In this document: positions 1 through 64,000 of the stretch, in pieces
Numbering within the stretch: the stretch's first letter is position 1
How the letters are laid out: every line of letters starts with the position of its first letter
Assembly (NCBI RefSeq): GCF_900116515.1
Contig: NZ_FPBA01000006.1
Coordinates: forward strand, 62,001-126,000
Origin: Geodermatophilus amargosae
Lineage (GTDB): Bacteria > Actinomycetota > Actinomycetes > Mycobacteriales > Geodermatophilaceae
Length of the DNA: 64,000 nucleotides
Direction: 5' to 3'
Made by a program: the position numbers and the translations under genes
The notes under the pieces: model-generated
What the model was told of the DNA's origin: nothing
Seen by the model: the letters and a program-made list of their open reading frames with translations, nothing else
The model's database searches: none

Positions 1-181
1 TTGCACCGGTGGGAGTCGTCCACAGGTCGTCCTCAGGCCCTCCACGGGGTGTCCACCGGATGTCCCCAGAGAGGTCCACAGGACGACGGCCGGCGGGCGG
101 CTCGCGAGCGGCCCGCCGGCACCAGCCGGCTGCACCGGGACACCGGTCCGGACGAGGGATCCACGGAGGAGGTGAACCGCA
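1..181. other. Region upstream of nrdR with a long inverted repeat
   Basis: No gene can be supported here. A 32-base inverted repeat is present: arms 89-98 (GCCGGCGGGC) and 111-120 (GCCCGCCGGC) enclose the self-complementary GCTCGCGAGC at 100-109. It has no T-tract; it could end transcription of an upstream gene outside the window. TCCACAGG occurs at 19-26 and again near 74-82. A strong ribosome binding site, GGAGGAGGTGA, lies at 165-175 and belongs to nrdR. Confidence 0.5.
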
Positions 182-724
182 GTGCGCTGCCCGTTCTGCC
201 ACAACCCCGACAGCCGGGTGATCGACTCGCGCGAGGCCGACGAGGGGGCCACCACCCGCCGCCGCCGCTCGTGCCCGGCCTGCGGTCGCCGCTTCACCAC
301 CGTGGAGGAGGCGGTGCTCGCCGTCGTCAAGCGCAGCGGGGTGAGCGAGCCGTTCAACCGCGCCAAGGTCGTCGCCGGTGTGCGGCGGGCCTGCCAGGGC
401 CGCCCGGTCGACGAGGACCAGCTCCAGCAGCTCGCCCAGCAGGTGGAGGACGCCGTCCGCGCCAGCGGCGTGGCCGAGGTGCCCAGCAACGAGGTGGGAC
501 TGGCCATCCTGCAGCCGCTGCGGGAGCTCGACGAGGTGGCCTACCTCCGCTTCGCCAGCGTCTACCGCGCCTTCAGCTCGGTCGAGGACTTCGAGAAGGA
601 GATCACCGAGCTGCGGGCCCGCCACCACCGTGGCGGCACCCCGCCCCTGCCCGGCATGCAGATCGAGCCGGCGCCGCGCCGCCGGGGACCCGCCCGCACC
701 CCCTCACCCGCCCGCGACGGCTGA
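182..724 (+). CDS. nrdR: NrdR, transcriptional repressor of ribonucleotide reductase genes
   Basis: ATP/dATP-sensing zinc-ribbon repressor of ribonucleotide reductase genes. The N-terminus starts MRCPFC and carries the zinc ribbon cysteines Cys3, Cys6, Cys31 and Cys34, followed by an ATP-cone domain at about residues 45-140 (the VVKRSG...PFNRAKV signature). At 180 residues it is somewhat longer than the usual 150-160 because of a basic Pro/Arg tail after residue 155. The GTG start is fixed by the strong Shine-Dalgarno at 165-175 and by the conserved MRCPxC beginning. It lies 151 bases upstream of nrdJ in the same direction, the common actinobacterial arrangement in which the repressor precedes its target. 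The nrdR-nrdJ gap (725-875) holds no convincing B12 riboswitch or canonical NrdR box that I can see. Confidence 0.97.
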
Positions 725-875
725 CCGCCGTCCCCGACACCCGCCGGCAGCGTCGCCGGCCCCCGCACCACCGTTCGCACCACCCTCTGCACCGCCAGAA
801 AACGTCAGTACCGCCCGCTAGAAACAGGTCGGCTCTCTTCCCCAGCCGCCTGGACCACTCACCGAGGGAGAGCTC

Positions 876-3758
876 GTGACCGAGATCGAGGACCGCCCGG
901 CAGGCCGCACGCGTCGGGCCGCCAAGGCGCCGACCAGGGGGAAGGGCCTGAAGGTCAAGCGGGTCTACACCACCGCGGGCGTCCACCCCTACGACGAGGT
1001 GACGTGGGAGCGCCGCGACGTCGTCATGACCAACTGGCGTGACGGCTCGATCAACTTCGAGCAGCGCGGCGTCGAGTTCCCCGCCGAGTGGAGCATCAAC
1101 GCCACCAACATCGTCACCACGAAGTACTTCCGCGGCGCCGTGGGCACCCCGCAGCGCGAGACCAGCCTGCGCCAGCTCATCGACCGGGTGGTGCTCACCT
1201 ACGGCGCGGCCGGCCGCGAGCACGGCTACTTCGCCAGCGAGGGCGACGCCGAGGTCTTCGAGCACGAGCTGACCTGGATGCTGCTGCACCAGGTGTTCAG
1301 CTTCAACAGCCCCGTGTGGTTCAACGTCGGCACGAGCGCGCCGCAGCAGGTCAGCGCCTGCTTCATCCTCGCCGTCGACGACACGATGGACTCGATCCTC
1401 AACTGGTACCGGGAGGAGGGGCTGATCTTCAAGGGCGGCTCCGGCGCCGGCCTGAACCTCTCCCGCATCCGCTCGTCCAAGGAACTGCTGTCCTCCGGCG
1501 GCACCGCCTCGGGCCCGGTCAGCTTCATGCGCGGCGCCGACGCCTCCGCCGGGACCATCAAGTCCGGTGGCGCCACCCGGCGCGCGGCCAAGATGGTCGT
1601 CCTCGACATCGACCACCCCGACATCGAGGAGTTCGTCGAGACCAAGGCGCGCGAGGAGGACAAGATCCGCGCGCTGCGCGACGCCGGGTACGACATGGAC
1701 CTCGGCGGCAAGGACATCACCAGCGTCCAGTACCAGAACGCCAACAACTCCGTCCGCGTCTCCGACGAGTTCATGCGTGCGGTCGAGGACGGCACCGACT
1801 TCGGCCTGCGCGGCCGCATGGACGGCTCGGTGATCGAGACCGTCGACGCCAAGGAGCTGTTCCGCAAGGTCACCAAGGCCGCGTGGGAGTGCGCCGACCC
1901 CGGCATCCAGTACGACGACACGATCAACGACTGGCACACCAACCCCGAGACGGGCCGGATCAACGCGTCCAACCCCTGCTCGGAGTACATGAGCCTGGAC
2001 AACAGCTCGTGCAACCTGGCGTCCCTGAACCTCATGAAGTTCCTCAAGGACGACGGGACCTTCGACGCCAGGACCTTCGTCAAGGCCGTCGAGGTGGTCA
2101 TCACGGCGATGGACATCTCCATCTGCTTCGCCGACTTCCCGACCGACCCGATCGGTGAGACCACCCGCGCCTACCGGCAGCTGGGCATCGGCTACGCCAA
2201 CCTCGGCGCCCTGCTGATGGCCACCGGCCACGCCTACGACTCGCGCGGCGGCCAGACGCTGGCCGCGGCCATCACCTCGCTGATGACCGGCACCGCCTAC
2301 CGCCGATCGGCCGAGCTGGCCGGCATCGTCGGCGCCTACGACGGCTTCGCCCGCAACGCCGACGCGCACGCCCGTGTCATGCGCAAGCACGCCGCGGCCA
2401 ACGACGCCATCCGCCCGGTCGGCGCCGACGACGCCGACGTGCTGCGCGTCGCGACCGCCCAGTGGCAGGAGTGCCTGGAGATCGGCGGGGAGTTCGGCTG
2501 GCGCAACGCCCAGGCCTCCGTGCTGGCCCCCACCGGCACGATCGGCTTCATGATGGACTGCGACACGACCGGCATCGAGCCGGACTTCTCGCTGGTCAAG
2601 TACAAGAAGCTGGTCGGCGGCGGGTCCATGCAGATCGTCAACCAGACGGTCCCGCGGGCGCTGAAGAGCCTGGGCTACCAGGACGAGCAGGTCGAGGCGA
2701 TCGTCGAGTTCATCGCCGAGCACGGCCACGTGGTCGACGCGCCGAGCCTGCGCCCGGAGCACTACGAGGTGTTCGACTGCGCCATGGGTGAGCGGGCCAT
2801 CTCCCCGATGGGCCACGTCCGCATGATGGCCGCGGTGCAGCCGTTCATCTCCGGCGCGATCAGCAAGACGGTCAACATGCCGGAGACGGCGACCGTCGAG
2901 GACGTCGAGAACATCTACTTCCAGGGCTGGAAGCTCGGCCTCAAGGCGCTGGCGATCTACCGCGACAACTGCAAGGTCGGCCAGCCGCTGTCCGACGCCA
3001 AGGCCAAGAAGGCCACGGCCCCGGTCGAGGCCGAGGCCGCGCCGGTCACCACGACGTCGCACCCGGTGCGCCGCCGGCTGCCCAAGAAGCGGCAGAGCAT
3101 GACGACGTCGTTCAGCGTCGCCGGTGCCGAGGGCTACATGACGGCCGGGATGTACGAGGACGGCAGCCTCGGCGAGGTGTTCCTCAAGCTCGGCAAGCAG
3201 GGCTCGACCCTGGCCGGTGTCATGGACGCCTTCTCGATCGGCATCTCGATCGCGCTGCAGCACGGTGTGCCGCTGGAGACCTACATCCAGAAGTTCACCA
3301 ACATGCGCTTCGAGCCGGCCGGCATGACCGACGACCCGGACATCCGGATCGCCCAGTCGGTGATGGACTACATCTTCCGCCGCCTGGCCCTCGACCACCT
3401 GCCGGTCGACACCCGCGCCACCCTCGGCATCTTCAGCGCCGAGGAGCGGGCCGCCCAGGTGGCGGGCAGCTACGGGTCGGCCTCGACCGCGGAGGTCGTC
3501 GAGGCGGAGGAGGTCGACGTCGAGGCGCTGCGCGGCTCGGTGCCCACCGAGACCGAGACCAAGAGCGTGGCGCAGGAGAAGGTCACCCCCGAGGGCCCGA
3601 AGTCGGTCAAGGAGGCCCACTCCTCGGCCGAGCTGCTCGAGCTGGTCACCGGGACCGCCACCGACGCGCCGCTGTGCATGACCTGCGGCACGAAGATGCG
3701 CCCGGCCGGCAGCTGCTACGTCTGCGAGGGCTGCGGCTCCACCAGCGGCTGCAGCTGA
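876..3758 (+). CDS. nrdJ: Vitamin B12-dependent ribonucleoside-diphosphate reductase, class II
   Basis: Adenosylcobalamin-dependent ribonucleotide reductase (960 residues), making deoxyribonucleotides without needing oxygen. Visible elements: the redox cysteine in SACF (Cys162), the glycine-rich FKGGSGAGLNLS at 186-196, the active-site NPCSE at 366-370 with Cys368, and a second cysteine at 379. The barrel domain runs to about residue 720. The C-terminal tail has a zinc-ribbon-like cysteine cluster (CMTCGTKM...CYVCEGCGSTSGCS) typical of long class II enzymes, which probably shuttles reducing equivalents. The GTG start is preceded by GAGGGAGAG at 864-872. The gene follows nrdR and is very likely its target. 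A strong terminator follows at 3778-3818. Confidence 0.97.
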   Translation: MTEIEDRPAGRTRRAAKAPTRGKGLKVKRVYTTAGVHPYDEVTWERRDVVMTNWRDGSINFEQRGVEFPAEWSINATNIVTTKYFRGAVGTPQRETSLRQLIDRVVLTYGAAGREHGYFASEGDAEVFEHELTWMLLHQVFSFNSPVWFNVGTSAPQQVSACFILAVDDTMDSILNWYREEGLIFKGGSGAGLNLSRIRSSKELLSSGGTASGPVSFMRGADASAGTIKSGGATRRAAKMVVLDIDHPDIEEFVETKAREEDKIRALRDAGYDMDLGGKDITSVQYQNANNSVRVSDEFMRAVEDGTDFGLRGRMDGSVIETVDAKELFRKVTKAAWECADPGIQYDDTINDWHTNPETGRINASNPCSEYMSLDNSSCNLASLNLMKFLKDDGTFDARTFVKAVEVVITAMDISICFADFPTDPIGETTRAYRQLGIGYANLGALLMATGHAYDSRGGQTLAAAITSLMTGTAYRRSAELAGIVGAYDGFARNADAHARVMRKHAAANDAIRPVGADDADVLRVATAQWQECLEIGGEFGWRNAQASVLAPTGTIGFMMDCDTTGIEPDFSLVKYKKLVGGGSMQIVNQTVPRALKSLGYQDEQVEAIVEFIAEHGHVVDAPSLRPEHYEVFDCAMGERAISPMGHVRMMAAVQPFISGAISKTVNMPETATVEDVENIYFQGWKLGLKALAIYRDNCKVGQPLSDAKAKKATAPVEAEAAPVTTTSHPVRRRLPKKRQSMTTSFSVAGAEGYMTAGMYEDGSLGEVFLKLGKQGSTLAGVMDAFSIGISIALQHGVPLETYIQKFTNMRFEPAGMTDDPDIRIAQSVMDYIFRRLALDHLPVDTRATLGIFSAEERAAQVAGSYGSASTAEVVEAEEVDVEALRGSVPTETETKSVAQEKVTPEGPKSVKEAHSSAELLELVTGTATDAPLCMTCGTKMRPAGSCYVCEGCGSTSGCS

Positions 3759-3777
3759 TCCGAGCAGGCACGCCCGA

Positions 3778-3818
3778 CCGGTGCCCCGGTCCCGCACTCC
3801 GCGGGGCCGGGGCACCGG
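3778..3818 (+). terminator. Terminator-like hairpin after nrdJ
   Basis: An 18-bp stem (3778-3795 with 3801-3818, a single G-T wobble) closes a 5-base loop (ACTCC), 20 bases after the nrdJ stop. There is no T-tract, as is common in high-GC actinobacteria. Confidence 0.75.
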
Positions 3819-3911
3819 CCGTTCGCGGCCATCGCCGGTGCTCGCCACGGCGGCCGGACCGGCGGAGGGCAGGATCCGGCGCGAGCCCCGCAGCCGAACC
3901 GAGGAGTCCCG

Positions 3912-4781
3912 TTGAGCCCTGTCCCCGGTGCCGTCCCCGTCGCTGTCCCCGTCGCCGTCACCGGCGCCACCGGTCAGGTCGGCGGCCGCGTCGCCCGCCG
4001 GCTCGCCGCCGCCGGCGTCCCGCAGCGGCTGCTGGTGCGCGACCCGTCCCGCGCGCCGGACCTCCCGGGTGCGACCGTCGTCGCCGCGCCCTACGGCGAC
4101 GGGGACGCCGTCCGCCGGGCGCTGGAGGGCACGAGCACCGTCTTCATGGTCTCGGCGTCGGAGTCGGCCGACCGGGTCGACCAGCACCGGGCCTTCGTCG
4201 ACGCCGCGGCGGCCGCCGGTGTGGAGCACCTCGTCTACCTCTCCTTCCAGGGCGCGGCGCCGGACGCCACCTTCACGCTGGCCCGCGACCACTGGGCCAC
4301 CGAGGAGCACGTCCGGACCCGCGGCCTGGTGCACACGTTCCTGCGCGACTCGCTGTACGCGGACTTCCTCCCCGGCCTGGTGGGGGAGGACGGCGTGATC
4401 CGCGGCCCGGCGAACGACGGGCGGGTGGCGGCGGTCGCCCAGGACGACGTCGCCGATGCCGCGGTCGCCGTCCTGCGCGACCCCGCTGCGCACGCCGGGC
4501 GCACCCACGACCTCACCGGCCCGCAGCCGCTCACCCTCGCCGAGGTGGCCGACACGATCACCGCCGTCACCGGCCGGCCCGTCCGCTACCACGCGGAGAC
4601 GGTGGAGGAGGCCTTCGCGTCCCGCGCCTCCTACGGCGCCCCCGGCTGGCAGGTCGAGGCCTGGGTGTCCACGTACACCGCCATCGCGGCCGGTGAGCTG
4701 GCGGGCGTGAGCAGCGCCGTCGAGGACCTGACCGGCCGTCCCGCCACCCCGTTGGAGCGGTTGCTGCGCGGGCCGGCATGA
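3912..4781 (+). CDS. NAD(P)-binding oxidoreductase, NmrA/QorB-like atypical SDR
   Basis: Rossmann-fold protein of 289 residues with the dinucleotide-binding motif TGATGQVG at residues 17-24. Its overall pattern is that of the NmrA/QorB atypical short-chain dehydrogenases, which either reduce quinones or sense NADP(H). The typical SDR catalytic YxxxK is not evident, which fits this subfamily. The TTG start is chosen because GAGGAG lies at 3901-3906 with 5 bases between. It appears to be transcribed alone, after the nrdJ terminator and before a separate clpP leader. A second NmrA-like protein is encoded at 6901-7833. The substrate cannot be told from sequence. Confidence 0.85.
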   Translation: MSPVPGAVPVAVPVAVTGATGQVGGRVARRLAAAGVPQRLLVRDPSRAPDLPGATVVAAPYGDGDAVRRALEGTSTVFMVSASESADRVDQHRAFVDAAAAAGVEHLVYLSFQGAAPDATFTLARDHWATEEHVRTRGLVHTFLRDSLYADFLPGLVGEDGVIRGPANDGRVAAVAQDDVADAAVAVLRDPAAHAGRTHDLTGPQPLTLAEVADTITAVTGRPVRYHAETVEEAFASRASYGAPGWQVEAWVSTYTAIAAGELAGVSSAVEDLTGRPATPLERLLRGPA

Positions 4782-4941
4782 GCCTGCGGGTGCGCGCGGC
4801 CGCCGGGACCGAGGCCGGTCGACGTCAACGCCATTTCACCGACGGCACAAGAACTGCGCGAATGGCGGAACCGCGCCATCTCGAGGCCGTTCTGCGGTCG
4901 ACTACGGGCGTCGTCGTCCCCGAGTCGTCCAGGAGGTCCCC

Positions 4942-5544
4942 GTGCACGTCCCGACCATGCGAGAGGCCGGCGGCAGTCCCGGGTTGCAGGACGCCGTCTC
5001 CGACCGGCTGCTGCACGAGCGCATCGTCGTCCTGGGCACCCAGGTGGACGACGAGGTGGCCAACCAGCTGTGCGCGCGCATGCTGCTGCTGGCCGCCGAC
5101 GACCCGCGGCGCGACATCTCCCTGTACGTCAACTCACCGGGCGGCTCCGTGACCGCCGGGCTGGCCGTCTTCGACACCATGCGGTCCCTGGACTGCGACG
5201 TCGCCACCTACGCGTTCGGGATGGCCGCCTCGATGGGGCAGTTCCTGCTGACGGCCGGCACGCCGGGCAAGCGGTTCGCGCTGCCGCACACCCGGATCCT
5301 CGTGCACCAGCCCTCGGGCGGGGTCGGGGGCACGCAGTCCGACATCGCCGTCCAGGCCGACATGCTGCGCACGCTCAAGCGCGAGGTGGACGAGCTGCAG
5401 GCGCAGCACACCGGGCAGAGCGTGGAGCAGATCGAGCGGGACTCCGACCGGGACCGGTGGTTCACCCCGGAGGAGGCCCGCGCGTACGGGCTCGTCGACC
5501 ACGTCGTCGCCTCGGCGGCGGGCCTGCCCGTCCCCGCGCGCTGA
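4942..5544 (+). CDS. clpP: ATP-dependent Clp protease proteolytic subunit, lone paralogue
   Basis: ClpP-type serine protease of 200 residues. The catalytic triad is intact: Ser97 in GMAASMGQ, His122 in LVHQPSGG and Asp171 in DRDRWF. The GTG start has AGGAGG at 4931-4936, 5 bases away. Unlike the usual clpP1-clpP2 pair beside clpX or tig, this copy stands alone between an oxidoreductase and a GAF-ANTAR gene, with no Clp ATPase nearby, so it is probably an extra paralogue that partners with ATPases encoded elsewhere. The 160-base leader (4782-4941) is less GC-rich than its surroundings and may contain a regulated promoter, but I could not identify a ClgR box with confidence. Confidence 0.95.
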   Translation: MHVPTMREAGGSPGLQDAVSDRLLHERIVVLGTQVDDEVANQLCARMLLLAADDPRRDISLYVNSPGGSVTAGLAVFDTMRSLDCDVATYAFGMAASMGQFLLTAGTPGKRFALPHTRILVHQPSGGVGGTQSDIAVQADMLRTLKREVDELQAQHTGQSVEQIERDSDRDRWFTPEEARAYGLVDHVVASAAGLPVPAR

Positions 5545-5561
5545 CCGGAGCGGGCGCCGGG

Positions 5562-6260
5562 TCAGCCGCCGATGCCGCCCGGCGCCGGGGGAGCCGGGAC
5601 CGGCGCGGACAGGACGCCGGTGGTGGACAGCTCCTCGGCGATGTCGGCGAGCTTGCGGTTGGTGTGCGAGGAGGCCCGGACGAGGACGGCGAAGGCCTGG
5701 TCCGCGGTGAGCCGGTGGCGCTCCATGAGGATGCCCTTGGCCTGGCCGATGAGATCCCGGCTGGCGATGGCGGTCCGCAGCCGGTCCTCCTGCTGCGCGC
5801 CGGCCAGGGCGATGGAGGCGTGGCTGGCGAAGACCAGGCCGATGCTCTCCGACTCCTCGCCGAACGCGTGGGGAGCCCGCGCGTAGAGGTTGAGCGCGCC
5901 GAGTCCGGACCCGGTCACGAACAGCTGGAACGACAGCATGCTGCCGACGCCCAGCGCGGCGGCCTCGCCGGTGAAGCGTGGCCACCGCTGTTCCCCGGAG
6001 ATGTCGTCGATGCGGACGGTCCGCGCGGTCTGGACCGCGTCCAGGCACGGGCCCTCGCCGACCCGCTCCTGCAACCGGTCGACCTCGCGGGGGAGAGCGC
6101 CGGTCGGGGCCCGGGAGTCCACCCGCCGTCGGTCGAGGACCAGCGTGATGCCGCAGTCGTCCGAGCCGGGCACCGAGTGCACCGCCGCCGCCGTGATGGC
6201 CTCGAGCGTCGCCGAGACGTCGCCGTGCTCCGCCTGCAGCGTGCGGGCGACCTGCTCCAT
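5562..6260 (-). CDS. GAF and ANTAR domain protein, putative RNA-binding antiterminator
   Basis: A GAF domain (about residues 20-165, ending near LNLYARAPHAF) is followed by a C-terminal ANTAR domain (about 175-230; SRDLIGQAKGILMERHRLTADQAFAVL). ANTAR domains bind paired RNA hairpins and prevent termination, and the GAF domain would sense a ligand or redox state. This pairing is common and multi-copy in actinobacteria. I chose the ATG at 6260 (232 residues) because GGTGAG lies just upstream. The frame stays open further upstream, and an earlier GTG start near 6350 is possible. It converges on clpP with only 17 bases between the stop codons. No target RNA hairpins were identified. Confidence 0.85.
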   Translation of the reverse strand: MEQVARTLQAEHGDVSATLEAITAAAVHSVPGSDDCGITLVLDRRRVDSRAPTGALPREVDRLQERVGEGPCLDAVQTARTVRIDDISGEQRWPRFTGEAAALGVGSMLSFQLFVTGSGLGALNLYARAPHAFGEESESIGLVFASHASIALAGAQQEDRLRTAIASRDLIGQAKGILMERHRLTADQAFAVLVRASSHTNRKLADIAEELSTTGVLSAPVPAPPAPGGIGG

Positions 6261-6388
6261 GAGCTCACCGAGATCGGTCGGCTCAGGGCGGGCTCCCTCG
6301 CGCTGCGCGGACCGCCCGGAGCGGTCGGGACCCCCGGACACCCTCCGGACGGTAGGCCCCTCCGGCTCCGCGCGCACCACCCGGCGAG

Positions 6389-6830
6389 TCAGCGCCCCGG
6401 CGGGTCCAGCGCCGCGACCGGCTCCAGCACCGCGACCGGCTCCAGCACCGCGACGCCGTCCCCGTGCGGACCGGAGACGACGACGGTGCCGCCGCGCTCG
6501 GCCACCGCGGTGACGAAGCCGTAGCCGGCGTCGGTGGCGCGCAGGTCGTGCACCCGCCGGCCGTCGGCGGGGTCGAAGGCCATCCCCACGCGATCGGCGC
6601 CGCCGCCGGCCGCACCCGCTCCGGCACGTTCCACAGCAGCAGCCGCAGGACGCCGGGCAGCGGCAGCAGCCGGTCGAGCAGCGCGTTGCGCGGCGCGGTG
6701 ACCGCCACCCACAGCAGCCCTCGCTGCCCGGGCTCGCGTTGTCGGGGAAGCCGGGCAGGTTCTCGACCAGCGGCTCGGAGGTGCCCGCGTGCGGGCCGGT
6801 GAGCCGGTGCCGCAGCACCCGGTGGCGGGA
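6389..6830 (-). pseudogene. Frameshifted 3' remnant of an SMP-30/strictosidine-synthase-like gene
   Basis: Three minus-strand reading frames joined end to end give one recognizable protein piece. The first has VLRHRLTGPHAGT...LVENLPGFPDN, the next NALLDRLLPLPGVLRLLLWN (after a one-base loss near 6721), and the last GMAFDPADGRRVHDL (after a second shift near 6603). This matches the C-terminal half of the SMP-30/gluconolactonase/strictosidine synthase-like beta-propeller family. The N-terminal half is absent because a plus-strand gene begins at 6901. Two frameshifts plus the truncation indicate a decayed gene. An 18-base unit repeated in tandem at 6413-6448 encodes a PVAVLE repeat at the 3' end. 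Confidence 0.7.
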
Positions 6831-6887
6831 CGAATCAGCACGGGCGAGGGCCCGGCCTGCTCCCGCGCGGGGGCTCCGGCGCCGACC

Positions 6888-6893
6888 TACCGT
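6888..6893 (+). promoter_or_regulatory. -10-like TACCGT of a probable leaderless transcript
   Basis: TACCGT lies 7 bases before the GTG at 6901 and no Shine-Dalgarno is present, so transcription probably starts at or next to the start codon. Confidence 0.5.
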
Positions 6894-6900
6894 GGGGCCG

Positions 6901-7833
6901 GTGCCCCCGACCTCCCCGCTGACCACCGTCCTGCTCGCCGGCGCGACCGGTGACCTCGGCGGCCGCCTCGCCCGGGAACTGCTCGACCGCGGCGCCGTCG
7001 TGCGGGCGCTCACCCGTCCCGGCTCGGACCCGGCGGCCGCCGCACGCGTCCGCGGCCTCGGCGCGACGGTCGTCGTGGCGGACTACGCCGATCCCGCGGC
7101 GTTGCAGGAGGCGTGCGCCGGTGCCGACGTCGTCGTCTCGGCCGTGAGCGGGCTGCGGCCGGTGGTCGTGGACGCGCAGTCGCGGCTGCTCGACGCGGCC
7201 GTCGCGGCCGGGGTGCCGAGGTTCGTGCCGTCGGACTTCTCCGCCGACCACCGCACCCTCCCGCCGGGCACCAACCGCAACCTCGAGCTGCGGCGGGAGT
7301 TCATGCTCCGGCTGGACGCCGCCCCGATCCGGGCGACCTCGGTGCTGAACGGCGCGTTCGCCGACATGCTCACCGGCCAGGCGCCGCTGGTGCTCTTCGA
7401 CCGCGGGCGGGTCCTCTACTGGGGCGCCGCCGACCAGCCGCTGGACTTCACCACCAAGGACGACGTCGCCGGATACACGGCCGACGCCGTCCTGGATCCC
7501 GGCGCACCGCGCTTCCTGCAGATCGCCGGCGACTCGGTGTCCTCGCGGGACCTGGCGGAGACGATGACGCGGCTCACCGGGCGCCGGTTCCGCCCCCTGT
7601 ACGCCGGCGGGGTGCCGCTGCTGCGGGTGATGGCCGGCCTCGGCCGGCGGATCGCCCCGGCGCCGGGCGAGCTGTACCCGGCCTGGCAGGGGATGCAGTA
7701 CTTCGACAGCATGTTCAGCGGCGACGCGAAGCTGCACCTGCTCGCCAACGACCGCTACGGCCCGCGCTCCTGGACGACGGCGGAGGAGGTCCTGGCGGCC
7801 CACCTGTCCGGCGGCGACCGGGCAGCGGCCTGA
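6901..7833 (+). CDS. NmrA-family NAD(P)-binding protein
   Basis: Atypical SDR of 310 residues with the N-terminal glycine motif LLAGATGDLGGRLA (about residues 11-24), then PSDFSADH and a C-terminal helical part, typical of the NmrA/isoflavone-reductase-like group. Members are reductases or redox sensors acting on varied substrates. The start is set at GTG 6901 because a TACCGT hexamer precedes it by 7 bases and there is no ribosome binding site; an in-frame GTG at 6892 is possible. The aldo/keto reductase gene follows after 22 bases, so the two may be co-expressed, although that gene also has its own -10-like element. Confidence 0.85.
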   Translation: MPPTSPLTTVLLAGATGDLGGRLARELLDRGAVVRALTRPGSDPAAAARVRGLGATVVVADYADPAALQEACAGADVVVSAVSGLRPVVVDAQSRLLDAAVAAGVPRFVPSDFSADHRTLPPGTNRNLELRREFMLRLDAAPIRATSVLNGAFADMLTGQAPLVLFDRGRVLYWGAADQPLDFTTKDDVAGYTADAVLDPGAPRFLQIAGDSVSSRDLAETMTRLTGRRFRPLYAGGVPLLRVMAGLGRRIAPAPGELYPAWQGMQYFDSMFSGDAKLHLLANDRYGPRSWTTAEEVLAAHLSGGDRAAA

Positions 7834-7855
7834 GCGTCCCGGCAGGATCGCACCC

Positions 7856-8887
7856 ATGACGTACGCCGCCGCCGAGAACCGCTACGACTCGATGACCTAC
7901 CGCCGCACCGGCCGCAGCGGGCTGGACCTCCCGGCGGTCAGCCTCGGGCTGTGGCACAACTTCGGCGACGACGTCCCGCTGGACCGCCAGCGCGCGATCC
8001 TCCGGCGCGCCTTCGACCTCGGGATCACGCACTTCGACCTGGCCAACAACTACGGCCCGCCCTACGGCAGCGCCGAGACTAACTTCGGCCGGCACCTGCG
8101 CGACGACTTCCGCCCGTACCGCGACGAGCTGGTCCTCTCCACCAAGGCCGGCTGGGACATGTGGCCGGGCCCCTACGGCCAGGGCGGCGGCTCGCGGAAG
8201 TACGTGCTGGCCAGCCTCGACCAGTCGCTGCAGCGGATGGGCCTGGACCACGTCGACGTCTTCTACTCCCACCGGCCGGACCCGACGACGCCGCTCGAGG
8301 AGACGATGGGCGCGCTGGACACCGCCGTCCGGTCGGGCAGGGCGCTCTACGCCGGCATCTCGTCGTACTCCCCGGAGGACACCGCGAGGGCCGCGGCGAT
8401 CCTGGCCGACCTCGGCACGCCACTGCTGATCCACCAGCCGAGCTACTCGATGCTCAACCGCTGGATCGAGACCGAGGGCCTGCTCGACACCCTCGCCGAC
8501 GTCGGCGCCGGGTGCATCGCCTTCTCCCCGCTGGCCCAGGGGATGCTCACCGACAAGTACCTGTCCGGGATCCCCGAGGGCTCGCGGGCCACCCAGGGCA
8601 AGTCGCTGTCGACCGACCTGCTCAGCGACGAGGCGCTGGCACACGTGCGGGCACTGCACGACCTGGCGCAGGAGCGCGGTCAGAGCCTGGCGCAGATGGC
8701 GCTGGCGTGGGCGCTGCGCGACGAGCGGGTGACCAGCGTGCTCATCGGCGCCAGCAGCGTGACCCAGCTGGAGCAGAACGTCGGCGCGCTCGACCGGCTC
8801 GACTTCAGCGACGAGGAGCTCGCCCGCATCGACGGGCACGCCGTCGACGCCGGCATCGACCTCTGGGCCGGCGCCCGCACCGCCTGA
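7856..8887 (+). CDS. Aldo/keto reductase, YghZ/Gpr-like
   Basis: NADPH-dependent (beta/alpha)8-barrel reductase of 343 residues. The catalytic tetrad of the superfamily is visible: Asp61 and Tyr66 in FDLANNYGPPYG, Lys97 in LSTKAG and His139 in YSHRPD. The length and the RTGRSGLDLPAVSLG beginning resemble the YghZ/L-glyceraldehyde-3-phosphate reductase and Kv-beta-like AKR branch, which detoxifies aldehydes such as methylglyoxal. The ATG at 7856 has no clear Shine-Dalgarno, but CAGGAT at 7843-7848 lies 7 bases before it, as for other likely leaderless genes in the window. A 13-bp hairpin terminator follows. Confidence 0.92.
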   Translation: MTYAAAENRYDSMTYRRTGRSGLDLPAVSLGLWHNFGDDVPLDRQRAILRRAFDLGITHFDLANNYGPPYGSAETNFGRHLRDDFRPYRDELVLSTKAGWDMWPGPYGQGGGSRKYVLASLDQSLQRMGLDHVDVFYSHRPDPTTPLEETMGALDTAVRSGRALYAGISSYSPEDTARAAAILADLGTPLLIHQPSYSMLNRWIETEGLLDTLADVGAGCIAFSPLAQGMLTDKYLSGIPEGSRATQGKSLSTDLLSDEALAHVRALHDLAQERGQSLAQMALAWALRDERVTSVLIGASSVTQLEQNVGALDRLDFSDEELARIDGHAVDAGIDLWAGARTA

Positions 8888-8895
8888 GACGCGCA

Positions 8896-8928
8896 CCGGC
8901 CGCCGTCCCCGGGAGGGACGGCGGCCGG
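8896..8928. terminator. Bidirectional terminator between convergent genes
   Basis: A perfect 13-bp stem (8896-8908 with 8916-8928, CCGGCCGCCGTCC in the left arm) has a 7-base loop. It lies 8 bases after the aldo/keto reductase stop and 22 bases from the stop of the convergent minus-strand gene, so it can serve both. Confidence 0.8.
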
Positions 8929-8950
8929 GATCGCGCGGGGGTGCTGTCGT

Positions 8951-9394
8951 TCAGCGCCGGCGACGGCCGGCCAGGACGGCCAGGACGGCCAGCAGGAGCG
9001 CGGCGGCGGCCGCCGGAGCGGGACCGCTGCTGCGCAGTGCGCCCGCCGGGTGCAGCCGTGCGCGCCGCGTGCCCAGCAGCGCCGAGCCGGCCGCCGAGTC
9101 GACGTCGGCCCCGAGGCTGAGCACCCGCCCGGACGGCCCGTCGAGCCGGGCGGTCAGCCCATTGGCGGCCAGCGTGTCGGCCACCCTGGCCAGCTCGGCG
9201 CGACCGGGGGAGGCCTGTGTCGCCGCCCCGCCGGCCACGCGGACCGCGGCGAACAGCCGCCGGACGTCCGGGGAGGTGACCTCGATCTCCGCGCCCGACG
9301 CCTGCACCCGCACGGGGACGCCGTCGACCTCGACGGACAGGTCGGCGGTGACGTCGAGGGCGCGCTCCGGGGGACGGCCGCCCTCCGGGGTCAT
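8951..9394 (-). CDS. Putative tail-anchored protein of unknown function
   Basis: A 147-residue protein I do not recognize. Residues 1-120 look like a small soluble domain with alternating beta-type segments (DVTADLSVEVDGVPVRVQ). The C-terminus has one hydrophobic helix followed by GRRRR, so it is probably held in the membrane by its tail with the bulk of the protein in the cytoplasm. Its ATG overlaps the stop of the upstream gene as ATGA at 9391-9394, so the two are translationally coupled and probably work together. There is no catalytic motif that I can see. Confidence 0.6.
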   Translation of the reverse strand: MTPEGGRPPERALDVTADLSVEVDGVPVRVQASGAEIEVTSPDVRRLFAAVRVAGGAATQASPGRAELARVADTLAANGLTARLDGPSGRVLSLGADVDSAAGSALLGTRRARLHPAGALRSSGPAPAAAAALLLAVLAVLAGRRRR

Positions 9395-9648
9395 CCCCGG
9401 CTGGCGTTCTCGGCGGTGGTGATCCGCAGGGTGCCGTTGAGCCGCCAGATGGCGCGCGGCGCCTCGGGCCCGGTCTCGCGCGGCACCTCGACGATCATGT
9501 CGACGAACTCGTAGTTGATCGCCGCGCCCTTGCCGGTGAGGTAGGACCACATCTCCTTGCCGAGGTCGGCGAAGCTGGTCGTCTCGTGGGACTTGATGTC
9601 GCGCGTGCCCGTCGCGGCGTCGCGGGTGGTCGTGTCGGGGACGGTCAT
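9391..9648 (-). CDS. Small conserved protein of unknown function
   Basis: An 85-residue protein with the core KSHETTSFADLGKEMWSYL followed by GKGAAINYEFVDM and a WRLNGTLRI ending. I recall similar small actinobacterial proteins without an assigned role, but cannot name a family with confidence. There is no signal peptide or membrane helix. The ATG at 9648 has AGAGGAG about 6 bases upstream. It overlaps the start of the tail-anchored protein gene by 4 bases (ATGA), making a two-gene unit. The small soluble protein may bind or regulate its membrane partner; this is inference from the coupling only. Confidence 0.65.
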   Translation of the reverse strand: MTVPDTTTRDAATGTRDIKSHETTSFADLGKEMWSYLTGKGAAINYEFVDMIVEVPRETGPEAPRAIWRLNGTLRITTAENASRG

Positions 9649-9745
9649 GGCGGACTCCTCTGCTCGGCGTTCCGGTCTGCTGAGCCCTACCCCCGGGGGG
9701 CGGTTGCACACGACACGACCGCGCGCGATGCGGTCGCCCTGGGGC

Positions 9746-10993
9746 TCAGGCCGGCGTCATCCGGACCGGGATGCTCTCCCACGCGCGCAGGGTGTTGTTG
9801 TGGTGCCGCACCGTGGGGCCGGCGAGCTCGATCGTCCGCACCCGGCGGGCCAGCGCGGTGAGCAGCGACTCGGCCTCCAGCCGCGCCACGTGCTGGCCGA
9901 CGCACTGGTGGATGCCCATGCCGAAGCCGACGTGCCCGGACGGGTCGCGGAAGAGGTCGAAGGCGTCGGGGTCGGCCCAGCGGCGCGGGTCGCGGTTGGC
10001 CGCGGCAAGGAACATCAGGATCTTGCGGCCCTCGGGGACGACGGTGTCGCCGATCCGCACGTCGGTGGTGGCGGTGCGGAAGAACGTCTGCACCGGCGAC
10101 TCCCAGCGCACCGCCTCGTCGAAGGCGACGCGGGACAGGGACGGGTCCGACCGCAGCCGCGCCCACTGGTCGGGATGGGTGGCGAACGCGTAGAGGACGG
10201 CGGACAGCCCGTGCACCGTGGTGTCGACGCCGGCGGTCAGCAGCGAGCGGACGACCAGCGGCGCCATCTCCGGCGTGATGTCACCGCGGTCGCTGGCCGC
10301 CCAGATGTCGGCACCGAACCCCTCGGGCGCCAGTGCCTCCCGCCGGCACTGCGCGGCCACCCAGCCCGACAGCTCGGCAACCCGGGGCGCCCCCTTGGCC
10401 ACCAGGTCGTTGGACGGGCCGAAGGCGTTGAACGCGTGGTCGCCGTAGGGCAGCAGGTTCTCCCGCCCCTCCTGGCCGATGCCCACCGCGTCGGGGAAGA
10501 CCCGCAGCGGGAAGACCGAGGTCAGCGCGGGGACGGCGTCGAACTCGGTCCCGGCGGCGAGCACCTCGTCCACCAGCGCCTCGGCGTCGGCCCGCCAGCG
10601 CTCGTGCAGCCGGCGCAGCGCCCGGGGCCCGAGCACCTTCTGCAGCACCCGGCGGGGGGCGTCGTGCCGCGGCGGGTCGGCCTCGAGCAGCAGGCTCGGC
10701 GGCCGCCACGGCTCCTCGTACCGGAAGTTGGACATGCCGACGCCGGCCGCCGACTGGAAGCCCTGCCAGTCGACCAGCGCCGCGTGCACCTCGTCGTACC
10801 GCGCCATCGCGAAGACGTCGTGGCGGGACAGGAGCACGACCGGGCCGGCGTCGCGCAGCTCGGCGTGCATCGGCAGCGGGTCCTCGAGCACCTCGTGGGA
10901 GAACGGGTCGACGTCGCTGGTGGGGACGGTCGCGGTGGTGGCGGTCGCGGTGGTGGCGGTCGCGGTGGTGGCGGTCGCGGTGGTGACGGTCAT
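9746..10993 (-). CDS. Cytochrome P450, CYP199A-like (para-substituted benzoate oxidation)
   Basis: P450 of 415 residues with every hallmark: I-helix SLLTAGVDTTVHG, the ExxR motif in DEAVRWESPVQTFFRT, and the haem loop FGMGIHQCVG with the axial ligand Cys364. The stretches FPLRVFPDAVGIGQEGRE, LMFLAAANRDPRRWADPD and HNNTLRAWESIPVRMTPA closely resemble CYP199A enzymes, which O-demethylate or hydroxylate para-substituted benzoates such as 4-methoxybenzoate. The N-terminal 22 residues are a low-complexity Ala/Thr tail made by a 15-base tandem repeat, so the true start could lie inside it. The reductase gene lies 11 bases upstream, making a compact P450/reductase operon controlled by the divergent IclR gene. 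The substrate is inferred, not proven. Confidence 0.9.
   Translation of the reverse strand: MTVTTATATTATATTATATTATVPTSDVDPFSHEVLEDPLPMHAELRDAGPVVLLSRHDVFAMARYDEVHAALVDWQGFQSAAGVGMSNFRYEEPWRPPSLLLEADPPRHDAPRRVLQKVLGPRALRRLHERWRADAEALVDEVLAAGTEFDAVPALTSVFPLRVFPDAVGIGQEGRENLLPYGDHAFNAFGPSNDLVAKGAPRVAELSGWVAAQCRREALAPEGFGADIWAASDRGDITPEMAPLVVRSLLTAGVDTTVHGLSAVLYAFATHPDQWARLRSDPSLSRVAFDEAVRWESPVQTFFRTATTDVRIGDTVVPEGRKILMFLAAANRDPRRWADPDAFDLFRDPSGHVGFGMGIHQCVGQHVARLEAESLLTALARRVRTIELAGPTVRHHNNTLRAWESIPVRMTPA
10928..10987. repeat. Four tandem 15-bp repeats at the P450 5' end
   Basis: Four copies of GGTCGCGGTGGTGGC (the last ending GAC) run head to tail at 10928-10942, 10943-10957, 10958-10972 and 10973-10987. 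On the minus strand they encode a repeated Ala-Thr-Thr-Ala-Thr unit at the P450 N-terminus. As whole 5-codon units, changes in copy number would keep the frame. Confidence 0.9.
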
Positions 10994-11004
10994 GGGGACT
11001 CCGG

Positions 11005-11982
11005 TCAGAGGTCGAGGACGAGGCGGTCGTCCAGGGAGCGGGACACGCACACGTACATGCAGTCGCCGGCGGCCCGCTCGTCGTCGTCGAGCAGGGCGTC
11101 GCGGTGGTCGGGACGGCCGGCCAGGACCGTCGTCTCGCAGGTGCCGCACACCCCGCGCCGGCAGGAGGACAGCACCTCGACGCCGACCCGGTCGAGCGCC
11201 TCGAGGACCGTGCTGCCCGGGTCCACGGTCACGGTCGTCCCCGTGCGGGCGAGCTCGACCTCGAACGGTGCGGTGCGCGCCGGGGCACCGCCGTCCGCGG
11301 CGACGAAGCGCTCGGTGCGCAGCGTGTACGGCGGCCACTCCGCGCACGCGGCCTCCATGGCGGCGAGCAGGGGAGCGGGGCCGCAGGAGTAGACCCGGAC
11401 GCCGGGCCGCGGTCCGCCGAGGAAGCCGGCCAGGTCGAGCAGGCCGGTCTCGTCCTGCGGCCGGACCAGCACGCGCTCGCCGTGGGCGGACAGCTCGTCG
11501 AGGAACGCCATCGACCGCCGGGTCCGGCCGCCGTAGAGCAGCCGCCAGTCGGCGCCGAGCATCTCGGCCTGGCGCACCATCGGCAGCAGCGGCGTGATGC
11601 CGATGCCACCGGCCACGAACAGGTACGTGTCCGCGGGCACCAGGGGGAAGTTGTTGCGCGGGCCGCCGATCCCGACCACGTCGCCCACCGCGAGCTCGCG
11701 GTGCACGTACGCCGAGCCGCCGCGGCTCTCCGGCTCGAGCAGCACCCCGACGCGGTAGGTGGTGGGGTCGAAGCGGTCGCCGCACAGCGAGTACTGCCGG
11801 GTGAGCCCGTTGGGGAGCACGAGGTCGACGTGCGAGCCCGGCGTCCAGTCCCGCAGCCGCCCGCCCGACGGCGCGGCGAGGTCGAGGGTGAGGACGCCCT
11901 CGGCCTGCACCTGCTTGCCGACGACGCGCAGCGTGGCGACGTCGGCGCCGGCCGGGGCGACGGCGGGGGTGGTGACGGTCAC
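11005..11982 (-). CDS. PDR/VanB-type oxidoreductase, P450 redox partner
   Basis: Single-chain electron-transfer protein of 325 residues with the phthalate dioxygenase reductase domain order. A flavin-binding barrel (about 10-105; RQYSLCGD) is followed by an NAD-binding domain (about 110-225; FVAGGIGITPLLPM and VYSCGPAPLL) and a C-terminal plant-type [2Fe-2S] ferredoxin domain (about 240-325) with Cys-x4-Cys-x2-Cys in SCRRGVCGTC and a last cysteine in CMYVC. It would pass electrons from NADH to the P450 encoded 11 bases downstream. The GTG at 11982 is the only sensible start and has no Shine-Dalgarno. The divergent IclR gene starts 29 bases away, so the promoters must overlap. Confidence 0.93.
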   Translation of the reverse strand: MTVTTPAVAPAGADVATLRVVGKQVQAEGVLTLDLAAPSGGRLRDWTPGSHVDLVLPNGLTRQYSLCGDRFDPTTYRVGVLLEPESRGGSAYVHRELAVGDVVGIGGPRNNFPLVPADTYLFVAGGIGITPLLPMVRQAEMLGADWRLLYGGRTRRSMAFLDELSAHGERVLVRPQDETGLLDLAGFLGGPRPGVRVYSCGPAPLLAAMEAACAEWPPYTLRTERFVAADGGAPARTAPFEVELARTGTTVTVDPGSTVLEALDRVGVEVLSSCRRGVCGTCETTVLAGRPDHRDALLDDDERAAGDCMYVCVSRSLDDRLVLDL

Positions 11983-12011
11983 GACAGAAGCGTGGACCCC
12001 GGAGGTGTGAC

Positions 12012-12806
12012 GTGGACAACGCCGTCTCAATGGACGAGAGTCACGTCGTGCCGCGCACCGCGACGGGGGAGTCCTCGCTGTCCCGCGCCGTCCGCGTCCT
12101 CGAGGCGTTCACGTCCGACGAGCCGGAGCTGAGCGTCACCGAGGTCGCCCGCCGGGCCGGCCTGCACGTGGCGACGGCGTCGCGGATCGTCGGGCAGCTC
12201 GCCGGGCACGGCCTGCTCGAGCGGGCGCCCGACCGCCGCGTGCGGATCGGCGTGCGGATGTGGGAGCTGGCCTCCCGGGCCTCGCCCACCCGCTCGCTGC
12301 GCGACGCCGCGATGCCCTACCTGGAGGACCTGCACGCCGTCGTCGGCCACCACGCGCAGCTCGCGGTCCGGGACGGGGACGACGTGCTCTTCCTCGAGCG
12401 GCTGTCGGCGCGCGACGCCGTCGTCAACTTCTCGCGGATCGCCGGGCGGCTGCCGGTGCACCTCTCGTCGTCGGGGGTCGTGCTGCTCGCCTACGGCCCG
12501 GCAGACCTGCAGGAGCGGGTGCTGGCGGGATCGCTGGAGCGCTACACCGCCGCGACGGTCACCTCACCGGCACGGCTGCGGGCGCTGCTCGAGCAGGTGC
12601 GCCGGCAGGGGTGGGCGCTGCTGGCCGGGCACGTGCACGCCGACGCCACCGGCGTCGCGGTGCCGGTGCGCAACGGGCTCGGCGAGGTGGTCGCGGCGCT
12701 GTCGGTGATCGTGCCGAACGACGACCGTGCGCCCTCGGCGGTGCCGGTGCTGCTCGCCGCCGCCCGCGGCATCGGGCGTGCCCTGGGTGTCGGTGGCGGC
12801 TCCTAG
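12012..12806 (+). CDS. IclR-family transcriptional regulator
   Basis: IclR regulator of 264 residues: an N-terminal winged helix (about 20-80; LSVTEVARRAGLHVATASRIVGQL) and a C-terminal effector-binding IclR domain (about 85-260; SSSGVVLLAYGP and VAVPVRNGLGEVVAALSV). Such proteins bind aromatic acids or their metabolites. The GTG at 12012 is preceded by GGAGGTG at 12001-12007; a later ATG at 12030 is the alternative. It is divergent from the reductase/P450 operon with 29 bases between start codons, so it very probably controls that operon and itself from one shared site. The ligand may be the P450 substrate or product (inference). Confidence 0.92.
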   Translation: MDNAVSMDESHVVPRTATGESSLSRAVRVLEAFTSDEPELSVTEVARRAGLHVATASRIVGQLAGHGLLERAPDRRVRIGVRMWELASRASPTRSLRDAAMPYLEDLHAVVGHHAQLAVRDGDDVLFLERLSARDAVVNFSRIAGRLPVHLSSSGVVLLAYGPADLQERVLAGSLERYTAATVTSPARLRALLEQVRRQGWALLAGHVHADATGVAVPVRNGLGEVVAALSVIVPNDDRAPSAVPVLLAAARGIGRALGVGGGS

Positions 12807-12809
12807 CCT
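12804..12809 (+). promoter_or_regulatory. -10-like TAGCCT overlapping the IclR gene stop codon
   Basis: TAGCCT starts with the TAG stop of the IclR gene and lies 6 bases before the ATG at 12816. There is no ribosome binding site, so a leaderless transcript is likely. Confidence 0.5.
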
Positions 12810-12815
12810 GCGCGC

Positions 12816-13391
12816 ATGGAGACCCGGGTGGTGGCGTGGCGGCGGACCGACGAGGACGCCGGGCACAGCCTGGCGCGCGTCGAGCCTCGGGCCGGCGGAT
12901 GGCTGTTCCACGGCACCGAGGTGCTGGCCGGTCCGGAGACCCTGCTCGCCTGCTCGTTCCGGGTGGAGGTCGACGACGCGTGGGCGACCCGCCGGGTCGC
13001 GGTGTCGTCGGTGTCCGCCGAGGGCGAGCGGCGCCTGCTCCTGACCGCCGACGACGACCGCCGGTGGAAGCGCGACGGCGAGCGGGCGCCGGAGCTCGAC
13101 GGCTGCGTGGACGTCGACGTCGCCGCCACCCCGCTGACCAACACCCTCCCGATCCGGCGGCTGGCGGCGCTGGCCGCCGGGCAGGAGGTGACCACCCCGG
13201 TGGCCTGGGTCGACGTCCCGGCCCTCGGGGTGACCCGGGTCGACCAGACCTACCGCCGGCTGGGCCCGTCGGCGTGGCGGTACGCCGACGACGCGCACGG
13301 CGCCTTCGAGCTCACCGTCGACGACGACGGCCTGGTCGTCGAGTACACCGGCATGGCCACCCGCGTCGCGGGCGGTGGCGGAGCGGAGTAG
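12816..13391 (+). CDS. Putative glycolipid-binding domain protein
   Basis: A 191-residue protein matching the glycolipid-binding family (formerly DUF1089). It begins with the TRVVAWRR motif, has a conserved GTEVLAG, and consists of beta strands throughout with a closing DGLVVEYTGMATRV. The family fold is a beta-barrel related to LolA/LppX lipid carriers, but this copy lacks a signal peptide and its role is not known. It starts 9 bases after the IclR stop, with a TAGCCT hexamer 6 bases before the ATG and no Shine-Dalgarno. It ends 9 bases before the next SDR gene. Confidence 0.8.
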   Translation: METRVVAWRRTDEDAGHSLARVEPRAGGWLFHGTEVLAGPETLLACSFRVEVDDAWATRRVAVSSVSAEGERRLLLTADDDRRWKRDGERAPELDGCVDVDVAATPLTNTLPIRRLAALAAGQEVTTPVAWVDVPALGVTRVDQTYRRLGPSAWRYADDAHGAFELTVDDDGLVVEYTGMATRVAGGGGAE

Positions 13392-13400
13392 GACCGGGGC

Positions 13401-14192
13401 ATGGAACTCCAGGACGCCGTCGTCGTGGTCACCGGGGCGGGCAGCGGCATCGGTGCCGCGCTGGCCCGCCGCTCCGCCGCCGAGGGCGCGGCCGCCGTCG
13501 TCGTGAGCGACCGGGACGGCGACGCCGCGCAGCGGGTCGCGGCCGAGATCGGCGGGACATCGGACACCACCGACGTCACCGACGAGGCCGCCGTCGCGGC
13601 GCTGGTCGGGCGGACGCTGGACGCGCACGGGCGGATCGACCTGTTCTGCTCCAACGCCGGCGTCTTCTCCGGCGGCGGGGTGGAGACGCCGACCGCCGTG
13701 TGGGAGCAGGTCTTCGCCGTCAACGTGCTCGCCCACGTGTACGCGGCCCGCGCCGTGCTCCCGTCGATGCTCGAGCGGGGCAGCGGGTACCTGCTCAACG
13801 TGGCCTCGGCGGCCGGCCTGCTCACCACGCCCGGCGACGCCCCGTACACCGTGACCAAGCACGGCGCCGTCGCGTTCGCGGAGTGGCTGGCGGTCACCTA
13901 CGGCGACCGAGGCATCGGCGTCAGTGCCCTCTGCCCGCTCGGGGTGGCCACGCCGCTGCTGCTCGACCCGCTCGAGCAGGGCGAGGCCGCGGCGGCGGTG
14001 GTGGTGGCGTCGGGGCAGGTCATCACACCCGAGGACGTCGCGCAGTCGGTGGTCGAGGGGCTCGCCGACGAGCGCTTCCTGATCCTGCCGCACCCGGAGG
14101 TGGGCACCTACTGGGCGCAGAAGGCCGCCGACCCCGGCCGCTGGATCGCCGGCGTGCGGAAGCTGGTGCGGAACACGACACGGGACCGCTAG
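13401..14192 (+). CDS. Short-chain dehydrogenase/reductase
   Basis: Classical SDR of 263 residues: cofactor motif TGAGSGIG (about 11-18), NAG at 90-92, the catalytic Ser in NVASAAG and YxxxK in YTVTK. Asp37 after the second strand (VVSDRDG) suggests a preference for NAD. The substrate is unknown. The TAG stop of the preceding gene at 13389 forms part of a TAGGAC hexamer 6 bases before this ATG. The stop codon overlaps that of the convergent MarR gene as CTAG at 14189-14192. Confidence 0.9.
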   Translation: MELQDAVVVVTGAGSGIGAALARRSAAEGAAAVVVSDRDGDAAQRVAAEIGGTSDTTDVTDEAAVAALVGRTLDAHGRIDLFCSNAGVFSGGGVETPTAVWEQVFAVNVLAHVYAARAVLPSMLERGSGYLLNVASAAGLLTTPGDAPYTVTKHGAVAFAEWLAVTYGDRGIGVSALCPLGVATPLLLDPLEQGEAAAAVVVASGQVITPEDVAQSVVEGLADERFLILPHPEVGTYWAQKAADPGRWIAGVRKLVRNTTRDR

Positions 14193-14690
14193 CCGCGCCG
14201 GCGGGCCGCCGCCTCGATCCCCACGGCCACCCGTCCCTCGGGGTCGAGGCGTTCCAGGACCGCTCCCGCGATCGCCTCCAGCTGGGACACCTGCTCGGGG
14301 GTCAGGGCGTCGAAGACGTGCTCGCGGACGGTGGCCAGGTGACCCGGCGCGGTCTCCCGCACCTTCGCCCAGCCGTCGGCGGTGAGGCGCGCGTTGGTCG
14401 CCCGCCCGTCGTACGGACAGGGGGCCCGCTCGACCAGGCCGCGCTCCTCGAGCCGGCGCACGACGTGCGACAGGCGGGGGAGCGTCGCGTTGGTGCGGGT
14501 GGCCAGCTCGGTCATGCGCAGGGTGCGCTGCGGCGCCTCCGACAGCATCGCGAGCACGTGGTAGTCGAAGTGGGTCAGCGCGGCGTCGCGGCGCAGCTGG
14601 CCGTCGAGGACGCCGGGCAGCAGCTCCACCACGGCGACGAGGCGCAGCCACGCCGCCATCTCGTCGTCGGTCAGCCACCGGGGTTCCACG
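14189..14690 (-). CDS. MarR-family transcriptional regulator
   Basis: Winged-helix MarR regulator of 166 residues, from VEPRWLTDDEMAAWLRL. The HTH is at about residues 55-95 (MTELATRTNATLPRLSHVVRRLEERGLVER) with the wing at PYDGRATNARLT. The GTG at 14690 is chosen because starting further upstream would place a palindromic operator inside the coding region. It is divergent from GTP cyclohydrolase II with two operator-like palindromes (14713-14728 and 14746-14765) between them, so autoregulation and control of that gene are likely. No redox-sensing cysteine pair is obvious; the single Cys is in APCPYDGR next to the wing. Confidence 0.9.
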
Positions 14691-14712
14691 ACGGCATCGT
14701 CCCACCCGGGTA

Positions 14713-14728
14713 CTTGTAGCTTCAAGTG
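14713..14728. promoter_or_regulatory. MarR operator candidate, copy 1
   Basis: ACTTGTAGCTTCAAGT is a near-perfect palindrome with only the T/T pair at 14718 and 14723 unmatched. It lies 22 bases upstream of the MarR start, about where its -35 would be, and shares the CTTGTAGCT core with copy 2. Confidence 0.75.
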
Positions 14729-14745
14729 TCGGGGGCTAGGGTCAT

Positions 14746-14765
14746 CGCTTGTAGCTACAAGCGAC
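14746..14765. promoter_or_regulatory. MarR operator candidate, copy 2 (perfect 20-bp palindrome)
   Basis: TCGCTTGTAGCTACAAGCGA is a perfect 20-base palindrome ending 12 bases before the GTP cyclohydrolase II start and overlapping its likely core promoter. Its centre is 35 bases from that of copy 1. Both have the TTGTAGCTxCAA pattern expected for a MarR dimer. Confidence 0.85.
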
Positions 14766-14777
14766 TGGGAGGTCTGC

Positions 14778-15455
14778 ATGACCCTCACCCTCGGCGCGGA
14801 CCTCGTGTCCCCGGTGCCGGCAGCGACGGTGCGCACCCGCGTGACCGTGCCGCTGCGCTTCCCCGACGGGTACGTGACGACGGCCGAGGTGCTCACCTTC
14901 GACGGGCTCGCCGACGGCCGGGAGCACCTGCTGCTCGGGCTCGGTGACTGGCGCGGCGCGCTGGCGCGCTCGGCGGCCGGGGGCGAGGCGCCGCTGGTCC
15001 GCCCGCACAGCGAGTGCCTCACCGGCGACGTCTTCGGCTCGGAGCGCTGCGACTGCGGTCCCCAGCTGCGCGAGGCGGCCGAGCGGATCGCCGGGGCCGG
15101 CGGCTTCCTGCTCTACCTGCGCCAGGAGGGTCGCGGCATCGGCCTGTACGCCAAGCTCGACGCCTACGCCCTGCAGGACGCCGGCCTCGACACCTACGAG
15201 GCCAACCTCGCGCTGGGCCGCGGCGAGGACGAGCGCGACTACACCGCCGCGGCGCAGATGCTGCAGGCGGTGGGCGCCGACCGCGTGCGGCTGCTGTCGA
15301 ACAACCCCGACAAGGCAGCAGGGCTGGACCTGCTCGGCGTCGAGGTGACCGAGCGGGTGCCCACCGGCGTCCACCTGTCGCCGGCCAACGCCCGCTACCT
15401 CGCCGTCAAGCGCGACCACACCGCGCACACCCTCGACCTGTCGCTCGCGGGCTGA
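14778..15455 (+). CDS. ribA: GTP cyclohydrolase II
   Basis: Zinc enzyme that opens GTP to 2,5-diamino-6-ribosylamino-4(3H)-pyrimidinone 5'-phosphate, formate and pyrophosphate, the first step to riboflavin and to some deazapurines. It has 225 residues with the family signatures VRPHSECLTGDVFGSERCDCGPQL (the three zinc cysteines), YLRQEGRGIGLYAKLDAY and LGRGEDERDYTAAAQML. It is a stand-alone RibA, not fused to RibB, and no other riboflavin gene is nearby. GGGAGG precedes the ATG. A MarR regulator with palindromic operators is divergent, which is unusual for housekeeping riboflavin synthesis and suggests induced flavin or deazapurine production. Confidence 0.95.
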   Translation: MTLTLGADLVSPVPAATVRTRVTVPLRFPDGYVTTAEVLTFDGLADGREHLLLGLGDWRGALARSAAGGEAPLVRPHSECLTGDVFGSERCDCGPQLREAAERIAGAGGFLLYLRQEGRGIGLYAKLDAYALQDAGLDTYEANLALGRGEDERDYTAAAQMLQAVGADRVRLLSNNPDKAAGLDLLGVEVTERVPTGVHLSPANARYLAVKRDHTAHTLDLSLAG

Positions 15456-15458
15456 CCG

Positions 15459-15659
15459 GTGCCGGCGACCGCCGAGGCCGACGCGGGCATCCAGCCGCGC
15501 CACCCCGTCGCCGCACACCTGCGGCAGGTCGCCGGGCTCGGCCCGCACCGGCCCTGGACGCCCGACGACGGCCCGCTGCCGGCGCTGCACCTCAGCCACG
15601 GGGCCGCGATCGACGGCTTCTCCATCGGCCTGGCCCGGCGGTCGTTCCCGGTCCCCTGA
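15459..15659 (+). CDS. Small protein of unknown function downstream of ribA
   Basis: A 66-residue frame starting with GTG 3 bases after the ribA stop. All but one of its codons end in G or C, as in the real genes around it, which supports it being coding. The protein contains RPWTPDDGPLPALHLSHGAA and IDGFSIGLARR; I do not recognize a family. It has no signal peptide or membrane helix. It could be a small partner co-translated with ribA, or the remnant of a longer gene. Confidence 0.5.
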   Translation: MPATAEADAGIQPRHPVAAHLRQVAGLGPHRPWTPDDGPLPALHLSHGAAIDGFSIGLARRSFPVP

Positions 15660-15710
15660 GCCCGGGCGCCGCCGAGCGGTCACCTGTCGCGGACTCCGTC
15701 GACCGGGGCG

Positions 15711-15767
15711 GCCCCCCTGCAAGGTCCCCCGCGAGCGTGCGAGCGGACGGGGGCAGGGGGGTCCTTC
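15711..15767 (-). repeat. Dispersed palindromic gene-end repeat, copy 1
   Basis: Minus-strand copy beginning one base after the stop of the VOC gene (GAAGGACCCCCCTGCCCCC...GCAGGGGGG). The outer C-run and G-run form a long hairpin around a GCTCGC...GCTCGC core. Three more copies lie at 38696, 63448 and 63598. It probably ends transcription of the aromatic operon. Confidence 0.85.
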
Positions 15768-15768
15768 C

Positions 15769-16164
15769 TCAGTTGATGACGTGCAGCTGGTCGATCCAGA
15801 CGATCTCCCAGGCGTTGCCGTCCGGGTCGGCGAAGCTGCCGGTGTAGCTGGCGTCCTCCTCGCGCGGGGGCAGCCCCGGCCGGCCGCCGGCGGCCGCCGC
15901 CTTCCCGACCAGGTCGTCGACCTCGGCACGGCTGTCCGCGGTGAGGGCGTGCACCGCCGTGGGCGCCTGGGCGGGATCGCCCGCGTCACCGGGCAGCAGC
16001 GCGGCGAAGCGTTCCCGGGTCTGCAGCGACAGCACGAGCTCGTCGCCCAGCACCACCGCGGCCTCGCCCTCGTCGGAGGAGGTCTCCTCGATGCGGAAGC
16101 CGAGCGCCTCGTAGAAGGCGCGCGCGGTCGCGAGGTCGCGCACCGGCAGCTTGACGAACAGCAT
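15769..16164 (-). CDS. VOC (glyoxalase/bleomycin-resistance) family protein
   Basis: A 131-residue single-domain vicinal oxygen chelate protein. It begins MLFVKLPVRDLATARAFYEALGF and ends SYTGSFADPDGNAWEIVWID, the paired beta-alpha-beta-beta-beta modules that hold a metal in glyoxalase-type enzymes. Possible start codons are ATG 16164 (used here) or GTG 16170, which would overlap the upstream stop as GTGA. It is the last gene of the seven-gene aromatic operon, perhaps an isomerase or a protective protein rather than a ring-cleaving enzyme. Repeat copy 1 follows its stop directly. Confidence 0.85.
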   Translation of the reverse strand: MLFVKLPVRDLATARAFYEALGFRIEETSSDEGEAAVVLGDELVLSLQTRERFAALLPGDAGDPAQAPTAVHALTADSRAEVDDLVGKAAAAGGRPGLPPREEDASYTGSFADPDGNAWEIVWIDQLHVIN

Positions 16165-16166
16165 GC

Positions 16167-17354
16167 TCACGACGTCGCCCCGCGCCCCAGCTCGGCGAAG
16201 GTGTCGGCCACCCAGTCGGCGACGAACGTGCTCACGTACGGCAGGTGGTCCAGGCCGATGTGCTCGGTCGCGCCCTCCTCCGGGGTGAACACGCGCAGCT
16301 CCCGCTTGGGGGAGTTGACCGCCTGGTCGTAGGAGCGGTGCGCCATCTCCAGCGGGATCTGCCGGTCGTTGGCGCCGTGGGCGACCAGGAACGGCACGGT
16401 GATCTGCTCGACGACGCCCTCGAGGTTGACCTGGTCGGCGAAGTCGAGGAAGCCGTCGAGGTCGTTCTCGTCGCCGTCGACACCCCACACCCAGAGGACG
16501 TGCTCCCAGTAGTGCGGCACCGGCCGCTCGCCCTCGCGCTGGCGGCGACGGCGCTGCACCGCGCCCCAGTCGTGGTTGGCGCCCCACGCCACGCAGAGGG
16601 CGAAGCGCTTCTCGAACGCCGCCGCCCGCGGGGCGTAGTACCCGCCCAGCGACCAGCCGACGATGCCGATGCGGTCCCCGTCGACGTCGGACCGGGCCTG
16701 CAGGAAGTCGACCGCCGCCGCGCCCCACGCCTCGGTGTCGACCCGGGCGGTCAGCCCCTGCAGCCGCAGGGCCTCGCCGGTGCCGGGCTGGTCGAGCATC
16801 AGGCAGGAGATGCCGCGGGCGGCCAGCTCCTCCCAGTGGTTGGAGGCGTACATGTGCTCCTTGGTGGAGTCCAGCCCGTTGACCAGCACGACCACCGGAA
16901 CCGGGCCGTCGTCGGCGGCCGGCGCGGAGGAGAAGTAGGCCGGCAGCGTCGTCCCCTCGTAGGGCACCTCCACCCGGGACACCCGCGGGCTGTGCGTCTC
17001 GAACGCCCGCTGCGCGATCTCCAGCATCCGCCGGTAGGTCGGCACCCGGTTCGGGTCGGAGTGCGCGAGCATCCGCTCGGCCTGCGCCAGGTAGTTGCTG
17101 GCGCGGAACCACAGCTGCCCGGCGGTGCGGACGTGCCCCGCCTTCTCCGCCTCCTCGGCCTGGCCGGCGAGCTGGTCGGTCAGCGCGGTCCAGGCGCGCA
17201 GGAAGTCCGGCGTCCCGGCGTCCTCGCCGGCGTTCGCGGCGTCCTTGATCGGCCGGCAGGCGCGGTCGACCTCGTCGATGAGCCCGCCGGAGTTCAGCGT
17301 GGCGACCACGCTGAGGTTCCAGGTGTAGGGGCCGGTGGGGAAGTACTCGAACAC
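16167..17354 (-). CDS. Alpha/beta hydrolase, FrsA/2,6-dihydropseudooxynicotine hydrolase-like
   Basis: A 395-residue hydrolase with a long helical N-terminal part (about 1-120) and a C-terminal alpha/beta fold. The nucleophile elbow GWSLGG carries Ser; Asp and His appear in VAHGANDRQIP and ATEHIGLDHLPY. The architecture (EEAEKAGHVRTAGQLWFRASNYLAQAE, then NGLDSTKEHMY) matches the FrsA/DUF1100 group, which includes enzymes that cleave carbon-carbon bonds in nicotine-type and related pathways. In an aromatic operon it could hydrolyse the meta-cleavage product. The GTG at 17354 has AGAGGAA upstream. The SDR gene stop lies 11 bases upstream. Confidence 0.85.
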   Translation of the reverse strand: MFEYFPTGPYTWNLSVVATLNSGGLIDEVDRACRPIKDAANAGEDAGTPDFLRAWTALTDQLAGQAEEAEKAGHVRTAGQLWFRASNYLAQAERMLAHSDPNRVPTYRRMLEIAQRAFETHSPRVSRVEVPYEGTTLPAYFSSAPAADDGPVPVVVLVNGLDSTKEHMYASNHWEELAARGISCLMLDQPGTGEALRLQGLTARVDTEAWGAAAVDFLQARSDVDGDRIGIVGWSLGGYYAPRAAAFEKRFALCVAWGANHDWGAVQRRRRQREGERPVPHYWEHVLWVWGVDGDENDLDGFLDFADQVNLEGVVEQITVPFLVAHGANDRQIPLEMAHRSYDQAVNSPKRELRVFTPEEGATEHIGLDHLPYVSTFVADWVADTFAELGRGATS

Positions 17355-17365
17355 GGTGGTTCCTC

Positions 17366-18133
17366 TCAGGGGTGTGCGGCCGGCGCCGCGGCGGTCATCG
17401 CGTCGCTGATCGACTTCACGCCGCCGTGGGCGGTCATGCCGCCGTCGACGGGGATCTCGGCGCCGGTGATGAAGGAGGCGCCGTCGCCGAGGAGGAAGGC
17501 CACCAGGGGCGCCACCTCGTCGACGGTGCCGGTGCGGCCGAGCGGGGTCTCGGCGACGTTGGCGTCGCGGAACGCCGGTGCCGCCGAGGCGGTCATCGGC
17601 GTCTCGATGTAGCCGGGGTGCACGGTGTTGACCCGGATGCCGCGCGGGCCCAGCTCCAGGCAGGCCGCCTTCGCCAGCCCGCGCAGCGCCCACTTCGACG
17701 CCGTGTAGGCCACCGGGTAGTGGCCGGTCAGCGCCGCCACCGAGCCGACGACGACGATCGAGCCGCCGGTGGTCATCAGCGGGGTGAGCGCCTGGATGCC
17801 CAGCAGGGTGCCGGTGACGTTCACCTCGGTGACCCGCGCGAGGTCGGCGGGGTCGAGGTCGCCCAGCCGCGCCCGCCAGGTGGTCCCGGCGTTGGCCACG
17901 AGTCCGTGCACCCGGCCGTGCTCGCGCCGCAGGTCGTCGGCCAGGGCGGTCCAGCCGTCGGCGTCGGTGACGTCGAGCTGCCGGTAGGCGGCGCCGCCGA
18001 GGTCCTCGGCCGGCTCGCCGGTCAGGTCGCAGCCGACGACGACGGCGCCCTCGGCCGCGAGCAGGCGCGCCTCGGCGGCACCCTGCCCGCGGCCGGCGCC
18101 GGTGACGACGACGACCCTCCCGGCGAGCGTCAC
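17366..18133 (-). CDS. Short-chain dehydrogenase/reductase
   Basis: Classical SDR of 255 residues: TGAGRGQG near residues 11-18, NAG at about 84, the catalytic Ser in VVGSVAAL, YxxxK in YTASK and the C-terminal GAEIPVDGGMTAH. CDLTGE after the second strand suggests NAD use. Its GTG overlaps the stop of the FAH-family gene as GTGA (18130-18133), so it is translationally coupled within the aromatic operon. It probably oxidizes or reduces a side chain or ring intermediate; which one cannot be told from sequence. Confidence 0.9.
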   Translation of the reverse strand: MTLAGRVVVVTGAGRGQGAAEARLLAAEGAVVVGCDLTGEPAEDLGGAAYRQLDVTDADGWTALADDLRREHGRVHGLVANAGTTWRARLGDLDPADLARVTEVNVTGTLLGIQALTPLMTTGGSIVVVGSVAALTGHYPVAYTASKWALRGLAKAACLELGPRGIRVNTVHPGYIETPMTASAAPAFRDANVAETPLGRTGTVDEVAPLVAFLLGDGASFITGAEIPVDGGMTAHGGVKSISDAMTAAAPAAHP

Positions 18134-19092
18134 GCCGTGCGCGTGCGCGTGCGCGGTCGCGGCCGGGCGGCCCGGACCGGCGGCAGCTCCACGCCCTCGA
18201 CGACGCGGTTGCGGATGGTGCCGATGCCCTCGACGGTCATCTCCACCACGTCGCCGGGCCGCAGCGGACCCGGGGCCGCCTCGCCGCGCCGGCCCCACAG
18301 CTCGGCCAGGCAGCCGCCGTTGCCGCAGGTGCCCGAGCCGAGCACGTCGCCCGCGCGCACCTCGGTCCCGCGCGAGGCGTAGGAGATGAGCTCCTCGAAC
18401 GGCCAGCCCATGTTGGAGAGCAGGTCCTGGCCGATCTCGGTGCCGTTGACGCTCACCCGCATGTCCAGCTGCAGGAAGCCCTCGTCGTCGCGGTGGGGCT
18501 CGAGCTCGTCGGCGGTCACCAGCCACGGCCCGAGGGTCGTGGCGGAGTCCTTGCCCTTGGCCGGACCCAGCCGGACGGCCATCTCGCGGAACTGCAGGTC
18601 GCGGGCGGACCAGTCGTTGAGGATCGTGTAGCCGAAGACGTGGTCGCGGGCCTGCTCCGGGGAGATGGAGGCGCCGTCCCGGCCGACGACGACGGCGACC
18701 TCGAGCTCGAAGTCGAAGCGCTGCGAGCCCGGGGGCACCGCCACGTCGTCGTGCGCGCCGACCAGCGCGTACGGGTTCGTGAAGTAGAAGGTCGGGGCCT
18801 GGTACCACTCGGGCACGACCTCCTCGCCGTTGCCGGCGACGATGCCCTCCACGTGCTCCTCGAACGCGACGAAGTCGCGCACGGTCGGCGGCGCCAGCGG
18901 CGGGAGCAGCCGGACGGAGTCCAGCGGCACCGCGGGCCCGCGCAGCGCCTCGGCGCCGGCCTCCAGCGCGGCCGGAAGCCCCGCCCGGACGAGGTCGAGC
19001 ACCGTCGTCCGGGCGGGGAGCGCGTGGAGCCCGGCGTCGGAGACGACGCCGGCGGTGACCCGGCCGTCGGCCTCCCAGGTGGCGAACCGCAT
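18130..19092 (-). CDS. Fumarylacetoacetate hydrolase family protein
   Basis: A 320-residue FAH-fold protein. The C-terminal catalytic domain (about 95-310) has the metal-binding acids in RFDFELEVAVVVGRDG, then GYTILNDWSARDLQ, KGKDSATTLGPWLV and GSGTCGNGGCLAELWGR. The family includes fumarylacetoacetases, acylpyruvate hydrolases and hydratases/decarboxylases that process ring-cleavage products. The start ATG overlaps the dioxygenase stop as TGATG at 19090-19094. The C-terminus ends in an Arg/Thr-rich repeat (RPRPRTRTRTA). Expected role: processing the dioxygenase product or a later acylpyruvate. Confidence 0.9.
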   Translation of the reverse strand: MRFATWEADGRVTAGVVSDAGLHALPARTTVLDLVRAGLPAALEAGAEALRGPAVPLDSVRLLPPLAPPTVRDFVAFEEHVEGIVAGNGEEVVPEWYQAPTFYFTNPYALVGAHDDVAVPPGSQRFDFELEVAVVVGRDGASISPEQARDHVFGYTILNDWSARDLQFREMAVRLGPAKGKDSATTLGPWLVTADELEPHRDDEGFLQLDMRVSVNGTEIGQDLLSNMGWPFEELISYASRGTEVRAGDVLGSGTCGNGGCLAELWGRRGEAAPGPLRPGDVVEMTVEGIGTIRNRVVEGVELPPVRAARPRPRTRTRTA

Positions 19093-20030
19093 CAGACCGG
19101 AGGAGCGACGAAGAGACCCTTGTCGGGGTCGTTGAACGACTTCTGCGCGACGAACTCGTTCATCGCGTTCGCGGTGCCCCACTGGTCGCTGACCTCGGGG
19201 TTGCTGATGTCGTACACGTGCGGGTGCCAGGTGTCCTCGTCGACCAGCTCCAGCTCGGTCGTGTACTCGACGGTGTTGCCGTGCGGGTCGAGGAAGTAGC
19301 TGAAGGTGTTGTTCCCCGCCATGTGCCGGCCGGGTCCCCAGATCTTCTCGACGCCGGCGCGCAGCAGGCGACCGGTGCCGCGCATGTACTCGTCGATGCC
19401 GCGCATCTCGAACGAGGCGTGGTGCAGCGAGGGGTGCGGGCCGCGGGCGATGGCCACGCTGTGGTGCCAGGCGTTGATCCGCATGAACCACATCATGTCG
19501 CCCATGCGCGGGTGCACGAGGGTGTCCGACAGGGCGAAGGCCAGGTGCTTCTCGTAGAAGGCGCGGGTGCCCTCGGGGTCGGCGGAGTTGAGGACGACGT
19601 GCGAGAGGCGCACCGGGATCGACTCGCCCTCCTCGATCTTCCGGTGCTGCCGGACGGCGACGTCGGAGCTGATCTCGACCGTGCGGCCCTCGTTGTCGAA
19701 GAAGCGGAAGCCGTACCCGCCACCGGGGGTCTGCAGGGTGCCGGGCTCGCTGACGAGCTGCACGCCGTCGGCGGCGACCTGCGCGGCGAGGGTGTCGACG
19801 TCGGCCGGGGTCGCCGCACCGAAGGAGATGAGGTCGATCCGCTTGTCGGTGGCCTGCCGCAGCCGGACGACGTACTGCTCGGGCGACCCCTCGGCCGCCA
19901 GGAACGCGATCCCCGAGTCGCTGTGCTCGGCGGTCAGGCCCCAGGTGTCGGTGTAGAAGTCGAGCTGCTTGCCGAGGTCGGGCACGGCCAGGTCGACGTG
20001 CCGCAGGTGGGTGATCAGGCGCTGGGTCAT
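19092..20030 (-). CDS. Extradiol ring-cleavage dioxygenase, two-domain VOC type
   Basis: A 312-residue type I extradiol dioxygenase with two VOC domains. Likely Fe(II) ligands in the C-terminal domain are His in RLSHVVLNSADP, His in LHHASFEMRG and Glu in PHGNTVEYTTE. It resembles catechol 2,3-dioxygenase and 2,3-dihydroxybiphenyl dioxygenase. It opens a catecholic ring next to the hydroxyls with O2. The ATG has AGGAGAG upstream. It lies 44 bases after the FAD monooxygenase gene, which would make the catechol it cleaves. It is the key evidence that the operon is a meta-cleavage pathway. Confidence 0.93.
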   Translation of the reverse strand: MTQRLITHLRHVDLAVPDLGKQLDFYTDTWGLTAEHSDSGIAFLAAEGSPEQYVVRLRQATDKRIDLISFGAATPADVDTLAAQVAADGVQLVSEPGTLQTPGGGYGFRFFDNEGRTVEISSDVAVRQHRKIEEGESIPVRLSHVVLNSADPEGTRAFYEKHLAFALSDTLVHPRMGDMMWFMRINAWHHSVAIARGPHPSLHHASFEMRGIDEYMRGTGRLLRAGVEKIWGPGRHMAGNNTFSYFLDPHGNTVEYTTELELVDEDTWHPHVYDISNPEVSDQWGTANAMNEFVAQKSFNDPDKGLFVAPPV

Positions 20031-20074
20031 GGTCTCTCCTGAGGGGCCTCCGTCGTGGTGGAGGCCGTTCGGGT

Positions 20075-21205
20075 TCAGGCGGGCTGGGCGACGAGCTGAG
20101 CGATGGAGCGCATCAGGCTCGGGATGTCGCCCTGGACGTGGTCGAGCTGCCACTGGGCGAGCTGGTTGCTGGCGTCGACGACGGTCTTCGCGCGGTCGAA
20201 CCGGCGGGCGTGGAAGGCGTCCCACAGGTCCTGGTCGAGCGCGTCGCGGGTGCGCAGCAGGTCGGTGAGGGCGTAGGCGTCCTCGAGCGCCATCGCCCCG
20301 CCCTGCGCGATGGTCGGCGGGCAGGTGTGCGCGGCGTCGCCGATCAGCACGACGCGGCCGCGGTTCCACGGCGCCGGCAGCACGTGCGTCTCGAACCAGG
20401 TGTAGTTCACCCGGGACGGGTCGGTGAGCTGCTCGCGGATCTCGTCCCACGGCCCGTGGTAGGCCGCGGCGAGCTCCTTCATCGTGGCCAGCTGCTCCTC
20501 GGGCGTGAGCGTGGAGCGGTCCTGCGCGGGCTCGACGATGTAGGCGTAGAGCGAGTCCTCGCTGGTCGGGCAGTAGCCGGCGATGAACGAGGGCCCACCG
20601 TAGTACAGGTCGGTGCGGGTGACGCTCGCCGGCCGGGGGCCGAACGCCCGCCAGATGCCCATGCCGACCGGCCGGGTCTCCAGCTCCACGCCGATCGCGC
20701 GGCGGGTCCACGAGCGCAGCCCGTCGGCGCCGACGACGAGGTCGTAGCGGCCGGTCGAGCCGTCAGCGAAGGTGACGTCGACGCCGGTGTCGTCCTGGGT
20801 GAGGGCGGTGTGGGTGGTCCCGCACCGCACCTCCACACCCACCTCGGCGGCGCGTTCGGTGAGGATGCGCGCCAGCTCCGGGCGGGGCATGCCCATGGCG
20901 GCGGGCAGGTCGGGGCCGCCGGTGCGCGCGTCGGGGATCTCGGCGACGATGCTGCCGGCCGGGTCCGGCGCCCGGATGCCGGTGACGTCGAAGGCGTAGC
21001 CCGCGGCCTGCACCTGCTCCCAGACGCCGAGGTTGCGCAGCTCGCGCAGCGCGTTGCCCTGCAGCGTGATGCCGGAGCCGAGGGCTGCGGTGTCCGGCTT
21101 GATCTCGACCAGGTCCACGGCGATGCCGGCCTCGGCCAGGCGGATCGCGGTGGCGGCGCCGGCGAGACCGGCCCCGACGACGAGGACGGTGCTGACGGCG
21201 GGCAC
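20075..21205 (-). CDS. FAD-dependent aromatic monooxygenase
   Basis: Flavoprotein hydroxylase of 376 residues with VLVVGAGLAGAATAIRLAE (FAD GxGxxG, about 6-24), the DG motif in VVGADGLRSWTRRA and the second FAD motif RVVLIGDAAHTCPP. It belongs with salicylate, 3-hydroxybenzoate and 6-hydroxynicotinate monooxygenases, which use NAD(P)H and O2 to hydroxylate a phenolic ring, sometimes with decarboxylation. The GTG at 21205 follows GGGAGG. The cyclase gene ends 11 bases upstream. It very probably supplies the diol to the extradiol dioxygenase; the exact ring substrate is not known. Confidence 0.93.
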   Translation of the reverse strand: MPAVSTVLVVGAGLAGAATAIRLAEAGIAVDLVEIKPDTAALGSGITLQGNALRELRNLGVWEQVQAAGYAFDVTGIRAPDPAGSIVAEIPDARTGGPDLPAAMGMPRPELARILTERAAEVGVEVRCGTTHTALTQDDTGVDVTFADGSTGRYDLVVGADGLRSWTRRAIGVELETRPVGMGIWRAFGPRPASVTRTDLYYGGPSFIAGYCPTSEDSLYAYIVEPAQDRSTLTPEEQLATMKELAAAYHGPWDEIREQLTDPSRVNYTWFETHVLPAPWNRGRVVLIGDAAHTCPPTIAQGGAMALEDAYALTDLLRTRDALDQDLWDAFHARRFDRAKTVVDASNQLAQWQLDHVQGDIPSLMRSIAQLVAQPA

Positions 21206-21216
21206 GGGGGCCTCCC

Positions 21217-22215
21217 TCACTTGACGGCGATCGGGTTGACCGGTGCGCCGACGGCGCCGGTCACGGGCAGGGGGGCGGCGGTGAGCCAGAAGTCGTAGAC
21301 GCCGTCGGTCGCGCAGTCGGCGGCGAGCGCGTCGAGGTCCCACATCTCGCCGATGAACAGGCCCATGTTCGGGATGGCGACCTGGTGCAGCGGCTGGAAG
21401 GCCTCGTCGAACTCGTTGGGCCGGACCTCGAAGCCCCACGTGTCGGTGGCGACGCCGGCGATCTCGGTGCCGTGCAGCCAGTCGGCGGTGGTGAACGACA
21501 GGCCGGGGGCGGCGCCGCCGGCGTAGTCGCCCCAGCCACGCCCCTCGGCGATGTCGCGGCGGGCACGGGTGAGCCGGCCGGTGCGCACGAGCAGCAGGTC
21601 ACCGCGACCGACGCGCGCGGACCCGCCCTGTGCGGCGATCGTCGCCTCGAGGTGCTCGGTGGTGATGGCGAAACCGTCGGGCAGCTCGCCGTCGGTGCCG
21701 ATGGCCCGTCCCACGTCGAGCAGCACCCCGCGGCCGGCGATCAGCGAGGCGACGGTCTCGATGCCGGTCACCGAGTCGCCCATGCTGGTGACGACGTCGC
21801 CGGCGCGGCGGCCGTTCCAGGCGTAGCCGTGGTCGAAGATGTGCCCGAGGCCGTCCCACTGGGTCGAGCACTGCAGCGGCATGGCGATGACGTCGTCCGC
21901 GCCGCCGATCCCGTGCGGGAAGCCCTGGACGCCCCGCTCGGCGTCGGTGCCGGTGTCGGTCATCGTGTGCACCGGGTTCGTGCGGCGCCGCCAGCCCTTC
22001 TGCGGGCCGTCCGTGTCGAAGGTCTGCGACAGCGAGAAGCTCACGCCCCGGCGGACGAGCGCCGCACCCTCGCGCCGCTTGGCGTCGTCGAGGAAGTTCA
22101 GCGTGCCGAGGACGTCGTCGGCACCCCACCGGCCCCAGTTGGAGACGCGCTTCGCCGTCGCGGCGATCGCCCCCTCGGGGTCGCTGCGGTCGAGGCGGTC
22201 CGGGAACTCGTGCAC
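21217..22215 (-). CDS. Cyclase family protein, metal-dependent hydrolase
   Basis: A 332-residue member of the cyclase/kynurenine-formamidase-like family (PF04199). The conserved region is MPLQCSTQWDGLGHIFDH, a variant of the HxGTHxDxxxH metal site, with later LLVRTGRL and WLHGTEIAGVATDTWGFEV. Related enzymes hydrolyse amide or ester bonds or cyclized intermediates. The GTG at 22215 is the first gene of the operon. CACTGT lies 7 bases before it and no Shine-Dalgarno is seen, so the operon mRNA may be leaderless. It could release the aromatic substrate from a conjugate before hydroxylation (inference). Confidence 0.88.
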   Translation of the reverse strand: MHEFPDRLDRSDPEGAIAATAKRVSNWGRWGADDVLGTLNFLDDAKRREGAALVRRGVSFSLSQTFDTDGPQKGWRRRTNPVHTMTDTGTDAERGVQGFPHGIGGADDVIAMPLQCSTQWDGLGHIFDHGYAWNGRRAGDVVTSMGDSVTGIETVASLIAGRGVLLDVGRAIGTDGELPDGFAITTEHLEATIAAQGGSARVGRGDLLLVRTGRLTRARRDIAEGRGWGDYAGGAAPGLSFTTADWLHGTEIAGVATDTWGFEVRPNEFDEAFQPLHQVAIPNMGLFIGEMWDLDALAADCATDGVYDFWLTAAPLPVTGAVGAPVNPIAVK

Positions 22216-22300
22216 GGTCCCGACAGTGGTGCAGCCCACAGGGGTGAGGGAAGACGAGATGTCTGATGTGCGGCATCGACGACGTCGATAGCGTGGGCCG
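22216..22300. promoter_or_regulatory. Divergent promoter region, aromatic operon and LysR gene
   Basis: An 85-base gap with two inverted repeats: GATG-N5-CATC at 22265-22277 and ATCGAC-N3-GTCGAT at 22275-22289. A LysR -10-like TAGCGT lies at 22289-22294, 6 bases before its GTG, and a CACTGT (22223-22228, minus strand) lies 7 bases before the cyclase GTG. One of the repeats is probably the LysR site. Confidence 0.65.
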
Positions 22301-23248
22301 GTGAACATCGCGAGCCTGGATCTCAACCTGCTCGTGTCGCTCGACGCGCTGCTCCAGCAGCGCAGCGTCACGCGGGCCGCGGCGCAGATGGGGCTCAGCC
22401 AACCGGCTCTCTCGGCGTCGCTGGCCCGGCTCCGCCGCCACTTCGACGACGAGCTGCTCACCCGCGTCGGCAACGAGTACCGCCTCACGCCGCTCGCGGT
22501 CCAGCTCCGGGAGCTCGCCCGGATCGCCCTCTCGGGTGTCGAGCGGGTGTTCTCCGCCCAGCTGGAGTTCGACCCGGCGTCGTCGACCCGCGAGTTCACC
22601 CTGTTGGTCAGCGACTACGTCGTCACGGTGCTCGGTGACACGGTCACCCGCCTGCTGGCCGAGGAGGCGCCGCACACCCGGCTGCGGCTGAGCACGCACT
22701 CGCCGGCGATCGTGGACCGGGCGGAGCAGGCACTGCTGTCCGCCGACCTCCTCTTCCTGCCGCCCGGGTTCCTGACCGACCTGTCCCGCCGCGACCTGTA
22801 CCGCGACGAGTGGGTCTGCGTGGTGGCCGCCGACAACCCCGTCGCGGACGCGGGCCTGACCGTCGACGACCTGGAGACCCTCCCGTGGGTGGCCACGTAC
22901 CACGGGCCGACGGCGTCGACCCCGGCCGCGCGCCAGATGCGCATGCTGGGGATCGAGCCGCGTGTCCAGGTGGTGACCGAGAGCTTCCTGACCGTGCCCG
23001 CGCTGGTCTCCGGCAGCGACCGGATCGCGCTGCTGCAGCGCAAGCTGGTCGACCTGCTGCCCCTCGACACCGGCATCCGGGCGCTGCCGTGCCCCTTCGA
23101 CGCCGGACCGCTCATCGAGGCGATGTGGTGGCACCCGGTCTTCGACGACGACCCCGAGCACGCCTACCTCCGTGACCTGGTCGTGCGGGCGGCCGCTCTG
23201 GCGGTGGGAGGGCAGCCGGTGGGTATCGATCTGGTCGATGACGCGTAG
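22301..23248 (+). CDS. LysR-family transcriptional regulator
   Basis: A 315-residue LysR regulator: N-terminal winged HTH (about 6-65; LDLNLLVSLDALLQQRSVTRAAAQMGLSQPALSASLARLR) and a type 2 periplasmic-binding-like effector domain (about 90-300). It groups by sequence style with NodD/LinR/PcpR-type regulators of aromatic catabolism. It is divergent from the seven-gene operon and upstream of an MFS gene, so it most likely senses the aromatic substrate or an intermediate and activates both. The GTG has no Shine-Dalgarno but a TAGCGT 6 bases upstream. Confidence 0.94.
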   Translation: MNIASLDLNLLVSLDALLQQRSVTRAAAQMGLSQPALSASLARLRRHFDDELLTRVGNEYRLTPLAVQLRELARIALSGVERVFSAQLEFDPASSTREFTLLVSDYVVTVLGDTVTRLLAEEAPHTRLRLSTHSPAIVDRAEQALLSADLLFLPPGFLTDLSRRDLYRDEWVCVVAADNPVADAGLTVDDLETLPWVATYHGPTASTPAARQMRMLGIEPRVQVVTESFLTVPALVSGSDRIALLQRKLVDLLPLDTGIRALPCPFDAGPLIEAMWWHPVFDDDPEHAYLRDLVVRAAALAVGGQPVGIDLVDDA

Positions 23249-23345
23249 CACAACTAGTGATTTCCGCTCGACGTACGGCGTCCTGACACTCCTCCTCCAG
23301 TGATGCCGGTCACCGGGACCGGCACGCCCGTCGATGGAGACGCCC

Positions 23346-24590
23346 GTGTCGGAGAACGTCCTGAGCACCGAGCGGCCGGCCGAGGAGCCGCTGGCCGGCG
23401 AGATCGCCGTCGATCCCGCCACGGGGCGGCCGGCCGGCCGTGCCCAGGCGCTGGTCCTGCTCCTCTCCAGCTGCCTGGCCGTCCTGGGCGCCGTGCTGCT
23501 CGCGCCCGTGCTGCCCCGCATCCAGGACGCCTTCGCCACCCCGGGGGTCGAGGCGCTGGCGCCGGTCGTGCTGACCGCGCCGGCGCTGGTCATCGGCCTC
23601 ACCGCGATGATCGCCGGCCGGATCGTCGACCGGGTGGGCCGCAAGCGCCTGCTCGTCGGCGCGCTCGTCGTCTACGCCTTCGTGGGCACCGCGCCCCTGT
23701 GGCTGCCCTCGTTGGAGCTCATCGTGGCCAGCCGCGTGCTCCTCGGCCTCACCGAGGCGGCGATCATGACCTGCTGCACGACCCTGCTGGCCGACTACTT
23801 CCACGGCTCCCAGCGGGAGCGGTACTTCGGCCTCCAGGTGGTCTTCACCACCGTTGCCGCGACGGTCTTCTTCGGGGTCGGCGGCGCGCTGGGCGCGGCG
23901 GACTGGCGGACGCCCTTCTGGCTGTACGCGGTCAGCCTGCCGCTCGCCGTCGCCGCGGCCAAGCTGATCTGGCAGCCGGCCCCGCGGGTGCAGGCGGCAG
24001 CACGCGCCCAGAAGCTGCCGGCCCTGCCGTGGCGCCGGCTCGCCGCGCCCATCGGCGTGTCCCTGGTGGGTGGGCTGGTCTTCTACGTCCTGATCGTCCA
24101 GCTGTCCTTCAAGCTCGACGACATCGGCGTCGAGTCCACGGCGGTCATCGGTGCCGCCAGCGCGATCGCGTCGGTGGGCACCGCGGTCGGTGGGATCCTC
24201 TTCGGCCGGCTGGCCAGGCGCGGTCCGGCGGTCCTCGTGCCGCTCGCCTTCGCCGTCTCCGGCGTCGGCATCGTCGGACTCGGCCTGTCCTCGGCGGTCC
24301 CCGCGGTGATCGCGTTCGCCGTGATCACCGGTTTCGGCAACGGACTGATCCTGCCGTCCCTGCTCACCTGGGCCCTCGGCTCGCTGAGCTTCGAGCAGCG
24401 CGGCCGGGGCACCGGTGTCTGGACGTCTGCCTTCTTCATCGGGCAGTTCTTCTGCCCGCTGGTCGTCCTCGCGCTCACCGGCGCCCTCGGCGGTCTCGGC
24501 ACCGCGCTGGCCCTCCTCGGCGCGGTGAGCCTGGCGGCCGCGGCCGGCGTGCGGTTCGCCCGGCCGACCCCGGTGGCCGCCGCGCACTGA
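23346..24590 (+). CDS. MFS transporter
   Basis: Major facilitator protein of 414 residues with about 12 membrane helices and the loop 2-3 signature GRIVDRVGRKRLLVG. A cytoplasmic N-tail of some 30 residues precedes helix 1. The GTG at 23346 is preferred because GGAGA at 23336-23340 is spaced correctly; an ATG at 23334 in the same frame is possible but has no ribosome binding site. It lies about 100 bases after the LysR gene. The setting suggests uptake of the aromatic acid degraded by the divergent operon, though drug-efflux type transporters share this fold. A strong terminator follows. Confidence 0.85.
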   Translation: MSENVLSTERPAEEPLAGEIAVDPATGRPAGRAQALVLLLSSCLAVLGAVLLAPVLPRIQDAFATPGVEALAPVVLTAPALVIGLTAMIAGRIVDRVGRKRLLVGALVVYAFVGTAPLWLPSLELIVASRVLLGLTEAAIMTCCTTLLADYFHGSQRERYFGLQVVFTTVAATVFFGVGGALGAADWRTPFWLYAVSLPLAVAAAKLIWQPAPRVQAAARAQKLPALPWRRLAAPIGVSLVGGLVFYVLIVQLSFKLDDIGVESTAVIGAASAIASVGTAVGGILFGRLARRGPAVLVPLAFAVSGVGIVGLGLSSAVPAVIAFAVITGFGNGLILPSLLTWALGSLSFEQRGRGTGVWTSAFFIGQFFCPLVVLALTGALGGLGTALALLGAVSLAAAAGVRFARPTPVAAAH

Positions 24591-24601
24591 CGCCGCGCTC
24601 C

Positions 24602-24640
24602 CGGTGCCCCCGGCCCGCTGCGCGCGGGCCGGGGGCACCG
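24602..24640. terminator. Bidirectional terminator, 17-bp stem
   Basis: A perfect 17-bp stem (24602-24618 with 24624-24640) has the loop TGCGC. It lies between the MFS stop at 24590 and the stop of the convergent small membrane protein gene at 24641, and can serve both. Confidence 0.85.
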
Positions 24641-24796
24641 TCAGCGGCGGATGCCCTTGCGGGCGCCGATCGCGGCGGTGACGAGGAAGGCGGCCAGGCC
24701 GACGACGACCAGCCAGAACAGGCCCTCCACCACCCACCCGATGACGGTCACGACGATCCAGACGACCAGCAGCAGGCCGAGCAGTCGCAGCAGCAC
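24641..24796 (-). CDS. Small hydrophobic membrane protein
   Basis: A 51-residue protein that is almost entirely hydrophobic (LLRLLGLLLVVWIVVTVIGW, then a second segment) with a basic tail GARKGIRR, so probably two short membrane helices. The GTG at 24796 has GGAGG 5-6 bases upstream. Similar tiny membrane proteins occur in many actinobacteria without known function. It is 134 bases downstream of the antiporter gene and in the same direction, possibly part of its transcript. Confidence 0.7.
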   Translation of the reverse strand: MLLRLLGLLLVVWIVVTVIGWVVEGLFWLVVVGLAAFLVTAAIGARKGIRR

Positions 24797-24930
24797 GGGG
24801 ACCTCCGGACGCCGATGGGTGGGCGGTCCGGCCAGCCTAGGCCCGGGCGTGTGCGCTGACGCCGCCTTCCGCCGCCCGGGATGCCGCGCCGGCGCACACG
24901 CTCGGCGCGCGGCCCGGCCGCACGGGTCGG

Positions 24931-26502
24931 TCACTCCCGCAGGAGCGTGACCTCCTCCAGGTCCATCTCGTGCTGCACCCGCCGGAAGACCTCGTCGTCG
25001 ATGCGCCGCTGGTCGCGGTACCGGACGAACACCTCGCGCTCGGCCTCGAGCATCGCCCGGCGCAGCCGCCGGTAGACCGCGCTCGGCGTGTCCCCGCCGC
25101 CCGCGATCGGCCCGCCCAGCCGCTCCCACGCCGCGTTGGTGCGCGCCTCCACGCGCTGCCGCAGCTCGGCCACGGTGGCGGCGTGCAGCGGGTCGCCGTC
25201 GTCGAGGTCGTCGAGCCGGGCCACGGCGGCCCGGCCGGCGTCGTTCTGCGCCTGCGCTTCCGCCAGGGCGTCGGAGGCCTCCTCCGAGCCCTGCACACCG
25301 AGCCGCCGGATGAGCGCGGGCAGCGTCAGCCCGTGCAGCAGCAGGGTGCCCACCGTGACCACGAAGGTCAGGAAGACGACCTCGTCGCGGCCCGGGAAGG
25401 GCGCGCCGGACATGGTGGTCAGCGGGATGCCGGCCGCCGCGGCCAGCGAGACCACGCCGCGCATCCCCGCCCAGGACACGACCGCGGCGTGCCGCCAGGA
25501 CGGCGACGTCCAGCCCGGCCGGCGGCGGGCCAGGGGCCGCAGGTAGGTGGTGGGGAAGACGAACGCCACGCGGGCGACCAGCGCCACGAGCACCAGCAGC
25601 AGACCGACCGCCGTCAGCGTGCCCACCGCCGGGCCGACGCCGCGGACCACCGCGGTCAGCTGCAGGCCGATGAGCGCGAACACCGTCGCCTCGAGGACGG
25701 TGTCGGCCGCCTGCCAGACCGCGCGGTCCTGGATCCGGGCCACCGGGTGGGCGGCGGGGGAGCGGTGCCCGAGGTAGAGGCCGGCCAGCACGACGGCGAG
25801 GACGCCGGAGGCGTGCACCTCCTCGGCGACGACGAAGCCGACGAAGGGCACCAGCAAGCCGAGCGCGCTCTCCAGGACGCCGTCGTGCAGCAGCCGTCGC
25901 AGCCGGTGCACCAGCCACCCCAGCGCCCAGCCGATCGCGGCGCCGCCGACGGCGGCGAGCACGAAGACGCCGAGCCCCTCCGCGATGCCGTAGCCGGCCC
26001 CCGCGGCGACGGCGACGGCGACCCGGTAGGCGGTCAGCGCGGTCGCGTCGTTGACCAGGCTCTCGCCGCCCAGGATGGTCATCACCTTGCGCGGCAGGCC
26101 GAGCTGGCGGCCGACGGCGGTGGCCGCGACGGCGTCCGGCGGGGCGACGACGGCGCCGAGCACCAGCGCCGACACCAGGGGCAGCCCCGGCACCAGCCAC
26201 CAGGCGGCCAGCCCGACGGCGACCGCCGTGAGCAGCACCGCCCCCACGGCGAGCATGCCGATCGGCCGCAGGTTGGCCCGCAGCCGCAGGTAGGAGCTGT
26301 CCAGCGCCGCGGAGTACAGCAGCGGCGGCAGGACCAGCGTGAGGATCAGCTCGGGGTCCAGCGCGTAGTCGGGGACGCCGGGTACGGCCGACACGGCGAG
26401 CCCGACGAGCACGAGCAGCAGGGGTGGGGAGACGCCGAGCCGCCGGGCGAGCGCGCTGACGGCGAAGGACCCGGCGAGCAGGCCGACGAGCGGCAGCTCC
26501 AT
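24931..26502 (-). CDS. Cation/proton antiporter, CPA1 (NhaP/NhaK) type
   Basis: A 523-residue Na+/H+ antiporter. The first 400 residues hold about 12 membrane helices; conserved ion-site stretches include GAVVAPPDAVAATAV and GGESLVNDATALTAYRVAVA, and SWAGMRGVVSLAAA later. A hydrophilic C-terminal domain of about 120 residues, rich in Asp/Glu/Arg and likely helical, faces the cytoplasm and may regulate activity. It exchanges Na+ or K+ for H+ for pH and salt balance. Its ATG overlaps the stop of the UBP zinc-finger gene as TGATG at 26500-26504, so the two are co-translated. Confidence 0.93.
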   Translation of the reverse strand: MELPLVGLLAGSFAVSALARRLGVSPPLLLVLVGLAVSAVPGVPDYALDPELILTLVLPPLLYSAALDSSYLRLRANLRPIGMLAVGAVLLTAVAVGLAAWWLVPGLPLVSALVLGAVVAPPDAVAATAVGRQLGLPRKVMTILGGESLVNDATALTAYRVAVAVAAGAGYGIAEGLGVFVLAAVGGAAIGWALGWLVHRLRRLLHDGVLESALGLLVPFVGFVVAEEVHASGVLAVVLAGLYLGHRSPAAHPVARIQDRAVWQAADTVLEATVFALIGLQLTAVVRGVGPAVGTLTAVGLLLVLVALVARVAFVFPTTYLRPLARRRPGWTSPSWRHAAVVSWAGMRGVVSLAAAAGIPLTTMSGAPFPGRDEVVFLTFVVTVGTLLLHGLTLPALIRRLGVQGSEEASDALAEAQAQNDAGRAAVARLDDLDDGDPLHAATVAELRQRVEARTNAAWERLGGPIAGGGDTPSAVYRRLRRAMLEAEREVFVRYRDQRRIDDEVFRRVQHEMDLEEVTLLRE

Positions 26503-26759
26503 CAGACCAGCGCCTGGTCCACGTAGCACCAGCGCCAGGACTCACCCGGCTCGACCGACCGGATCAGCGGGTGCCCGCTGGCGCCGGAGTGGGCGGTGGC
26601 GTGCCGGTTCGGCGAGGAGTCGCAGCAGGCCACGTGCCCGCAGGACAGGCACATCCGCAGGTGCACCCACCGGCTGCCGATGGCCAGGCAGTCGGTGCAG
26701 CCCTCGGCCGAGTCCGCCGTCACGTCCTGGACCTGGTCCAGGTGCCCGCAGGTCGTCAT
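26502..26759 (-). CDS. UBP-type zinc-finger protein
   Basis: An 85-residue protein that is one zf-UBP domain: likely zinc ligands include Cys4, His6, Cys21, Cys24, Cys37, Cys40, Cys45, His53 and His57. In eukaryotes this domain binds the free C-terminus of ubiquitin. In actinobacteria, which mostly lack ubiquitin, its role is unknown. The ATG at 26759 has AGGGGGA upstream. It is translationally coupled to the antiporter gene, and such pairs recur in actinobacteria, so it may be a cytoplasmic regulatory partner of the antiporter (inference). Confidence 0.9.
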   Translation of the reverse strand: MTTCGHLDQVQDVTADSAEGCTDCLAIGSRWVHLRMCLSCGHVACCDSSPNRHATAHSGASGHPLIRSVEPGESWRWCYVDQALV

Positions 26760-26891
26760 CGCGGTCCCCCTCTTCGTCGCACTCGGTCACGGGGAGTCGA
26801 CCACCCGCGTGACGGGGGCGGCAACGTCCTCCGGCCGGTCCGCTCTTCCCGTGGCAGGGTCGGCGGCGAGCGCGGGAGAGGGAGGGGTGCC

Positions 26892-27827
26892 GTGGACCTC
26901 GAGGAGGTCGCCGGGGAGCTCTACGCCCTGCCGCCCGGGAGCTTCGTCGCCGCCCGCACCGAGGCCGCGCGCCGGGCCCGCGCCGCCGGGGACCGCCTGC
27001 TCGCGCGGGAGATCGGCGCGCTCGGCAAGCCCTCGACCGCGGCGTGGGCCTGCAACGCCCTCGTCCGGGAGGCGCCCGACGAGATCGCCGGGCTGGTCGA
27101 GCTCGGCGACCTGCTGCGCGAGGCCCAGCAGACGCTGGCCGGCGACGACCTGCGGCAGCTGGGCACCCAGCGCTCCCGGCTGCTCGCCGCGCTCACCCGT
27201 CAGGCCCGGGCGGTCGCCGCGCGGCGGGGGCACCCGCTCAGCGACGCCGTCGCCGACCAGGTCGAGGAGACGCTGCGGGCGGCGCTGGCCGATCCGGACG
27301 CCGGCGAGGCGCTGCTGGCGGGCCGGCTGACCGCGCCGCTGTCCATCCGCGGCACGGGCTTCGGCAGCCGCCCCGACCTGCGGGTCGTGCCGCCGCCGCG
27401 CCCCGGGCGCACGGCGACGGCGCCCCGGCCCCGGGGGACCGGCCGGGAGGACGCCGCCCGCCGGGCGGCGGAGGAGCGGCGGCGGGCCGCGCAGGAGCGC
27501 CGGGAGCACGAGCTGGCCGCCGCCCGCGGGGAGGCGGAGGAGGCCGAGCAGGCCGCCGCGGAGGCGGAGGAGGCCGCCCGGGCCGCCGCCGAGCGGGCCG
27601 GGCGGGCCGCCCGCCGGCAGGAGGAGCTCACCGCCCGCGCCGAGGAGCTGGCCGCCGAGCTCGACCGCGTGCGCGGGGAGGCCGCGTCGGCCGAGGCGGA
27701 GGCGGCACGGGCCGCCCGGCGCTCGTCGGCGGCCGACCGGGCGGCGGAGCGGGCGGCCGACGACCGCGACCGCGCCGCCGCCCGCGTGACCGAGCTGGAG
27801 CAGGCGCCGCTGGAGACGGCCGACTAG
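26892..27827 (+). CDS. Coiled-coil protein of unknown function
   Basis: A 311-residue protein. Residues 1-150 form a helical domain with a conserved-looking FVAARTEAARRARAAGD...IGALGKPSTAAWACNALVRE; residues 150-190 are Pro/Arg-rich; residues 190-305 are a long Ala/Glu/Arg coiled coil. There is no signal or membrane segment. Similar proteins are scattered in actinobacteria, and I cannot give a function. The GTG has GGAGGGG at 26881-26887. The stop overlaps that of the convergent DinB gene as CTAG at 27824-27827. Confidence 0.75.
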   Translation: MDLEEVAGELYALPPGSFVAARTEAARRARAAGDRLLAREIGALGKPSTAAWACNALVREAPDEIAGLVELGDLLREAQQTLAGDDLRQLGTQRSRLLAALTRQARAVAARRGHPLSDAVADQVEETLRAALADPDAGEALLAGRLTAPLSIRGTGFGSRPDLRVVPPPRPGRTATAPRPRGTGREDAARRAAEERRRAAQERREHELAAARGEAEEAEQAAAEAEEAARAAAERAGRAARRQEELTARAEELAAELDRVRGEAASAEAEAARAARRSSAADRAAERAADDRDRAAARVTELEQAPLETAD

Positions 27828-28342
27828 CCCATCGTCTTCTGGCCGTCGAGGGACTCCCGCAGGATGTCGGCGTGCCCGGCGTGCTGGGCGGTCTCCGCGA
27901 CGACGTGCAGGAACACGCGGCGGGCCGAACGCACCGCACCGGGGGCGAACCACGGCGCCTCGGGCAGCGGGTGCGCGGAGTCGAGGTCGACGGTGCGGAC
28001 CAGCTCGTCGGTGCGGGCGGCGACCTCGTCGTAGTGCGCGAGGACCGACTCCAGCGTCTCACCGGGCTGCAGCCCCCACTGCTCTCCCCACCCCTCCGGC
28101 GACTGCTGCAGCGCCGCCGTCCCGCGGACGACGAAGTCGGCCCACGACGCCTCGGTGGAGGCCACGTGCTTGACGATGCCGGCGAGCGTGAGCTCGCTGG
28201 CGGTGGTGCGCCGGGTGGCCTGCTCGGTGGTCAGACCCTGCACGGTGAAGCGCAGGAAGTACCGGTGCGCGGCGAGCGTCTCGAGCAGGTCGGCCCGCTC
28301 GGCGGTCAGGGCGGGAGCGGCGGGGGCGATCGGAGCGGTCAC
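27824..28342 (-). CDS. DinB-family protein (DUF664-like)
   Basis: A 172-residue four-helix-bundle protein of the DinB/YfiT superfamily. Putative metal-binding histidines are in LAGIVKHVASTEASW, around residue 100-110, and in VAETAQHAGHADILRE. Members are often thiol-dependent transferases (mycothiol or bacillithiol), though most are uncharacterized. The GTG start has GGAGGA upstream. It is divergent from a WYL regulator with a 19-base palindrome between them, so it is a likely target of that regulator. Confidence 0.88.
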   Translation of the reverse strand: MTAPIAPAAPALTAERADLLETLAAHRYFLRFTVQGLTTEQATRRTTASELTLAGIVKHVASTEASWADFVVRGTAALQQSPEGWGEQWGLQPGETLESVLAHYDEVAARTDELVRTVDLDSAHPLPEAPWFAPGAVRSARRVFLHVVAETAQHAGHADILRESLDGQKTMG

Positions 28343-28395
28343 GGGGTCCTCCGGGGGAGTGGTTCGAACTGGTGAGGACCATGCTCTCGGTAATT

Positions 28396-28414
28396 GCGGT
28401 CAGATCCTGACCGC
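28396..28414. promoter_or_regulatory. Operator candidate between DinB and WYL genes
   Basis: GCGGTCAG-ATC-CTGACCGC is a perfect inverted repeat with 8-base arms and a 3-base spacer. It covers the -35 position relative to the WYL -10-like GAGGAT at 28424-28429 and lies 54 bases from the DinB start, suiting joint control. Confidence 0.75.
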
Positions 28415-28435
28415 TGTGTCAGCGAGGATGGGTCC

Positions 28436-29395
28436 GTGAGCGATCCCGGTGCCCGCACCCTGCGTCTCCTGTCGCTGCTACAGGCGCGCCGCTACTGGTC
28501 CGGCGCGGACCTCGCCGGCCGGCTCGGCGTCTCGGTGCGCACGCTGCGCCGCGACGTCGACCGGCTGCGCGAGCTCGGCTATCCCGTGTCGGCCTCCCGC
28601 GGCGTCGACGGCGGCTACGCCCTCGCGCCGGGGGCCGCGCTGCCGCCGCTGGTCCTCGACGACGACGAGGCGGTGGCCCTCGCCCTCGGGCTGCAGGCCG
28701 CGGCCGGCTCGGCGGTGGCGGGCATGGCCGAGACCTCGGTGCGGGCGCTGGCCAAGGTCGTGCAGGTGATGCCGACGCGGCTGCGGCGGCGGGTCGAGGC
28801 GCTGCGCAGCGCGACGGTCTCCGGCTGGGGTCCGGCACCGGCCGCGGTCGCCGTCGACCCCGCCGTCCTGACCACCGTCGCGCTGGCCTGCCGGGACGCC
28901 GAACGGACCGCCTTCGGCTACACCCCAGCCGGCCGGGAGCGCACCGAGCGCACCGTGGATCCGCACCGGCTGGTGGCGCTGGGCCGCCGCTGGTACCTCG
29001 TCGGCTGGGACCTCGACCGCGGCGACTGGCGGGTGTTCCGGCTTGACCGGCTCGACGCCCCGCGCGGCACCGGTGCCGTCTTCGCCCCGCGCCGGTTACC
29101 GGCCGAGGACGCCGCGGCCTACGTGCGCGAGCGGGTCGGCGGTGCGTGGGGGCGGCTCGTGGTGGAGGCGGTGGTGGCCGCGCCCGCGAAGCGGGTGCGC
29201 GACCGGATCGGCCCGTGGGCCACGGTGACCGACGACGGAGCCGGCTGCCGGGTGCAGATCGAGGCCGACGACCTCGACTGGGCGGCGGCGGCCCTCGGCC
29301 TGACCGGTGCGCCGTTCACCGTGCTGAGCCCGCCGGAGCTCAAGGACCACCTGCGCGACCTCGCCGCCCGGTACGCGGCCGCCGGGGCACCCTGA
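28436..29395 (+). CDS. WYL-domain transcriptional regulator
   Basis: A 319-residue regulator: N-terminal HTH (about 5-60; LLSLLQARRYWSGADLAGRLGVSVRTLRRDVDRL), then a WYL domain (about 140-215; GRRWYLVGWDLDRGDWRVFRLDRL) and a WCX-type C-terminal domain. Such YafY-like proteins often respond to small ligands or nucleic acid and control stress or DNA-repair genes. The GTG at 28436 has GAGGAT 6 bases upstream and no Shine-Dalgarno. The divergent DinB gene and the palindrome at 28396-28414 suggest autoregulation plus control of DinB. Confidence 0.92.
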   Translation: MSDPGARTLRLLSLLQARRYWSGADLAGRLGVSVRTLRRDVDRLRELGYPVSASRGVDGGYALAPGAALPPLVLDDDEAVALALGLQAAAGSAVAGMAETSVRALAKVVQVMPTRLRRRVEALRSATVSGWGPAPAAVAVDPAVLTTVALACRDAERTAFGYTPAGRERTERTVDPHRLVALGRRWYLVGWDLDRGDWRVFRLDRLDAPRGTGAVFAPRRLPAEDAAAYVRERVGGAWGRLVVEAVVAAPAKRVRDRIGPWATVTDDGAGCRVQIEADDLDWAAAALGLTGAPFTVLSPPELKDHLRDLAARYAAAGAP

Positions 29396-29422
29396 CCGCC
29401 CGGGACCCCGGCGGACCGCGGG

Positions 29423-32098
29423 TCAGGGGGCGGCCGTCTCCTCGGGAGGCGCCTCGGCCGGTGCCTCGGGCGCCGGTGCCTCGGGGGCCGGTGCTTCTGC
29501 AGCCGGGACCTCCGGGGCCGGGGCCTCAGGGGCCGGTGCCTCCGGGGCCGGTGCCTCCGGGGCCGGGGCTTCTGGAGCCGGGGCTTCTGGAGCCGGGGCC
29601 GGGGCTTCTGGGGCCGGGGCTTCTGGGGCCGGCGCTTCCGGGGCCGGTGCCTCGGGGGCCGGCGCTTCCGGGGCCGGTGCCTCGGGGGCCGGTGCCTCTC
29701 GAGTCGGGGCCTCGGGGGCGGGGGCCTCCGGGGCGGGCGCCTCGGGGGCGGGCGCTTCCGAGGCCGGTGCTTCCTGAGGAGGTGCCTCCTCCGCCGGAGC
29801 GTCGCCGGCGGGCGGGTCACCGGTGGTCCCGCTGTCCGCGGGCCGCTCGCCCGGCTGTTCCGGGACGCCCGGGCCCGGCGGGTCGGCGTCCGGGGAGCCT
29901 CCTGTCCCGGCCCCCGGGTCCGGCGCGGTCGTCGCCCCGGGCTCCCCCTCCGCGGGAGGGCTCCCGCCGTCGGTCGGCGGACCACCGGTACCGGCTGACC
30001 CCTCCGCCGGGGACGGATCCGGGACGGACGGTCCGCTCCCGTCGGGGTCCGTGACCGACGGGTCGGCGGACGGTGTGCCGCTGCCCGACGCGGACGTCCC
30101 CTGCTCCGTCCCGAGCGCGCGGGCCCGCTCTGCCAGCGCGGGGTCGACCGGCCGGTCGGCGTCGCCGGTGGTGCCCACCGGGCGCGCCTCCACGACGCCG
30201 GTCGCCTGGTCGACCACGACGAGGGCGGACACGGGCGTCGGGCTGCTCTCCACCACGACGACCGTGGCGGGCGTGAAACCCGGCCACGGGTCGCCCCGGT
30301 ACTCCGGCGAGGGGCGGGACGCGGGCGGGTCGAGCGGGTTGCCGCACACGCAACGGACCTGCGGGACACCCGAGTCGTCGACCAGCACCGCGGTCCCGGC
30401 CTGCAGCACCGACTGGAAGGGGGTCGCCCGGCCGTCGACGAAGCCGTGGTTGGTGACGGCCGTGTCGAAGCGCAGGACGACGGGCGTCAGCGACGCGAGG
30501 TGCTCGCCGATCCCCTCGGTCGGGACGTCCTGCACGTCGGCGAACGCAGCAGCCCGGTCGGGGTGCTCGGCCAGGAACGCGGTCATCGCCGCGACGTCGC
30601 ACACCTCCTCCCCGCTGCCGCCGTACAGGCCCGGTTCGTCGCCCGTCACCGGGCTGCCGGCGGCCACGACCGGGGTGCCTCCGCCCGCGGTGCCTTCGTC
30701 CGGGCTGCCCCCGTCCGGGGTGCCTTCGTCCGGGGTGCCCCCGTCCGGGCTGTCTTCCTCCGGGCTGCCCCCGTCCGGGGTGCCTTCGCCCGGGGTGTAC
30801 CCGCCCGCGGTGCCCCCGTCCGGGGTGGCCGCCTCCGGCCCCGTGTCGTCCGTCCCGGACGTGGGGTCGCCCGTCTCCCGTGCGGAGTCGTCCGTCCCCC
30901 GGGCGGGGTCGTCCGGGCCCGGCGTGGGGGCCCGGTCGGCTCCCGCGGTCCCCGGCGCGGGGTCGGCGGTCCCCGGCGGCGTCTGTCCCGGCATCGGGAC
31001 GAAGGGGTCCTCGCCGGGGGCGTCGACGGGCTCCAGGGAGACCGGGGTCGCCGCCGGGGCGTCGGAGGCGTCGGAGACCAGCTGCGTCGCGGCCACCCCA
31101 CCCGCGGTGGCCAGGGCCAGCCCACCGGTCACCAGGGCCGCCACCAGCCTCCGGCGGCGCCCGGACCGCGCGCCCGGCGCAAGGGGACGGTGCCGCCCGG
31201 CGTGGGAGGCCGACGGGGACGCGCCGCGGGCGACCCCGGCTCCGGCCGCAGGCACGACCGCCCGCGACGCACCCGCGCCGGCGGTCGGCGGTGCGGGTGG
31301 CGCCGACCGGAGCGGGACGGTGTCCGGCGCCCGCACGAGCGCCGCGCGGGCGGCCCGCGCCAGCTCCCCGGCGCTCCGGTGCCGCTGGTCGGGGTCCGCG
31401 GCCATGCCGCGCGCCACGACGCCGTCGAGCGCCTCCGGGACGGAGCCGACCACCGCGGAGGGGCGCGGGAGGGGCTCCGCGCCCGGCCCCGTGCCGCGCG
31501 GCGGCGGTCGTCCGGTGAGCAGCTCGTACAGGAGGCAGGCCAGCGCGTGCACGTCGACCCGGTGGTCGACGGGCCGGCCGGTCAGGTGCTCGGGGGCGAC
31601 GTACCCGACGCTGCCGCCACCGGCTCCCGCGAGGCCGAAGCCGGTCAGGTGGCAGTCCGGGCGGGCGCTGTGCCCGGAGAGGAGCACGTCGGACGGCGTG
31701 ACGTCGCCGTGCACGAGACCGGAGGCGTGGGCGGCGTCGAGCGCGGCCGCGACCTGACCCACGACGTCCACGGCCCGGTCCGGCGGGAGCGGCCCCTCGG
31801 CGGCGAGCACCGCGGACAGCGCCCGTCCGTCGACCAGTTGCGTGTCCACGTACAGCCGGCCGTCGATCTCGCCGGCTCCGTGGACGGCGACGACGTGCGG
31901 CTCGTCGACCTCCGCGGCGCGCCGGCAGTCACCGAGGAAGCGGTCCCGGAACCGCGCGTCGGCGGTGAGCGCGGGCAGCAGGATCCGGAGGGCGACGGTC
32001 CGGTGGCGGGAGGTGTCCCAGGCGCGGTGGACCTCGCCCGTGCGTCCGCGGCCCAGCAGCTCGTCCAGCTCGTAGGGGCCGAAGGTCTGGAGGGGCAG
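29423..32098 (-). CDS. Membrane pseudokinase (PknB-like) with DUF6777-like extracellular domain
   Basis: An 891-residue protein. Residues 8-270 have a Ser/Thr kinase fold, but catalytic residues are lost: the VAIK lysine is Arg38 (VALRIL), HRDxKxxN reads HGDVTPSD (Thr134, Asp137) and DFG is GFG (Gly153). The APE motif (168-170) and HGD aspartate remain. One membrane helix follows (about 320-350), then a Gly/Pro/Asp/Thr-rich linker, an extracellular domain with two close Cys (RCVCGNPLDPP) and TNHGFVDGRATPFQSVLQAGTA matching DUF6777, and a long Ala/Pro/Glu tail. No ATG/GTG/TTG start fits well; CTG at 32098 has GGGAGG 5 bases upstream. ATG 32278 is an alternative. Probably a non-catalytic envelope receptor. 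Confidence 0.85.
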   Translation of the reverse strand: MPLQTFGPYELDELLGRGRTGEVHRAWDTSRHRTVALRILLPALTADARFRDRFLGDCRRAAEVDEPHVVAVHGAGEIDGRLYVDTQLVDGRALSAVLAAEGPLPPDRAVDVVGQVAAALDAAHASGLVHGDVTPSDVLLSGHSARPDCHLTGFGLAGAGGGSVGYVAPEHLTGRPVDHRVDVHALACLLYELLTGRPPPRGTGPGAEPLPRPSAVVGSVPEALDGVVARGMAADPDQRHRSAGELARAARAALVRAPDTVPLRSAPPAPPTAGAGASRAVVPAAGAGVARGASPSASHAGRHRPLAPGARSGRRRRLVAALVTGGLALATAGGVAATQLVSDASDAPAATPVSLEPVDAPGEDPFVPMPGQTPPGTADPAPGTAGADRAPTPGPDDPARGTDDSARETGDPTSGTDDTGPEAATPDGGTAGGYTPGEGTPDGGSPEEDSPDGGTPDEGTPDGGSPDEGTAGGGTPVVAAGSPVTGDEPGLYGGSGEEVCDVAAMTAFLAEHPDRAAAFADVQDVPTEGIGEHLASLTPVVLRFDTAVTNHGFVDGRATPFQSVLQAGTAVLVDDSGVPQVRCVCGNPLDPPASRPSPEYRGDPWPGFTPATVVVVESSPTPVSALVVVDQATGVVEARPVGTTGDADRPVDPALAERARALGTEQGTSASGSGTPSADPSVTDPDGSGPSVPDPSPAEGSAGTGGPPTDGGSPPAEGEPGATTAPDPGAGTGGSPDADPPGPGVPEQPGERPADSGTTGDPPAGDAPAEEAPPQEAPASEAPAPEAPAPEAPAPEAPTREAPAPEAPAPEAPAPEAPAPEAPAPEAPAPEAPAPAPEAPAPEAPAPEAPAPEAPAPEAPAPEVPAAEAPAPEAPAPEAPAEAPPEETAAP
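29450..29775. repeat. Low-complexity 15-bp repeats encoding an Ala-Pro-Glu tail
   Basis: About 20 imperfect copies of a 15-base unit (GCCGGTGCCTCCGGG and variants) encode Glu-Ala-Pro-Ala-Pro on the minus strand, at the C-terminus of the pseudokinase. Third-position variation among copies suggests selection on the protein. It is an extended, probably wall-spanning or mucin-like segment and not a CRISPR array. Confidence 0.85.
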
Positions 32099-32272
32099 GA
32101 GCGCCTCCCGGGAGAGCGGGAGCCGGCACGTCGTTGCGCAGGCTCTCCCGAGTGTCGCCCCGATCCGGCGGGATGCGACGACGTCGTGACGACGCGCGGG
32201 GCCGCACGTCGGTCGGTCGCGACCGGATCGCGCACGGTGAGGCGCCACCCGGCGGAGGCCGCTGCCGGACCC

Positions 32273-32278
32273 CAGCAT
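32273..32278 (+). promoter_or_regulatory. -10-like CAGCAT of a probable leaderless transcript
   Basis: CAGCAT lies 6 bases before the SDR ATG at 32285, with no Shine-Dalgarno in between. Confidence 0.4.
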
Positions 32279-32284
32279 GGGGGC

Positions 32285-33091
32285 ATGACGGAGTCAGCGG
32301 GCCGTGTCGCGGTCGTGACCGGGTCGGAGTCGGGCATCGGACGCGCGGTGGCCGTGGCGCTCGCCGGGCAGGGGTGCGACGTCGGCATCACCTGGTACCG
32401 CGACGAGGCGCACGCCCGGGCCACCGCGGACGAGGTGCGCGCGGCGGGGCGGCGCGCGGAGGTGCGGCACGTCGACCTCACCCGGCTGCCGCAGGCCGCC
32501 GACGTCGTCGACGACCTCGCCGAGGCGCTCGGCGGCATCGACGTCCTGGTCAACGACGCCGGCACCGGGCACTCGACGCTGCTGTTGGACACCGACTACG
32601 AGACCTGGCGCGAGGTGATGGCCACCGACCTCGACGCGGCGTTCCTGTGCCTGCAGCGCGCCGCCCGCCGGATGGTCGCGGCCGGGCGCGGTGGGCGGAT
32701 CGTGAACGTCACCAGCGTCCACGAGCACCAGCCGAGGGTCGGCGCGGCCGCCTACTGCGCGGCCAAGGGCGGGCTCGGGCTGCTCACCAGGGTGGCGTCG
32801 ATCGAGCTCGCCGAGTACGGCATCACCGTCAACGCCGTCGCACCGGGGGAGATCTCCACGCCGATGACCGGCCAGGAGGACGAGGACCCGACCGCGCCCG
32901 GCCACGAGCGGCCCGGCGTCCCGGTCGGGCGACCCGGCAGCGCGCACGAGGTGGCCGCCGTCGTGGCCTTCCTCGCCTCCCCGGAGGCCTCCTACGTGAC
33001 CGGCTCCTCCTACGCCGTCGACGGCGGCATGCTGCAGATGGGCCCGATGGCCGGCTCGCACATGACCGGCGACGACTGGCGCCGGCCCTAG
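32285..33091 (+). CDS. Short-chain dehydrogenase/reductase
   Basis: A 268-residue classical [15 protein letters not shown] (about 12-23), the NAG position reads NDAG, the catalytic Ser is in NVTSVHEH, YxxxK is in YCAAK, and the C-terminus reads [12 protein letters not shown]. It resembles glucose-1-dehydrogenase-type SDRs. It stands alone, divergent from the pseudokinase and convergent with the FAD protein, whose stop overlaps its own as CTAG at 33088-33091. The substrate is unknown. Confidence 0.9.
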
Positions 33092-34482
33092 CCGAGCAGC
33101 TCCAGCAGGCGGGCGCGGTCGGGACCGGGGAGCGGGGACGGCGGGCGCCGGTCGGCGGCGGCCATCCGCCCCTGCACCGCGGGCCGGGCGAGGAGCTCGG
33201 CCAGCGGCGCCATGCACAACCGGTACTCGAGCATCGCGCGGAAGAGGTCGGCGTCGTGCATCGCGGCGCCGAGGAAGGCCCCGAGGTCCGGCGGCGGGGG
33301 AGGCGCGGGCCGGCCGTCCCGGGCGGCGGCCATCCCGGCCAGCCGGGCCCGGTCCTCGGTCCGCTGCTCGGAGACGAAGGGCCCGGCGGTGCGCTCGGTC
33401 TCCTCGTCCCAGGCCACCGCCAGCTCGGCCGGCCGGTCGAGGTGCGCGGCGACGACGCGGCGCAGCAGCGCGGCGTGCAGGAGCCCCACCGACAGCCCAC
33501 GGCCGGCCGAGGGGTTGGAGCAGGCCCAGGCGTCGCCGACGGTCAGCAGACCGGTGACGACGGGACGGCCGTCGACGACGAGGCGCCGGTGGCTGTCCAG
33601 ACCGCCGGCCATCGCCATCACCCCGTCCGCCGGCCGGCCGTCGAGCCAGTGTGCCTGCAGCGGGCAGGCCCCGATGACGCGGTCGAAGACCTCCGGGGAG
33701 CGCAGCGCCCTGAGCGGCGCGTCACCGCTCTGCCCGAAGACGGTCACCGACCAGGTGTCGTTGTCGCCGTCGAGCGTGAGCACCGAGATGCTGCCCAGCG
33801 GGGCGAGCGGCGGACCGAGCGGGGCCGGTCGCCGGGGTCCGGTGAGGTAGCGCGTGTAGTGGACGAACCCCGAGTCCTGCGCGCTGACGGCCGGCGGCCG
33901 GGCGCCGACGTCCTCCAGCCAGCCCGCCGAGGGGGTGCGCCGGCCGGTGGCGTCGACGACGAGGTCGGCCCGGACGTCCTCGCCGGCCGTCGTCCGCACC
34001 CCGGCGGCGTGCGGGACCCCCTCCAGCGCCGGCGGACCCGGGAGCAGTCCCTCCACCCGGACGCCGCGGCGCACGGTGACCCCGGGCGTGTCCTCGGCCG
34101 CGGCGGCCACGGCCGACTCGACCACCGGCCGGCGTCCGGTGACGCCGCGCAGCCGCTCGTCGCCCGGCCGCGGCGCGCGGTCGGTCATCGAGGGCGGCAT
34201 GGAGGTCAGCCGGTCCACCTCCACGCACCCGGCGTCGACCAGCCGCGTCGTCAGGCCGGGCAGCTCCTCGTCGGCGACGGTGCGGAAGCGGGGGAACAGG
34301 GTGTGCGGCTGCCGGAACTGGGCGACGCCGGTCCGGCGCCAGGTGTCCCAGGCCTCGGCCGGGGTGGCCGGGGCGCCGTCGGGATCGGCCTCGAGGACGG
34401 TCACGTCGTGCCCGTCGCGCGCCAGCATCATCGCGGCACCGAGCCCCACCACCCCGCCGCCGCACACCACCACCGAGGCCAT
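33088..34482 (-). CDS. FAD-dependent oxidoreductase, halogenase/monooxygenase-like
   Basis: A 464-residue flavoprotein. The N-terminal FAD motif is [28 protein letters not shown], the middle has [12 protein letters not shown] and the second FAD motif is [23 protein letters not shown]. It belongs to the PHBH-fold flavin monooxygenase/tryptophan-halogenase-like superfamily; the WxWxIP motif of true halogenases is not seen. No clear substrate. The ATG at 34482 has GAGGAG upstream. The stop overlaps that of the convergent SDR gene as CTAG, and the diguanylate cyclase gene ends 149 bases upstream of its start. Confidence 0.85.
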
Positions 34483-34630
34483 GTCCGACTCCTCGCGTCC
34501 GAGCCCGGCCCCGTGCTCCTGCGGAGCCTCCTCGCGGGCGGTGCGGACCGGGCCGGTCCCGGCGCGCGCGTCCCCGGGCGGTGGCGCGTCGGCACGCAGC
34601 GGCGGGCGGGCGTGACCGTCCGGCCGCGGG

Positions 34631-35605
34631 TCAGTCGACGGAGGTCCGGCGATCGGAGCGACGGGCCGACTTCTGCCGGTAGAGGGCGGCATCGGCCCGG
34701 ACGAGCACCGCGGCGAGGTCCTCGCCTGGACGGACGGTCGCCGTCCCGGCCGACCACGGGGCGCTCGAGGCGGCGCGCAGGCGCTCCAGCAGCTCGTCGC
34801 AGCGCGCGGCGTCGGTGCCGGGCAGGCAGAGGACGAACTCGTCGCCGCCGAGGCGGCCGAGCAGGTCCGAGCGGCGCAGCTCGGCGCCCCACTGCATGGC
34901 GAGCGAGCACAGCAGCGCGTCGCCGGCGGAGTGGCCGGCGGTGTCGTTGACGGCCTTGAAGCCGTCGAGGTCGAGCACCGCCACGGTCAGCGGCTCCCTG
35001 GTGCGCTGGGCGTGCGCGAGCAGGCGGGCCGACTCGGCCTCCCAGGCGCGACGGTTGGCCACCCCGGTCAGCGGGTCGGTGCCGGCCGCGTGGCGCAGCG
35101 CCCCGGACTGCCGGATCTGCGCCTCGGTCAGGACGACGGTGGTCACGACGGCGGCCAGCCACGAGGAGACGAAGCCGGACGGTTCCGCGGCGAGCGCTCC
35201 CGCGGTGACGACGGCGACCGCGCCGGCGACCTGCAGCCGGGCCGCGGCCGGCGGCAGCACGTGGCCGGCGAGCAGCCCGAGCGCCACGAGCACCGGGCCG
35301 AGGCCGACGACGCCGACCGCGGTGACCGAGCGCCACGCCAGCAGCGCGGTGAGCACGGACAGCAGCGCGAGCGCGGCGTGGACCAGGCCCATCGGCGCGC
35401 GGTCGCGCAGGTGCCACAGGGCCGCGGACCCGAGCCCGCCGACCGCCGCGAGCGCGGTGAGCAGGACGACCGGCGTCCGGGGCGCCATCGGCCAGAGGGC
35501 ACCGGCCGCGCACATGACGGCGGCACACCCGTACAGCAGCGCGAGCAGGCCCAGCCCGCTCCTGCGATCCCCGTGCACCGGCACACCCCCCGTCGCGGAC
35601 GACAT
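34631..35605 (-). CDS. Membrane diguanylate cyclase (GGDEF)
   Basis: A 324-residue protein: about six membrane helices (20-160) form a sensor-like N-terminus, followed by a GGDEF domain (about 170-320). The active-site GGDEF is intact at 253-257, with [12 protein letters not shown] at the start of the domain. The inhibitory RxxD site is present (RRSD, five residues before GGDEF), so activity is probably limited by its own product, cyclic di-GMP. There is no EAL domain. It lies 58 bases downstream of the HtrA-like gene in the same direction. The ATG at 35605 lacks a clear Shine-Dalgarno. Confidence 0.9.
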
Positions 35606-35663
35606 CGTCCCCCATGGCGGGGCCCTGGAGCGCGACGGCGGGCGTCCCCCTCGGAGGGAGGGG

Positions 35664-36605
35664 TCAGCCGGTGAGTTCGGTGGGCACCGCGATGACGTCG
35701 ACCATCGCCCCGAGCCGGTACACCGTCACCGGCAGCGGCCGGCCGATCGCCTCGGTGAAGAGCAGCCGCTGCAGGCTCTGCGCCTCGGCCACGGGTGCCC
35801 GGCCGGCCTCGAGCACCAGGTCGCCGGCGCGCAGCCCGGCCCGGTCGGCGGGCGACCCGGCGACGACGTCGACCACGCGCAGTCCCCGACGCCGGCCGGT
35901 GCGCTCGGCCAGCGGTGCCGGCAGCGGCGCGGGGCTGCTGACCAGGCCGAGGTAGGCGCGGCGCACCCGCCCGTCGCGCACCAGCGCGTCGACGATGCGG
36001 CGGGTGGTGGCGTTGACCGGCACGGCCAGGCCCAGGCCCCACCCGGCCACCGCGGTGTTGATGCCGACCACCCGGCTGGCGGAGTCGGCGAGCGCGCCGC
36101 CGGAGTTGCCGGGATTGAGCGCGGCGTCGGTCTGGATGACGTCCTCGACCACCCGGGCCGTGCGCCCGTCGCGGGTGGGCAGCGAGCGGCCCAGGCCGCT
36201 GACCACGCCGGCGGTCACCGACCCGGCCAGCCCGAGCGGGTTGCCCACGGCGACGACGAGCTGGCCGACCTGCAGCTGTGCGGCGTCGCCGAGGACCGCG
36301 GGCTCGGGTGCACCCGTGGTCGCGCGGACGACGGCGAGGTCGGAGAGCGGGTCGGTGCCGACCACCTCGACGGGTGCCTCGCTGCCGTCGGCGAACACCG
36401 CGCGGCCGGCGCGCGCCCGCCCGACGACGTGCGCGTTGGTCAGCATCAGCCCGTCGCCGGGGACGACGACCGCGGAGCCGGCGCCGGAGCGGCCGTCGGG
36501 GCCGGTCACCTGCAGCGCGGCGACGTGCGCGGTGAGGTCGGCGGCCACCACGGTGACCACCCGGCTGTAGGCGTCCAGGGCGGCGTCGGTGTCCGGTCGG
36601 GTCAC
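35664..36605 (-). CDS. HtrA-like S1C serine protease with PDZ domain, no signal peptide
   Basis: A 313-residue trypsin-fold protease with an intact triad: His59 in TNAHVV, Asp89 in SDLAVV and Ser168 in NPGNSGG. A PDZ domain follows (about 225-305; GLRVVDVVAGSPADRAGLRAGDLVLE). It has neither signal peptide nor membrane anchor, so it is predicted to stay in the cytoplasm, unlike typical HtrA/DegP. The GTG start has GGAGGTG upstream and is also where homology begins. An inverted repeat GATCACC-N2-GGTGATC lies 18-33 bases upstream and may bind its regulator. Confidence 0.9.
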   Translation of the reverse strand: MTRPDTDAALDAYSRVVTVVAADLTAHVAALQVTGPDGRSGAGSAVVVPGDGLMLTNAHVVGRARAGRAVFADGSEAPVEVVGTDPLSDLAVVRATTGAPEPAVLGDAAQLQVGQLVVAVGNPLGLAGSVTAGVVSGLGRSLPTRDGRTARVVEDVIQTDAALNPGNSGGALADSASRVVGINTAVAGWGLGLAVPVNATTRRIVDALVRDGRVRRAYLGLVSSPAPLPAPLAERTGRRRGLRVVDVVAGSPADRAGLRAGDLVLEAGRAPVAEAQSLQRLLFTEAIGRPLPVTVYRLGAMVDVIAVPTELTG

Positions 36606-36622
36606 GGCGCACCTCCTCGAGT

Positions 36623-36638
36623 GATCACCACGGTGATC
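36623..36638. promoter_or_regulatory. Operator candidate upstream of the HtrA-like gene
   Basis: GATCACC-AC-GGTGATC, a 16-base inverted repeat with perfect 7-base arms, lies directly upstream of the protease GTG start at 36605. Confidence 0.55.
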
Positions 36639-36744
36639 TCCACGTGATTACGTTGTTGCGCCGCCCAGTGGACGCCTCGCGGGACCCCGCCGCCACCGTC
36701 TCCGTCACGCCGTGGGCGAACGGGTCGGGGAGGTCTCCCGCACA

Positions 36745-36780
36745 GTCGTGCTCTGCACCCGTGTGTGTGCAGAGCACGAC
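36745..36780. promoter_or_regulatory. 36-bp inverted repeat upstream of the YbdK gene
   Basis: Perfect 14-base arms, GTCGTGCTCTGCAC (36745-36758) and GTGCAGAGCACGAC (36767-36780), flank an 8-base GT-rich spacer. It lies 82 bases before the YbdK start in the gap between divergent genes. It could be an operator for a dimeric regulator or an RNA hairpin in a leader. Confidence 0.65.
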
Positions 36781-36861
36781 CGTGCCGGTCAGCAGGTGCG
36801 GGGGAGGACCGGCGCCCGTAGCGTCGGCCTGCCCGGCGACCGACCGGCACCGAGGAGTGGC

Positions 36862-37998
36862 GTGCGCACCGACGGCCTGCAGACGGAGGGCGCCGTGGTC
36901 GGGCGGACCCTCGGCGTCGAGGAGGAGTTCCACCTCGTCGACCCGGCCACCATGGAGATGACCCCCGGTCCGCGAGCCTCCGCCGCCGCGCTCGCCGGCG
37001 ACGCGGGGGAGCGGGTGCACCCGGAGATCGCCACCACGCAGCTGGAGATCGCCACCGGGATCTGCACGTCGCTGGAGCAGGTGCGCGCCGAGCTGGTGGC
37101 CGCCCGCAGGGAGGCCGCCGCCGCGGCCGAGCGGGACGGACTCCTGCTGCTGCCGGCCTCCACGCACCCGTGGAACTCGTGGCACACCATGCCGGTCACC
37201 CCGGGCGAGCGCTACGAGGCGATGGTCGACCGTTGGGCGGGCCTGGCGCGGCAGCAGGATATCTGCGGCTGCCACGTGCACGTCGGCATCCCCGACCTCG
37301 ACACCGCCGTGGCCGTCCTCGACCGCACCCGTCCCTACATCCCGGTGCTGCTGGCGATGACCTGCAGCTCGCCGTTCCACGACGGCGTGGACACCGGGTA
37401 CGAGTCCTGGCGCACCCTCTGGTGGACCCGCTTCCCGCACGCCGGCGCGCCCGAGCCGCTGGGCGACGCCGACGGCTACCGCCGGGTCCTCGCCGGGCTG
37501 GTCGCCTCCGGCGTGGTGGCCGACGGCTCGCACCTCTACTGGGACGTCCGTCCCTCGGCCCGGCTGCCCACCATCGAGTTCCGGCTGGCCGACGTCTGCA
37601 CCACCGTCGACGACACCGTCCTGCACGCCGCCCTCGTCCGCTCGCTGGTGCGGGTGCTGGCCGTCCGCGCGCAGCGGGGTGAGCCGGTGCCGGAGCTGCG
37701 GCCGGAGCTGCTGCGGGCGGCGCGGTGGCGGGCGGCCCGCTCCGGTCTCACCGGCCCGCTGTTTGACCCCCTGCGCGCCGAGCTGGTCGGCCCCCGGGAG
37801 GCGGTGGGCGCGCTGCTGGCCGAGCTGGAGGAGGACCTCATCGAGGCCGGGGAGTGGGACGAGGTGACCGCCCGGGTGCAGGACCTGCTCGGCCGGGGTA
37901 CGTCGGCGGCGCGGCAGCGGAGCACCTGGCTGCGCACGGGTGACCGCCGGGCGGTCGCCGAGTGGGTCGTCCGCGAGGGGGCGGCCGGGAGGTCGTGA
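36862..37998 (+). CDS. YbdK-family carboxylate-amine ligase (glutamate-cysteine ligase type 2)
   Basis: A 378-residue ATP-dependent ligase of the GCS2 family. The start of the fold is GRTLGVEEEFHLVD, with the later EIATTQLEIATGICTSLEQV, CGCHVHVGIPD, SSPFHDGVDTGYESWR and LPTIEFRLADVCTTVDD. Family members join glutamate to cysteine weakly or make other amide bonds; the actinobacterial role is not settled because mycothiol, not glutathione, is the main thiol. The GTG at 36862 has GAGGAG at 36852-36857. The stop overlaps the next start as TGATG. Confidence 0.9.
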   Translation: MRTDGLQTEGAVVGRTLGVEEEFHLVDPATMEMTPGPRASAAALAGDAGERVHPEIATTQLEIATGICTSLEQVRAELVAARREAAAAAERDGLLLLPASTHPWNSWHTMPVTPGERYEAMVDRWAGLARQQDICGCHVHVGIPDLDTAVAVLDRTRPYIPVLLAMTCSSPFHDGVDTGYESWRTLWWTRFPHAGAPEPLGDADGYRRVLAGLVASGVVADGSHLYWDVRPSARLPTIEFRLADVCTTVDDTVLHAALVRSLVRVLAVRAQRGEPVPELRPELLRAARWRAARSGLTGPLFDPLRAELVGPREAVGALLAELEEDLIEAGEWDEVTARVQDLLGRGTSAARQRSTWLRTGDRRAVAEWVVREGAAGRS

Positions 37999-38693
37999 TG
38001 GACGGCGGCGACACCGGGGGGTCGGGTCGCGGGCGCTCCGCGGGCGCCGGCCGCCTCGGCGCCCGGCCGGGTCCGCAGCCGGCCGGCCCGCCGCTGCCGG
38101 CCGGCACGACGACGCTGGACCTGGGCGGCAGGGAGGCCCAGGTCGCCGTGCCCGGAGAGGCGTCGGGCCCGCGGCCGCTGCTGGTCTTCTGCCACGGCGC
38201 GGGCGGCACGGCGCAGCAGTCCCTGGCCGCCGTGGGCGACGTCGCCCTGAGCCGTGGGGTCGTCGTCCTCGCGACGTCGTCGGTCGGCGCCACCTGGGAC
38301 CTGCTGACCGGCGGGCTGGGGCACGACGTCGCCGTCCTCGAGGCCGCGCTCGAGCGGGTTGCCGCCGGCGTGGCGGTCTCGCGCGTCGCGCTCGGCGGCT
38401 TCTCCGACGGTGCCTCGTACGCGTTGTCGCTCGGGCTGGCCAACGGCGACCTGTTCGAGGCGCTGCTGGCCTTCTCGCCCGGCTTCACCGCCCCGCCCGG
38501 ACGCACGGGCCGGCCGCGCGTCTGGATCGCCCACGGCACCGCCGACCGCGTGCTGCCGGTGGACCGCTGCGGCCGCCGGGTCTCCCGGGACCTGGCCGCG
38601 GCCGGCTACGACGTCACCTACGACGAGTTCGACGGCGGCCACGTGGTGACACCGGGCCTGGTCACCGCCGCGCTCGACACCTGGCTGACCTGA
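37998..38693 (+). CDS. Alpha/beta hydrolase (esterase-like), coupled to the YbdK ligase
   Basis: A 231-residue hydrolase. The elbow GGFSDGASYAL carries the nucleophile Ser; the oxyanion region is LVFCHGAGGTAQQ; Asp and His are in AHGTADRVLP and EFDGGHVV. It resembles small phospholipase/carboxylesterase-type enzymes. The first 45 residues are Gly/Arg/Pro-rich and likely disordered. Its ATG overlaps the ligase stop (TGATG), so the two are co-translated; the pair may process one amide or ester metabolite. Repeat copy 2 begins 2 bases after its stop. Confidence 0.85.
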   Translation: MDGGDTGGSGRGRSAGAGRLGARPGPQPAGPPLPAGTTTLDLGGREAQVAVPGEASGPRPLLVFCHGAGGTAQQSLAAVGDVALSRGVVVLATSSVGATWDLLTGGLGHDVAVLEAALERVAAGVAVSRVALGGFSDGASYALSLGLANGDLFEALLAFSPGFTAPPGRTGRPRVWIAHGTADRVLPVDRCGRRVSRDLAAAGYDVTYDEFDGGHVVTPGLVTAALDTWLT

Positions 38694-38695
38694 GC

Positions 38696-38753
38696 GAGGA
38701 CCCCCCTGCCCCCCACCGCTCGCAGGCTCGCGGCGGGCCCCTGCAGGGGGGCC
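38696..38753 (+). repeat. Dispersed palindromic gene-end repeat, copy 2
   Basis: Begins GAGGACCCCCCTGCCCCCC 2 bases after the esterase stop and ends in CCCCTGCAGGGGGGCC 9 bases before the stop of convergent ndh. It shares the CCGCTCGC...GCTCGCG core with copies at 15711, 63448 and 63598. Confidence 0.88.
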
Positions 38754-38762
38754 ATCGGTCCG

Positions 38763-40208
38763 TTACGCGGTGCGGCGGCCGACGTAGTCGTGCTGCTGCT
38801 CCGGGTTGACCTCGTCAGGGTTGTCCGCGTGGTCCTTCGGGCCGCCGGTCTTCGACGCCTCGAAGCCGGGGCCGACCTTCTCCAGGGCGAGGCGGCCGTA
38901 GACCTGCTGCTGGGTGGCCACCCGCTGGGAGCGGCCCCGGCCGAGGAAGCTGACCATCCAGTGCAGGACCGTGGTGACCCGGCTCTTGAAGCCGATGATG
39001 TAGAAGAGGTGCACCACCAGCCAGATCACCCAGGCGATGAAGCCCTCGAACTTCATCCCCTTGATGTCGGCCACCGCGGAGAACCGCGAGATGGTCGCCA
39101 TGTTGCCCTTGTCGCGGTAGCGGAAGGCGCCCTTGGGCTCCTTGCCGGCCAGCCGCCGCTGGATCTGCTCGGCGGCGTAACGCCCGCCCTGGATGGCCAC
39201 CTGGGCGACGCCGGGGTACTTGTCGGGGTGGTTGGCCATGTCGCCGACGACGTGGATCTCGGGGTGACCGGGCAGCGTGAGGTCCGGCTGCACCGAGATG
39301 CGTCCGGCCCGGTCGACCTCCGCGCCGGTCCTGTCGCCCAGCAGCCGGCCCAGCGGGGAGGCCTGCACGCCGGCCGCCCAGACCTTGGTGGCCGCGGGGA
39401 TGCGGCGCTGCTGGCCGTCGGAGTCCTTGACCGTCAGGCCGTCGGGGTCCAGGTCGGTGACCAGGGCGCCCAGCTGGACCTCCACACCCATCTCGTTGAG
39501 GTGGCGGCGGGCCTTCTCGCCCAGCTTCGGGCCGAACGGCGGCAGCACCTGCGACGCACCGTCGAGCAGGATGATCCGGGCCTTCTCCGGGTCGATGGTG
39601 CGGAAGTCGCGGCGCAGCGTGCGGTGCGCGAGCTCGGCGATCTGCCCGGCCATCTCCACACCGGTGGGGCCGGCGCCGATGACGACGAAGGTCATCAGCC
39701 GGTCGACCTCGGCGGGGTCGGTGGCCAGCTCGGCGAGCTCGAAGGCGCCGAAGATGCGCCCGCGCAGCTCCAGGGCGTCGTCGATGCTCTTCATGCCGGG
39801 GGCGAACTCGGCGAAGCGGTCGTTGCCGAAGTAGGACTGCCCGGCACCGGCGGCGACGATGAGCTCGTCGTAGGGGTGCAGCGTGGTGCGGCCCAGCACC
39901 GTCGAGGTGACGACGCGCGCCTCCACGTCGATGTCGACGACCTCACCGAGGACCACGCGCGCGTTCTTCTGGTGCCGCAGCACCTCGCGGGTGGCGGGGG
40001 CGATCTCGCCCTCGGACAGGATGCCGGTGGCCACCTGGTAGAGCAGTGGCTGGAACAGGTGGTGGCCGGTCTTGGCGACGACGGTGATGTCCACGTCGGC
40101 GCGGCGCAGCGCCTTGGCGGCGAACAGGCCGCCGAAGCCGGAGCCGACGACCACCACCCGCGGCCGGCCGTTCGGGGAGCTGGCGGTGGGCCCAGGTGAT
40201 GTCGTCAT
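38763..40208 (-). CDS. ndh: Type II NADH dehydrogenase
   Basis: A 481-residue membrane-associated flavoprotein that transfers electrons from NADH to quinone without pumping protons. Two Rossmann motifs are visible: RVVVVGSGFGGLFAAKALRRADV (FAD, about 16-38) and FVVIGAGPTGVEMAGQIAELA (NADH, about 172). The conserved VGDMANHPDK and QVAIQGGRYAA lie near the flavin. A C-terminal hydrophobic stretch (GFIAWVIWLVVHLFYIIGF) attaches it to the membrane. The ATG at 40208 has GGAGAGGA about 9 bases upstream. It is divergent from a small hydrolase gene. Confidence 0.95.
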   Translation of the reverse strand: MTTSPGPTASSPNGRPRVVVVGSGFGGLFAAKALRRADVDITVVAKTGHHLFQPLLYQVATGILSEGEIAPATREVLRHQKNARVVLGEVVDIDVEARVVTSTVLGRTTLHPYDELIVAAGAGQSYFGNDRFAEFAPGMKSIDDALELRGRIFGAFELAELATDPAEVDRLMTFVVIGAGPTGVEMAGQIAELAHRTLRRDFRTIDPEKARIILLDGASQVLPPFGPKLGEKARRHLNEMGVEVQLGALVTDLDPDGLTVKDSDGQQRRIPAATKVWAAGVQASPLGRLLGDRTGAEVDRAGRISVQPDLTLPGHPEIHVVGDMANHPDKYPGVAQVAIQGGRYAAEQIQRRLAGKEPKGAFRYRDKGNMATISRFSAVADIKGMKFEGFIAWVIWLVVHLFYIIGFKSRVTTVLHWMVSFLGRGRSQRVATQQQVYGRLALEKVGPGFEASKTGGPKDHADNPDEVNPEQQHDYVGRRTA

Positions 40209-40337
40209 GATGACTGATCCTCTCCCGTCGGGGGCTGCACTGTCGCCCGGTGGGCCGGTCGGGGACGTGAGACCCGTCACGGCCGCCGTCCGCCGGTGGG
40301 CTCGCGGTGTCCGTTCCTGCCCGGTACAACCAGGCCG

Positions 40338-41027
40338 GTGCCCGTCGTCATCCCCCGGCTCGTACTGGTCCCGGGCTTGGGACTGGACGCGCGCTCGTCC
40401 AGGCGGCTGCGCCGGCGGGTGGCCGCCGACGTCGTGCTCCTACCCGGGATGGGGCGGTCTGCACCTGTGCCGTCCCTCGACGAGCTCGCCACCCGGCTGC
40501 GCGACCGGCTCGGTCCCGGCCCGGTGGTGCTGGCCGGCCACTCGCAGGGCTGCCAGGTGGTGGCCGCGGCCGCCGTCGACCCGCGGGTGGCCGGCGTCGT
40601 CCTGCTCGGCCCGTCGACCGACCCACGGATGCGGGCGCCGTCCCGGCTGGCCGGGTGGTGGCTGCAGACGGCGGTGCACGAGCCCTGGTGGCAGGTGCCG
40701 CTGATCCTGGCCCAGTGGCTGACCACGGGGCCGCGGGCGATGCGGGCGCTGTGGCGGGTCGCCGCCCCCGACCGCATCGACGACCGGCTGCGCGCCGTCG
40801 GTGTGCCGGTGACCGTCGTCCGCGGCACACGGGACCGGCTCTGCCGCGCCGACTGGGCCGCCGCCGTGGCCGCCGCGGCGCCGGTCGCCGAGGTGGTCGA
40901 GGTGCCCGGCGCGGCGCACATGACGGTGCAGACGCACCCGGACGCCGTTGCGGCGGTGCTCCGGACCGCAGTCGGAGCCGCGGCGGTCGCGGATGAGGGG
41001 GGACGCGCCTCCGGCGTGTCACCATGA
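40338..41027 (+). CDS. Alpha/beta hydrolase
   Basis: A 229-residue compact alpha/beta hydrolase: nucleophile Ser in LAGHSQGCQVV, the oxyanion stretch LVLVPGLGLDARS, Asp in VRGTRDRLC and His in VPGAAHMTV. The substrate is unknown. The GTG at 40338 is chosen because homology starts there and TACAAC lies 7 bases before it, with no Shine-Dalgarno. It ends 4 bases before the ROK regulator start. Confidence 0.85.
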   Translation: MPVVIPRLVLVPGLGLDARSSRRLRRRVAADVVLLPGMGRSAPVPSLDELATRLRDRLGPGPVVLAGHSQGCQVVAAAAVDPRVAGVVLLGPSTDPRMRAPSRLAGWWLQTAVHEPWWQVPLILAQWLTTGPRAMRALWRVAAPDRIDDRLRAVGVPVTVVRGTRDRLCRADWAAAVAAAAPVAEVVEVPGAAHMTVQTHPDAVAAVLRTAVGAAAVADEGGRASGVSP

Positions 41028-41031
41028 CCGC

Positions 41032-42198
41032 ATGGCCTCCACCTCCGCCTCGGCCGGCGCACTGCTGCACCACGTGCGCACCGGTCGCGCGCGGAGCCGG
41101 GCCGAGCTGGTCGCGCTGACCGGGGCCTCGCGCAACACCGTCAGCGCCCGCGTGGACGAGCTCATCGCCGCGGGCCTGCTGCAGGAGGGCGGCCGTGGCG
41201 GCAGCACCGGCGGACGGCCGCCGACCCTGCTGCAGTTCAACAGCGGTGCCGGCTGCGTGCTCGCCGTCGACCTCGGCGTCACCAGTGCCGACGTCGCGGT
41301 CACCGACCTGTCGGCGCAGATCCTGGCCACCGTCGGTCACCCGATCGACATCGCCGACGGCCCCGACGTGGTGCTCGCCGAGGTCGACCGGCTGGCGCAG
41401 AAGGCGCTGGCCGAGGCCGGGCTGACCCCGGCCGACGTCTGTGCCGTCGGGGTGGGCGTGCCCGGGCCGGTGGAGTTCTCGACCGGCCGGCCGTCGCACC
41501 CGCCGATCATGCCGGGCTGGCACGACCACCCGATCCCGAGCGCCTTCGGCCGCTACGGGTGCCCGGTCTTCGTGGACAACGACGTCAACGTCATGGCGCT
41601 CGGGGAGATGGGCGTCGGCGGGTCGGCGCAGGACGTGCTGGTGGTCAAGGTCGGTACCGGCATCGGCTGCGGGGTCATCGTCGACGGCGAGGTGTACCGG
41701 GGCGCGCAGGGCAGCGCCGGGGACATCGGGCACATCCACGTGCCGACGCCGGACGGCCGCACCGTGCTGTGCCGCTGCGGCAACGAGAACTGCCTGGAGG
41801 CGCTGGCCGGCGGCGGGGCGCTGCTGCGCGACGCCCTCGAGGCCGGGCTGCCGGTGTCGAGCACCCGGCAGGTCATCGAGCTGGCCGCGCAGGGCGACGG
41901 CCCGGCGCTGGAGCTCGTCCGGCGGGCGGGCCGCATGATCGGCACGGTGCTGGCCGCGCTGGTCAACTTCTTCAACCCGCACCGCATCGTGATGACCGGT
42001 GGGGTCGCCCAGGCGGGAGCACCGCTGCTGGCCGGCATCCGCGAGGCGGTCTACGGCCGCTCCATGCCCCTGGCCGCCCGGGCGCTGGAGATCACCGTCA
42101 GCGACGCCCCGGACCTCTCCGGCCGGGTGGGCGCCGCGCTGATGGCCATCCAGGGCTACCTCGACGAGGACTCGGTCCACCAGGCCCTCGCCCGCTGA
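41032..42198 (+). CDS. ROK-family transcriptional regulator
   Basis: A 388-residue regulator with an N-terminal MarR-like winged helix (about 8-60; SRAELVALTGASRNTVSARVDELIAAGLL) and a ROK sugar-kinase-like domain (about 75-385). ATP-site-like VLAVDLGVTS and the VKVGTGIGCGVIVDG stretch are present; the zinc motif is CRCGNENCLE and the sugar-site is GDIGHIHV. It lies directly upstream of a ribose-type ABC transporter operon and very probably represses it until the sugar is present. CACCAT 6 bases before the ATG suggests a leaderless mRNA. Confidence 0.94.
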   Translation: MASTSASAGALLHHVRTGRARSRAELVALTGASRNTVSARVDELIAAGLLQEGGRGGSTGGRPPTLLQFNSGAGCVLAVDLGVTSADVAVTDLSAQILATVGHPIDIADGPDVVLAEVDRLAQKALAEAGLTPADVCAVGVGVPGPVEFSTGRPSHPPIMPGWHDHPIPSAFGRYGCPVFVDNDVNVMALGEMGVGGSAQDVLVVKVGTGIGCGVIVDGEVYRGAQGSAGDIGHIHVPTPDGRTVLCRCGNENCLEALAGGGALLRDALEAGLPVSSTRQVIELAAQGDGPALELVRRAGRMIGTVLAALVNFFNPHRIVMTGGVAQAGAPLLAGIREAVYGRSMPLAARALEITVSDAPDLSGRVGAALMAIQGYLDEDSVHQALAR

Positions 42199-42322
42199 CC
42201 AGCGGCTCTGGCCCTGGCCGTGTCGCCGTCCCGGGGACGGGAGGCACGGTCGTCTCTGCCGCCCAGCTGCGGGAGTCGCGCACCCGTCCAGGTATCGGTT
42301 CGGTGACGCCGCTCACGGTTGC

Positions 42323-42375
42323 TTGACCCGCTGTGACTCCGTTCATATGGTCACGGCTGCACAGACTAATGGTCA
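42323..42375 (+). promoter_or_regulatory. Promoter and putative operator of the sugar ABC operon
   Basis: TTGACC at 42323-42328 and TATGGT at 42346-42351 are separated by 17 bases, close to an ideal sigma-A promoter. ATGGTCA occurs at 42347-42353 and again at 42369-42375, 22 bases apart on the same helix face and overlapping the -10 and start, fitting a ROK or LacI-type repressor site. Confidence 0.7.
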
Positions 42376-42403
42376 GCGTTGAGCAGAAGTCCGAGGTGAG
42401 GCC

Positions 42404-43990
42404 ATGCGGCCGGCGGAAGCGCCACTGCTGGAGATGCACGGCATCGTCAAGACGTTCCCGGGTGTCCGAGCGCTCGGCGGCGTCGACCTCGACGTCCGCG
42501 CGGGGGAGGTGCACTGCCTCCTCGGCCAGAACGGCGCCGGCAAGTCGACCCTGATCAAGGTCCTCGCGGGCGCCCACCAGCCCGACGAGGGCGCCATCAC
42601 CTGGCGGGGCGAGCAGGTCCGGCTCTCCGACCCGCAGGCCGCGCTGTCGCTGGGCATCGCGACGATCTACCAGGAGCTCGACCTCGTCGCCGGGCTCACC
42701 GTCGCCGACAACGTCTTCCTGGGTCGGGAGCAGTCCCGCTTCGGGCTCACCTTCCCCGGCGAGATCAACCGGCGGGCCGCCGCGCTGCTGACCAGGCTCG
42801 GCCACCCCGAGATCCGGCCGGGTGCGGAGCTGGGCTCCCTGTCGGCGGCCTCGCAGCAGATGGTCAGCATCGCGCGGGCGCTGTCGCAGGACGCGCGGCT
42901 GATCATCATGGACGAGCCCTCCGCCGTCCTCGACAACGAGGAGGTCCAGCGCCTCTTCACCGTCATCCGCGACCTCACCGCCGAGGGCGTCGCGATCGTC
43001 TACATCTCCCACCGGCTCGAGGAGATCCGCGAGATCGGTGACCGCATCACCGTCCTCAAGGACGGCCGGACGGTCGCCACCGGGCTCCCCGCGCGCGAGA
43101 CGCCGACCCGCGAGGTCATCACGCTGATGACCGGCCGGGACATCGAGTACGTCTTCCCCGAGCGCCGCGAGCCGGTGTCCGGCGACCTGCAGCCGCTGCT
43201 CGAGGTCGAGGACCTCGGGCTGTACGGCACCTTCTCCGGGGTGTCGTTCACGGTCCGGCCCGGGGAGATCGTCGGGCTGGCCGGGCTCGTGGGCTCGGGC
43301 CGCTCGGAGATCCTCGAGACCGTCTACGGCGCGCGCCGGGCCACCTCGGGCCGGGTCCGCGTCGCCGGCCGGCGGCTGCGCCCGGGTGACGTCGGCGCCG
43401 CGGTCGCCGCCGGGATGGGCCTCGCGCCCGAGGAGCGCAAGAGCCAGGCGCTGCTGCTCGGTGAGTCCGTGGCCCGCAACATCACCATCTCCAGCCTGGC
43501 CCGCTTCTCCCGGGGCGGCCTGCTGTCCGGTGGCGCCGAGCGGGCCGCCGCGCGCGAGCAGGTCCGCTCCCTCGACGTGCGCCCCACCGACGAGACCCGC
43601 GAGGTGCGCACCCTCTCCGGCGGCAACCAGCAGAAGGTCGTCCTGGCCCGCTGGCTGCTGCGCGACTGCAAGGTGCTGCTGCTCGACGAGCCCACCCGCG
43701 GCGTCGACGTCGGCGCCCGCTCGGAGATCTACGCGCTGGTGCGCGACCTCGCCGACCGCGGGGTCGCCGTCGTCGTCGTCTCCAGCGAGATCCCCGAGGT
43801 GCTGGGGCTGGCCGACCGCGTCCTCGTGATCGCGGAGGGGCGGGTGTTGGCCCAGGAACCGGCCGAGGCGCTCGACGAGCACCGGGTGCTCGACCTGGTG
43901 ATGCAGGGGACGACCACGCACGGCCAAGGCCCGGTACTGCACGACACGACACACCTCGAGAAGGCGCAGCACGAAGGGACCGTGGCATGA
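42404..43990 (+). CDS. Sugar ABC transporter ATPase, RbsA-like (two ATPase domains)
   Basis: A 528-residue protein with two fused ABC domains. The N-terminal half has Walker A GQNGAGKST and Walker B LIIMDEPSA with signature LSAASQQ; the C-terminal half has signature LSGGNQQK and Walker B LLLDEPTRG, with a degenerate Walker A (GLVGSGRSE), as usual for carbohydrate importers of the RbsA/MglA type. It powers the permease encoded next. GAGGTGAGG precedes the ATG. Its stop overlaps the permease start as ATGA at 43987-43990. Confidence 0.96.
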   Translation: MRPAEAPLLEMHGIVKTFPGVRALGGVDLDVRAGEVHCLLGQNGAGKSTLIKVLAGAHQPDEGAITWRGEQVRLSDPQAALSLGIATIYQELDLVAGLTVADNVFLGREQSRFGLTFPGEINRRAAALLTRLGHPEIRPGAELGSLSAASQQMVSIARALSQDARLIIMDEPSAVLDNEEVQRLFTVIRDLTAEGVAIVYISHRLEEIREIGDRITVLKDGRTVATGLPARETPTREVITLMTGRDIEYVFPERREPVSGDLQPLLEVEDLGLYGTFSGVSFTVRPGEIVGLAGLVGSGRSEILETVYGARRATSGRVRVAGRRLRPGDVGAAVAAGMGLAPEERKSQALLLGESVARNITISSLARFSRGGLLSGGAERAAAREQVRSLDVRPTDETREVRTLSGGNQQKVVLARWLLRDCKVLLLDEPTRGVDVGARSEIYALVRDLADRGVAVVVVSSEIPEVLGLADRVLVIAEGRVLAQEPAEALDEHRVLDLVMQGTTTHGQGPVLHDTTHLEKAQHEGTVA

Positions 43991-45177
43991 GCAGCGACAC
44001 CAGCAGCGACACCAGTGGCGGCAGCACCACCCTGACGGCGGGAGCGGGGAAGTCCGACACCGGCCGCCAGGAGCGCTCCAGCGGCAGCTTCATGGCCGGG
44101 CCGGTGGGTCGCAACCTGGGCCTGGTCGTCGCGCTCGTGATCCTCTGCATCGTCGGCGTGATCACGGCCGGTGACCGCTTCGCCGACGTCGACAACGTCC
44201 TGACCATCCTCCGGCTGGCCTCGGTCATCGGCGTGGTCAGCATCGGCATGACCTTCGTGATCATCGGTGGCGGCATCGACCTGTCGGTGGGCGCGCTGGT
44301 GGCGCTGGCGTCGGTGTGGGCCACCACCCTGGCCACCCAGCAGCTGGCCGAGGACGTCCACTGGATCGTCATGGTGTTCACGGCGATCGTCGTGGGCGCG
44401 GTCGCCGGGCTGGTCAACGGCCTGGTCATCGCCTACGGCAAGCTCGCTGCGTTCATCGCCACGCTGGCGATGCTCGCCGCCGCCCGCGGCCTGGCCGAGA
44501 TAATCGCCAACCGCCGCACCCAGATCGTCCGGGACAGCGACTTCCTCGCCTTCTTCTCGGGGGACGTCCTGGGGGTCCCGACGCTGGTGCTGATCTTCGC
44601 GCTGGTCGCCGCCGCCGGGTGGGTGCTGCTCAACCGCACCACCTTCGGCCGGCGCACCTTCGCCGTCGGCGGCAACGCCGAGGCCGCCCGGCTGGCCGGC
44701 ATCCGGGTGCAGCGGCACACGGTCAAGCTCTACGTGCTCTCCGGTATCACCTGCGGCATCGCGGCCGTCATGATCATGGCGCGGACGACGACCGGCAGTT
44801 CGACGCACGGCGGCCTCTACGAGCTCGACGCGATCGCCGCGGTGGTCATCGGCGGCACGCTGCTCATCGGCGGCCGCGGGACGATCGTCGGCACCGTCCT
44901 CGGCGTCCTGATCTTCACGACGCTGGGCAACGTCTTCACGCTCAACAACCTGTCGAGCTCGGCCCAGGCGGTCGCCCGAGGCGTGATCATCATCCTCGCC
45001 GTCATGCTGCAGCAGCGCCTGGCCACCGGCGGCTTCAGCTTCCGCCGGCCCTCCTCCGGGGGCTCGGCCGGCGGCCCGGTGCTGACCGGTTCGCCCTCCG
45101 GCTCGGTGTCCGGAGGGACCACCGCGGAGGGCGGCCCGGGCGGCGCCCGGCCGACCGCGACCGGCAAGACGCTCTAG
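43987..45177 (+). CDS. Sugar ABC transporter permease, RbsC-like
   Basis: A 396-residue membrane protein with about 10 helices. The conserved family stretches are GMTFVIIGGGIDLSVGALVALAS, AFIATLAMLAAARGLAEII and AVGGNAEAARLAGIRV. Its N-terminal 40 residues and C-terminal 50 are Ser/Gly/Thr-rich and cytoplasmic; the tail is longer than in RbsC. It forms a channel dimer with the RbsA-like ATPase, with which it overlaps by 4 bases. Confidence 0.95.
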   Translation: MSSDTSSDTSGGSTTLTAGAGKSDTGRQERSSGSFMAGPVGRNLGLVVALVILCIVGVITAGDRFADVDNVLTILRLASVIGVVSIGMTFVIIGGGIDLSVGALVALASVWATTLATQQLAEDVHWIVMVFTAIVVGAVAGLVNGLVIAYGKLAAFIATLAMLAAARGLAEIIANRRTQIVRDSDFLAFFSGDVLGVPTLVLIFALVAAAGWVLLNRTTFGRRTFAVGGNAEAARLAGIRVQRHTVKLYVLSGITCGIAAVMIMARTTTGSSTHGGLYELDAIAAVVIGGTLLIGGRGTIVGTVLGVLIFTTLGNVFTLNNLSSSAQAVARGVIIILAVMLQQRLATGGFSFRRPSSGGSAGGPVLTGSPSGSVSGGTTAEGGPGGARPTATGKTL

Positions 45178-45295
45178 TCCCACCTGGACAGCCCGGCGCG
45201 CGATGCCGCGCGCCGGCGGCACCACCCACCGGACCTCCCGTCCGGTGGTGTCCCACCCCGGCTCCCGCACAGGGGGCGAGACCCGAGGAGAGCAC

Positions 45296-46351
45296 ATGTC
45301 TGCAACGAGGCAGCGCCCGTTCCGCCGTCTGCCGTACGCCACGGTCGCCCTGCTCAGCGCAGGCGTGCTCGCGGCCGGCTGCACCAGCAACACCCCGGAG
45401 GACACCGGCGGCGGGGGCGGCGGCAACGAGGCGGCGAGCGCCAACGACGAGCCCGGCGAGACCGTCACCATCGGCTTCTCCGCGCCCGCCGCGGACCACG
45501 GCTGGATGGCCGGCATCACCGAGGCCGCCCGCGCGGAGGCCGAGAAGTACGAGGACGTCGAGCTCGTGGTCGCGGAGGGCACGAACGACGTCAGCACCCA
45601 GATCAGCCAGGTGGAGACGTTCATCAACGACGGCGTCGACGCCATCGTGCTGCTGCCCTTCGACGGTGCCGCGATGACCCCGGTCGCGCTGCAGGCGATG
45701 GAGGCCGGGATCCCGGTCATCAACGTCGATCGCCAGTTCGACAGCCCGTTCGCCGCCCGCGCCACCATCCTGGGCGACAACTACGGCATGGGCGTCTCCG
45801 CCGGCACCTACGTCTGCGAGCAGCTCGGGGACAACCCGGACGCCGTCGTCGCCGAGATCGCCGGCATCGACTCGCTGCCGCTGACCCAGGAGCGCAGCCA
45901 GGGCTTCGCCGACGCGCTGGCCGACTGCGGGCTCAACGTCGACAACCGCGTCGCCGCCGACTTCACCGTCGAGGGCGGCGAGGAGGCGGCCTCCAACCTG
46001 CTGCAGGCCGCGCCGCAGATCGACGCCATCTGGAACCACGACGACGACCAGGGCGTCGGCGTCCTGGCCGCCATCCAGAGCGCCGGCCGCGACGAGTTCT
46101 TCATGGTCGGCGGTGCCGGCTCGGCCAACGCCATGCGGGCGATCCAGGAGGGCAACTCGGTCCTGCAGGCGACGGTCATCTACCCGTCGACCCAGGGCGC
46201 CGACGGCATCGCGCTGGCCCGCCTGGTCGCGCAGGACAAGAACCTGTCCGACGTCGCCTCGCAGGAGGTCCCGCGGCAGATCGTGCTGAACGCGCCGGTC
46301 GTGACCGCGGACAACGTCGACCAGTACATCGACAGCGCCTTCGAGTCCTGA
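45296..46351 (+). CDS. Sugar-binding lipoprotein of the ABC transporter
   Basis: A 351-residue type I periplasmic-binding protein. A signal peptide ends in a lipobox, LAAGC, with the lipidated Cys29, then a Gly-rich linker. The RbsB-like fold follows (TIGFSAPAADHGWMAGITEAARAEAE, VLLPFDGAAMTPVALQAM, PVINVDRQF, IWNHDDDQGVGVLAAI). The hinge and binding-site pattern DRQF...NHDDD suits a cyclic sugar or polyol. The ATG at 45296 has GAGGAGAG upstream. A 14-bp terminator hairpin follows, which may reduce transcription of the downstream enzyme genes. Confidence 0.95.
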   Translation: MSATRQRPFRRLPYATVALLSAGVLAAGCTSNTPEDTGGGGGGNEAASANDEPGETVTIGFSAPAADHGWMAGITEAARAEAEKYEDVELVVAEGTNDVSTQISQVETFINDGVDAIVLLPFDGAAMTPVALQAMEAGIPVINVDRQFDSPFAARATILGDNYGMGVSAGTYVCEQLGDNPDAVVAEIAGIDSLPLTQERSQGFADALADCGLNVDNRVAADFTVEGGEEAASNLLQAAPQIDAIWNHDDDQGVGVLAAIQSAGRDEFFMVGGAGSANAMRAIQEGNSVLQATVIYPSTQGADGIALARLVAQDKNLSDVASQEVPRQIVLNAPVVTADNVDQYIDSAFES

Positions 46352-46359
46352 TCCACCCG

Positions 46360-46391
46360 GGCGGGGCCGCCGGTCCGCCGGCGGCCCCGCC
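46360..46391 (+). terminator. Hairpin after the sugar-binding lipoprotein gene
   Basis: A 14-bp stem (46360-46373 with 46378-46391) and TCCG loop lie 8 bases after the stop. It may be a partial terminator or mRNA-stabilizing hairpin, leaving more transcript for the binding protein than for the enzymes downstream. Confidence 0.75.
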
Positions 46392-46413
46392 TCCCTCCCC
46401 GAGGAGATCTGAG

Positions 46414-47595
46414 ATGACCTCGCCCGACCGGCCGACCCTCGGGGTGGGCCTGATCGGCTACGCCTTCATGGGCGCGGCGCACTCGCAGGCCTGGCGTACC
46501 GCCCCCCACTTCTTCGACCTCCCGCTGCGCCCCGACCTGCGGGTGCTGGCCGGCCGCGACGCCACCCGCGTGGCCGAGGCCGCCGGGAAGCTCGGCTGGG
46601 CCGAGACCGAGACCGACTGGCGCCGCGTCGTCGAGCGCGACGACGTGGCCCTCGTCGACGTCTGCACGCCCGGCGACACCCACGCCGAGATCGCCATCGC
46701 CGCGCTCGAGGCCGGCAAGCACGTGCTGTGCGAGAAGCCGCTCGCCAACTCCGTCGCCGAGGCCGAGGCGATGACCGAGGCCGCCGCCCGGGCCGCCGCC
46801 CGCGGTGTGCGGTCGATGGTGGGCTTCACCTACCGCCGGGTGCCGGCGATCGGCCTGGCCCGCACGCTCGTCGCCGAGGGCCGGCTGGGCCGGATCCGGC
46901 ACGTGCGCGCGGCCTACCTGCAGGACTGGATCGCCGACCCGTCGGCACCGATGTCGTGGCGGCTGGAGAAGGACAAGGCCGGCTCCGGCGCGCTCGGCGA
47001 CATCGGGGCGCACGTCGTCGACCTGACGCAGTACATCACCGGCGAGACCGTCACCGGCGTGAGCGCGCTGCTGGAGACCTTCGTCAAGGAGCGCCCGCTG
47101 CCGGCGGCTGCCGGGTCGCTGTCCGGCGTCGCCGGGGAGGGCATGGGGCAGGTGACCGTCGACGACGCCGCGGTGTTCCTGGGCCGCTTCTCCGGCGGGG
47201 CGGTGGCCACCTTCGAGGCCACCCGCTTCGCGCTGGGCCGCAAGAACGGCATCCGGATCGAGATCAACGGGTCCGAGGGCAGCCTGGCCTTCGACTTCGA
47301 GGACATGAACGTCCTGGAGTTCTTCGACGGCACCGATCCCGCCGAGCGCGCCGGCTTCCGGCGGATCATCGTGACCGAGCCCGAGCACCCCTACGTCGCC
47401 GCGTGGTGGCCGGCCGGTCACGGCCTGGGCTACGAGCACGGGTTCACCCACCAGGCCGTCGACCTGGTCACCGCGATCGCCAAGGACGAGGACCCGACGC
47501 CGTCGTTCGCCGACGGACTGCAGGTCCAGCGCGTCCTGGACGCCGTCGAGCGCAGCGCCGCCGCGGACTCGACGTGGACGCCCGTCTCCGCCTGA
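46414..47595 (+). CDS. Gfo/Idh/MocA-family sugar dehydrogenase
   Basis: A 393-residue NAD(P)-dependent oxidoreductase. The N-terminal Rossmann fold begins GVGLIGYAFMGAAHSQAW, followed by the conserved CEKPLANSVAEAEAM and, in the C-terminal domain, GALGDIGAHVVDLTQY with the catalytic histidine. Relatives oxidize a ring carbon of inositols, glucosides or anhydrosugars. AGGAGATCTG precedes the ATG. It is co-oriented with the transporter and the isomerase gene, so it probably acts on the imported sugar. The stop lies in a 17-base tandem duplication (47588-47629). Confidence 0.93.
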   Translation: MTSPDRPTLGVGLIGYAFMGAAHSQAWRTAPHFFDLPLRPDLRVLAGRDATRVAEAAGKLGWAETETDWRRVVERDDVALVDVCTPGDTHAEIAIAALEAGKHVLCEKPLANSVAEAEAMTEAAARAAARGVRSMVGFTYRRVPAIGLARTLVAEGRLGRIRHVRAAYLQDWIADPSAPMSWRLEKDKAGSGALGDIGAHVVDLTQYITGETVTGVSALLETFVKERPLPAAAGSLSGVAGEGMGQVTVDDAAVFLGRFSGGAVATFEATRFALGRKNGIRIEINGSEGSLAFDFEDMNVLEFFDGTDPAERAGFRRIIVTEPEHPYVAAWWPAGHGLGYEHGFTHQAVDLVTAIAKDEDPTPSFADGLQVQRVLDAVERSAAADSTWTPVSA

Positions 47596-47629
47596 ACCCC
47601 GTCCCCGCCTGAACCCCGTCCCCGCCTGA
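47588..47629. repeat. Tandem 17-bp duplication spanning the Gfo/Idh stop codon
   Basis: CCGCCTGAACCCCGTCC occurs at 47588-47604 and 47605-47621, with a partial third copy at 47622-47629. The first copy contains the real stop; the others give back-up TGA codons. Confidence 0.9.
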
Positions 47630-47649
47630 CGACCCGCAGGAGGAACCGC

Positions 47650-48657
47650 ATGCCCCGCCCCGTCACCCTGTTCACCGGCCAGTGGGCCGACCTGCCCTTC
47701 GAGGAGATGTGCCGGCTGGCCTCCGAGTGGGGGTACGACGGCCTGGAGATCGCCTGCTGGGGCGACCACCTCGACGTCGTGCGCGCAGCCGAGGACGACG
47801 CCTACGTCGCCGACCGCAAGGCACTGCTCGAGAAGTACGGACTGTCGGTCTACGCCATCTCCAACCACCTCAACGGCCAGGCCGTCTGCGACGACCCGAT
47901 CGACGAGCGGCACCGCGGCATGGTCAACCCCCGCGTGTGGGGCGACGGCGACCCCGAGGGCGTGCGGCAGCGCGCGGCCGAGGAGATGAAGGCGACCGCG
48001 CGCGCCGCGGCCAGGCTCGGCGTGAAGACCGTCGTCGGGTTCACCGGGTCGAAGATCTGGAAGACCGTGGCGATGTTCCCGCCGGTGCCCGAGTCGATGA
48101 TCGAGGACGGCTACCGCGACTTCGCCGACCGGTGGAACCCGATCCTCGACGTCTTCGACGAGGTCGGCGTCCGGTTCGCCCACGAGGTGCACCCGTCGGA
48201 GATCGCCTACGACTACTGGACGACGGTCCGCACCATGGAGGCGATCGGGCACCGCGAGGCGTTCGGGCTGAACTGGGACCCGTCGCACTTCGTGTGGCAG
48301 GACCTCGACCCCGTGTCGTTCATCTGGGACTTCAAGGACCGGATCTACCACGTGGACTGCAAGGACGCGAAGAAGCAGGTGGGCAACGGCCGCAACGGCC
48401 GGATGGGCTCGCACCTCCCGTGGGCCGACCCGCGGCGCGGCTGGGACTTCGTCTCGACCGGCCACGGGGACGTCCCGTGGGAGGCCTGCTTCCGGATGCT
48501 CAACACCATCGGCTACGACGGGCCGATCTCGGTGGAGTGGGAGGACGCCGGCATGGACCGCCTGGTCGGGGCCCCCGAGGCTCTCGCCTTCGTCCGCCGG
48601 CTGGCGTTCGACCCGCCGGCGGCCGCCTTCGACGCCGCCTTCTCCAGCGGCAACTGA
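47650..48657 (+). CDS. Sugar phosphate isomerase/epimerase family TIM-barrel protein
   Basis: A 335-residue xylose-isomerase-like TIM barrel. Likely metal ligands are Glu in [13 protein letters not shown], Asp and His in [10 protein letters not shown], His in [10 protein letters not shown] and Glu in [11 protein letters not shown]. It pairs with the Gfo/Idh dehydrogenase 55 bases upstream; such pairs oxidize a sugar and then epimerize, isomerize or cleave the keto-sugar. GGAGGAACC precedes the ATG. A 16-bp terminator hairpin follows, closing the sugar locus. Confidence 0.93.
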
Positions 48658-48684
48658 GCCCCGGCCTCGTCGGGACGGGGACTG

Positions 48685-48720
48685 CGGAGGGCCGGGCGCG
48701 GACGCGCGCCCGGCCCTCCG
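48685..48720. terminator. Terminator closing the sugar locus
   Basis: A perfect 16-bp stem (48685-48700 with 48705-48720) with a 4-base loop lies between the isomerase stop and the stop of the convergent membrane protein gene at 48727. Confidence 0.82.
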
Positions 48721-48726
48721 TGCGCG

Positions 48727-49146
48727 TCAGCGGCCGGTCCGCCGCGTGGTGAGGACGACGAGTGCGACGAGGACGACGGCGGCGGCGGCCTCCACCCAGA
48801 ACGACTCCCACCACAGGGTCGCCGCGGTGGTCTCGACGAAGCCGAACAGCCCCACCGTCGTCGACACGACCAACGCGGCCAGCGACCCGGCGGCGAACAG
48901 GGCACCCAGCGTCGCCGCCCACGGCACCAGGCGCGGTGGCGCGCCCAGGAGGAGCAGTGCGCCACCGACCCCGAGCACGGCCTGCACCAGGAAGGCCGGG
49001 CCGATCACGTCGATGCCGCTGTAGCCCTGCTGCCACAGGTAGCCGTGGATGACGGCGATGGCCGCCAGCAGCGCCGCGCCGGCCAGTCGCAGCAACGCGA
49101 TCGCGACACCGGTCCGCGGGGTGCGCGTCGCGGTGCGCCCGCTCAT
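48727..49146 (-). CDS. Four-helix membrane protein of unknown function
   Basis: A 139-residue protein with four predicted membrane helices (about 14-32, 45-65, 72-92 and 110-130) and a basic C-terminus. I do not recognize a named family; small proteins of this type are common in actinobacteria. The start overlaps the stop of the cupredoxin lipoprotein gene as ATGA at 49143-49146, so it is translationally coupled and may act with it at the membrane. Confidence 0.75.
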   Translation of the reverse strand: MSGRTATRTPRTGVAIALLRLAGAALLAAIAVIHGYLWQQGYSGIDVIGPAFLVQAVLGVGGALLLLGAPPRLVPWAATLGALFAAGSLAALVVSTTVGLFGFVETTAATLWWESFWVEAAAAVVLVALVVLTTRRTGR

Positions 49147-49691
49147 GCGCCGACCACCACGGTCGTCGCCATGCCCATCGCCCGGTGGTTGGCGATGGAG
49201 CAGTAGAAGACGTACTCGCCCTCCTCGAGGGTGACCGTGAGCGTGGCCGACGCGCCCGGCGCGATGGTCTCGGTCGCGGCGACGTCGGCGCCGTCCCGCT
49301 CGACCACCAGGTCGTGGGTGGCGTTCCCCTCGTTGACCACCTCGAGGGTGTAGCTGCCTGGGGAGAAGGAGTCCTCGGAGAGCTCGATGTACATCTCGCC
49401 CTCGGTCGCGGTGACCGTCCGGGCCTCGGCCGGTGGGGGAGCCCCGGCAGAGGCGGTGCTCTCCGGTGCGGCGCTGCTCGGTGCGGCGCTGCTCTGTGCC
49501 GGGCTGCTCGGTGCGGCGCTCCCGGACGTGCTGCTCCCGGGCGACGTGCTCTCCGAGTGCTCCCCCTCGGCATGGGCGCTGGCCGAGGCGGCCGGGGCGG
49601 TGGCGCCCCCGCCGTCGTCCGAGCACGCACCCAGCAGGGCGATGGACAGGATGAGGACGAGTGCCGCAGGGCGGCGGGTGGGGTGGTGCAC
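49143..49691 (-). CDS. Cupredoxin-domain lipoprotein
   Basis: A 182-residue lipoprotein. The signal peptide ends at LLGAC (lipidated Cys23). Residues 25-95 are a Ser/Ala/Pro linker and residues 95-182 a cupredoxin fold. Copper ligands fit the type 1 pattern: His in NATHDLVVE, then Cys-x4-His-x4-Met in CSIANHRAMGM. It probably carries electrons or copper outside the membrane. The GTG at 49691 has GGAGGAGG upstream. It is coupled by a 4-base overlap to a four-helix membrane protein. Confidence 0.9.
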   Translation of the reverse strand: MHHPTRRPAALVLILSIALLGACSDDGGGATAPAASASAHAEGEHSESTSPGSSTSGSAAPSSPAQSSAAPSSAAPESTASAGAPPPAEARTVTATEGEMYIELSEDSFSPGSYTLEVVNEGNATHDLVVERDGADVAATETIAPGASATLTVTLEEGEYVFYCSIANHRAMGMATTVVVGA

Positions 49692-49797
49692 GCGAGCCTC
49701 CTCCGAGCCGACGGTGGTCCCGCCCCGGCAGCGGCGCACCGTTGGCCCGCGATACTGACGGTCCGCAGCGGTTCTCCGGAACCCCTTCCGTCTCGGA

Positions 49798-50730
49798 TCA
49801 GGACACGGACGGAACGGCACCCACGCGCCGGCACCAGGTCACCACGGTGGCCAGCACCTCGGCGTCCACCGGCCGGCGCAGCTCGCCGCGGTAGGCGCGC
49901 AGCGACGCCGGCCCCGGCTGGCGGCGCAGCGTGTGCGTGAGGTCGGGGACGCACAGTGTCTCGACCGGGCCGGGGACCGTCGCGGCGATCACGGCCAGGT
50001 CCCCCGGGTCGACCTGCAGGTCCTTCTCGCCGGTGACCGCCAGCACGGGCACCGCCAGGCGAGCGAGGTCCTCACGCGGGTCGTGGGCCAGGAACTCCCG
50101 GTGCCAGCGCGCGTTGAGCCGCGCCCCGCCGACGCGGGCGACGTCGGTGGTGGTCGCGCGGACCCGCTCGTGGTTGGCGGCCACCTTCGACTCCAGGTCG
50201 GTGCGCAGCAGCCGCAGCAGGCCGCGCACCGGGGCGGGCAGCGTCGGGCCGATCCGCCGGGCCTGCCAGCGCAGCAGCTCGTCGCCCGGTGTCGCCGACC
50301 CGGCCAGCAGCACCACCCCGGCCGCGGGGACGCCGCGCGCAGCGGCCATCGCGGCGAGCAGCGCGCCCTCGCTGTGGCCGGCCAGCACGATCCGGCCGGC
50401 GTCCACCTCCGGCCGGGCGGCGAGGGCGTCCCGCGCGCGGACCAGGTCGTCGGCGTTGTCGTCCAGGCCGGCCCGCCGCCAGTCACCGGGGGTGCCGCCG
50501 ACGCCGCGCTTGTCGTAGCGCAGGGAGGCGAGCCCTCCCTGGGCCAGGGCGTGCGCCAGCTCCCGCGTGACGCCGAAGCGCATCCTCCGGTGGTCGGAGT
50601 CGCGGTCCAGCGGCCCGGAGCCCGGCGCCAGCAGCACCGCGGGAACGGGGCCGGGTGCGTCCGGGAGGGTCAGCGTGCCGGCCAGCGGGGGATCGCCGGG
50701 CACGGTCACCGGCACCTCGCGCGCGCTCAC
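49798..50730 (-). CDS. Alpha/beta hydrolase
   Basis: A 310-residue hydrolase: oxyanion region LLAPGSGPLDRDSDHRR, SLRYDKRGVGGTPGD, nucleophile Ser in VLAGHSEGALLAA, Asp in TGEKDLQVDP and His in PDLTHTLRRQ. It resembles bacterial dienelactone-hydrolase-like or serine aminopeptidase-like esterases. The GTG at 50730 overlaps the stop of the upstream PH-like gene as GTGA, so the pair is co-translated under the divergent HTH regulator. Confidence 0.88.
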   Translation of the reverse strand: MSAREVPVTVPGDPPLAGTLTLPDAPGPVPAVLLAPGSGPLDRDSDHRRMRFGVTRELAHALAQGGLASLRYDKRGVGGTPGDWRRAGLDDNADDLVRARDALAARPEVDAGRIVLAGHSEGALLAAMAAARGVPAAGVVLLAGSATPGDELLRWQARRIGPTLPAPVRGLLRLLRTDLESKVAANHERVRATTTDVARVGGARLNARWHREFLAHDPREDLARLAVPVLAVTGEKDLQVDPGDLAVIAATVPGPVETLCVPDLTHTLRRQPGPASLRAYRGELRRPVDAEVLATVVTWCRRVGAVPSVS

Positions 50731-51071
50731 CGCCTGGCTCCCGAGACCGCCGCCACGACGGCCGGTGCGTCGTCCACGGTGACGAGGACGGTGTCGTAGC
50801 GCTGCCCGGTGAGCTCGAGGCGGACGGCCGGGCCGCGACGCACGCTGAGGAGGGTCTTCGTCCCCCGCCGGCGCCACGTGCCGATCCGGCGGGCGGGCAG
50901 GCCGAGTCCCGGCGCCCGGAGCCCGCGGACCGCGGCCAGGCCCTCGGGGACCACCTCGGCCGAGCGCACCGCGGCCAGCGGGACCTCGAGGTCGCGCAGC
51001 AGGCCGAGCACCTTCTCGGCCCGGGTGAGGGAGATGCGGAGGGTGCGGGGTGTCGTCTCGATCGTCGCCAT
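50727..51071 (-). CDS. Small PH-like domain protein
   Basis: A 114-residue protein that looks like one bacterial PH-type fold (RISLTRAEKVLGLLRDLEVPLAAVRSAEVV ... GTWRRRGTKTLLSVRRGPAVRLEL ... YDTVLVTVDDAPAVVAAV). It is cytoplasmic and without catalytic residues. Its start is 55 bases from a divergent HTH regulator gene, and it is coupled to the hydrolase gene by a GTGA overlap. The function is unknown; this family often sits beside ArsR/PadR-like regulators. Confidence 0.75.
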   Translation of the reverse strand: MATIETTPRTLRISLTRAEKVLGLLRDLEVPLAAVRSAEVVPEGLAAVRGLRAPGLGLPARRIGTWRRRGTKTLLSVRRGPAVRLELTGQRYDTVLVTVDDAPAVVAAVSGARR

Positions 51072-51082
51072 GGCATTATCGT

Positions 51083-51114
51083 TCTCATCAGTGAGACCGT
51101 TGTCAATACTGAGA
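51083..51114. promoter_or_regulatory. Operator candidate between PH-like and HTH genes
   Basis: TCTCA-TCAG-TGAGA (51083-51096) is an inverted repeat; a similar ACTGAGA half-site follows at 51108-51114. The 55-base gap is AT-richer than its surroundings, as expected for overlapping divergent promoters. Confidence 0.5.
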
Positions 51115-51126
51115 GAGGTTGATGGC

Positions 51127-51663
51127 GTGGCGTCTGCTGACCTGCTCCTGCACCCGGTGCGCCTGCGCGTCGTGCAGGCGCTGCTGGGGGAACGGACCCT
51201 GACCACCGGGGACCTGCACGCCGAGTTGCCCGACGTCCCGGTCGCCACGCTGTACCGCCACGTCGGGGTGCTCGCCGAGGCCGGGTTGCTGGAGGTGGTG
51301 GGGGAGCGCCGGGTCCGCGGGAGCACCGAGCGCACCTACCGGCTCGTGACCGAGGCCGCCTCCGTCGGGCCCGAGGAGGCGGCGGGGATGACGCCGGAGC
51401 AGCACCGGCGCGCGTTCGGCACCTTCGTGGCCGCCCTGCTGGCCGACTTCGACCGCTGGGTCGACGCCGGTGCCGCCGCCCCGGGCGGACTGGACGCCGC
51501 CCGGGACGGGATGGGTTACCGGATGACCGGTCTGTGGCTGGACGACGACGAGTTCGCCGCCCTGGTCGCGGACCTGCGGCAGGTGGTGGGCGACCGCCTG
51601 ACGAACGGGCCGGACGGGGAGCGTCGCCGTTGCCTGCTCGGGACGGTCTTCCTGCCGGGGTGA
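51127..51663 (+). CDS. ArsR-like winged-helix regulator
   Basis: A 178-residue regulator: N-terminal winged HTH (about 3-75; LLLHPVRLRVVQALLGERTLTTGDLHAELPDVPVATLYRHVGVLAEAGLLEVVGERRVRG in short blocks) and a C-terminal helical domain of about 95 residues that likely binds ligand or dimerizes. There is no metal-binding cysteine pair. The GTG at 51127 has AGAGAGG 8 bases upstream. It is divergent from the PH-like/hydrolase operon, which it probably represses. Confidence 0.88.
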   Translation: MASADLLLHPVRLRVVQALLGERTLTTGDLHAELPDVPVATLYRHVGVLAEAGLLEVVGERRVRGSTERTYRLVTEAASVGPEEAAGMTPEQHRRAFGTFVAALLADFDRWVDAGAAAPGGLDAARDGMGYRMTGLWLDDDEFAALVADLRQVVGDRLTNGPDGERRRCLLGTVFLPG

Positions 51664-51747
51664 CCCAGGGTCGGGCACTCCGCACTGGTTCTCGGCCCCC
51701 TCCCGGGTCCCGTCCCGAGCGGGCGAGGGATGGGGAGGAGGGGCCGT

Positions 51748-52284
51748 TCAGGCGGCGGCGCGGACGGCGGCGCGGGTGGTCCGCCGCTCGGCCCTGGCCT
51801 CGGCCCGCGACACCCGCTTGTTGGCCTTGGCCAGGGTCTTCGCGGCCTTCTCGACCCGCTTGGTGCCGCGGTCGACGGTGCCGCGGGTGAGCAGGCCGAC
51901 GCCGATGCCGAGCAGCCACACGTCCTTGGCGATCGACAGGCCCTGCTCGGTGGGGGCCAGGCTGCCCTCCTTGCGCATGCCGGGCGTGCGCAGGTAGAGA
52001 CCGAGCAGGCCACCGGCGAAGCCGGTGAGCACGGCGCCGGCCAGCGCGGTGGGCACGAACGGCGTCAGCAGCGCGGCGCCGACGGCGATCTCCGCCGTCG
52101 ACAGCGCCTGCACGAACTGCTTCGGCTCGACGTCCTTGAGGAACGGGTAGGTGCCGCTGGCGAAACCGTGCAGGCCCGCCGCGGTCTGGTCGTCGGCAGC
52201 ACGCTTGCCCAGCCCGCTGTTGAGGATGAACGCGCCGGCCGAGATCCGCGGACCGATCTCGGACAGGGTGATGGGCAGGGCCAT
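51748..52284 (-). CDS. DoxX-like membrane protein
   Basis: A 178-residue protein with about four membrane helices (around 15-35, 55-80, 85-105 and 125-145) and a long basic Lys/Arg/Ala C-terminal helix. The layout LNSGLGKRAADDQTAAGLHGFA...AEIAVGAALLTPFVPTALAG...GLLGLYLRTPGMR...AKDVWLLGIG is that of DoxX-type proteins, which in mycobacteria associate with redox and thiol homeostasis. GAGGTG precedes the ATG. It is convergent with the HTH regulator; the gap (51664-51747) contains a long imperfect GGCCCC...GGGGCC hairpin. Confidence 0.85.
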   Translation of the reverse strand: MALPITLSEIGPRISAGAFILNSGLGKRAADDQTAAGLHGFASGTYPFLKDVEPKQFVQALSTAEIAVGAALLTPFVPTALAGAVLTGFAGGLLGLYLRTPGMRKEGSLAPTEQGLSIAKDVWLLGIGVGLLTRGTVDRGTKRVEKAAKTLAKANKRVSRAEARAERRTTRAAVRAAA

Positions 52285-52359
52285 CGGGCACCTCGCAGGG
52301 TCGTGGGGGACGGTCGGGAGGACTCTTCCCGACCGCCCCCGCGACGACACCACCCGGGG

Positions 52360-53982
52360 TCAGCGGCCTCCGCGCCGGGTGCGCCCGCTGAACGACGACG
52401 CCGAGTGCGTCCCGGCCCGCGCGGCCAGCTCGGCGCGGGTGCGCGCCGGGCCCGCGGGGCGGCCGGAACCGGCGGTGCGCGCCGCGCTGCGGCCGGCGGA
52501 CGGCGCGGACGCCGTCGTCGCGGTCGCCGAGCCGCCGGTGCCGCCGCGACGGCGCCGTCCGCCGCCCTGGCCCTGCGGCTGGGGAGCGGGCGCCGGGGCC
52601 GGCTCGACGTACGGGGCGGCCGGGCCGGTCAGCGCGGTGATCTGCTCCGCGCCGGGGCGGATGGAGCTGACGACCGGCGTGATCCCGGCCTGGCGGGTCA
52701 GCGTGCGCACCTCGCCGTTCTGGTCCGGGGTGGACAGCGTGACCACCGTGCCGCCGGCACCGGCGCGCGCGGTGCGGCCGGAGCGGTGCAGGTAGGCCTT
52801 GTGCTCCGTCGGCGGGTCGACGTGCACGACCAGCGCGACGTCGTCGACGTGGATGCCGCGGGCGGCGATGTCGGTCGCGCACAGCACGCGGGTCTCACCG
52901 TTGCTGAACGCCTCGAGGTTCCGCTCGCGGGCGTTCTGGCTGAGGTTGCCGTGCAGGTCGACCGCCGGGACGCCCGAGGCGGTGAGCTGCTTGGCCAGCT
53001 TCTTGGCCTGGTGCTTGGTCCGGGTGAACAGCACGCTGCGGCCCAGGCCGGAGGCGAGCTGGCGCACGACCTCGGGCTTGTCGGCGGCGCTGACCTGGAA
53101 CACGTGGTGGGTCATGGTGGACACCGGGGCGACGGCCGGGTCGACCGAGTGCGTGACCGGCGCGGACAGGTAGCGCTTCACCAGCACGTCGACGCCGTTG
53201 TCCAGCGTGGCCGAGAACAGCATCCGCTGCCCGACCTTCGGCGTCCGGTCCAGCAGCCGCTTGACGCCGGGCAGGAAGCCCAGGTCGGCCATGTGGTCGG
53301 CCTCGTCGAGGATGGTGACCTCGATCGCGGAGAGGTCGGCGTGGCCCTGGCCGATCAGGTCCTCGAGCCGGCCGGGGCAGGCGATGAGCACGTCGACGCC
53401 GGAGGCCAGCGCCTGGACCTGCGGGTTCTGGCCCACGCCCCCGAAGACGACCGTCGTCCGCATGCCGAGCGCGCGGGCCAGCGGCTCGACGACGGCGGCG
53501 ACCTGGTTGGCCAGCTCGCGGGTCGGCACGAGCACCAGCGAGCGCGGCCTGCGGGCCTGGCGGCGGGTGGTGGAGGCGGCCAGCCGGGAGACCAGCGGGA
53601 GGGCGAAGGCGATGGTCTTGCCCGAGCCGGTGCGGCCGCGGCCGAGCACGTCGCGGCCGGCCAGCGAGTCGGGCAGCGTCGCGACCTGGATGGGGAACGG
53701 CGCGGTGATGCCGCTGGCGGTGAGCACCTCGACCAGCGGCGCGGGGACGCCGAGCTCGGCGAAGGTGGTGTCGGTGGGCAGGACGGTGGGGACGTCGCCG
53801 GCGGGGATCTCGACCGCCGGGGCGGGAGTCGTCGTCGCGGTGGTCGTCGCGGTGGTCGTCGTGGTGGTCGCCGTCGTGGCGGGTGCCGCGACGGCGGTGC
53901 CCGTCCCGCGGCCCCGGCCACGGCCGCCGCGGCGGCGCGGCCGGGAGGTGCCGGCGGGGGAGGGGGTGTTCGGGGAGGTCAT
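52360..53982 (-). CDS. DEAD-box RNA helicase, RhlE/CshA-like
   Basis: A 540-residue ATP-dependent RNA helicase. Motifs in order: Q-motif PFPIQVATLP, motif I GRGRTGSGKT, Ia PTRELA, motif II DEAD, motif III SAT, then RVLCATDIAARGIHVDD (motif V) and HRSGRTARAG (motif VI). The N-terminal 55 residues are Arg/Gly then Thr/Ala repeats, and the C-terminal 110 are Gly/Arg/Ala-rich, both likely to bind RNA or form condensates. GAGGAA precedes the ATG. A 276-base gap upstream (53983-54258) has no gene and may be a long 5' leader, as is common for cold-induced helicases. Confidence 0.95.
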   Translation of the reverse strand: MTSPNTPSPAGTSRPRRRGGRGRGRGTGTAVAAPATTATTTTTTATTTATTTPAPAVEIPAGDVPTVLPTDTTFAELGVPAPLVEVLTASGITAPFPIQVATLPDSLAGRDVLGRGRTGSGKTIAFALPLVSRLAASTTRRQARRPRSLVLVPTRELANQVAAVVEPLARALGMRTTVVFGGVGQNPQVQALASGVDVLIACPGRLEDLIGQGHADLSAIEVTILDEADHMADLGFLPGVKRLLDRTPKVGQRMLFSATLDNGVDVLVKRYLSAPVTHSVDPAVAPVSTMTHHVFQVSAADKPEVVRQLASGLGRSVLFTRTKHQAKKLAKQLTASGVPAVDLHGNLSQNARERNLEAFSNGETRVLCATDIAARGIHVDDVALVVHVDPPTEHKAYLHRSGRTARAGAGGTVVTLSTPDQNGEVRTLTRQAGITPVVSSIRPGAEQITALTGPAAPYVEPAPAPAPQPQGQGGGRRRRGGTGGSATATTASAPSAGRSAARTAGSGRPAGPARTRAELAARAGTHSASSFSGRTRRGGR

Positions 53983-54258
53983 CGGTTCCTCGGGCGTTTC
54001 GGGTCGCCGTCGTCGGTCACCGTGCGCAGGCGCTGGCCCCGGGAGCGGGGCGGAGCGCGCCGGCGGCGACGTCGGACAGCCGGGCGCGCCTCCGTGGCGC
54101 TGCACCAGCCCGACGTCGAGTCCTGCAGCTCCGGATGAGCGAGGGCAACGCCGGTACGTCCCACTCAACCAGACGCGGGCGCCGATCCTGCCGCCCGAGG
54201 GAGGAGTCGCGCGTCACACCCACCCGTTCGAGGGGTCTCTGTAGCGCTGTCGGCTCCC

Positions 54259-55266
54259 TCAGGCGGTGCGGCCGGCGCCGCGGTAGGTGCGCCGGTAGGC
54301 GCCGGGCGCCACCCCGATCGAGGCGCGCAGGTGCTGGCGCAGCGACGCCGGGGTGCCGAAGCCGGCGTCGGCGGCGACCCGGTCGATCGAGGCGTCGGTG
54401 GACTCCAGCAGCCGGCGGGCCAGCGCGATCCGCTGCGACGCCAGCCAGCGCAGCGGCGACAGGCCCGTCTCCTCCCGGAAGCGGCGGGTGAACGTGCGCA
54501 CGCTCATCCGCGCGTGCGCGGCGAGGCCGGCCAGCGTGAGCGGCTCGGCCAGGTGCTCCAGCGCCCAGGCGCGGGTGGCCGCCGTCCCGGTGTCCCCGGC
54601 GTCGGGCAGCGGCCGCTCGACGAACTGCGACTGCCCGCCCTCCCGCCACGGCGCGACGACGTTGCGCCGCGCCACCCGGTTGGCCACCTCGCTGCCGTGG
54701 TCGCGCCGCACCAGGTGCAGCAGCAGGTCGATGCCCGCGGCGTTGCCGGCGCTGGTGAGCACGTCGCCGTCGTCGACGAAGAGCACGTCGGGGTCCAGCC
54801 GCACCGTCGGGAAGAGCTTCCGGAAGGCGGCGGCGTGCATCCAGTGCGTCGTCGCGGGCCGGCCGTCGAGCAGGCCGGCGGCGGCGAGGACGAAGGCGCC
54901 GGTGCAGATCGACAGCATCCGGGCGTGCCCGGCGGCGTCGCGGAGCGCGGCGGACAGCTCCCCGGCGACCCGGCCGTCGGCCATCGCCGGGCCGCCCTGC
55001 ACCCCGGGGACGACGACGGTCGCCGCGGTCCGCAGCAGCGTGGCGTCGTGCTCGGGCGTGATCGAGTAGCCGGCCGAGGTGCGCACCGGGCGCCCGTCGA
55101 GGGTGGCGACGCGGACGCGGTAGAGCGGGCGCTCGTCGGCGTCGACCGCGCCGCCGAGCAGCCGGTGCGGCAGGCCGAGCTCGAAGGCGATGGTGCCGGG
55201 GAGGGCGAGGACGGCGACCTCGTGGCGGTGGCCGCCGTTCACGACCGGACCCGGGCCTGACGTCAT
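54259..55266 (-). CDS. GlxA-type AraC-family regulator (DJ-1/PfpI domain plus HTH)
   Basis: A 335-residue regulator. The N-terminal DJ-1/PfpI amidotransferase-like domain (about 15-190) has the nucleophile-elbow-type Cys in MLSICTGAFVLAAAGLLDG; the C-terminal AraC HTH pair (about 225-325) includes LAAHARMSVRTFTRRFREETG and VAADAGFGTPASLRQHL. Such proteins control amino-acid, choline or carnitine catabolism. AAGGAT lies 6 bases before the ATG with no Shine-Dalgarno. It is divergent from an MFS transporter gene with 73 bases between. Confidence 0.93.
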   Translation of the reverse strand: MTSGPGPVVNGGHRHEVAVLALPGTIAFELGLPHRLLGGAVDADERPLYRVRVATLDGRPVRTSAGYSITPEHDATLLRTAATVVVPGVQGGPAMADGRVAGELSAALRDAAGHARMLSICTGAFVLAAAGLLDGRPATTHWMHAAAFRKLFPTVRLDPDVLFVDDGDVLTSAGNAAGIDLLLHLVRRDHGSEVANRVARRNVVAPWREGGQSQFVERPLPDAGDTGTAATRAWALEHLAEPLTLAGLAAHARMSVRTFTRRFREETGLSPLRWLASQRIALARRLLESTDASIDRVAADAGFGTPASLRQHLRASIGVAPGAYRRTYRGAGRTA

Positions 55267-55272
55267 GGCCGG

Positions 55273-55278
55273 ATCCTT
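55273..55278 (-). promoter_or_regulatory. -10-like AAGGAT of the GlxA-type gene
   Basis: AAGGAT on the minus strand lies 6 bases before the ATG at 55266. A CACGTG palindrome is just upstream, in the divergent promoter region. Confidence 0.4.
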
Positions 55279-55339
55279 GCACGTGTTGGCCGTCGGGCCA
55301 CTGTCGCCCCCCGGTCGGCGTCGGCCATGCTCTGCAGCC

Positions 55340-56653
55340 GTGACCACGCGGACCGCCCGGATCCACCCTGCCTGGTGGGTGGCCGCCGTGACCTTCCTGG
55401 CGCTCGTCGGCGCCGCCGCCTTCCGCGCGGTGCCCGGCGTGCTCATCGACCCGCTGCGCGCGGAGTACGGCTGGTCGGTGTCGACGATCTCGGCGGCTGT
55501 CGCGGTCAACATGGCGCTCTACGGGCTGACCGCGCCGTTCGCCGCCGCGCTGATGGAGCGCTTCGGCATCCGGCGGGTCGTCGTCGGTGCGCTGCTGCTG
55601 ACCGCGGTCGGCAGCGGCCTGACCGTCTTCATGACGGCGAGCTGGCAGCTGGTGCTGCTGTGGGGCTTCGCGGTCGGGCTCGGCACCGGGTCGATGGCGC
55701 TGTCGCTGGTGGCCACGGTGACCGGCCGCTGGTTCGTCGCGCGGCGCGGGCTGGTCAGCGGCATCCTCACCGCCGGCGGCGCCACCGGGCAGCTGGTGTT
55801 CCTGCCGGTCGTCGCCGCGGTGGCGCAGACCAGCGGCGGGTGGCGGGCGGCGTCGCTCGGGACGACCGCCGCGGCCCTCGCCGTCGTCCCGCTGGTGGCG
55901 TGGCTGCTGCGCGACCGCCCGCGCGACGTCGGCGCCGTCCCCTACGGCGGGACCGCCGCCGACGACGTCGACCCCGTGCGCACCGGTGCGGCCCGCACCG
56001 CGCTGCGCGGGCTGGCGGAGGCGGCGCGGTCGCGGCCGTTCTGGCTGCTGGCCGCGGGCTTCCTCATCTGCGGCGCGTCGACCAACGGCCTGGTGCAGCC
56101 GCACTTCATCCCGGCGGCGCACGACCACGGCATGCCGGTGACGACGGCGGCCTCGCTGCTCGCCGTCGTGGGGATCTTCGACATCGCCGGCACCGTCTTC
56201 TCCGGCTGGCTCACCGACCGCGTGGACCCGCGGGTGCTGCTGCTGGCTTACTACGCACTGCGCGGGTTCTCGCTGTTCCTGCTGCCGCCCCTGTTCGGGC
56301 CGGACCTGCACGTCAGCATGATCGCGTTCATCGTCTTCTACGGCCTGGACTGGGTGGCCACGGTGCCGCCGACGCTGGCGCTGTGCCGCGAGCACTTCGG
56401 CGCGCGGGCACCCGTCGTCTTCGGGTGGGTGTTCGCCTCCCACCAGATCGGCTCGGCGCTGGCGGCCTTCGGCGGCGGCGTCATCCGCGACGTCACCGGC
56501 TCCTACGACCTGGCGTGGTTCGGCGCCGGCGCGCTCTGCCTGGTGGCTGCAGCGCTGTCCATGTCGATCCGCCGTCGTCCCGTCCCGCCGGAGACGCCAC
56601 CCGCCGTCCCCACCGAGCCGACCACCGCGTCGGCCGCCACCACCCACGGCTGA
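55340..56653 (+). CDS. MFS transporter, oxalate/formate antiporter-like
   Basis: A 437-residue MFS protein with about 12 helices. It begins HPAWWVAAVTFLALVGAAAFRAVPGVLIDPL and has FGIRRVVVGALLL after helix 2 and SQ(M/L)-type ATGQLVFLPVV, the style of the oxalate:formate antiporter/monocarboxylate branch. The GTG at 55340 has CATGCT 8 bases upstream. It is divergent from the GlxA-type regulator, which probably controls it. The substrate is likely a carboxylate (inference). Confidence 0.9.
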   Translation: MTTRTARIHPAWWVAAVTFLALVGAAAFRAVPGVLIDPLRAEYGWSVSTISAAVAVNMALYGLTAPFAAALMERFGIRRVVVGALLLTAVGSGLTVFMTASWQLVLLWGFAVGLGTGSMALSLVATVTGRWFVARRGLVSGILTAGGATGQLVFLPVVAAVAQTSGGWRAASLGTTAAALAVVPLVAWLLRDRPRDVGAVPYGGTAADDVDPVRTGAARTALRGLAEAARSRPFWLLAAGFLICGASTNGLVQPHFIPAAHDHGMPVTTAASLLAVVGIFDIAGTVFSGWLTDRVDPRVLLLAYYALRGFSLFLLPPLFGPDLHVSMIAFIVFYGLDWVATVPPTLALCREHFGARAPVVFGWVFASHQIGSALAAFGGGVIRDVTGSYDLAWFGAGALCLVAAALSMSIRRRPVPPETPPAVPTEPTTASAATTHG

Positions 56654-56668
56654 CGGCGCCGATCCTGC

Positions 56669-57016
56669 CTAGTCCAGGCGCTCGAGGGTGAGACGCACGG
56701 TCTGCAGGCGGATCTCGCCGTCGCGGATGACGAAGGTGTCGACGCCGTCGAGCACGCGGGCCTTCTCGGCCACCGCGGTCCACTCGATGAACAGCACGTC
56801 GTCCTCGAAGACCCGCGTGGGGATGTCCCACACGGCGTCGGGGAGCTCGCCGAGCAGGGTCGTGAACAGGCCCCGGACGCCGTCGCGGCCGCGCACCACC
56901 TGTTCCGGGGTGATCAGCACGGCGTCCTCGGCGTAGTCGGCAGCGATCGCGTCGACATCGCCGGCGCCGATCGCGGCCACGTGGTGCTCGAAGACCTCCT
57001 GGGGCGTGCGCGCCAT
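56669..57016 (-). CDS. NTF2-like (SnoaL/DUF4440) protein
   Basis: A 115-residue single NTF2-like cone fold, MARTPQEVFEHHVAAIGAGDVDAIAADYAEDAVLI in short, with GRDGVRGLFTTLL. Members are small isomerases, hydrolases or binding proteins. GAGGAGG precedes the ATG. It is convergent with the MFS gene and downstream of the GMC oxidoreductase, with a long palindrome between, so it is probably transcribed separately. Confidence 0.85.
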   Translation of the reverse strand: MARTPQEVFEHHVAAIGAGDVDAIAADYAEDAVLITPEQVVRGRDGVRGLFTTLLGELPDAVWDIPTRVFEDDVLFIEWTAVAEKARVLDGVDTFVIRDGEIRLQTVRLTLERLD

Positions 57017-57094
57017 GGCTCCTCCTCGTCGCGGGTCCGGGCAGGGGCCCGAGGATGCTCCGGACGACGGGCGCGGACAGCCCCTGGCGCGCGC

Positions 57095-57162
57095 CACTGC
57101 GGGCGTTCCCCGCGCCGTGCCGGTCCTGCAGGACCCGCAGTGCGCGAGGAACACCCGCAACG
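57095..57162. repeat. Large imperfect palindrome after the GMC oxidoreductase gene
   Basis: Two 34-base arms (57095-57128 and 57129-57162) pair with about eight mismatches around the perfect centre GTCCTGCAGGAC (57123-57134). It begins 3 bases beyond the GMC stop on the minus strand. The arms share GCGGG-GTTCC-CGCGC blocks. It is probably a terminator or a degenerate palindromic repeat. Confidence 0.7.
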
Positions 57163-57165
57163 GTG

Positions 57166-58797
57166 TCAGGCGGTGGCGACCAGGGCGGGGTCGACGGTGC
57201 GGCCGGCCAGGAGGTCCGCGGCGCGCTCGGCGATCATGATCGTCGGCGCGTTGGTGTTGCCGCGCACGAGCGTCGGCATCACCGAGGCGTCCACCACCCG
57301 CAGGCCCTCGACGCCGTGCACCCGCAGCTGCGGGTCGACCACCGAGTCGCCGTCGGTGCCCATCCGGCACGACGACACCGGGTGGTACAGCGACTCGAGC
57401 GTGTCCCGCACCGACTGCCGCAGTCCGTCCCGCGTCCGCTCGGGACCGCCCGGCGACCACTCCTCGGCCAGCACCGACGCCAGCGGCCCCACCGAGGCGA
57501 TCTCGCGGGCCTTCTCCACCCCGGTCACCAGCGCGTCGAGGTCCCGCTCGTCGGTGAGGTACCCGGCGTCGATGGCCGGCGCCCACGTCGGGTCGGCCGA
57601 GCGCAGCCGCACCGAGCCGCGGGAGTGCACGTGCACCAGGACGGCGGCCGTGGTGAACGCGTCGACGTCGGGGTCCACCTCTGCCTGACGCCAGAACTTG
57701 ACCGGCAGGAAGTGGTACTGCAGGTCGGGCTGGTCGAGGTCCGCGCGCGAGCGGGTGAACAGGCCCGCCTCGGCCAGGTTCGACGACAGCGGCCCGCGCC
57801 GGGCGCCGAACCACCGCGCGTACCCCGACGGCGACTCCGCCCGGAGCAGCGACCTCCCCGACCGGACGTTCCAGATGACCGGCACCAGCGGGTGGTCCTG
57901 CAGCCCGCCGCCGACCCCGGGCAGGTCGTGGACGACGTCGACGCCGACCTCGCGCAGGTGGGCGCCGGGCCCGATGCCCGACAGCATGAGCAGCTGCGGG
58001 GAGTTCACCGCACCGCCGCTGAGCACGACCTCGCCGGCCGCGTGCGCGGTGTGCGTCTGCCCACCGCGCCGGTACTCGACGCCGGTGGCCCGCCCGCCCG
58101 AGAGCAGCACCCGGGTGGTGAGCGCGCCGGTGAGCACGGTGAGGTTGGGGCGGTCCAGCGCCGGGCGCAGGTAGGCGTCGGCGGCCGACCAGCGGCGGCC
58201 GCGCCGCTGCGTCACCTGGTACTGGCCCACACCCTCCTGGCCGGCGCCGTTGAAGTCGTCGTTGCCGGGGTGGCCGGCCTCCAGCGCCGACCCGACCACC
58301 GCGCGGGTCCACGCGTGCGGCGAGCGGAGGTCCTCGACCCGCAGCGGCCCGCCGACGCCGTGGAAGCGGTCGGCGCCGCGCGCGTTGTCCTCCATCCGGC
58401 GGAACAGCGGCAGCACCGACTCGTAGGACCACGACGGGTCGCCGGTCAGCGACGCCCACTCGTCGTAGTCCGCGGCCGCACCTCGGATGTAGATCATCGC
58501 GTTGATCGACGACGACCCGCCGAGCAGCTTGCCGCGCGGCCAGAACAGCCCGCGCCCGCCGAGGCCCGGCTGCGGCTCGGTCGTGTAGTTCCAGTCCCGG
58601 CGGGTGCGCCAGACCTTGTACATCGCCGCGGGGATCTGGACCTCGAGGACGTCGTCGGAGCCGCCGGCCTCCAGGAGCAGCACCCGCACCGACGGGTCCT
58701 CGGTCAGCCGGGCGGCCAGCGCGCAGCCGGCCGACCCCGCCCCGACGACGACGACGTCGTGGTCCGTCCCGGGTGCCGGGTCCTGCACGCCGCTCAC
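57166..58797 (-). CDS. GMC oxidoreductase (choline/alcohol dehydrogenase-like)
   Basis: A 543-residue FAD enzyme. The N-terminal FAD motif is VVVGAGSAGCALAARLTED; then GMC signature 1 (RGKLLGGSSSINAMIYIRG), signature 2 (GAVNSPQLLMLSGIGP) and the C-terminal catalytic region YHPVSSCRMG with a His, ending RGNTNAPTIMIAERAAD. It oxidizes an alcohol to an aldehyde. The GTG overlaps the aldehyde dehydrogenase stop as GTGA at 58794-58797, so alcohol and aldehyde oxidation are coupled. The alcohol is not identified; choline or a long-chain or polyethylene-glycol-type alcohol are possibilities. Confidence 0.94.
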   Translation of the reverse strand: MSGVQDPAPGTDHDVVVVGAGSAGCALAARLTEDPSVRVLLLEAGGSDDVLEVQIPAAMYKVWRTRRDWNYTTEPQPGLGGRGLFWPRGKLLGGSSSINAMIYIRGAAADYDEWASLTGDPSWSYESVLPLFRRMEDNARGADRFHGVGGPLRVEDLRSPHAWTRAVVGSALEAGHPGNDDFNGAGQEGVGQYQVTQRRGRRWSAADAYLRPALDRPNLTVLTGALTTRVLLSGGRATGVEYRRGGQTHTAHAAGEVVLSGGAVNSPQLLMLSGIGPGAHLREVGVDVVHDLPGVGGGLQDHPLVPVIWNVRSGRSLLRAESPSGYARWFGARRGPLSSNLAEAGLFTRSRADLDQPDLQYHFLPVKFWRQAEVDPDVDAFTTAAVLVHVHSRGSVRLRSADPTWAPAIDAGYLTDERDLDALVTGVEKAREIASVGPLASVLAEEWSPGGPERTRDGLRQSVRDTLESLYHPVSSCRMGTDGDSVVDPQLRVHGVEGLRVVDASVMPTLVRGNTNAPTIMIAERAADLLAGRTVDPALVATA

Positions 58798-60332
58798 CGG
58801 TGTCGCCCGTGCACCACGCCCATCACCCGCGCCACCGCGTCGGCCGCGGCCGGCGGGCGGGTGAACGACATCAGGTTCACCGGCAGCGCGTACCGCTGGC
58901 GGGTGATCGCCTTGGCGCGGGTGAACTCCTTGAGCCCGTCCTCGCCGTGGATCCGGCCGAAGCCGCTCTCGCCCACGCCGCCGAAGGGCAGCGCCGGGAT
59001 CGAGGCGAACGTCAGCACCGAGTTCACGCTGGTCATGCCGCTGCGCATCCGGCGGGCGAGGTCCATCGCGCGCGTCCTGGACCGGGAGAACACCGCGCCG
59101 GCCAGCCCGTAGGACGACGCGTTGGTCCGCTCCAGCGCCTCCTCGGCGTCGGCGACCCGGGTGATGGTGATCGTCGGCCCGAAGGTCTCCTCCCGCACGG
59201 CGGACGACGACTCGGGGACGTCGAGCAGCACGGTCGGGGAGACGAACGCGCCCTCGAGGGTGCCGCCGAGGACCGCGCGGCCGCCGGAGGACGTCGCGTC
59301 GTCGAGGTGCCGCTTCACGACCTCGGCCTGCGAGGCCATCGTCATCGGGCCGTAGGCGGCCTCGTCGTCGGACCCGGGGCGCAGCCCGCGCACCCGCTCG
59401 GTGACCTCGGCGACGAACCGGTCGTAGACCGGGGCCGTGGCGTACACGCGCTCGATGCCGATGCAGGTCTGCCCGGCGTTGCTCATCGATCCCCAGACGG
59501 CGGCGTCGGCCGCGGCGGCCACGTCGGCGTCGTCGTCGACGATCATCGCGTCCTTGCCGCCGAGCTCCATGAGCACGGGGGTGAGCGTCTCGGCGCAGGC
59601 GGCCATGACCCTGCGGCCGGTGGGCGCCGAGCCGGTGAAGGCGAGCTTGCCCACGCCGGCGCGGCACAGCGCGGCGCCGGTCTCGCCGGACCCGGTGACC
59701 ACCTGGAAGGCGTCGGCGACGTCGGGGACGGCGGCCCGCCACGCGGCGGCCAGCCACGCGCCGACGGCCGGGGTGTACTCCGAGGGCTTGAAGACGACGG
59801 CGTTGCCCGCGGCCAGCGCGTAGGCGATGGAGCCCATGGGCGTGAACACCGGGTAGTTCCACGGGCCGATCACGCCGACGACGCCCAGGGGCTGGTACTC
59901 GAGGTACGCGGCGTGGTTGGCCGCGAGCACCCCGGCGCGCACGCGGCGCGGGCCGAGCGTCTTCCGGGCGTGCGCCCCGGCCCAGGAGAGGTGGTCGATC
60001 GCCAGGGTGATCTCGAGGATCGCGTCGGCGTGCGGCTTGCCGTTCTCCCGGTGCACCAGGTCGGCGAGCTCGTGCATGCGGCGGGCCAGGTAGCCGCGGT
60101 AGGCGGCCAGCCGCTGCCGGCGGCCGTCGTACCCCAGCTCGGCCCAGCGCTGCGCGGCCGGGCGGGCCCGCTCGACGGTCTCCCGCACCGCGGCCGCGTC
60201 GTGCACGGGGAAGACGCCGACGACGGCACCGGTGGCCGGGTTCGTCGACTCGAAGGTCTCGGTGGTGGCGTGCCGGTCGACCGTGCCGGCGGCGGCTGCG
60301 GTGACCGTGTCCATCTGCTCGGCGAGCGACAT
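58794..60332 (-). CDS. Aldehyde dehydrogenase family protein (coniferyl/succinic-semialdehyde type)
   Basis: A 512-residue NAD(P)-dependent dehydrogenase. Conserved parts: VIGPWNYPVFTPMGSIAYALAAGNAVVFKPSEYTP in short blocks, the general base Glu in LMELGGKDAMIV and the catalytic Cys in NAGQTCIGIERVY. The C-terminal SGMTSVNSVLTFASIPALPFGGVGESGFGR is typical of class 3-like ALDHs. It would oxidize the aldehyde made by the coupled GMC enzyme. TAACCT lies 7 bases before the ATG with no Shine-Dalgarno, so the operon is probably leaderless. Confidence 0.95.
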   Translation of the reverse strand: MSLAEQMDTVTAAAAGTVDRHATTETFESTNPATGAVVGVFPVHDAAAVRETVERARPAAQRWAELGYDGRRQRLAAYRGYLARRMHELADLVHRENGKPHADAILEITLAIDHLSWAGAHARKTLGPRRVRAGVLAANHAAYLEYQPLGVVGVIGPWNYPVFTPMGSIAYALAAGNAVVFKPSEYTPAVGAWLAAAWRAAVPDVADAFQVVTGSGETGAALCRAGVGKLAFTGSAPTGRRVMAACAETLTPVLMELGGKDAMIVDDDADVAAAADAAVWGSMSNAGQTCIGIERVYATAPVYDRFVAEVTERVRGLRPGSDDEAAYGPMTMASQAEVVKRHLDDATSSGGRAVLGGTLEGAFVSPTVLLDVPESSSAVREETFGPTITITRVADAEEALERTNASSYGLAGAVFSRSRTRAMDLARRMRSGMTSVNSVLTFASIPALPFGGVGESGFGRIHGEDGLKEFTRAKAITRQRYALPVNLMSFTRPPAAADAVARVMGVVHGRHR

Positions 60333-60339
60333 GTGGCGC

Positions 60340-60345
60340 AGGTTA
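60340..60345 (-). promoter_or_regulatory. -10-like TAACCT of the ALDH-GMC operon
   Basis: TAACCT on the minus strand lies 7 bases before the ATG at 60332. A second TAAC block lies a further 12 bases upstream. Confidence 0.45.
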
Positions 60346-60406
60346 CCCCGCAAGTTACCGGCGCGTAGCTCCGGTCGGGGACCCCTTCGGGGGACCCGCG
60401 CGCTGC

Positions 60407-60412
60407 CATGCT
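60407..60412 (+). promoter_or_regulatory. -10-like CATGCT of the sacsin-like gene
   Basis: CATGCT lies 7 bases before the GTG at 60420 and contains the alternative ATG at 60408. Its position favours the GTG as the true start of a leaderless mRNA. Confidence 0.4.
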
Positions 60413-60419
60413 GACGCCC

Positions 60420-63400
60420 GTGGCCGACCCCTTCGACACCGCGGGCCTGCGCCGCCGCGTGCTCGCCGCCTGGACCGACTCCCCGGCGCGTTTCCGCGAG
60501 GACGCCAACGCCGAGGAGGACCTGGTCCGCGGCGGTTACCGGGACCGGCTGCTGGTCGAGCTCGCGCAGAACGCCGCCGACGCGGCATCCCGCGCCGGCG
60601 TCCCCGGGCGGCTGAGGCTGGAGCTGGTCGACGTCGGCAGCGGGGCCGAGGTCCTGCACGCCGCCAACACCGGGGCGCCGCTGGACGCCGCCGGGGTGAC
60701 CGGGCTGGCCACGCTGCGCGCCTCGGCCAAGCGGGACGAGGTGCAGTCGGTCGGCCGGTTCGGGGTCGGCTTCGCCGCCGTCCTGGCCGTCAGTGACGAA
60801 CCCGCCGTCCACTCCACCGCCGGCGGTGTGCGGTTCAGCGCGGCGCACACCCGCGCCGAGGTGGCCGACGTCCCGGCGCTCGCCGCCGAGCTCGCCCGCC
60901 GCGACGGCGCCGTCCCGGTGCTGCGGCTGCCGTGGCCGGCCGACGGGCCCCCGCCCGCGGGCTACGCCACCGAGGTGGTCCTGCCGCTGCGCGCCGGCTC
61001 GCGGGCCGCCGTCCGCGCCGCGCTCGAGCAGCTGGAGGCGGAGCTGCTGCTGGCGCTGCCGGGGCTGGCCGAGGTCGAGGTCGTCGTGGACGGGACCGCG
61101 CGCCTGCTCACCTGCGCGTCCGAGCCGCCGCTGGCCCGCGTCCGCGACGGCGAGCGCACCACCACCTGGCGGCTGGCCACCCGCAGCGGCGAGCTGCCGG
61201 CCGGGCTGCTCGCCGACCGCCCGGTCGAGGAGCGTGCCCGCCGCGGCTGGACGGTCACCTGGGCCGTCCCGATCGACGACGACGCCCGGCCGGTGCCGCC
61301 GGCCGGGCGGCAGGTGCTGCACGCGCCCACGCCGAGCGACGAGCCGCTGTCCCTGCCGGTGCGCCTGATCGCGCCCTTCCCGCTCGGCCCCGACCGCCGG
61401 CACGTGGCCCCCGGCCCGGTCACCGACGCGCTGGTCGCCGTCGCCGCGGACACCTACGCCGACCTGGTCCGAGAGCTCGCCGGCGACCCCGCGGTGCTCG
61501 CGCTGGTCCCGCGCATCGGCCTGGCAGCCGCCGAGCTCGACGCGGCGCTCGGCTCGGCGGTCCTCGACCGGCTGCGCGCCGCGGCCTGGCTGCCGGCCGC
61601 CGACCCGGAGGAGGACGGCACCCGGCAGCCGCCCACCCGAGCGGCGGTCCTCGACGACGACCGCGAGGAGCCGGTCGCCGTCCTCGCCGGGGTCCTGCCG
61701 GGTCTGCTGCCGGCCGGCTGGTCGCGGCGCGACGGCGCTCCGGCGCTGGCGGCCCTGGGCGTGCGGCGGCTCGGCCCGGCCCAGGTGGTCGAGGCCGTCT
61801 CGGGGATCAGCCGGCCGCCGCAGTGGTGGGCGCGGCTGTACGCCGCGCTCGACGGCGCCGACCGCGAGGAGCTCGGCGCGCTCCCCGTGCCGCTGGCCGA
61901 CGGGCGCACCGCCTCCGGCCCGGCCGGCGTGCTGCTGCCCGCCGACGACCTCCCCGTGGCGCGCCTCGGCCCGCTGCACCTGCGGGTCGCCGAGCCCGCC
62001 GCGGTGGCGCCCCCGGCCGCGCGGCGGCTGCTCGAGCGGCTGGGTGCGCGCCCGGCGACCGCCGCCGTCGTGCTCGCCGACCCCGCCGTGCAGGCCGCGG
62101 TGGAGGAGTCGGTGGACGCGGTCGAGGAGGGGTGGGACGACGGCGACCCGGCCGCGCTGGCCGAGGCCGTGCTCGCGCTGGTCGCCGCCGCCGGCACGGT
62201 GCCCGGCGAGCTGCCGTGGCTCGCCGAGCTCGCGCTGCCCGACGCCGACGGCGCCTGGGCGCCCGCGGGGGAGCTGCTGCTGCCGGGTGCGCCGCTGGCC
62301 GCGGTGATCGAGGACGGCGCGCTCGGGACGCTCGACCCGGACTTCGCCGCGGAGCACGACCCGGCGGCCCTGCGCGCGGCCGGGGTGCTGGCCGACTTCG
62401 CGCTGGTGCGCGCCGAGGACCCCGACGACCTCGACGTCGACGCGGCGGGGGAGTGGGCCGACGCCGTCGCCGACCGGCTGCCGCCCGGCGCCCCGCCGCC
62501 GTCGTGGCCGCCGGTGACGGCCGTCCGGGACCTGGAACTGGTCGCCGACTGGGGCCGCGCGCTGCCGCTGCTGGCCGCGCTGCCCGAGGAGGCGTGGGCC
62601 GACGTCGTCCTCGACGGCGTGCCGGTGCCCGGCTACCTGCGCTGGTGGCTGAGCACGCACCCGGTGCTCGACGGCCGGCGGCCCGACCGGCTGTGCGCGC
62701 CGGGCAGCCGCGAGCTGCAGGGGCTGTACGAGCCCGCCACCGGTCCGGAGGGAGTGCTCGAGCGGCTGCGCCTGCCGGCCACCGTCGACGACGTCCTCGC
62801 CGACGTCGACACTGCGATCGACCTGCTCGGGCGGCTGGGCGACCCCGCCCGCACGGTGCCCGCGCCGGTGCTGCGCAGCGTGTACGCCCGCCTCGCGCTG
62901 GCACTGGACGGCGTCGACGTCGAGCCGCCCCCTCGGGTGCGGGTGGCGCCGGACCGGGTCGCCGACCCCGCCCGTGAGGCCGTCGTCGTGCTCGACGCCC
63001 CGTGGCTGCAGCCACTGGCCGACGCGCTGCTCGTGCCCGCCGGCGGCGCACCGGGGCCCGTGGCCGACCTGCTCGACCTGCCGCTGGCCAGCGAGCGGGT
63101 GCCGGCGGTGGTCACCAGCACGCCGGTGCGCCGGCAGCCGTGGGCCGCGGTGCCCGGCGCCGACCTCGCCGCGGCCCGCCTCGGGGTGCCGGAGCTGACC
63201 GGGGAGGTCGCCGTCCACGAGCCGCTGCTGGCCGGGGAGGTCGCCGTCCACGAGCCGCTGCTGGCCGGCGGCCGGGCGGTGCCGTGGTGGCCCGGCGAGG
63301 CGGTCGACTGCGTGGACGGGAGCCCGGCCGCGCTCGGCCGGGCGCTGGCCTGGCGGGCCGGCGCCTGGTCGCTGCGTCAGGCGCTGGCCGAGGCGTTCGC

Positions 63401-63449
63401 CGAGCCCGCCCGGTCCGCCGACCTCGCCGCGGAGGACGCGGTCGAGTAA
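60420..63449 (+). CDS. Sacsin N-terminal/Hsp90-type ATPase domain protein, 1009 residues
   Basis: A large cytoplasmic protein. Residues 30-200 resemble the GHKL ATPase of sacsin and Hsp90: the N-box LLVELAQNAADAASRAG, an ANTGAPLDAAGV stretch where DxGxG would be, and the glycine box SVGRFGVGFAAVLAVSDEP. The remaining 800 residues are Ala/Leu/Pro/Asp-rich without a domain I can name; no second enzyme motif is seen. It could be a chaperone-like or defence-type ATPase. Near the C-terminus an 11-residue unit (GEVAVHEPLLA) is exactly duplicated. GTG 60420 is preferred; ATG 60408 would add 4 residues. Repeat copy 3 overlaps the stop codon. Confidence 0.85.
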   Translation: MADPFDTAGLRRRVLAAWTDSPARFREDANAEEDLVRGGYRDRLLVELAQNAADAASRAGVPGRLRLELVDVGSGAEVLHAANTGAPLDAAGVTGLATLRASAKRDEVQSVGRFGVGFAAVLAVSDEPAVHSTAGGVRFSAAHTRAEVADVPALAAELARRDGAVPVLRLPWPADGPPPAGYATEVVLPLRAGSRAAVRAALEQLEAELLLALPGLAEVEVVVDGTARLLTCASEPPLARVRDGERTTTWRLATRSGELPAGLLADRPVEERARRGWTVTWAVPIDDDARPVPPAGRQVLHAPTPSDEPLSLPVRLIAPFPLGPDRRHVAPGPVTDALVAVAADTYADLVRELAGDPAVLALVPRIGLAAAELDAALGSAVLDRLRAAAWLPAADPEEDGTRQPPTRAAVLDDDREEPVAVLAGVLPGLLPAGWSRRDGAPALAALGVRRLGPAQVVEAVSGISRPPQWWARLYAALDGADREELGALPVPLADGRTASGPAGVLLPADDLPVARLGPLHLRVAEPAAVAPPAARRLLERLGARPATAAVVLADPAVQAAVEESVDAVEEGWDDGDPAALAEAVLALVAAAGTVPGELPWLAELALPDADGAWAPAGELLLPGAPLAAVIEDGALGTLDPDFAAEHDPAALRAAGVLADFALVRAEDPDDLDVDAAGEWADAVADRLPPGAPPPSWPPVTAVRDLELVADWGRALPLLAALPEEAWADVVLDGVPVPGYLRWWLSTHPVLDGRRPDRLCAPGSRELQGLYEPATGPEGVLERLRLPATVDDVLADVDTAIDLLGRLGDPARTVPAPVLRSVYARLALALDGVDVEPPPRVRVAPDRVADPAREAVVVLDAPWLQPLADALLVPAGGAPGPVADLLDLPLASERVPAVVTSTPVRRQPWAAVPGADLAAARLGVPELTGEVAVHEPLLAGEVAVHEPLLAGGRAVPWWPGEAVDCVDGSPAALGRALAWRAGAWSLRQALAEAFAEPARSADLAAEDAVE
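63201..63266. repeat. Exact 33-bp tandem duplication inside the sacsin-like gene
   Basis: Bases 63201-63233 and 63234-63266 are identical and in frame, duplicating GEVAVHEPLLA. The lack of any silent difference suggests a recent event. Confidence 0.95.
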
Positions 63450-63507
63450 GGACCCCCCTGCCCCCCAACGCTCGCGAGCTCGCGTCGGGCCCCTGCAGGG
63501 GGGGCCT
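63448..63507 (+). repeat. Dispersed palindromic gene-end repeat, copy 3
   Basis: Begins within the TAA stop of the sacsin-like gene (TAAGGACCCCCCTGCCCCCC) and ends in CCCCTGCAGGGGGGGCC. The core is CGCTCGCGAGCTCGCG. Confidence 0.88.
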
Positions 63508-63525
63508 CGGTCCACTGGGCGGCCG

Positions 63526-63891
63526 TCAGTGCCAGCGGGGGGCGGCCAGGGCACCGGGCGCGTGCCCGTGCGCCGAGGTGCGGCCGCCGGTCTTCCGGCC
63601 CCGCTGCAGGGGCCCGCCGCGAGCGTGCGAGCGGTGCGGGGCAGAGGGGTCCTTCGACCACTGCTCCGCCGACAGCGCGCCGGCTCGGGCGGTCGGCGCC
63701 GGCCCGGCGGTCCGCAGCCAGCGGATCCCGGTGACGCCGGGGAGCTGGGCACGCAGGACCGGGCCGAGCGCCGCCCCGGGTGCGGCGAGCACGGCGGAGG
63801 CGAGCCGGTCGAAGGCGGCGGCGTCCGGGGCGGGCAGGGCGTCGCGCGCGGCGGCGGCCGCGGCGGTCAGGGGACGGACGGGACGTGACAC
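63526..63891 (-). CDS. Hypothetical protein whose 3' end reads through repeat copy 4
   Basis: A 121-residue frame. The first 75 residues (TAAAAAARDALPAPDAAAFDRLASAVL then LRAQLPGVTGIRWLRT) look like a real helical coding region, with GGAGG 5 bases before the GTG at 63891. After SAEQWSKDPSA the frame runs into repeat copy 4, giving a basic low-complexity tail (HRSHARGGPLQRGRK). The frame is also open upstream to the end of the window, so this could be the C-terminal end of a longer gene. I do not recognize the family. Confidence 0.4.
   Translation of the reverse strand: MSRPVRPLTAAAAAARDALPAPDAAAFDRLASAVLAAPGAALGPVLRAQLPGVTGIRWLRTAGPAPTARAGALSAEQWSKDPSAPHRSHARGGPLQRGRKTGGRTSAHGHAPGALAAPRWH
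63598..63655 (-). repeat. Dispersed palindromic gene-end repeat, copy 4
   Basis: Minus-strand copy, GAAGGACCCCTCTGCCCCGC to GCCCCTGCAGCGGGGC, 90 bases from copy 3 and in the opposite direction. It lies inside the minus-strand frame 63526-63891. Confidence 0.85.
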
Positions 63892-64000
63892 GGGGGCCTC
63901 CGGGGGGAGGTCGGACCGGCCGCGGGCGGCCGGCAGCCAGGGAGGGACGCGCCCGGGTGGGCGGACGGGAGCGGGGAGCGGCAGCTCGACCCGCGGGCGT

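Follow-up and report, generated by a model that had tools for sequence, protein, structure and literature searches.

A clade of DUF6777 receptor pseudokinases in Geodermatophilus that probably signal through partner binding rather than phosphorylation

Background

Bacterial pseudokinases are described as "largely unexplored" experimentally in a 2025 review (PMC12599244), whose passages on the groups ActPs1 to ActPs3 supply the closest published descriptions of such proteins. According to these passages, ActPs1 proteins have all three catalytic residues substituted, with many carrying a PQQ-type domain and about 60% lacking the G-helix, and ActPs2 is marked by an HRD Asp to Asn exchange and a 250-residue extension of the activation loop. 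The MviN (MurJ) pseudokinase, of ActPs3, is actinobacterial and membrane-bound, has a deleted activation loop, and serves with FhaA as a phosphorylation-dependent FHA platform (PMC12599244). A further paper (PMC4718504) treats three individual pseudokinases that bear comparison. In ROP5B a glycine-loop Arg takes over from the catalytic Lys. CASK retains the beta-3 Lys and is active without metal although its DFG Asp is missing, and KSR2, which has Arg at the beta-3 position, keeps Asn and Asp.

In the 64,000-nucleotide stretch of Geodermatophilus amargosae DNA analysed here (the window), we studied a gene for a receptor pseudokinase with a DUF6777 ectodomain. The open-access literature yielded no paper on DUF6777 and none joining Geodermatophilus and pseudokinases. 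Since four genomes carry an intact twin beside the dead copy and five have none, the change from kinase to pseudokinase can be followed one residue at a time, and it could be tested in harmless soil bacteria.

Results and discussion

Architecture of the gene product

The 891-aa product (Table 1) consists, in order, of a kinase fold, a juxtamembrane linker, a membrane helix, a repeat linker, DUF6777 and a PAPE-repeat tail. The Pkinase profile matches with 86.9 bits and PF20568 with 198.5 bits against a curated cut-off of 27, which places the ectodomain in the DUF6777 family; the AlphaFold2 model of the kinase domain has a mean pLDDT of 90.8, and the DUF6777 model is confident (pLDDT 90.8). The kinase fold, APE motif, membrane helix and ectodomain named in a preliminary description of the gene are thus present, whereas its label "PknB-like" has to give way, since the nearest solved relative by sequence and fold is PknE of Mycobacterium tuberculosis, whose catalytic residues are intact, unlike those of the window protein. 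By eye, one hydrophobic helix lies between Pkinase and DUF6777; provided that it is the membrane helix, the repeat linker would be on the outer side, and the PAPE repeats may possibly act as a cell-wall spacer. Neither Foldseek (E <= 0.001) nor a second look with VIA (Z >= 2) found a fold relative of DUF6777, so no ligand class can be read from its fold.

Table 1. Positions of the gene, its parts and its neighbours within the window
Feature	Position	Strand	Basis
WYL/HTH regulator, conserved slot flank, convergent with pseudokinase gene	28394..29395	plus	flank comparison
Receptor pseudokinase gene, 891 aa	29423..32098	minus	translation, Pfam profile match
C-terminal PAPE repeats	29456..29789	minus	repeat units
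DUF6777 ectodomain (PF20568), residues 484-642	30173..30649	minus	Pfam, model
Repeat linker TPDGG/TPDEG	30670..30838	minus	repeat units
Predicted membrane helix, residues about 318-341	31076..31147	minus	hydrophobicity by eye
Juxtamembrane motif DTVP (Thr260)	31313..31324	minus	linker comparison
Pseudokinase domain, residues 5-258; nearest solved structure PknE 2h34	31325..32086	minus	Pfam, structure comparison
Shortened activation segment up to APE	31589..31633	minus	alignment
GFG replacing DFG (Gly153)	31634..31642	minus	translation, residue table
Catalytic loop HGDVTPSD, residues 130-137	31688..31711	minus	translation, residue table, group comparison
Asp57 replacing alpha-C Glu	31928..31930	minus	residue table, group comparison
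Arg38 replacing beta-3 (VAIK) Lys; sequence VALR	31985..31987	minus	translation, residue table
Arg19 at tip of glycine-rich loop (GRGRTG)	32042..32044	minus	alignment, group comparison
Probable CTG start codon	32096..32098	minus	comparison of nine pseudokinase genes and four twins
GGGAGG, Shine-Dalgarno-like, 5 bases 5' of CTG	32104..32109	minus	by eye
Short-chain dehydrogenase, conserved slot flank, divergent from pseudokinase gene	32285..33091	plus	flank comparison

A single clade in a conserved slot

Relatives were collected by a search of genome contigs, in which the best 80 (78 loci) of 302 were examined; across the class, DUF6777 proteins occur in 49 of 394 genomes. Nine Geodermatophilus-type pseudokinases form one clade, with support of 100/100 in the kinase tree and 99/99 in the DUF6777 tree, and all 11 further complete DUF6777 kinases of the residue table are catalytically intact (11/11), so that the loss is clade-wide. 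Rooted on four other intact DUF6777 kinases, the DUF6777 tree (17 rows) separates pseudokinases plus twins from those four at 100/99; the kinase tree, which leaves out the fragment L041, gives the same split at 83/64 and places the pseudokinases among DUF6777 kinases, not with PknE.

The pseudokinase gene occupies one conserved slot in the nine genomes, with an intact DUF6777 twin directly behind it in four, G. tzadiensis among them; in the other five, the window's and that of G. aquaeductus included, it stands alone, with neither a twin nor any other DUF6777 gene. The flank tree covers 18 of the 26 genus genomes, those omitted having either a non-adjacent dehydrogenase and WYL gene (G014, G019) or no clear WYL orthologue (G001, G013, G020, G021, G022, G023).

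Comparison across the clade also bears on the start codon. The start at 32098 that had been assumed is probably right, as the corresponding position is CTG in all nine pseudokinase genes and GTG or ATG in the four twins. In genome G016 the stretch from the upstream stop to the domain contains two CTGs and no ATG, GTG or TTG; each of the other eight genes has an in-frame ATG, GTG or TTG further upstream, which counts against a CTG start. Overall, a CTG start common to the nine genes is nevertheless probable.

Catalytic residues lost and kept

Alignment to PknE and relatives confirms that Arg38, Thr134, Asp137 and Gly153 stand at canonical catalytic positions, as first read from the translation. 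In the catalytic loop Asp132 is kept, while Arg has become Gly131 (HRD to HGD), Lys Thr134 and Asn Asp137. The protein is therefore a pseudokinase by the sequence definition, a kinase fold with at least one of the beta-3 Lys, catalytic-loop residues and DFG Asp missing, and it lacks the intact Lys, Glu, HRD, Lys, Asn and DFG of an active PknB/PknE-type receptor kinase. All nine clade members lack the beta-3 Lys, catalytic Lys, Asn and DFG Asp, and since four catalytic residues are missing in nine genomes, chance or sequencing error is ruled out.

Further losses had gone unmentioned in the preliminary description, namely those of the alpha-C Glu, the HRD Arg, the gatekeeper (Met to Thr86) and part of the activation segment, which has 14 residues in the window protein and 26-28 in eight intact relatives (12-14 gone). 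The alpha-G stretch is shortened as well; the G016 pseudokinase is less reduced, with an activation segment of 19 residues and an alpha-G-like stretch retained. Across the clade the HRD Arg is Gly in eight of nine members, an exchange seen repeatedly among pseudokinases (PMC4718504 counts 19 among about 50 human ones), and APE and P+1 are missing in four. The intact DUF6777 kinases of Actinobacteria, twin included, have the same domain order, ectodomain family and ancestry; they keep Lys, Glu, HRD, Lys, Asn, DFG, T-loop and APE, which the pseudokinases have variously lost.

Judged by the residues, loss of normal Mg-ATP chemistry in this clade is well supported, and the expectation that Mg-ATP would not be bound normally agrees with the four losses in 9/9, the shortened activation segment and the variable gatekeeper (T,T,G,T,T,V,S,E,A; 8/8 intact kinases have Met). 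Some residual chemistry may remain, because the HRD Asp is retained in seven of nine members and the glycine loop (GxGxxG) in all nine.

None of the described groups accommodates the protein, at least one defining feature of each being absent by the definitions in the review's passages on them (PMC12599244). Like ActPs2 it has a beta-3 Arg (Arg38; Glu in four of nine clade members) and a membrane helix C-terminal to the kinase fold, but it keeps the HRD Asp, and its activation loop is shortened rather than extended by a long insertion. ActPs1 differs in that the HRD Asp is kept here and no PQQ-type domain is among the Pfam matches, although alpha-G is shortened. With MviN and ActPs3 it shares actinobacterial origin, membrane attachment and activation-loop deletion; the complete degradation of catalytic motifs that defines ActPs3 is contradicted by Asp132, and a DUF6777 ectodomain is present instead of a MurJ domain. 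The two may be of separate origin: in the kinase tree a domain in the MurJ stretch of the same genome (L084) is placed elsewhere, though on a long branch (2.45) and with 49% of columns. The best PADLOC matches are kinase models (PD-T4-6, 257.6 bits, kinase part), which we took as kinase-domain similarity rather than as a sign of anti-phage defence.

Gained features and the nucleotide pocket

Two features absent from the intact DUF6777 kinases characterize the clade. The tip of the glycine loop is Arg or His in 9/9 pseudokinases, Gly in 8/8 intact kinases, and Arg or His in 0/29 other kinases of alignment A3. In the juxtamembrane linker, DT[VIL]P occurs in 9/9 pseudokinases and 0/13 intact linkers, as delimited by a crude finder that truncated the linkers of two pseudokinases (L026, L034) and ran too far in L044; its conservation is partly common descent, the nine being one clade. 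Together they single out a threonine that can be tested (Thr260) and, in the pocket, a residue that is a candidate replacement (Arg19).

The pocket might accordingly serve as a non-canonical switch for nucleotide or phosphate binding, or belong to a weak kinase that needs no metal, as in ROP5B, KSR2 or CASK, with Arg19 substituting for the lost basic residue and Asp132 and Asp137 holding metal. The basic loop tip, the GxGxxG motif and the acidic residue that 8/9 members have where Asn is expected point that way, with precedents in the cases described in PMC4718504, and to this extent the alternative active-site residues that would weaken the verdict of a dead site exist, making non-canonical binding possible. 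However, a beta-3 Glu in 4/9 and a variable gatekeeper imply a pocket that is not kept constant. The activation segment is also shortened, and the precedents match only in part: ROP5B and CASK are eukaryotic, the former sharing the glycine-loop Arg but keeping Asn and the DFG Asp, the latter sharing the DFG Asp loss but keeping its beta-3 Lys, and KSR2 retains Asn and Asp, whereas here all are absent together. We consider this alternative unlikely.

Selection on the dead copy

The pseudokinase gene is under purifying selection, relaxed relative to the intact kinases. YN00 dN/dS was 0.039-0.155 in the 8/36 pseudokinase pairs for which it could be computed (it was not computable for the other 28, nor for 23/28 intact pairs), and NG86 ratios were 0.23-0.97 for pseudokinases and 0.12-0.43 for intact kinases. 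Between the window gene and that of G002, 33 of 57 changes fall at third codon positions, and in the three genomes compared the third-position share is 0.56-0.60 for DUF6777 and 0.44-0.58 for the kinase domain. Compared between nine pseudokinases and eight intact kinases, two sets that differ in divergence, conservation has fallen in the activation segment (0.20 vs 0.65) and alpha-G (0.30 vs 0.62) and not in the N-lobe (0.82 vs 0.83), hinge (0.81 vs 0.77) or alpha-D/E (0.86 vs 0.74).

That the gene is a decaying pseudogene, as the lost catalytic residues and activation-segment deletions might suggest, is very improbable: the reading frame is open, without a stop, in 9/9 genes, selection is purifying, and DUF6777 is 88% identical to that of the nearest genome, so that open frames and codon-position bias led us to reject it. 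It is also rather improbable that the ectodomain alone matters and the kinase fold is a slowly eroding anchor. The absence of APE and P+1 in four members, the weaker selection on the kinase domain than in intact kinases and the slightly higher third-position share of DUF6777 would fit such erosion, but alpha-D/E and the hinge are at least as conserved as in the eight intact kinases (the divergence of the two sets differing), the frame is free of stops in nine genomes, and the features gained in the glycine loop and the juxtamembrane linker are fixed. Purifying selection and the retained N-lobe, hinge and alpha-D/E fit the scaffold role suggested earlier.

The intact twin as a possible partner

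A dedicated role as partner or decoy of the adjacent intact kinase, by heterodimerization or competition for ligand, appears doubtful. The pair is in tandem in 4/9 genomes and of common ancestry, and bacterial receptor kinases dimerise via the N-lobe in the review's account (PMC12599244), where conservation is retained here. Against this, five of nine genomes have no second DUF6777 gene, twin or otherwise. The position of PknB Asp76, for which a D76A mutant is on record and which we take to be a dimer residue, is Asp in 1/9 pseudokinases and 7/8 intact kinases in our own mapping.

A broader and tentative picture is that of a receptor and decoy-receptor module, in which a duplicated DUF6777 kinase yields an active and a dead sensor with a shared ligand domain. 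The dead copy's new basic glycine-loop residue would mark a pocket repurposed for a phosphorylated ligand other than ATP, its juxtamembrane threonine would become a phosphothreonine docking site, and in part of the genus it would later have become independent of the active copy. As a whole, this picture seems to us unlikely.

A receptor scaffold as the preferred reading

The reading we favour, with a probability of roughly 0.6, is a catalytically dead DUF6777 receptor scaffold that may be phosphorylated in trans and then recognized by an FHA protein. Because catalytic parts are lost yet the gene is intact in nine related genomes, the receptor probably signals via partner binding rather than phosphorylation. 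Trees and gene order suggest a tandem duplication of a DUF6777 receptor Ser/Thr kinase in one Geodermatophilus lineage. One copy would then have lost catalytic residues and some of the activation segment, with the substrate-docking regions P+1/APE and alpha-G also lost in some members, whereas selection preserved the fold, membrane helix and ectodomain. DUF6777 would probably bind an envelope ligand and the kinase fold serve as a docking platform. By analogy with MviN and FhaA, whose platform role we propose here for the window receptor, another receptor kinase would probably phosphorylate the DT[VIL]P threonine, which an FHA-domain protein may then read; the "phospho-independent" sensing of the preliminary description finds no support, as this motif, present in 9/9, could be phosphorylated in trans. 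The genome contains six FHA matches, on contigs C36, C29, C62, C22 and C43; two of them lie on C43, where the nearer of two kinases is about 4 kb away.

Catalytic losses in a PknE-like receptor

The 891-residue product of the minus-strand frame, from a host genome of 5.87 Mb in 69 contigs, comprises in order a kinase fold, a single hydrophobic helix, a repeat linker, DUF6777 and a PAPE-repeat tail. Fold, helix and ectodomain, all named in the preliminary description, were confirmed (Pfam Pkinase 86.9 bits; DUF6777 198.5 bits, cut-off 27), and the structure prediction it had called for gave the kinase domain at a mean pLDDT of 90.8 (AlphaFold2). Its "PknB-like" label did not hold: the closest solved kinase is PknE, 2h34 (3e-61 by sequence; 44% identity by Foldseek), so "PknE-like" should replace it. 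DUF6777 was also predicted with high confidence, yet a search of solved structures detected no relative.

Coordinates of the genes and features discussed
Feature	Locus or genome	Coordinates	Strand
Pseudokinase gene	Window	29423-32098	-
CTG ahead of kinase domain	Window; same place in L026-L028, L030, L031, L034-L036	32096-32098	-
DUF6777 (model m6680b19778ad)	Window	30080-30691	-
Second pseudokinase-like gene	L099 (window's genome, G000:C28 about 506.7-508.7 kb)	689-2665	
Pseudokinase with conflicting placements	L034 (G010)	7276-10353	
DUF6777 protein with TIR domain	L033 (G008)	7554-10508	
DUF6777 protein with STK_OB half	L039 (G001)	7630-10698	

Alignment with PknE and relatives bore out the losses first read at residues 38, 134, 137 and 153. 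Counted from just after GFG to APE, the window protein has 14 residues, vs 26-28 in eight intact relatives. The HRD His (His130), the Phe-Gly of DFG and the glycines of the glycine loop are present in all nine Geodermatophilus pseudokinases; four of these lack APE as well as the P+1 loop, and the alpha-G stretch, judged by eye, is shortened or unrecognisable in all except congener G016. Most likely, the window protein is a dead receptor, in which DUF6777 would bind an envelope component, and the cytoplasmic kinase fold, together with a juxtamembrane threonine, would form a docking site. A non-canonical pocket in the kinase fold is possible, although conserved ATP binding is opposed by the beta-3 Glu of four members and by a gatekeeper without constraint.

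Catalytic positions by alignment; residues of the nine pseudokinases are in the order window, G002, G007, G016, G003, G010, G025, G005, G024
Position	Window	Nine pseudokinases
beta-3 Lys	Arg38	RRRRREEEE
alpha-C Glu	Asp57	DDDDEVVVV
HRD	HGD, Asp retained	Asp present in 7/9
Catalytic Lys	Thr134	TTSGRRRRR
Catalytic-loop Asn	Asp137	DDDEHDDDD
DFG Asp	Gly153	GGGGGHGGG
Gatekeeper Met (position assigned by us from PknB alignment)	Thr86	TTGTTVSEA

Extent of the loss

Of the 26 genus genomes, 14 have a PF20568 match and nine carry the pseudokinase; at family level, 19 of 112 genomes have a match. As to whether the loss is clade-wide, it extends across these nine, and all canonical residues are present in the 11 other complete DUF6777 kinases of the residue table (a count excluding the fragment L041); two further DUF6777 kinases from the order (L105, L109) are also intact. 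The 78 named loci, from the best 80 of 302 relatives, hold 21 DUF6777-plus-kinase frames, i.e. six Geodermatophilus pseudokinases and 15 others, of which 13 are intact, one is a fragment and one, from Actinomycetospora cinnamomea, has only the catalytic Lys replaced (by Asn).

Bacterial pseudokinases as such are already known, with three mainly actinobacterial families, ActPs1-3, described in PMC12599244. Compared by published definitions, the Geodermatophilus clade departs from each family in one or more defining features and, as judged from sequence, appears to lie outside them. An open-access literature search found no paper on DUF6777 or on Geodermatophilus pseudokinases.

Origin and the intact twin

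The nine pseudokinases form a single clade in the kinase tree (44 rows; 100/100), with weakly supported (83/64) sister position for the twin, an intact DUF6777 kinase. In all nine genomes the pseudokinase is flanked by a short-chain dehydrogenase and a WYL regulator, and in four the twin lies directly behind it. The five orphan genomes speak against a role wholly dependent on the twin. The window has just 27 bases between the pseudokinase stop codon and the WYL gene, so no twin remnant is present. In none of the 11 other congeners examined around the WYL gene did tblastn (E <= 1e-6) recover a kinase or DUF6777 of this type; the flanks are 62 bases apart in G006, and in others the gap, of up to about 1 kb or longer, is filled by other sequence.

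In a flanking-protein tree of 18 of the 26 genus genomes (omitting G014 and G019, where dehydrogenase and WYL gene are not adjacent, and G001, G013, G020, G021, G022 and G023, without a clear WYL orthologue), the paired genomes form one clade (99/99), surrounded by the five that carry the pseudokinase alone, and G006, without either gene, falls inside the wider clade; the twin was therefore either lost on two or more occasions or a later arrival in the paired clade. The DUF6777 tree (17 rows), rooted on four other intact DUF6777 kinases, separates these from the nine pseudokinases and four twins (100/99) and favours an old duplication. In G010, the kinase half clusters with three paired genomes (100/99), the flanks with G016 and G006 (93/93), and the DUF6777 outside G016 and those three, conflicting placements that suggest possible recombination within the gene.

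Selection and conservation

YN00 dN/dS was 0.081 for the window vs G002 and 0.112 vs G007, ranging over 0.039-0.155 in pseudokinase pairs (8/36 computable) and 0.030-0.194 in intact pairs (5/28 computable); NG86, which copes badly with biased codons, gave 0.23-0.97 and 0.12-0.43. Changes at codon positions 1, 2 and 3 between the window and G002 numbered 15, 9 and 33. Third positions took 0.44-0.58 of the changes in pseudokinase domains (six pairs); with three pairs each, their share was 0.56-0.60 in the DUF6777 of pseudokinases, 0.65-0.72 in intact kinases and 0.64-0.72 in the dehydrogenase. We read this as relaxed yet purifying selection.

Mean conservation (pseudokinases/intact; segment borders set by us, and the two sets differing in divergence) was lower for the pseudokinases in five segments: activation segment (0.20/0.65), alpha-F (0.71/0.97), alpha-G (0.30/0.62), catalytic loop (0.72/0.84) and alpha-C (0.59/0.67). 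In five others it matched or exceeded that of the intact kinases: N-lobe (0.82/0.83), hinge (0.81/0.77), alpha-D/E (0.86/0.74), beta-7/8 (0.70/0.67) and alpha-H/I (0.69/0.68). This is the pattern of a fold that would be retained for a purpose other than catalysis or substrate docking.

Acquired features

In the glycine loop, GRGGMG has been replaced by GxG[RH][TSA]G, with Arg/His in 9/9 pseudokinases, Gly in 8/8 intact kinases and no Arg/His there in the 29 other kinases of the alignment. This residue is a candidate replacement for a lost catalytic one, because in ROP5B a glycine-loop Arg substitutes for the catalytic Lys (PMC4718504).

A juxtamembrane DT[VIL]P occurs in 9/9 pseudokinase linkers and 0/13 intact ones, as delimited by a crude linker finder that trimmed L026 and L034 too short and ran too far in L044; no three-residue word is common to all nine, and AL, AP and DT are the only two-residue ones. 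By analogy, the threonine may be likened to the phosphorylated pseudokinase tail of MviN, which recruits FhaA (PMC12599244); the window's genome has six FHA matches.

All nine pseudokinase genes have CTG four codons ahead of the domain, at the position of the twins' GTG or ATG; it is preceded by GGGAG in every gene but that of G010, which has CGGAG. Between upstream stop and domain, G016 has two CTGs only and no ATG, GTG or TTG. CTG is thus probably the start codon, short of proof because every other pseudokinase gene has an in-frame ATG, GTG or TTG further upstream; ordinary gene callers would then place the start wrongly.

Other DUF6777 and pseudokinase-like genes

The second pseudokinase-like gene of the window's genome (L099) is not close kin and lies distantly in the tree, with relatives in G002 (86%) and G003 (63%); its losses (VTLR, HRDVTPGSV, TGFG) nearly match those of the window's pseudokinase and are convergent. 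The G008 protein combines DUF6777 with a TIR domain (TIR_2 in Pfam, 69.1 bits), and the ectodomain is therefore also coupled to a quite different output. The N-terminal half of the G001 protein matches PADLOC family STK_OB (137.1 bits) and no Pfam Pkinase model. Ten of the 78 loci, from Streptomyces and relatives (L130, L131, L146, L147, L150, L152, L157, L160, L163, L197), have a stand-alone DUF6777 gene that lies downstream of an intact, co-directional kinase gene, resembling a receptor split into two genes.
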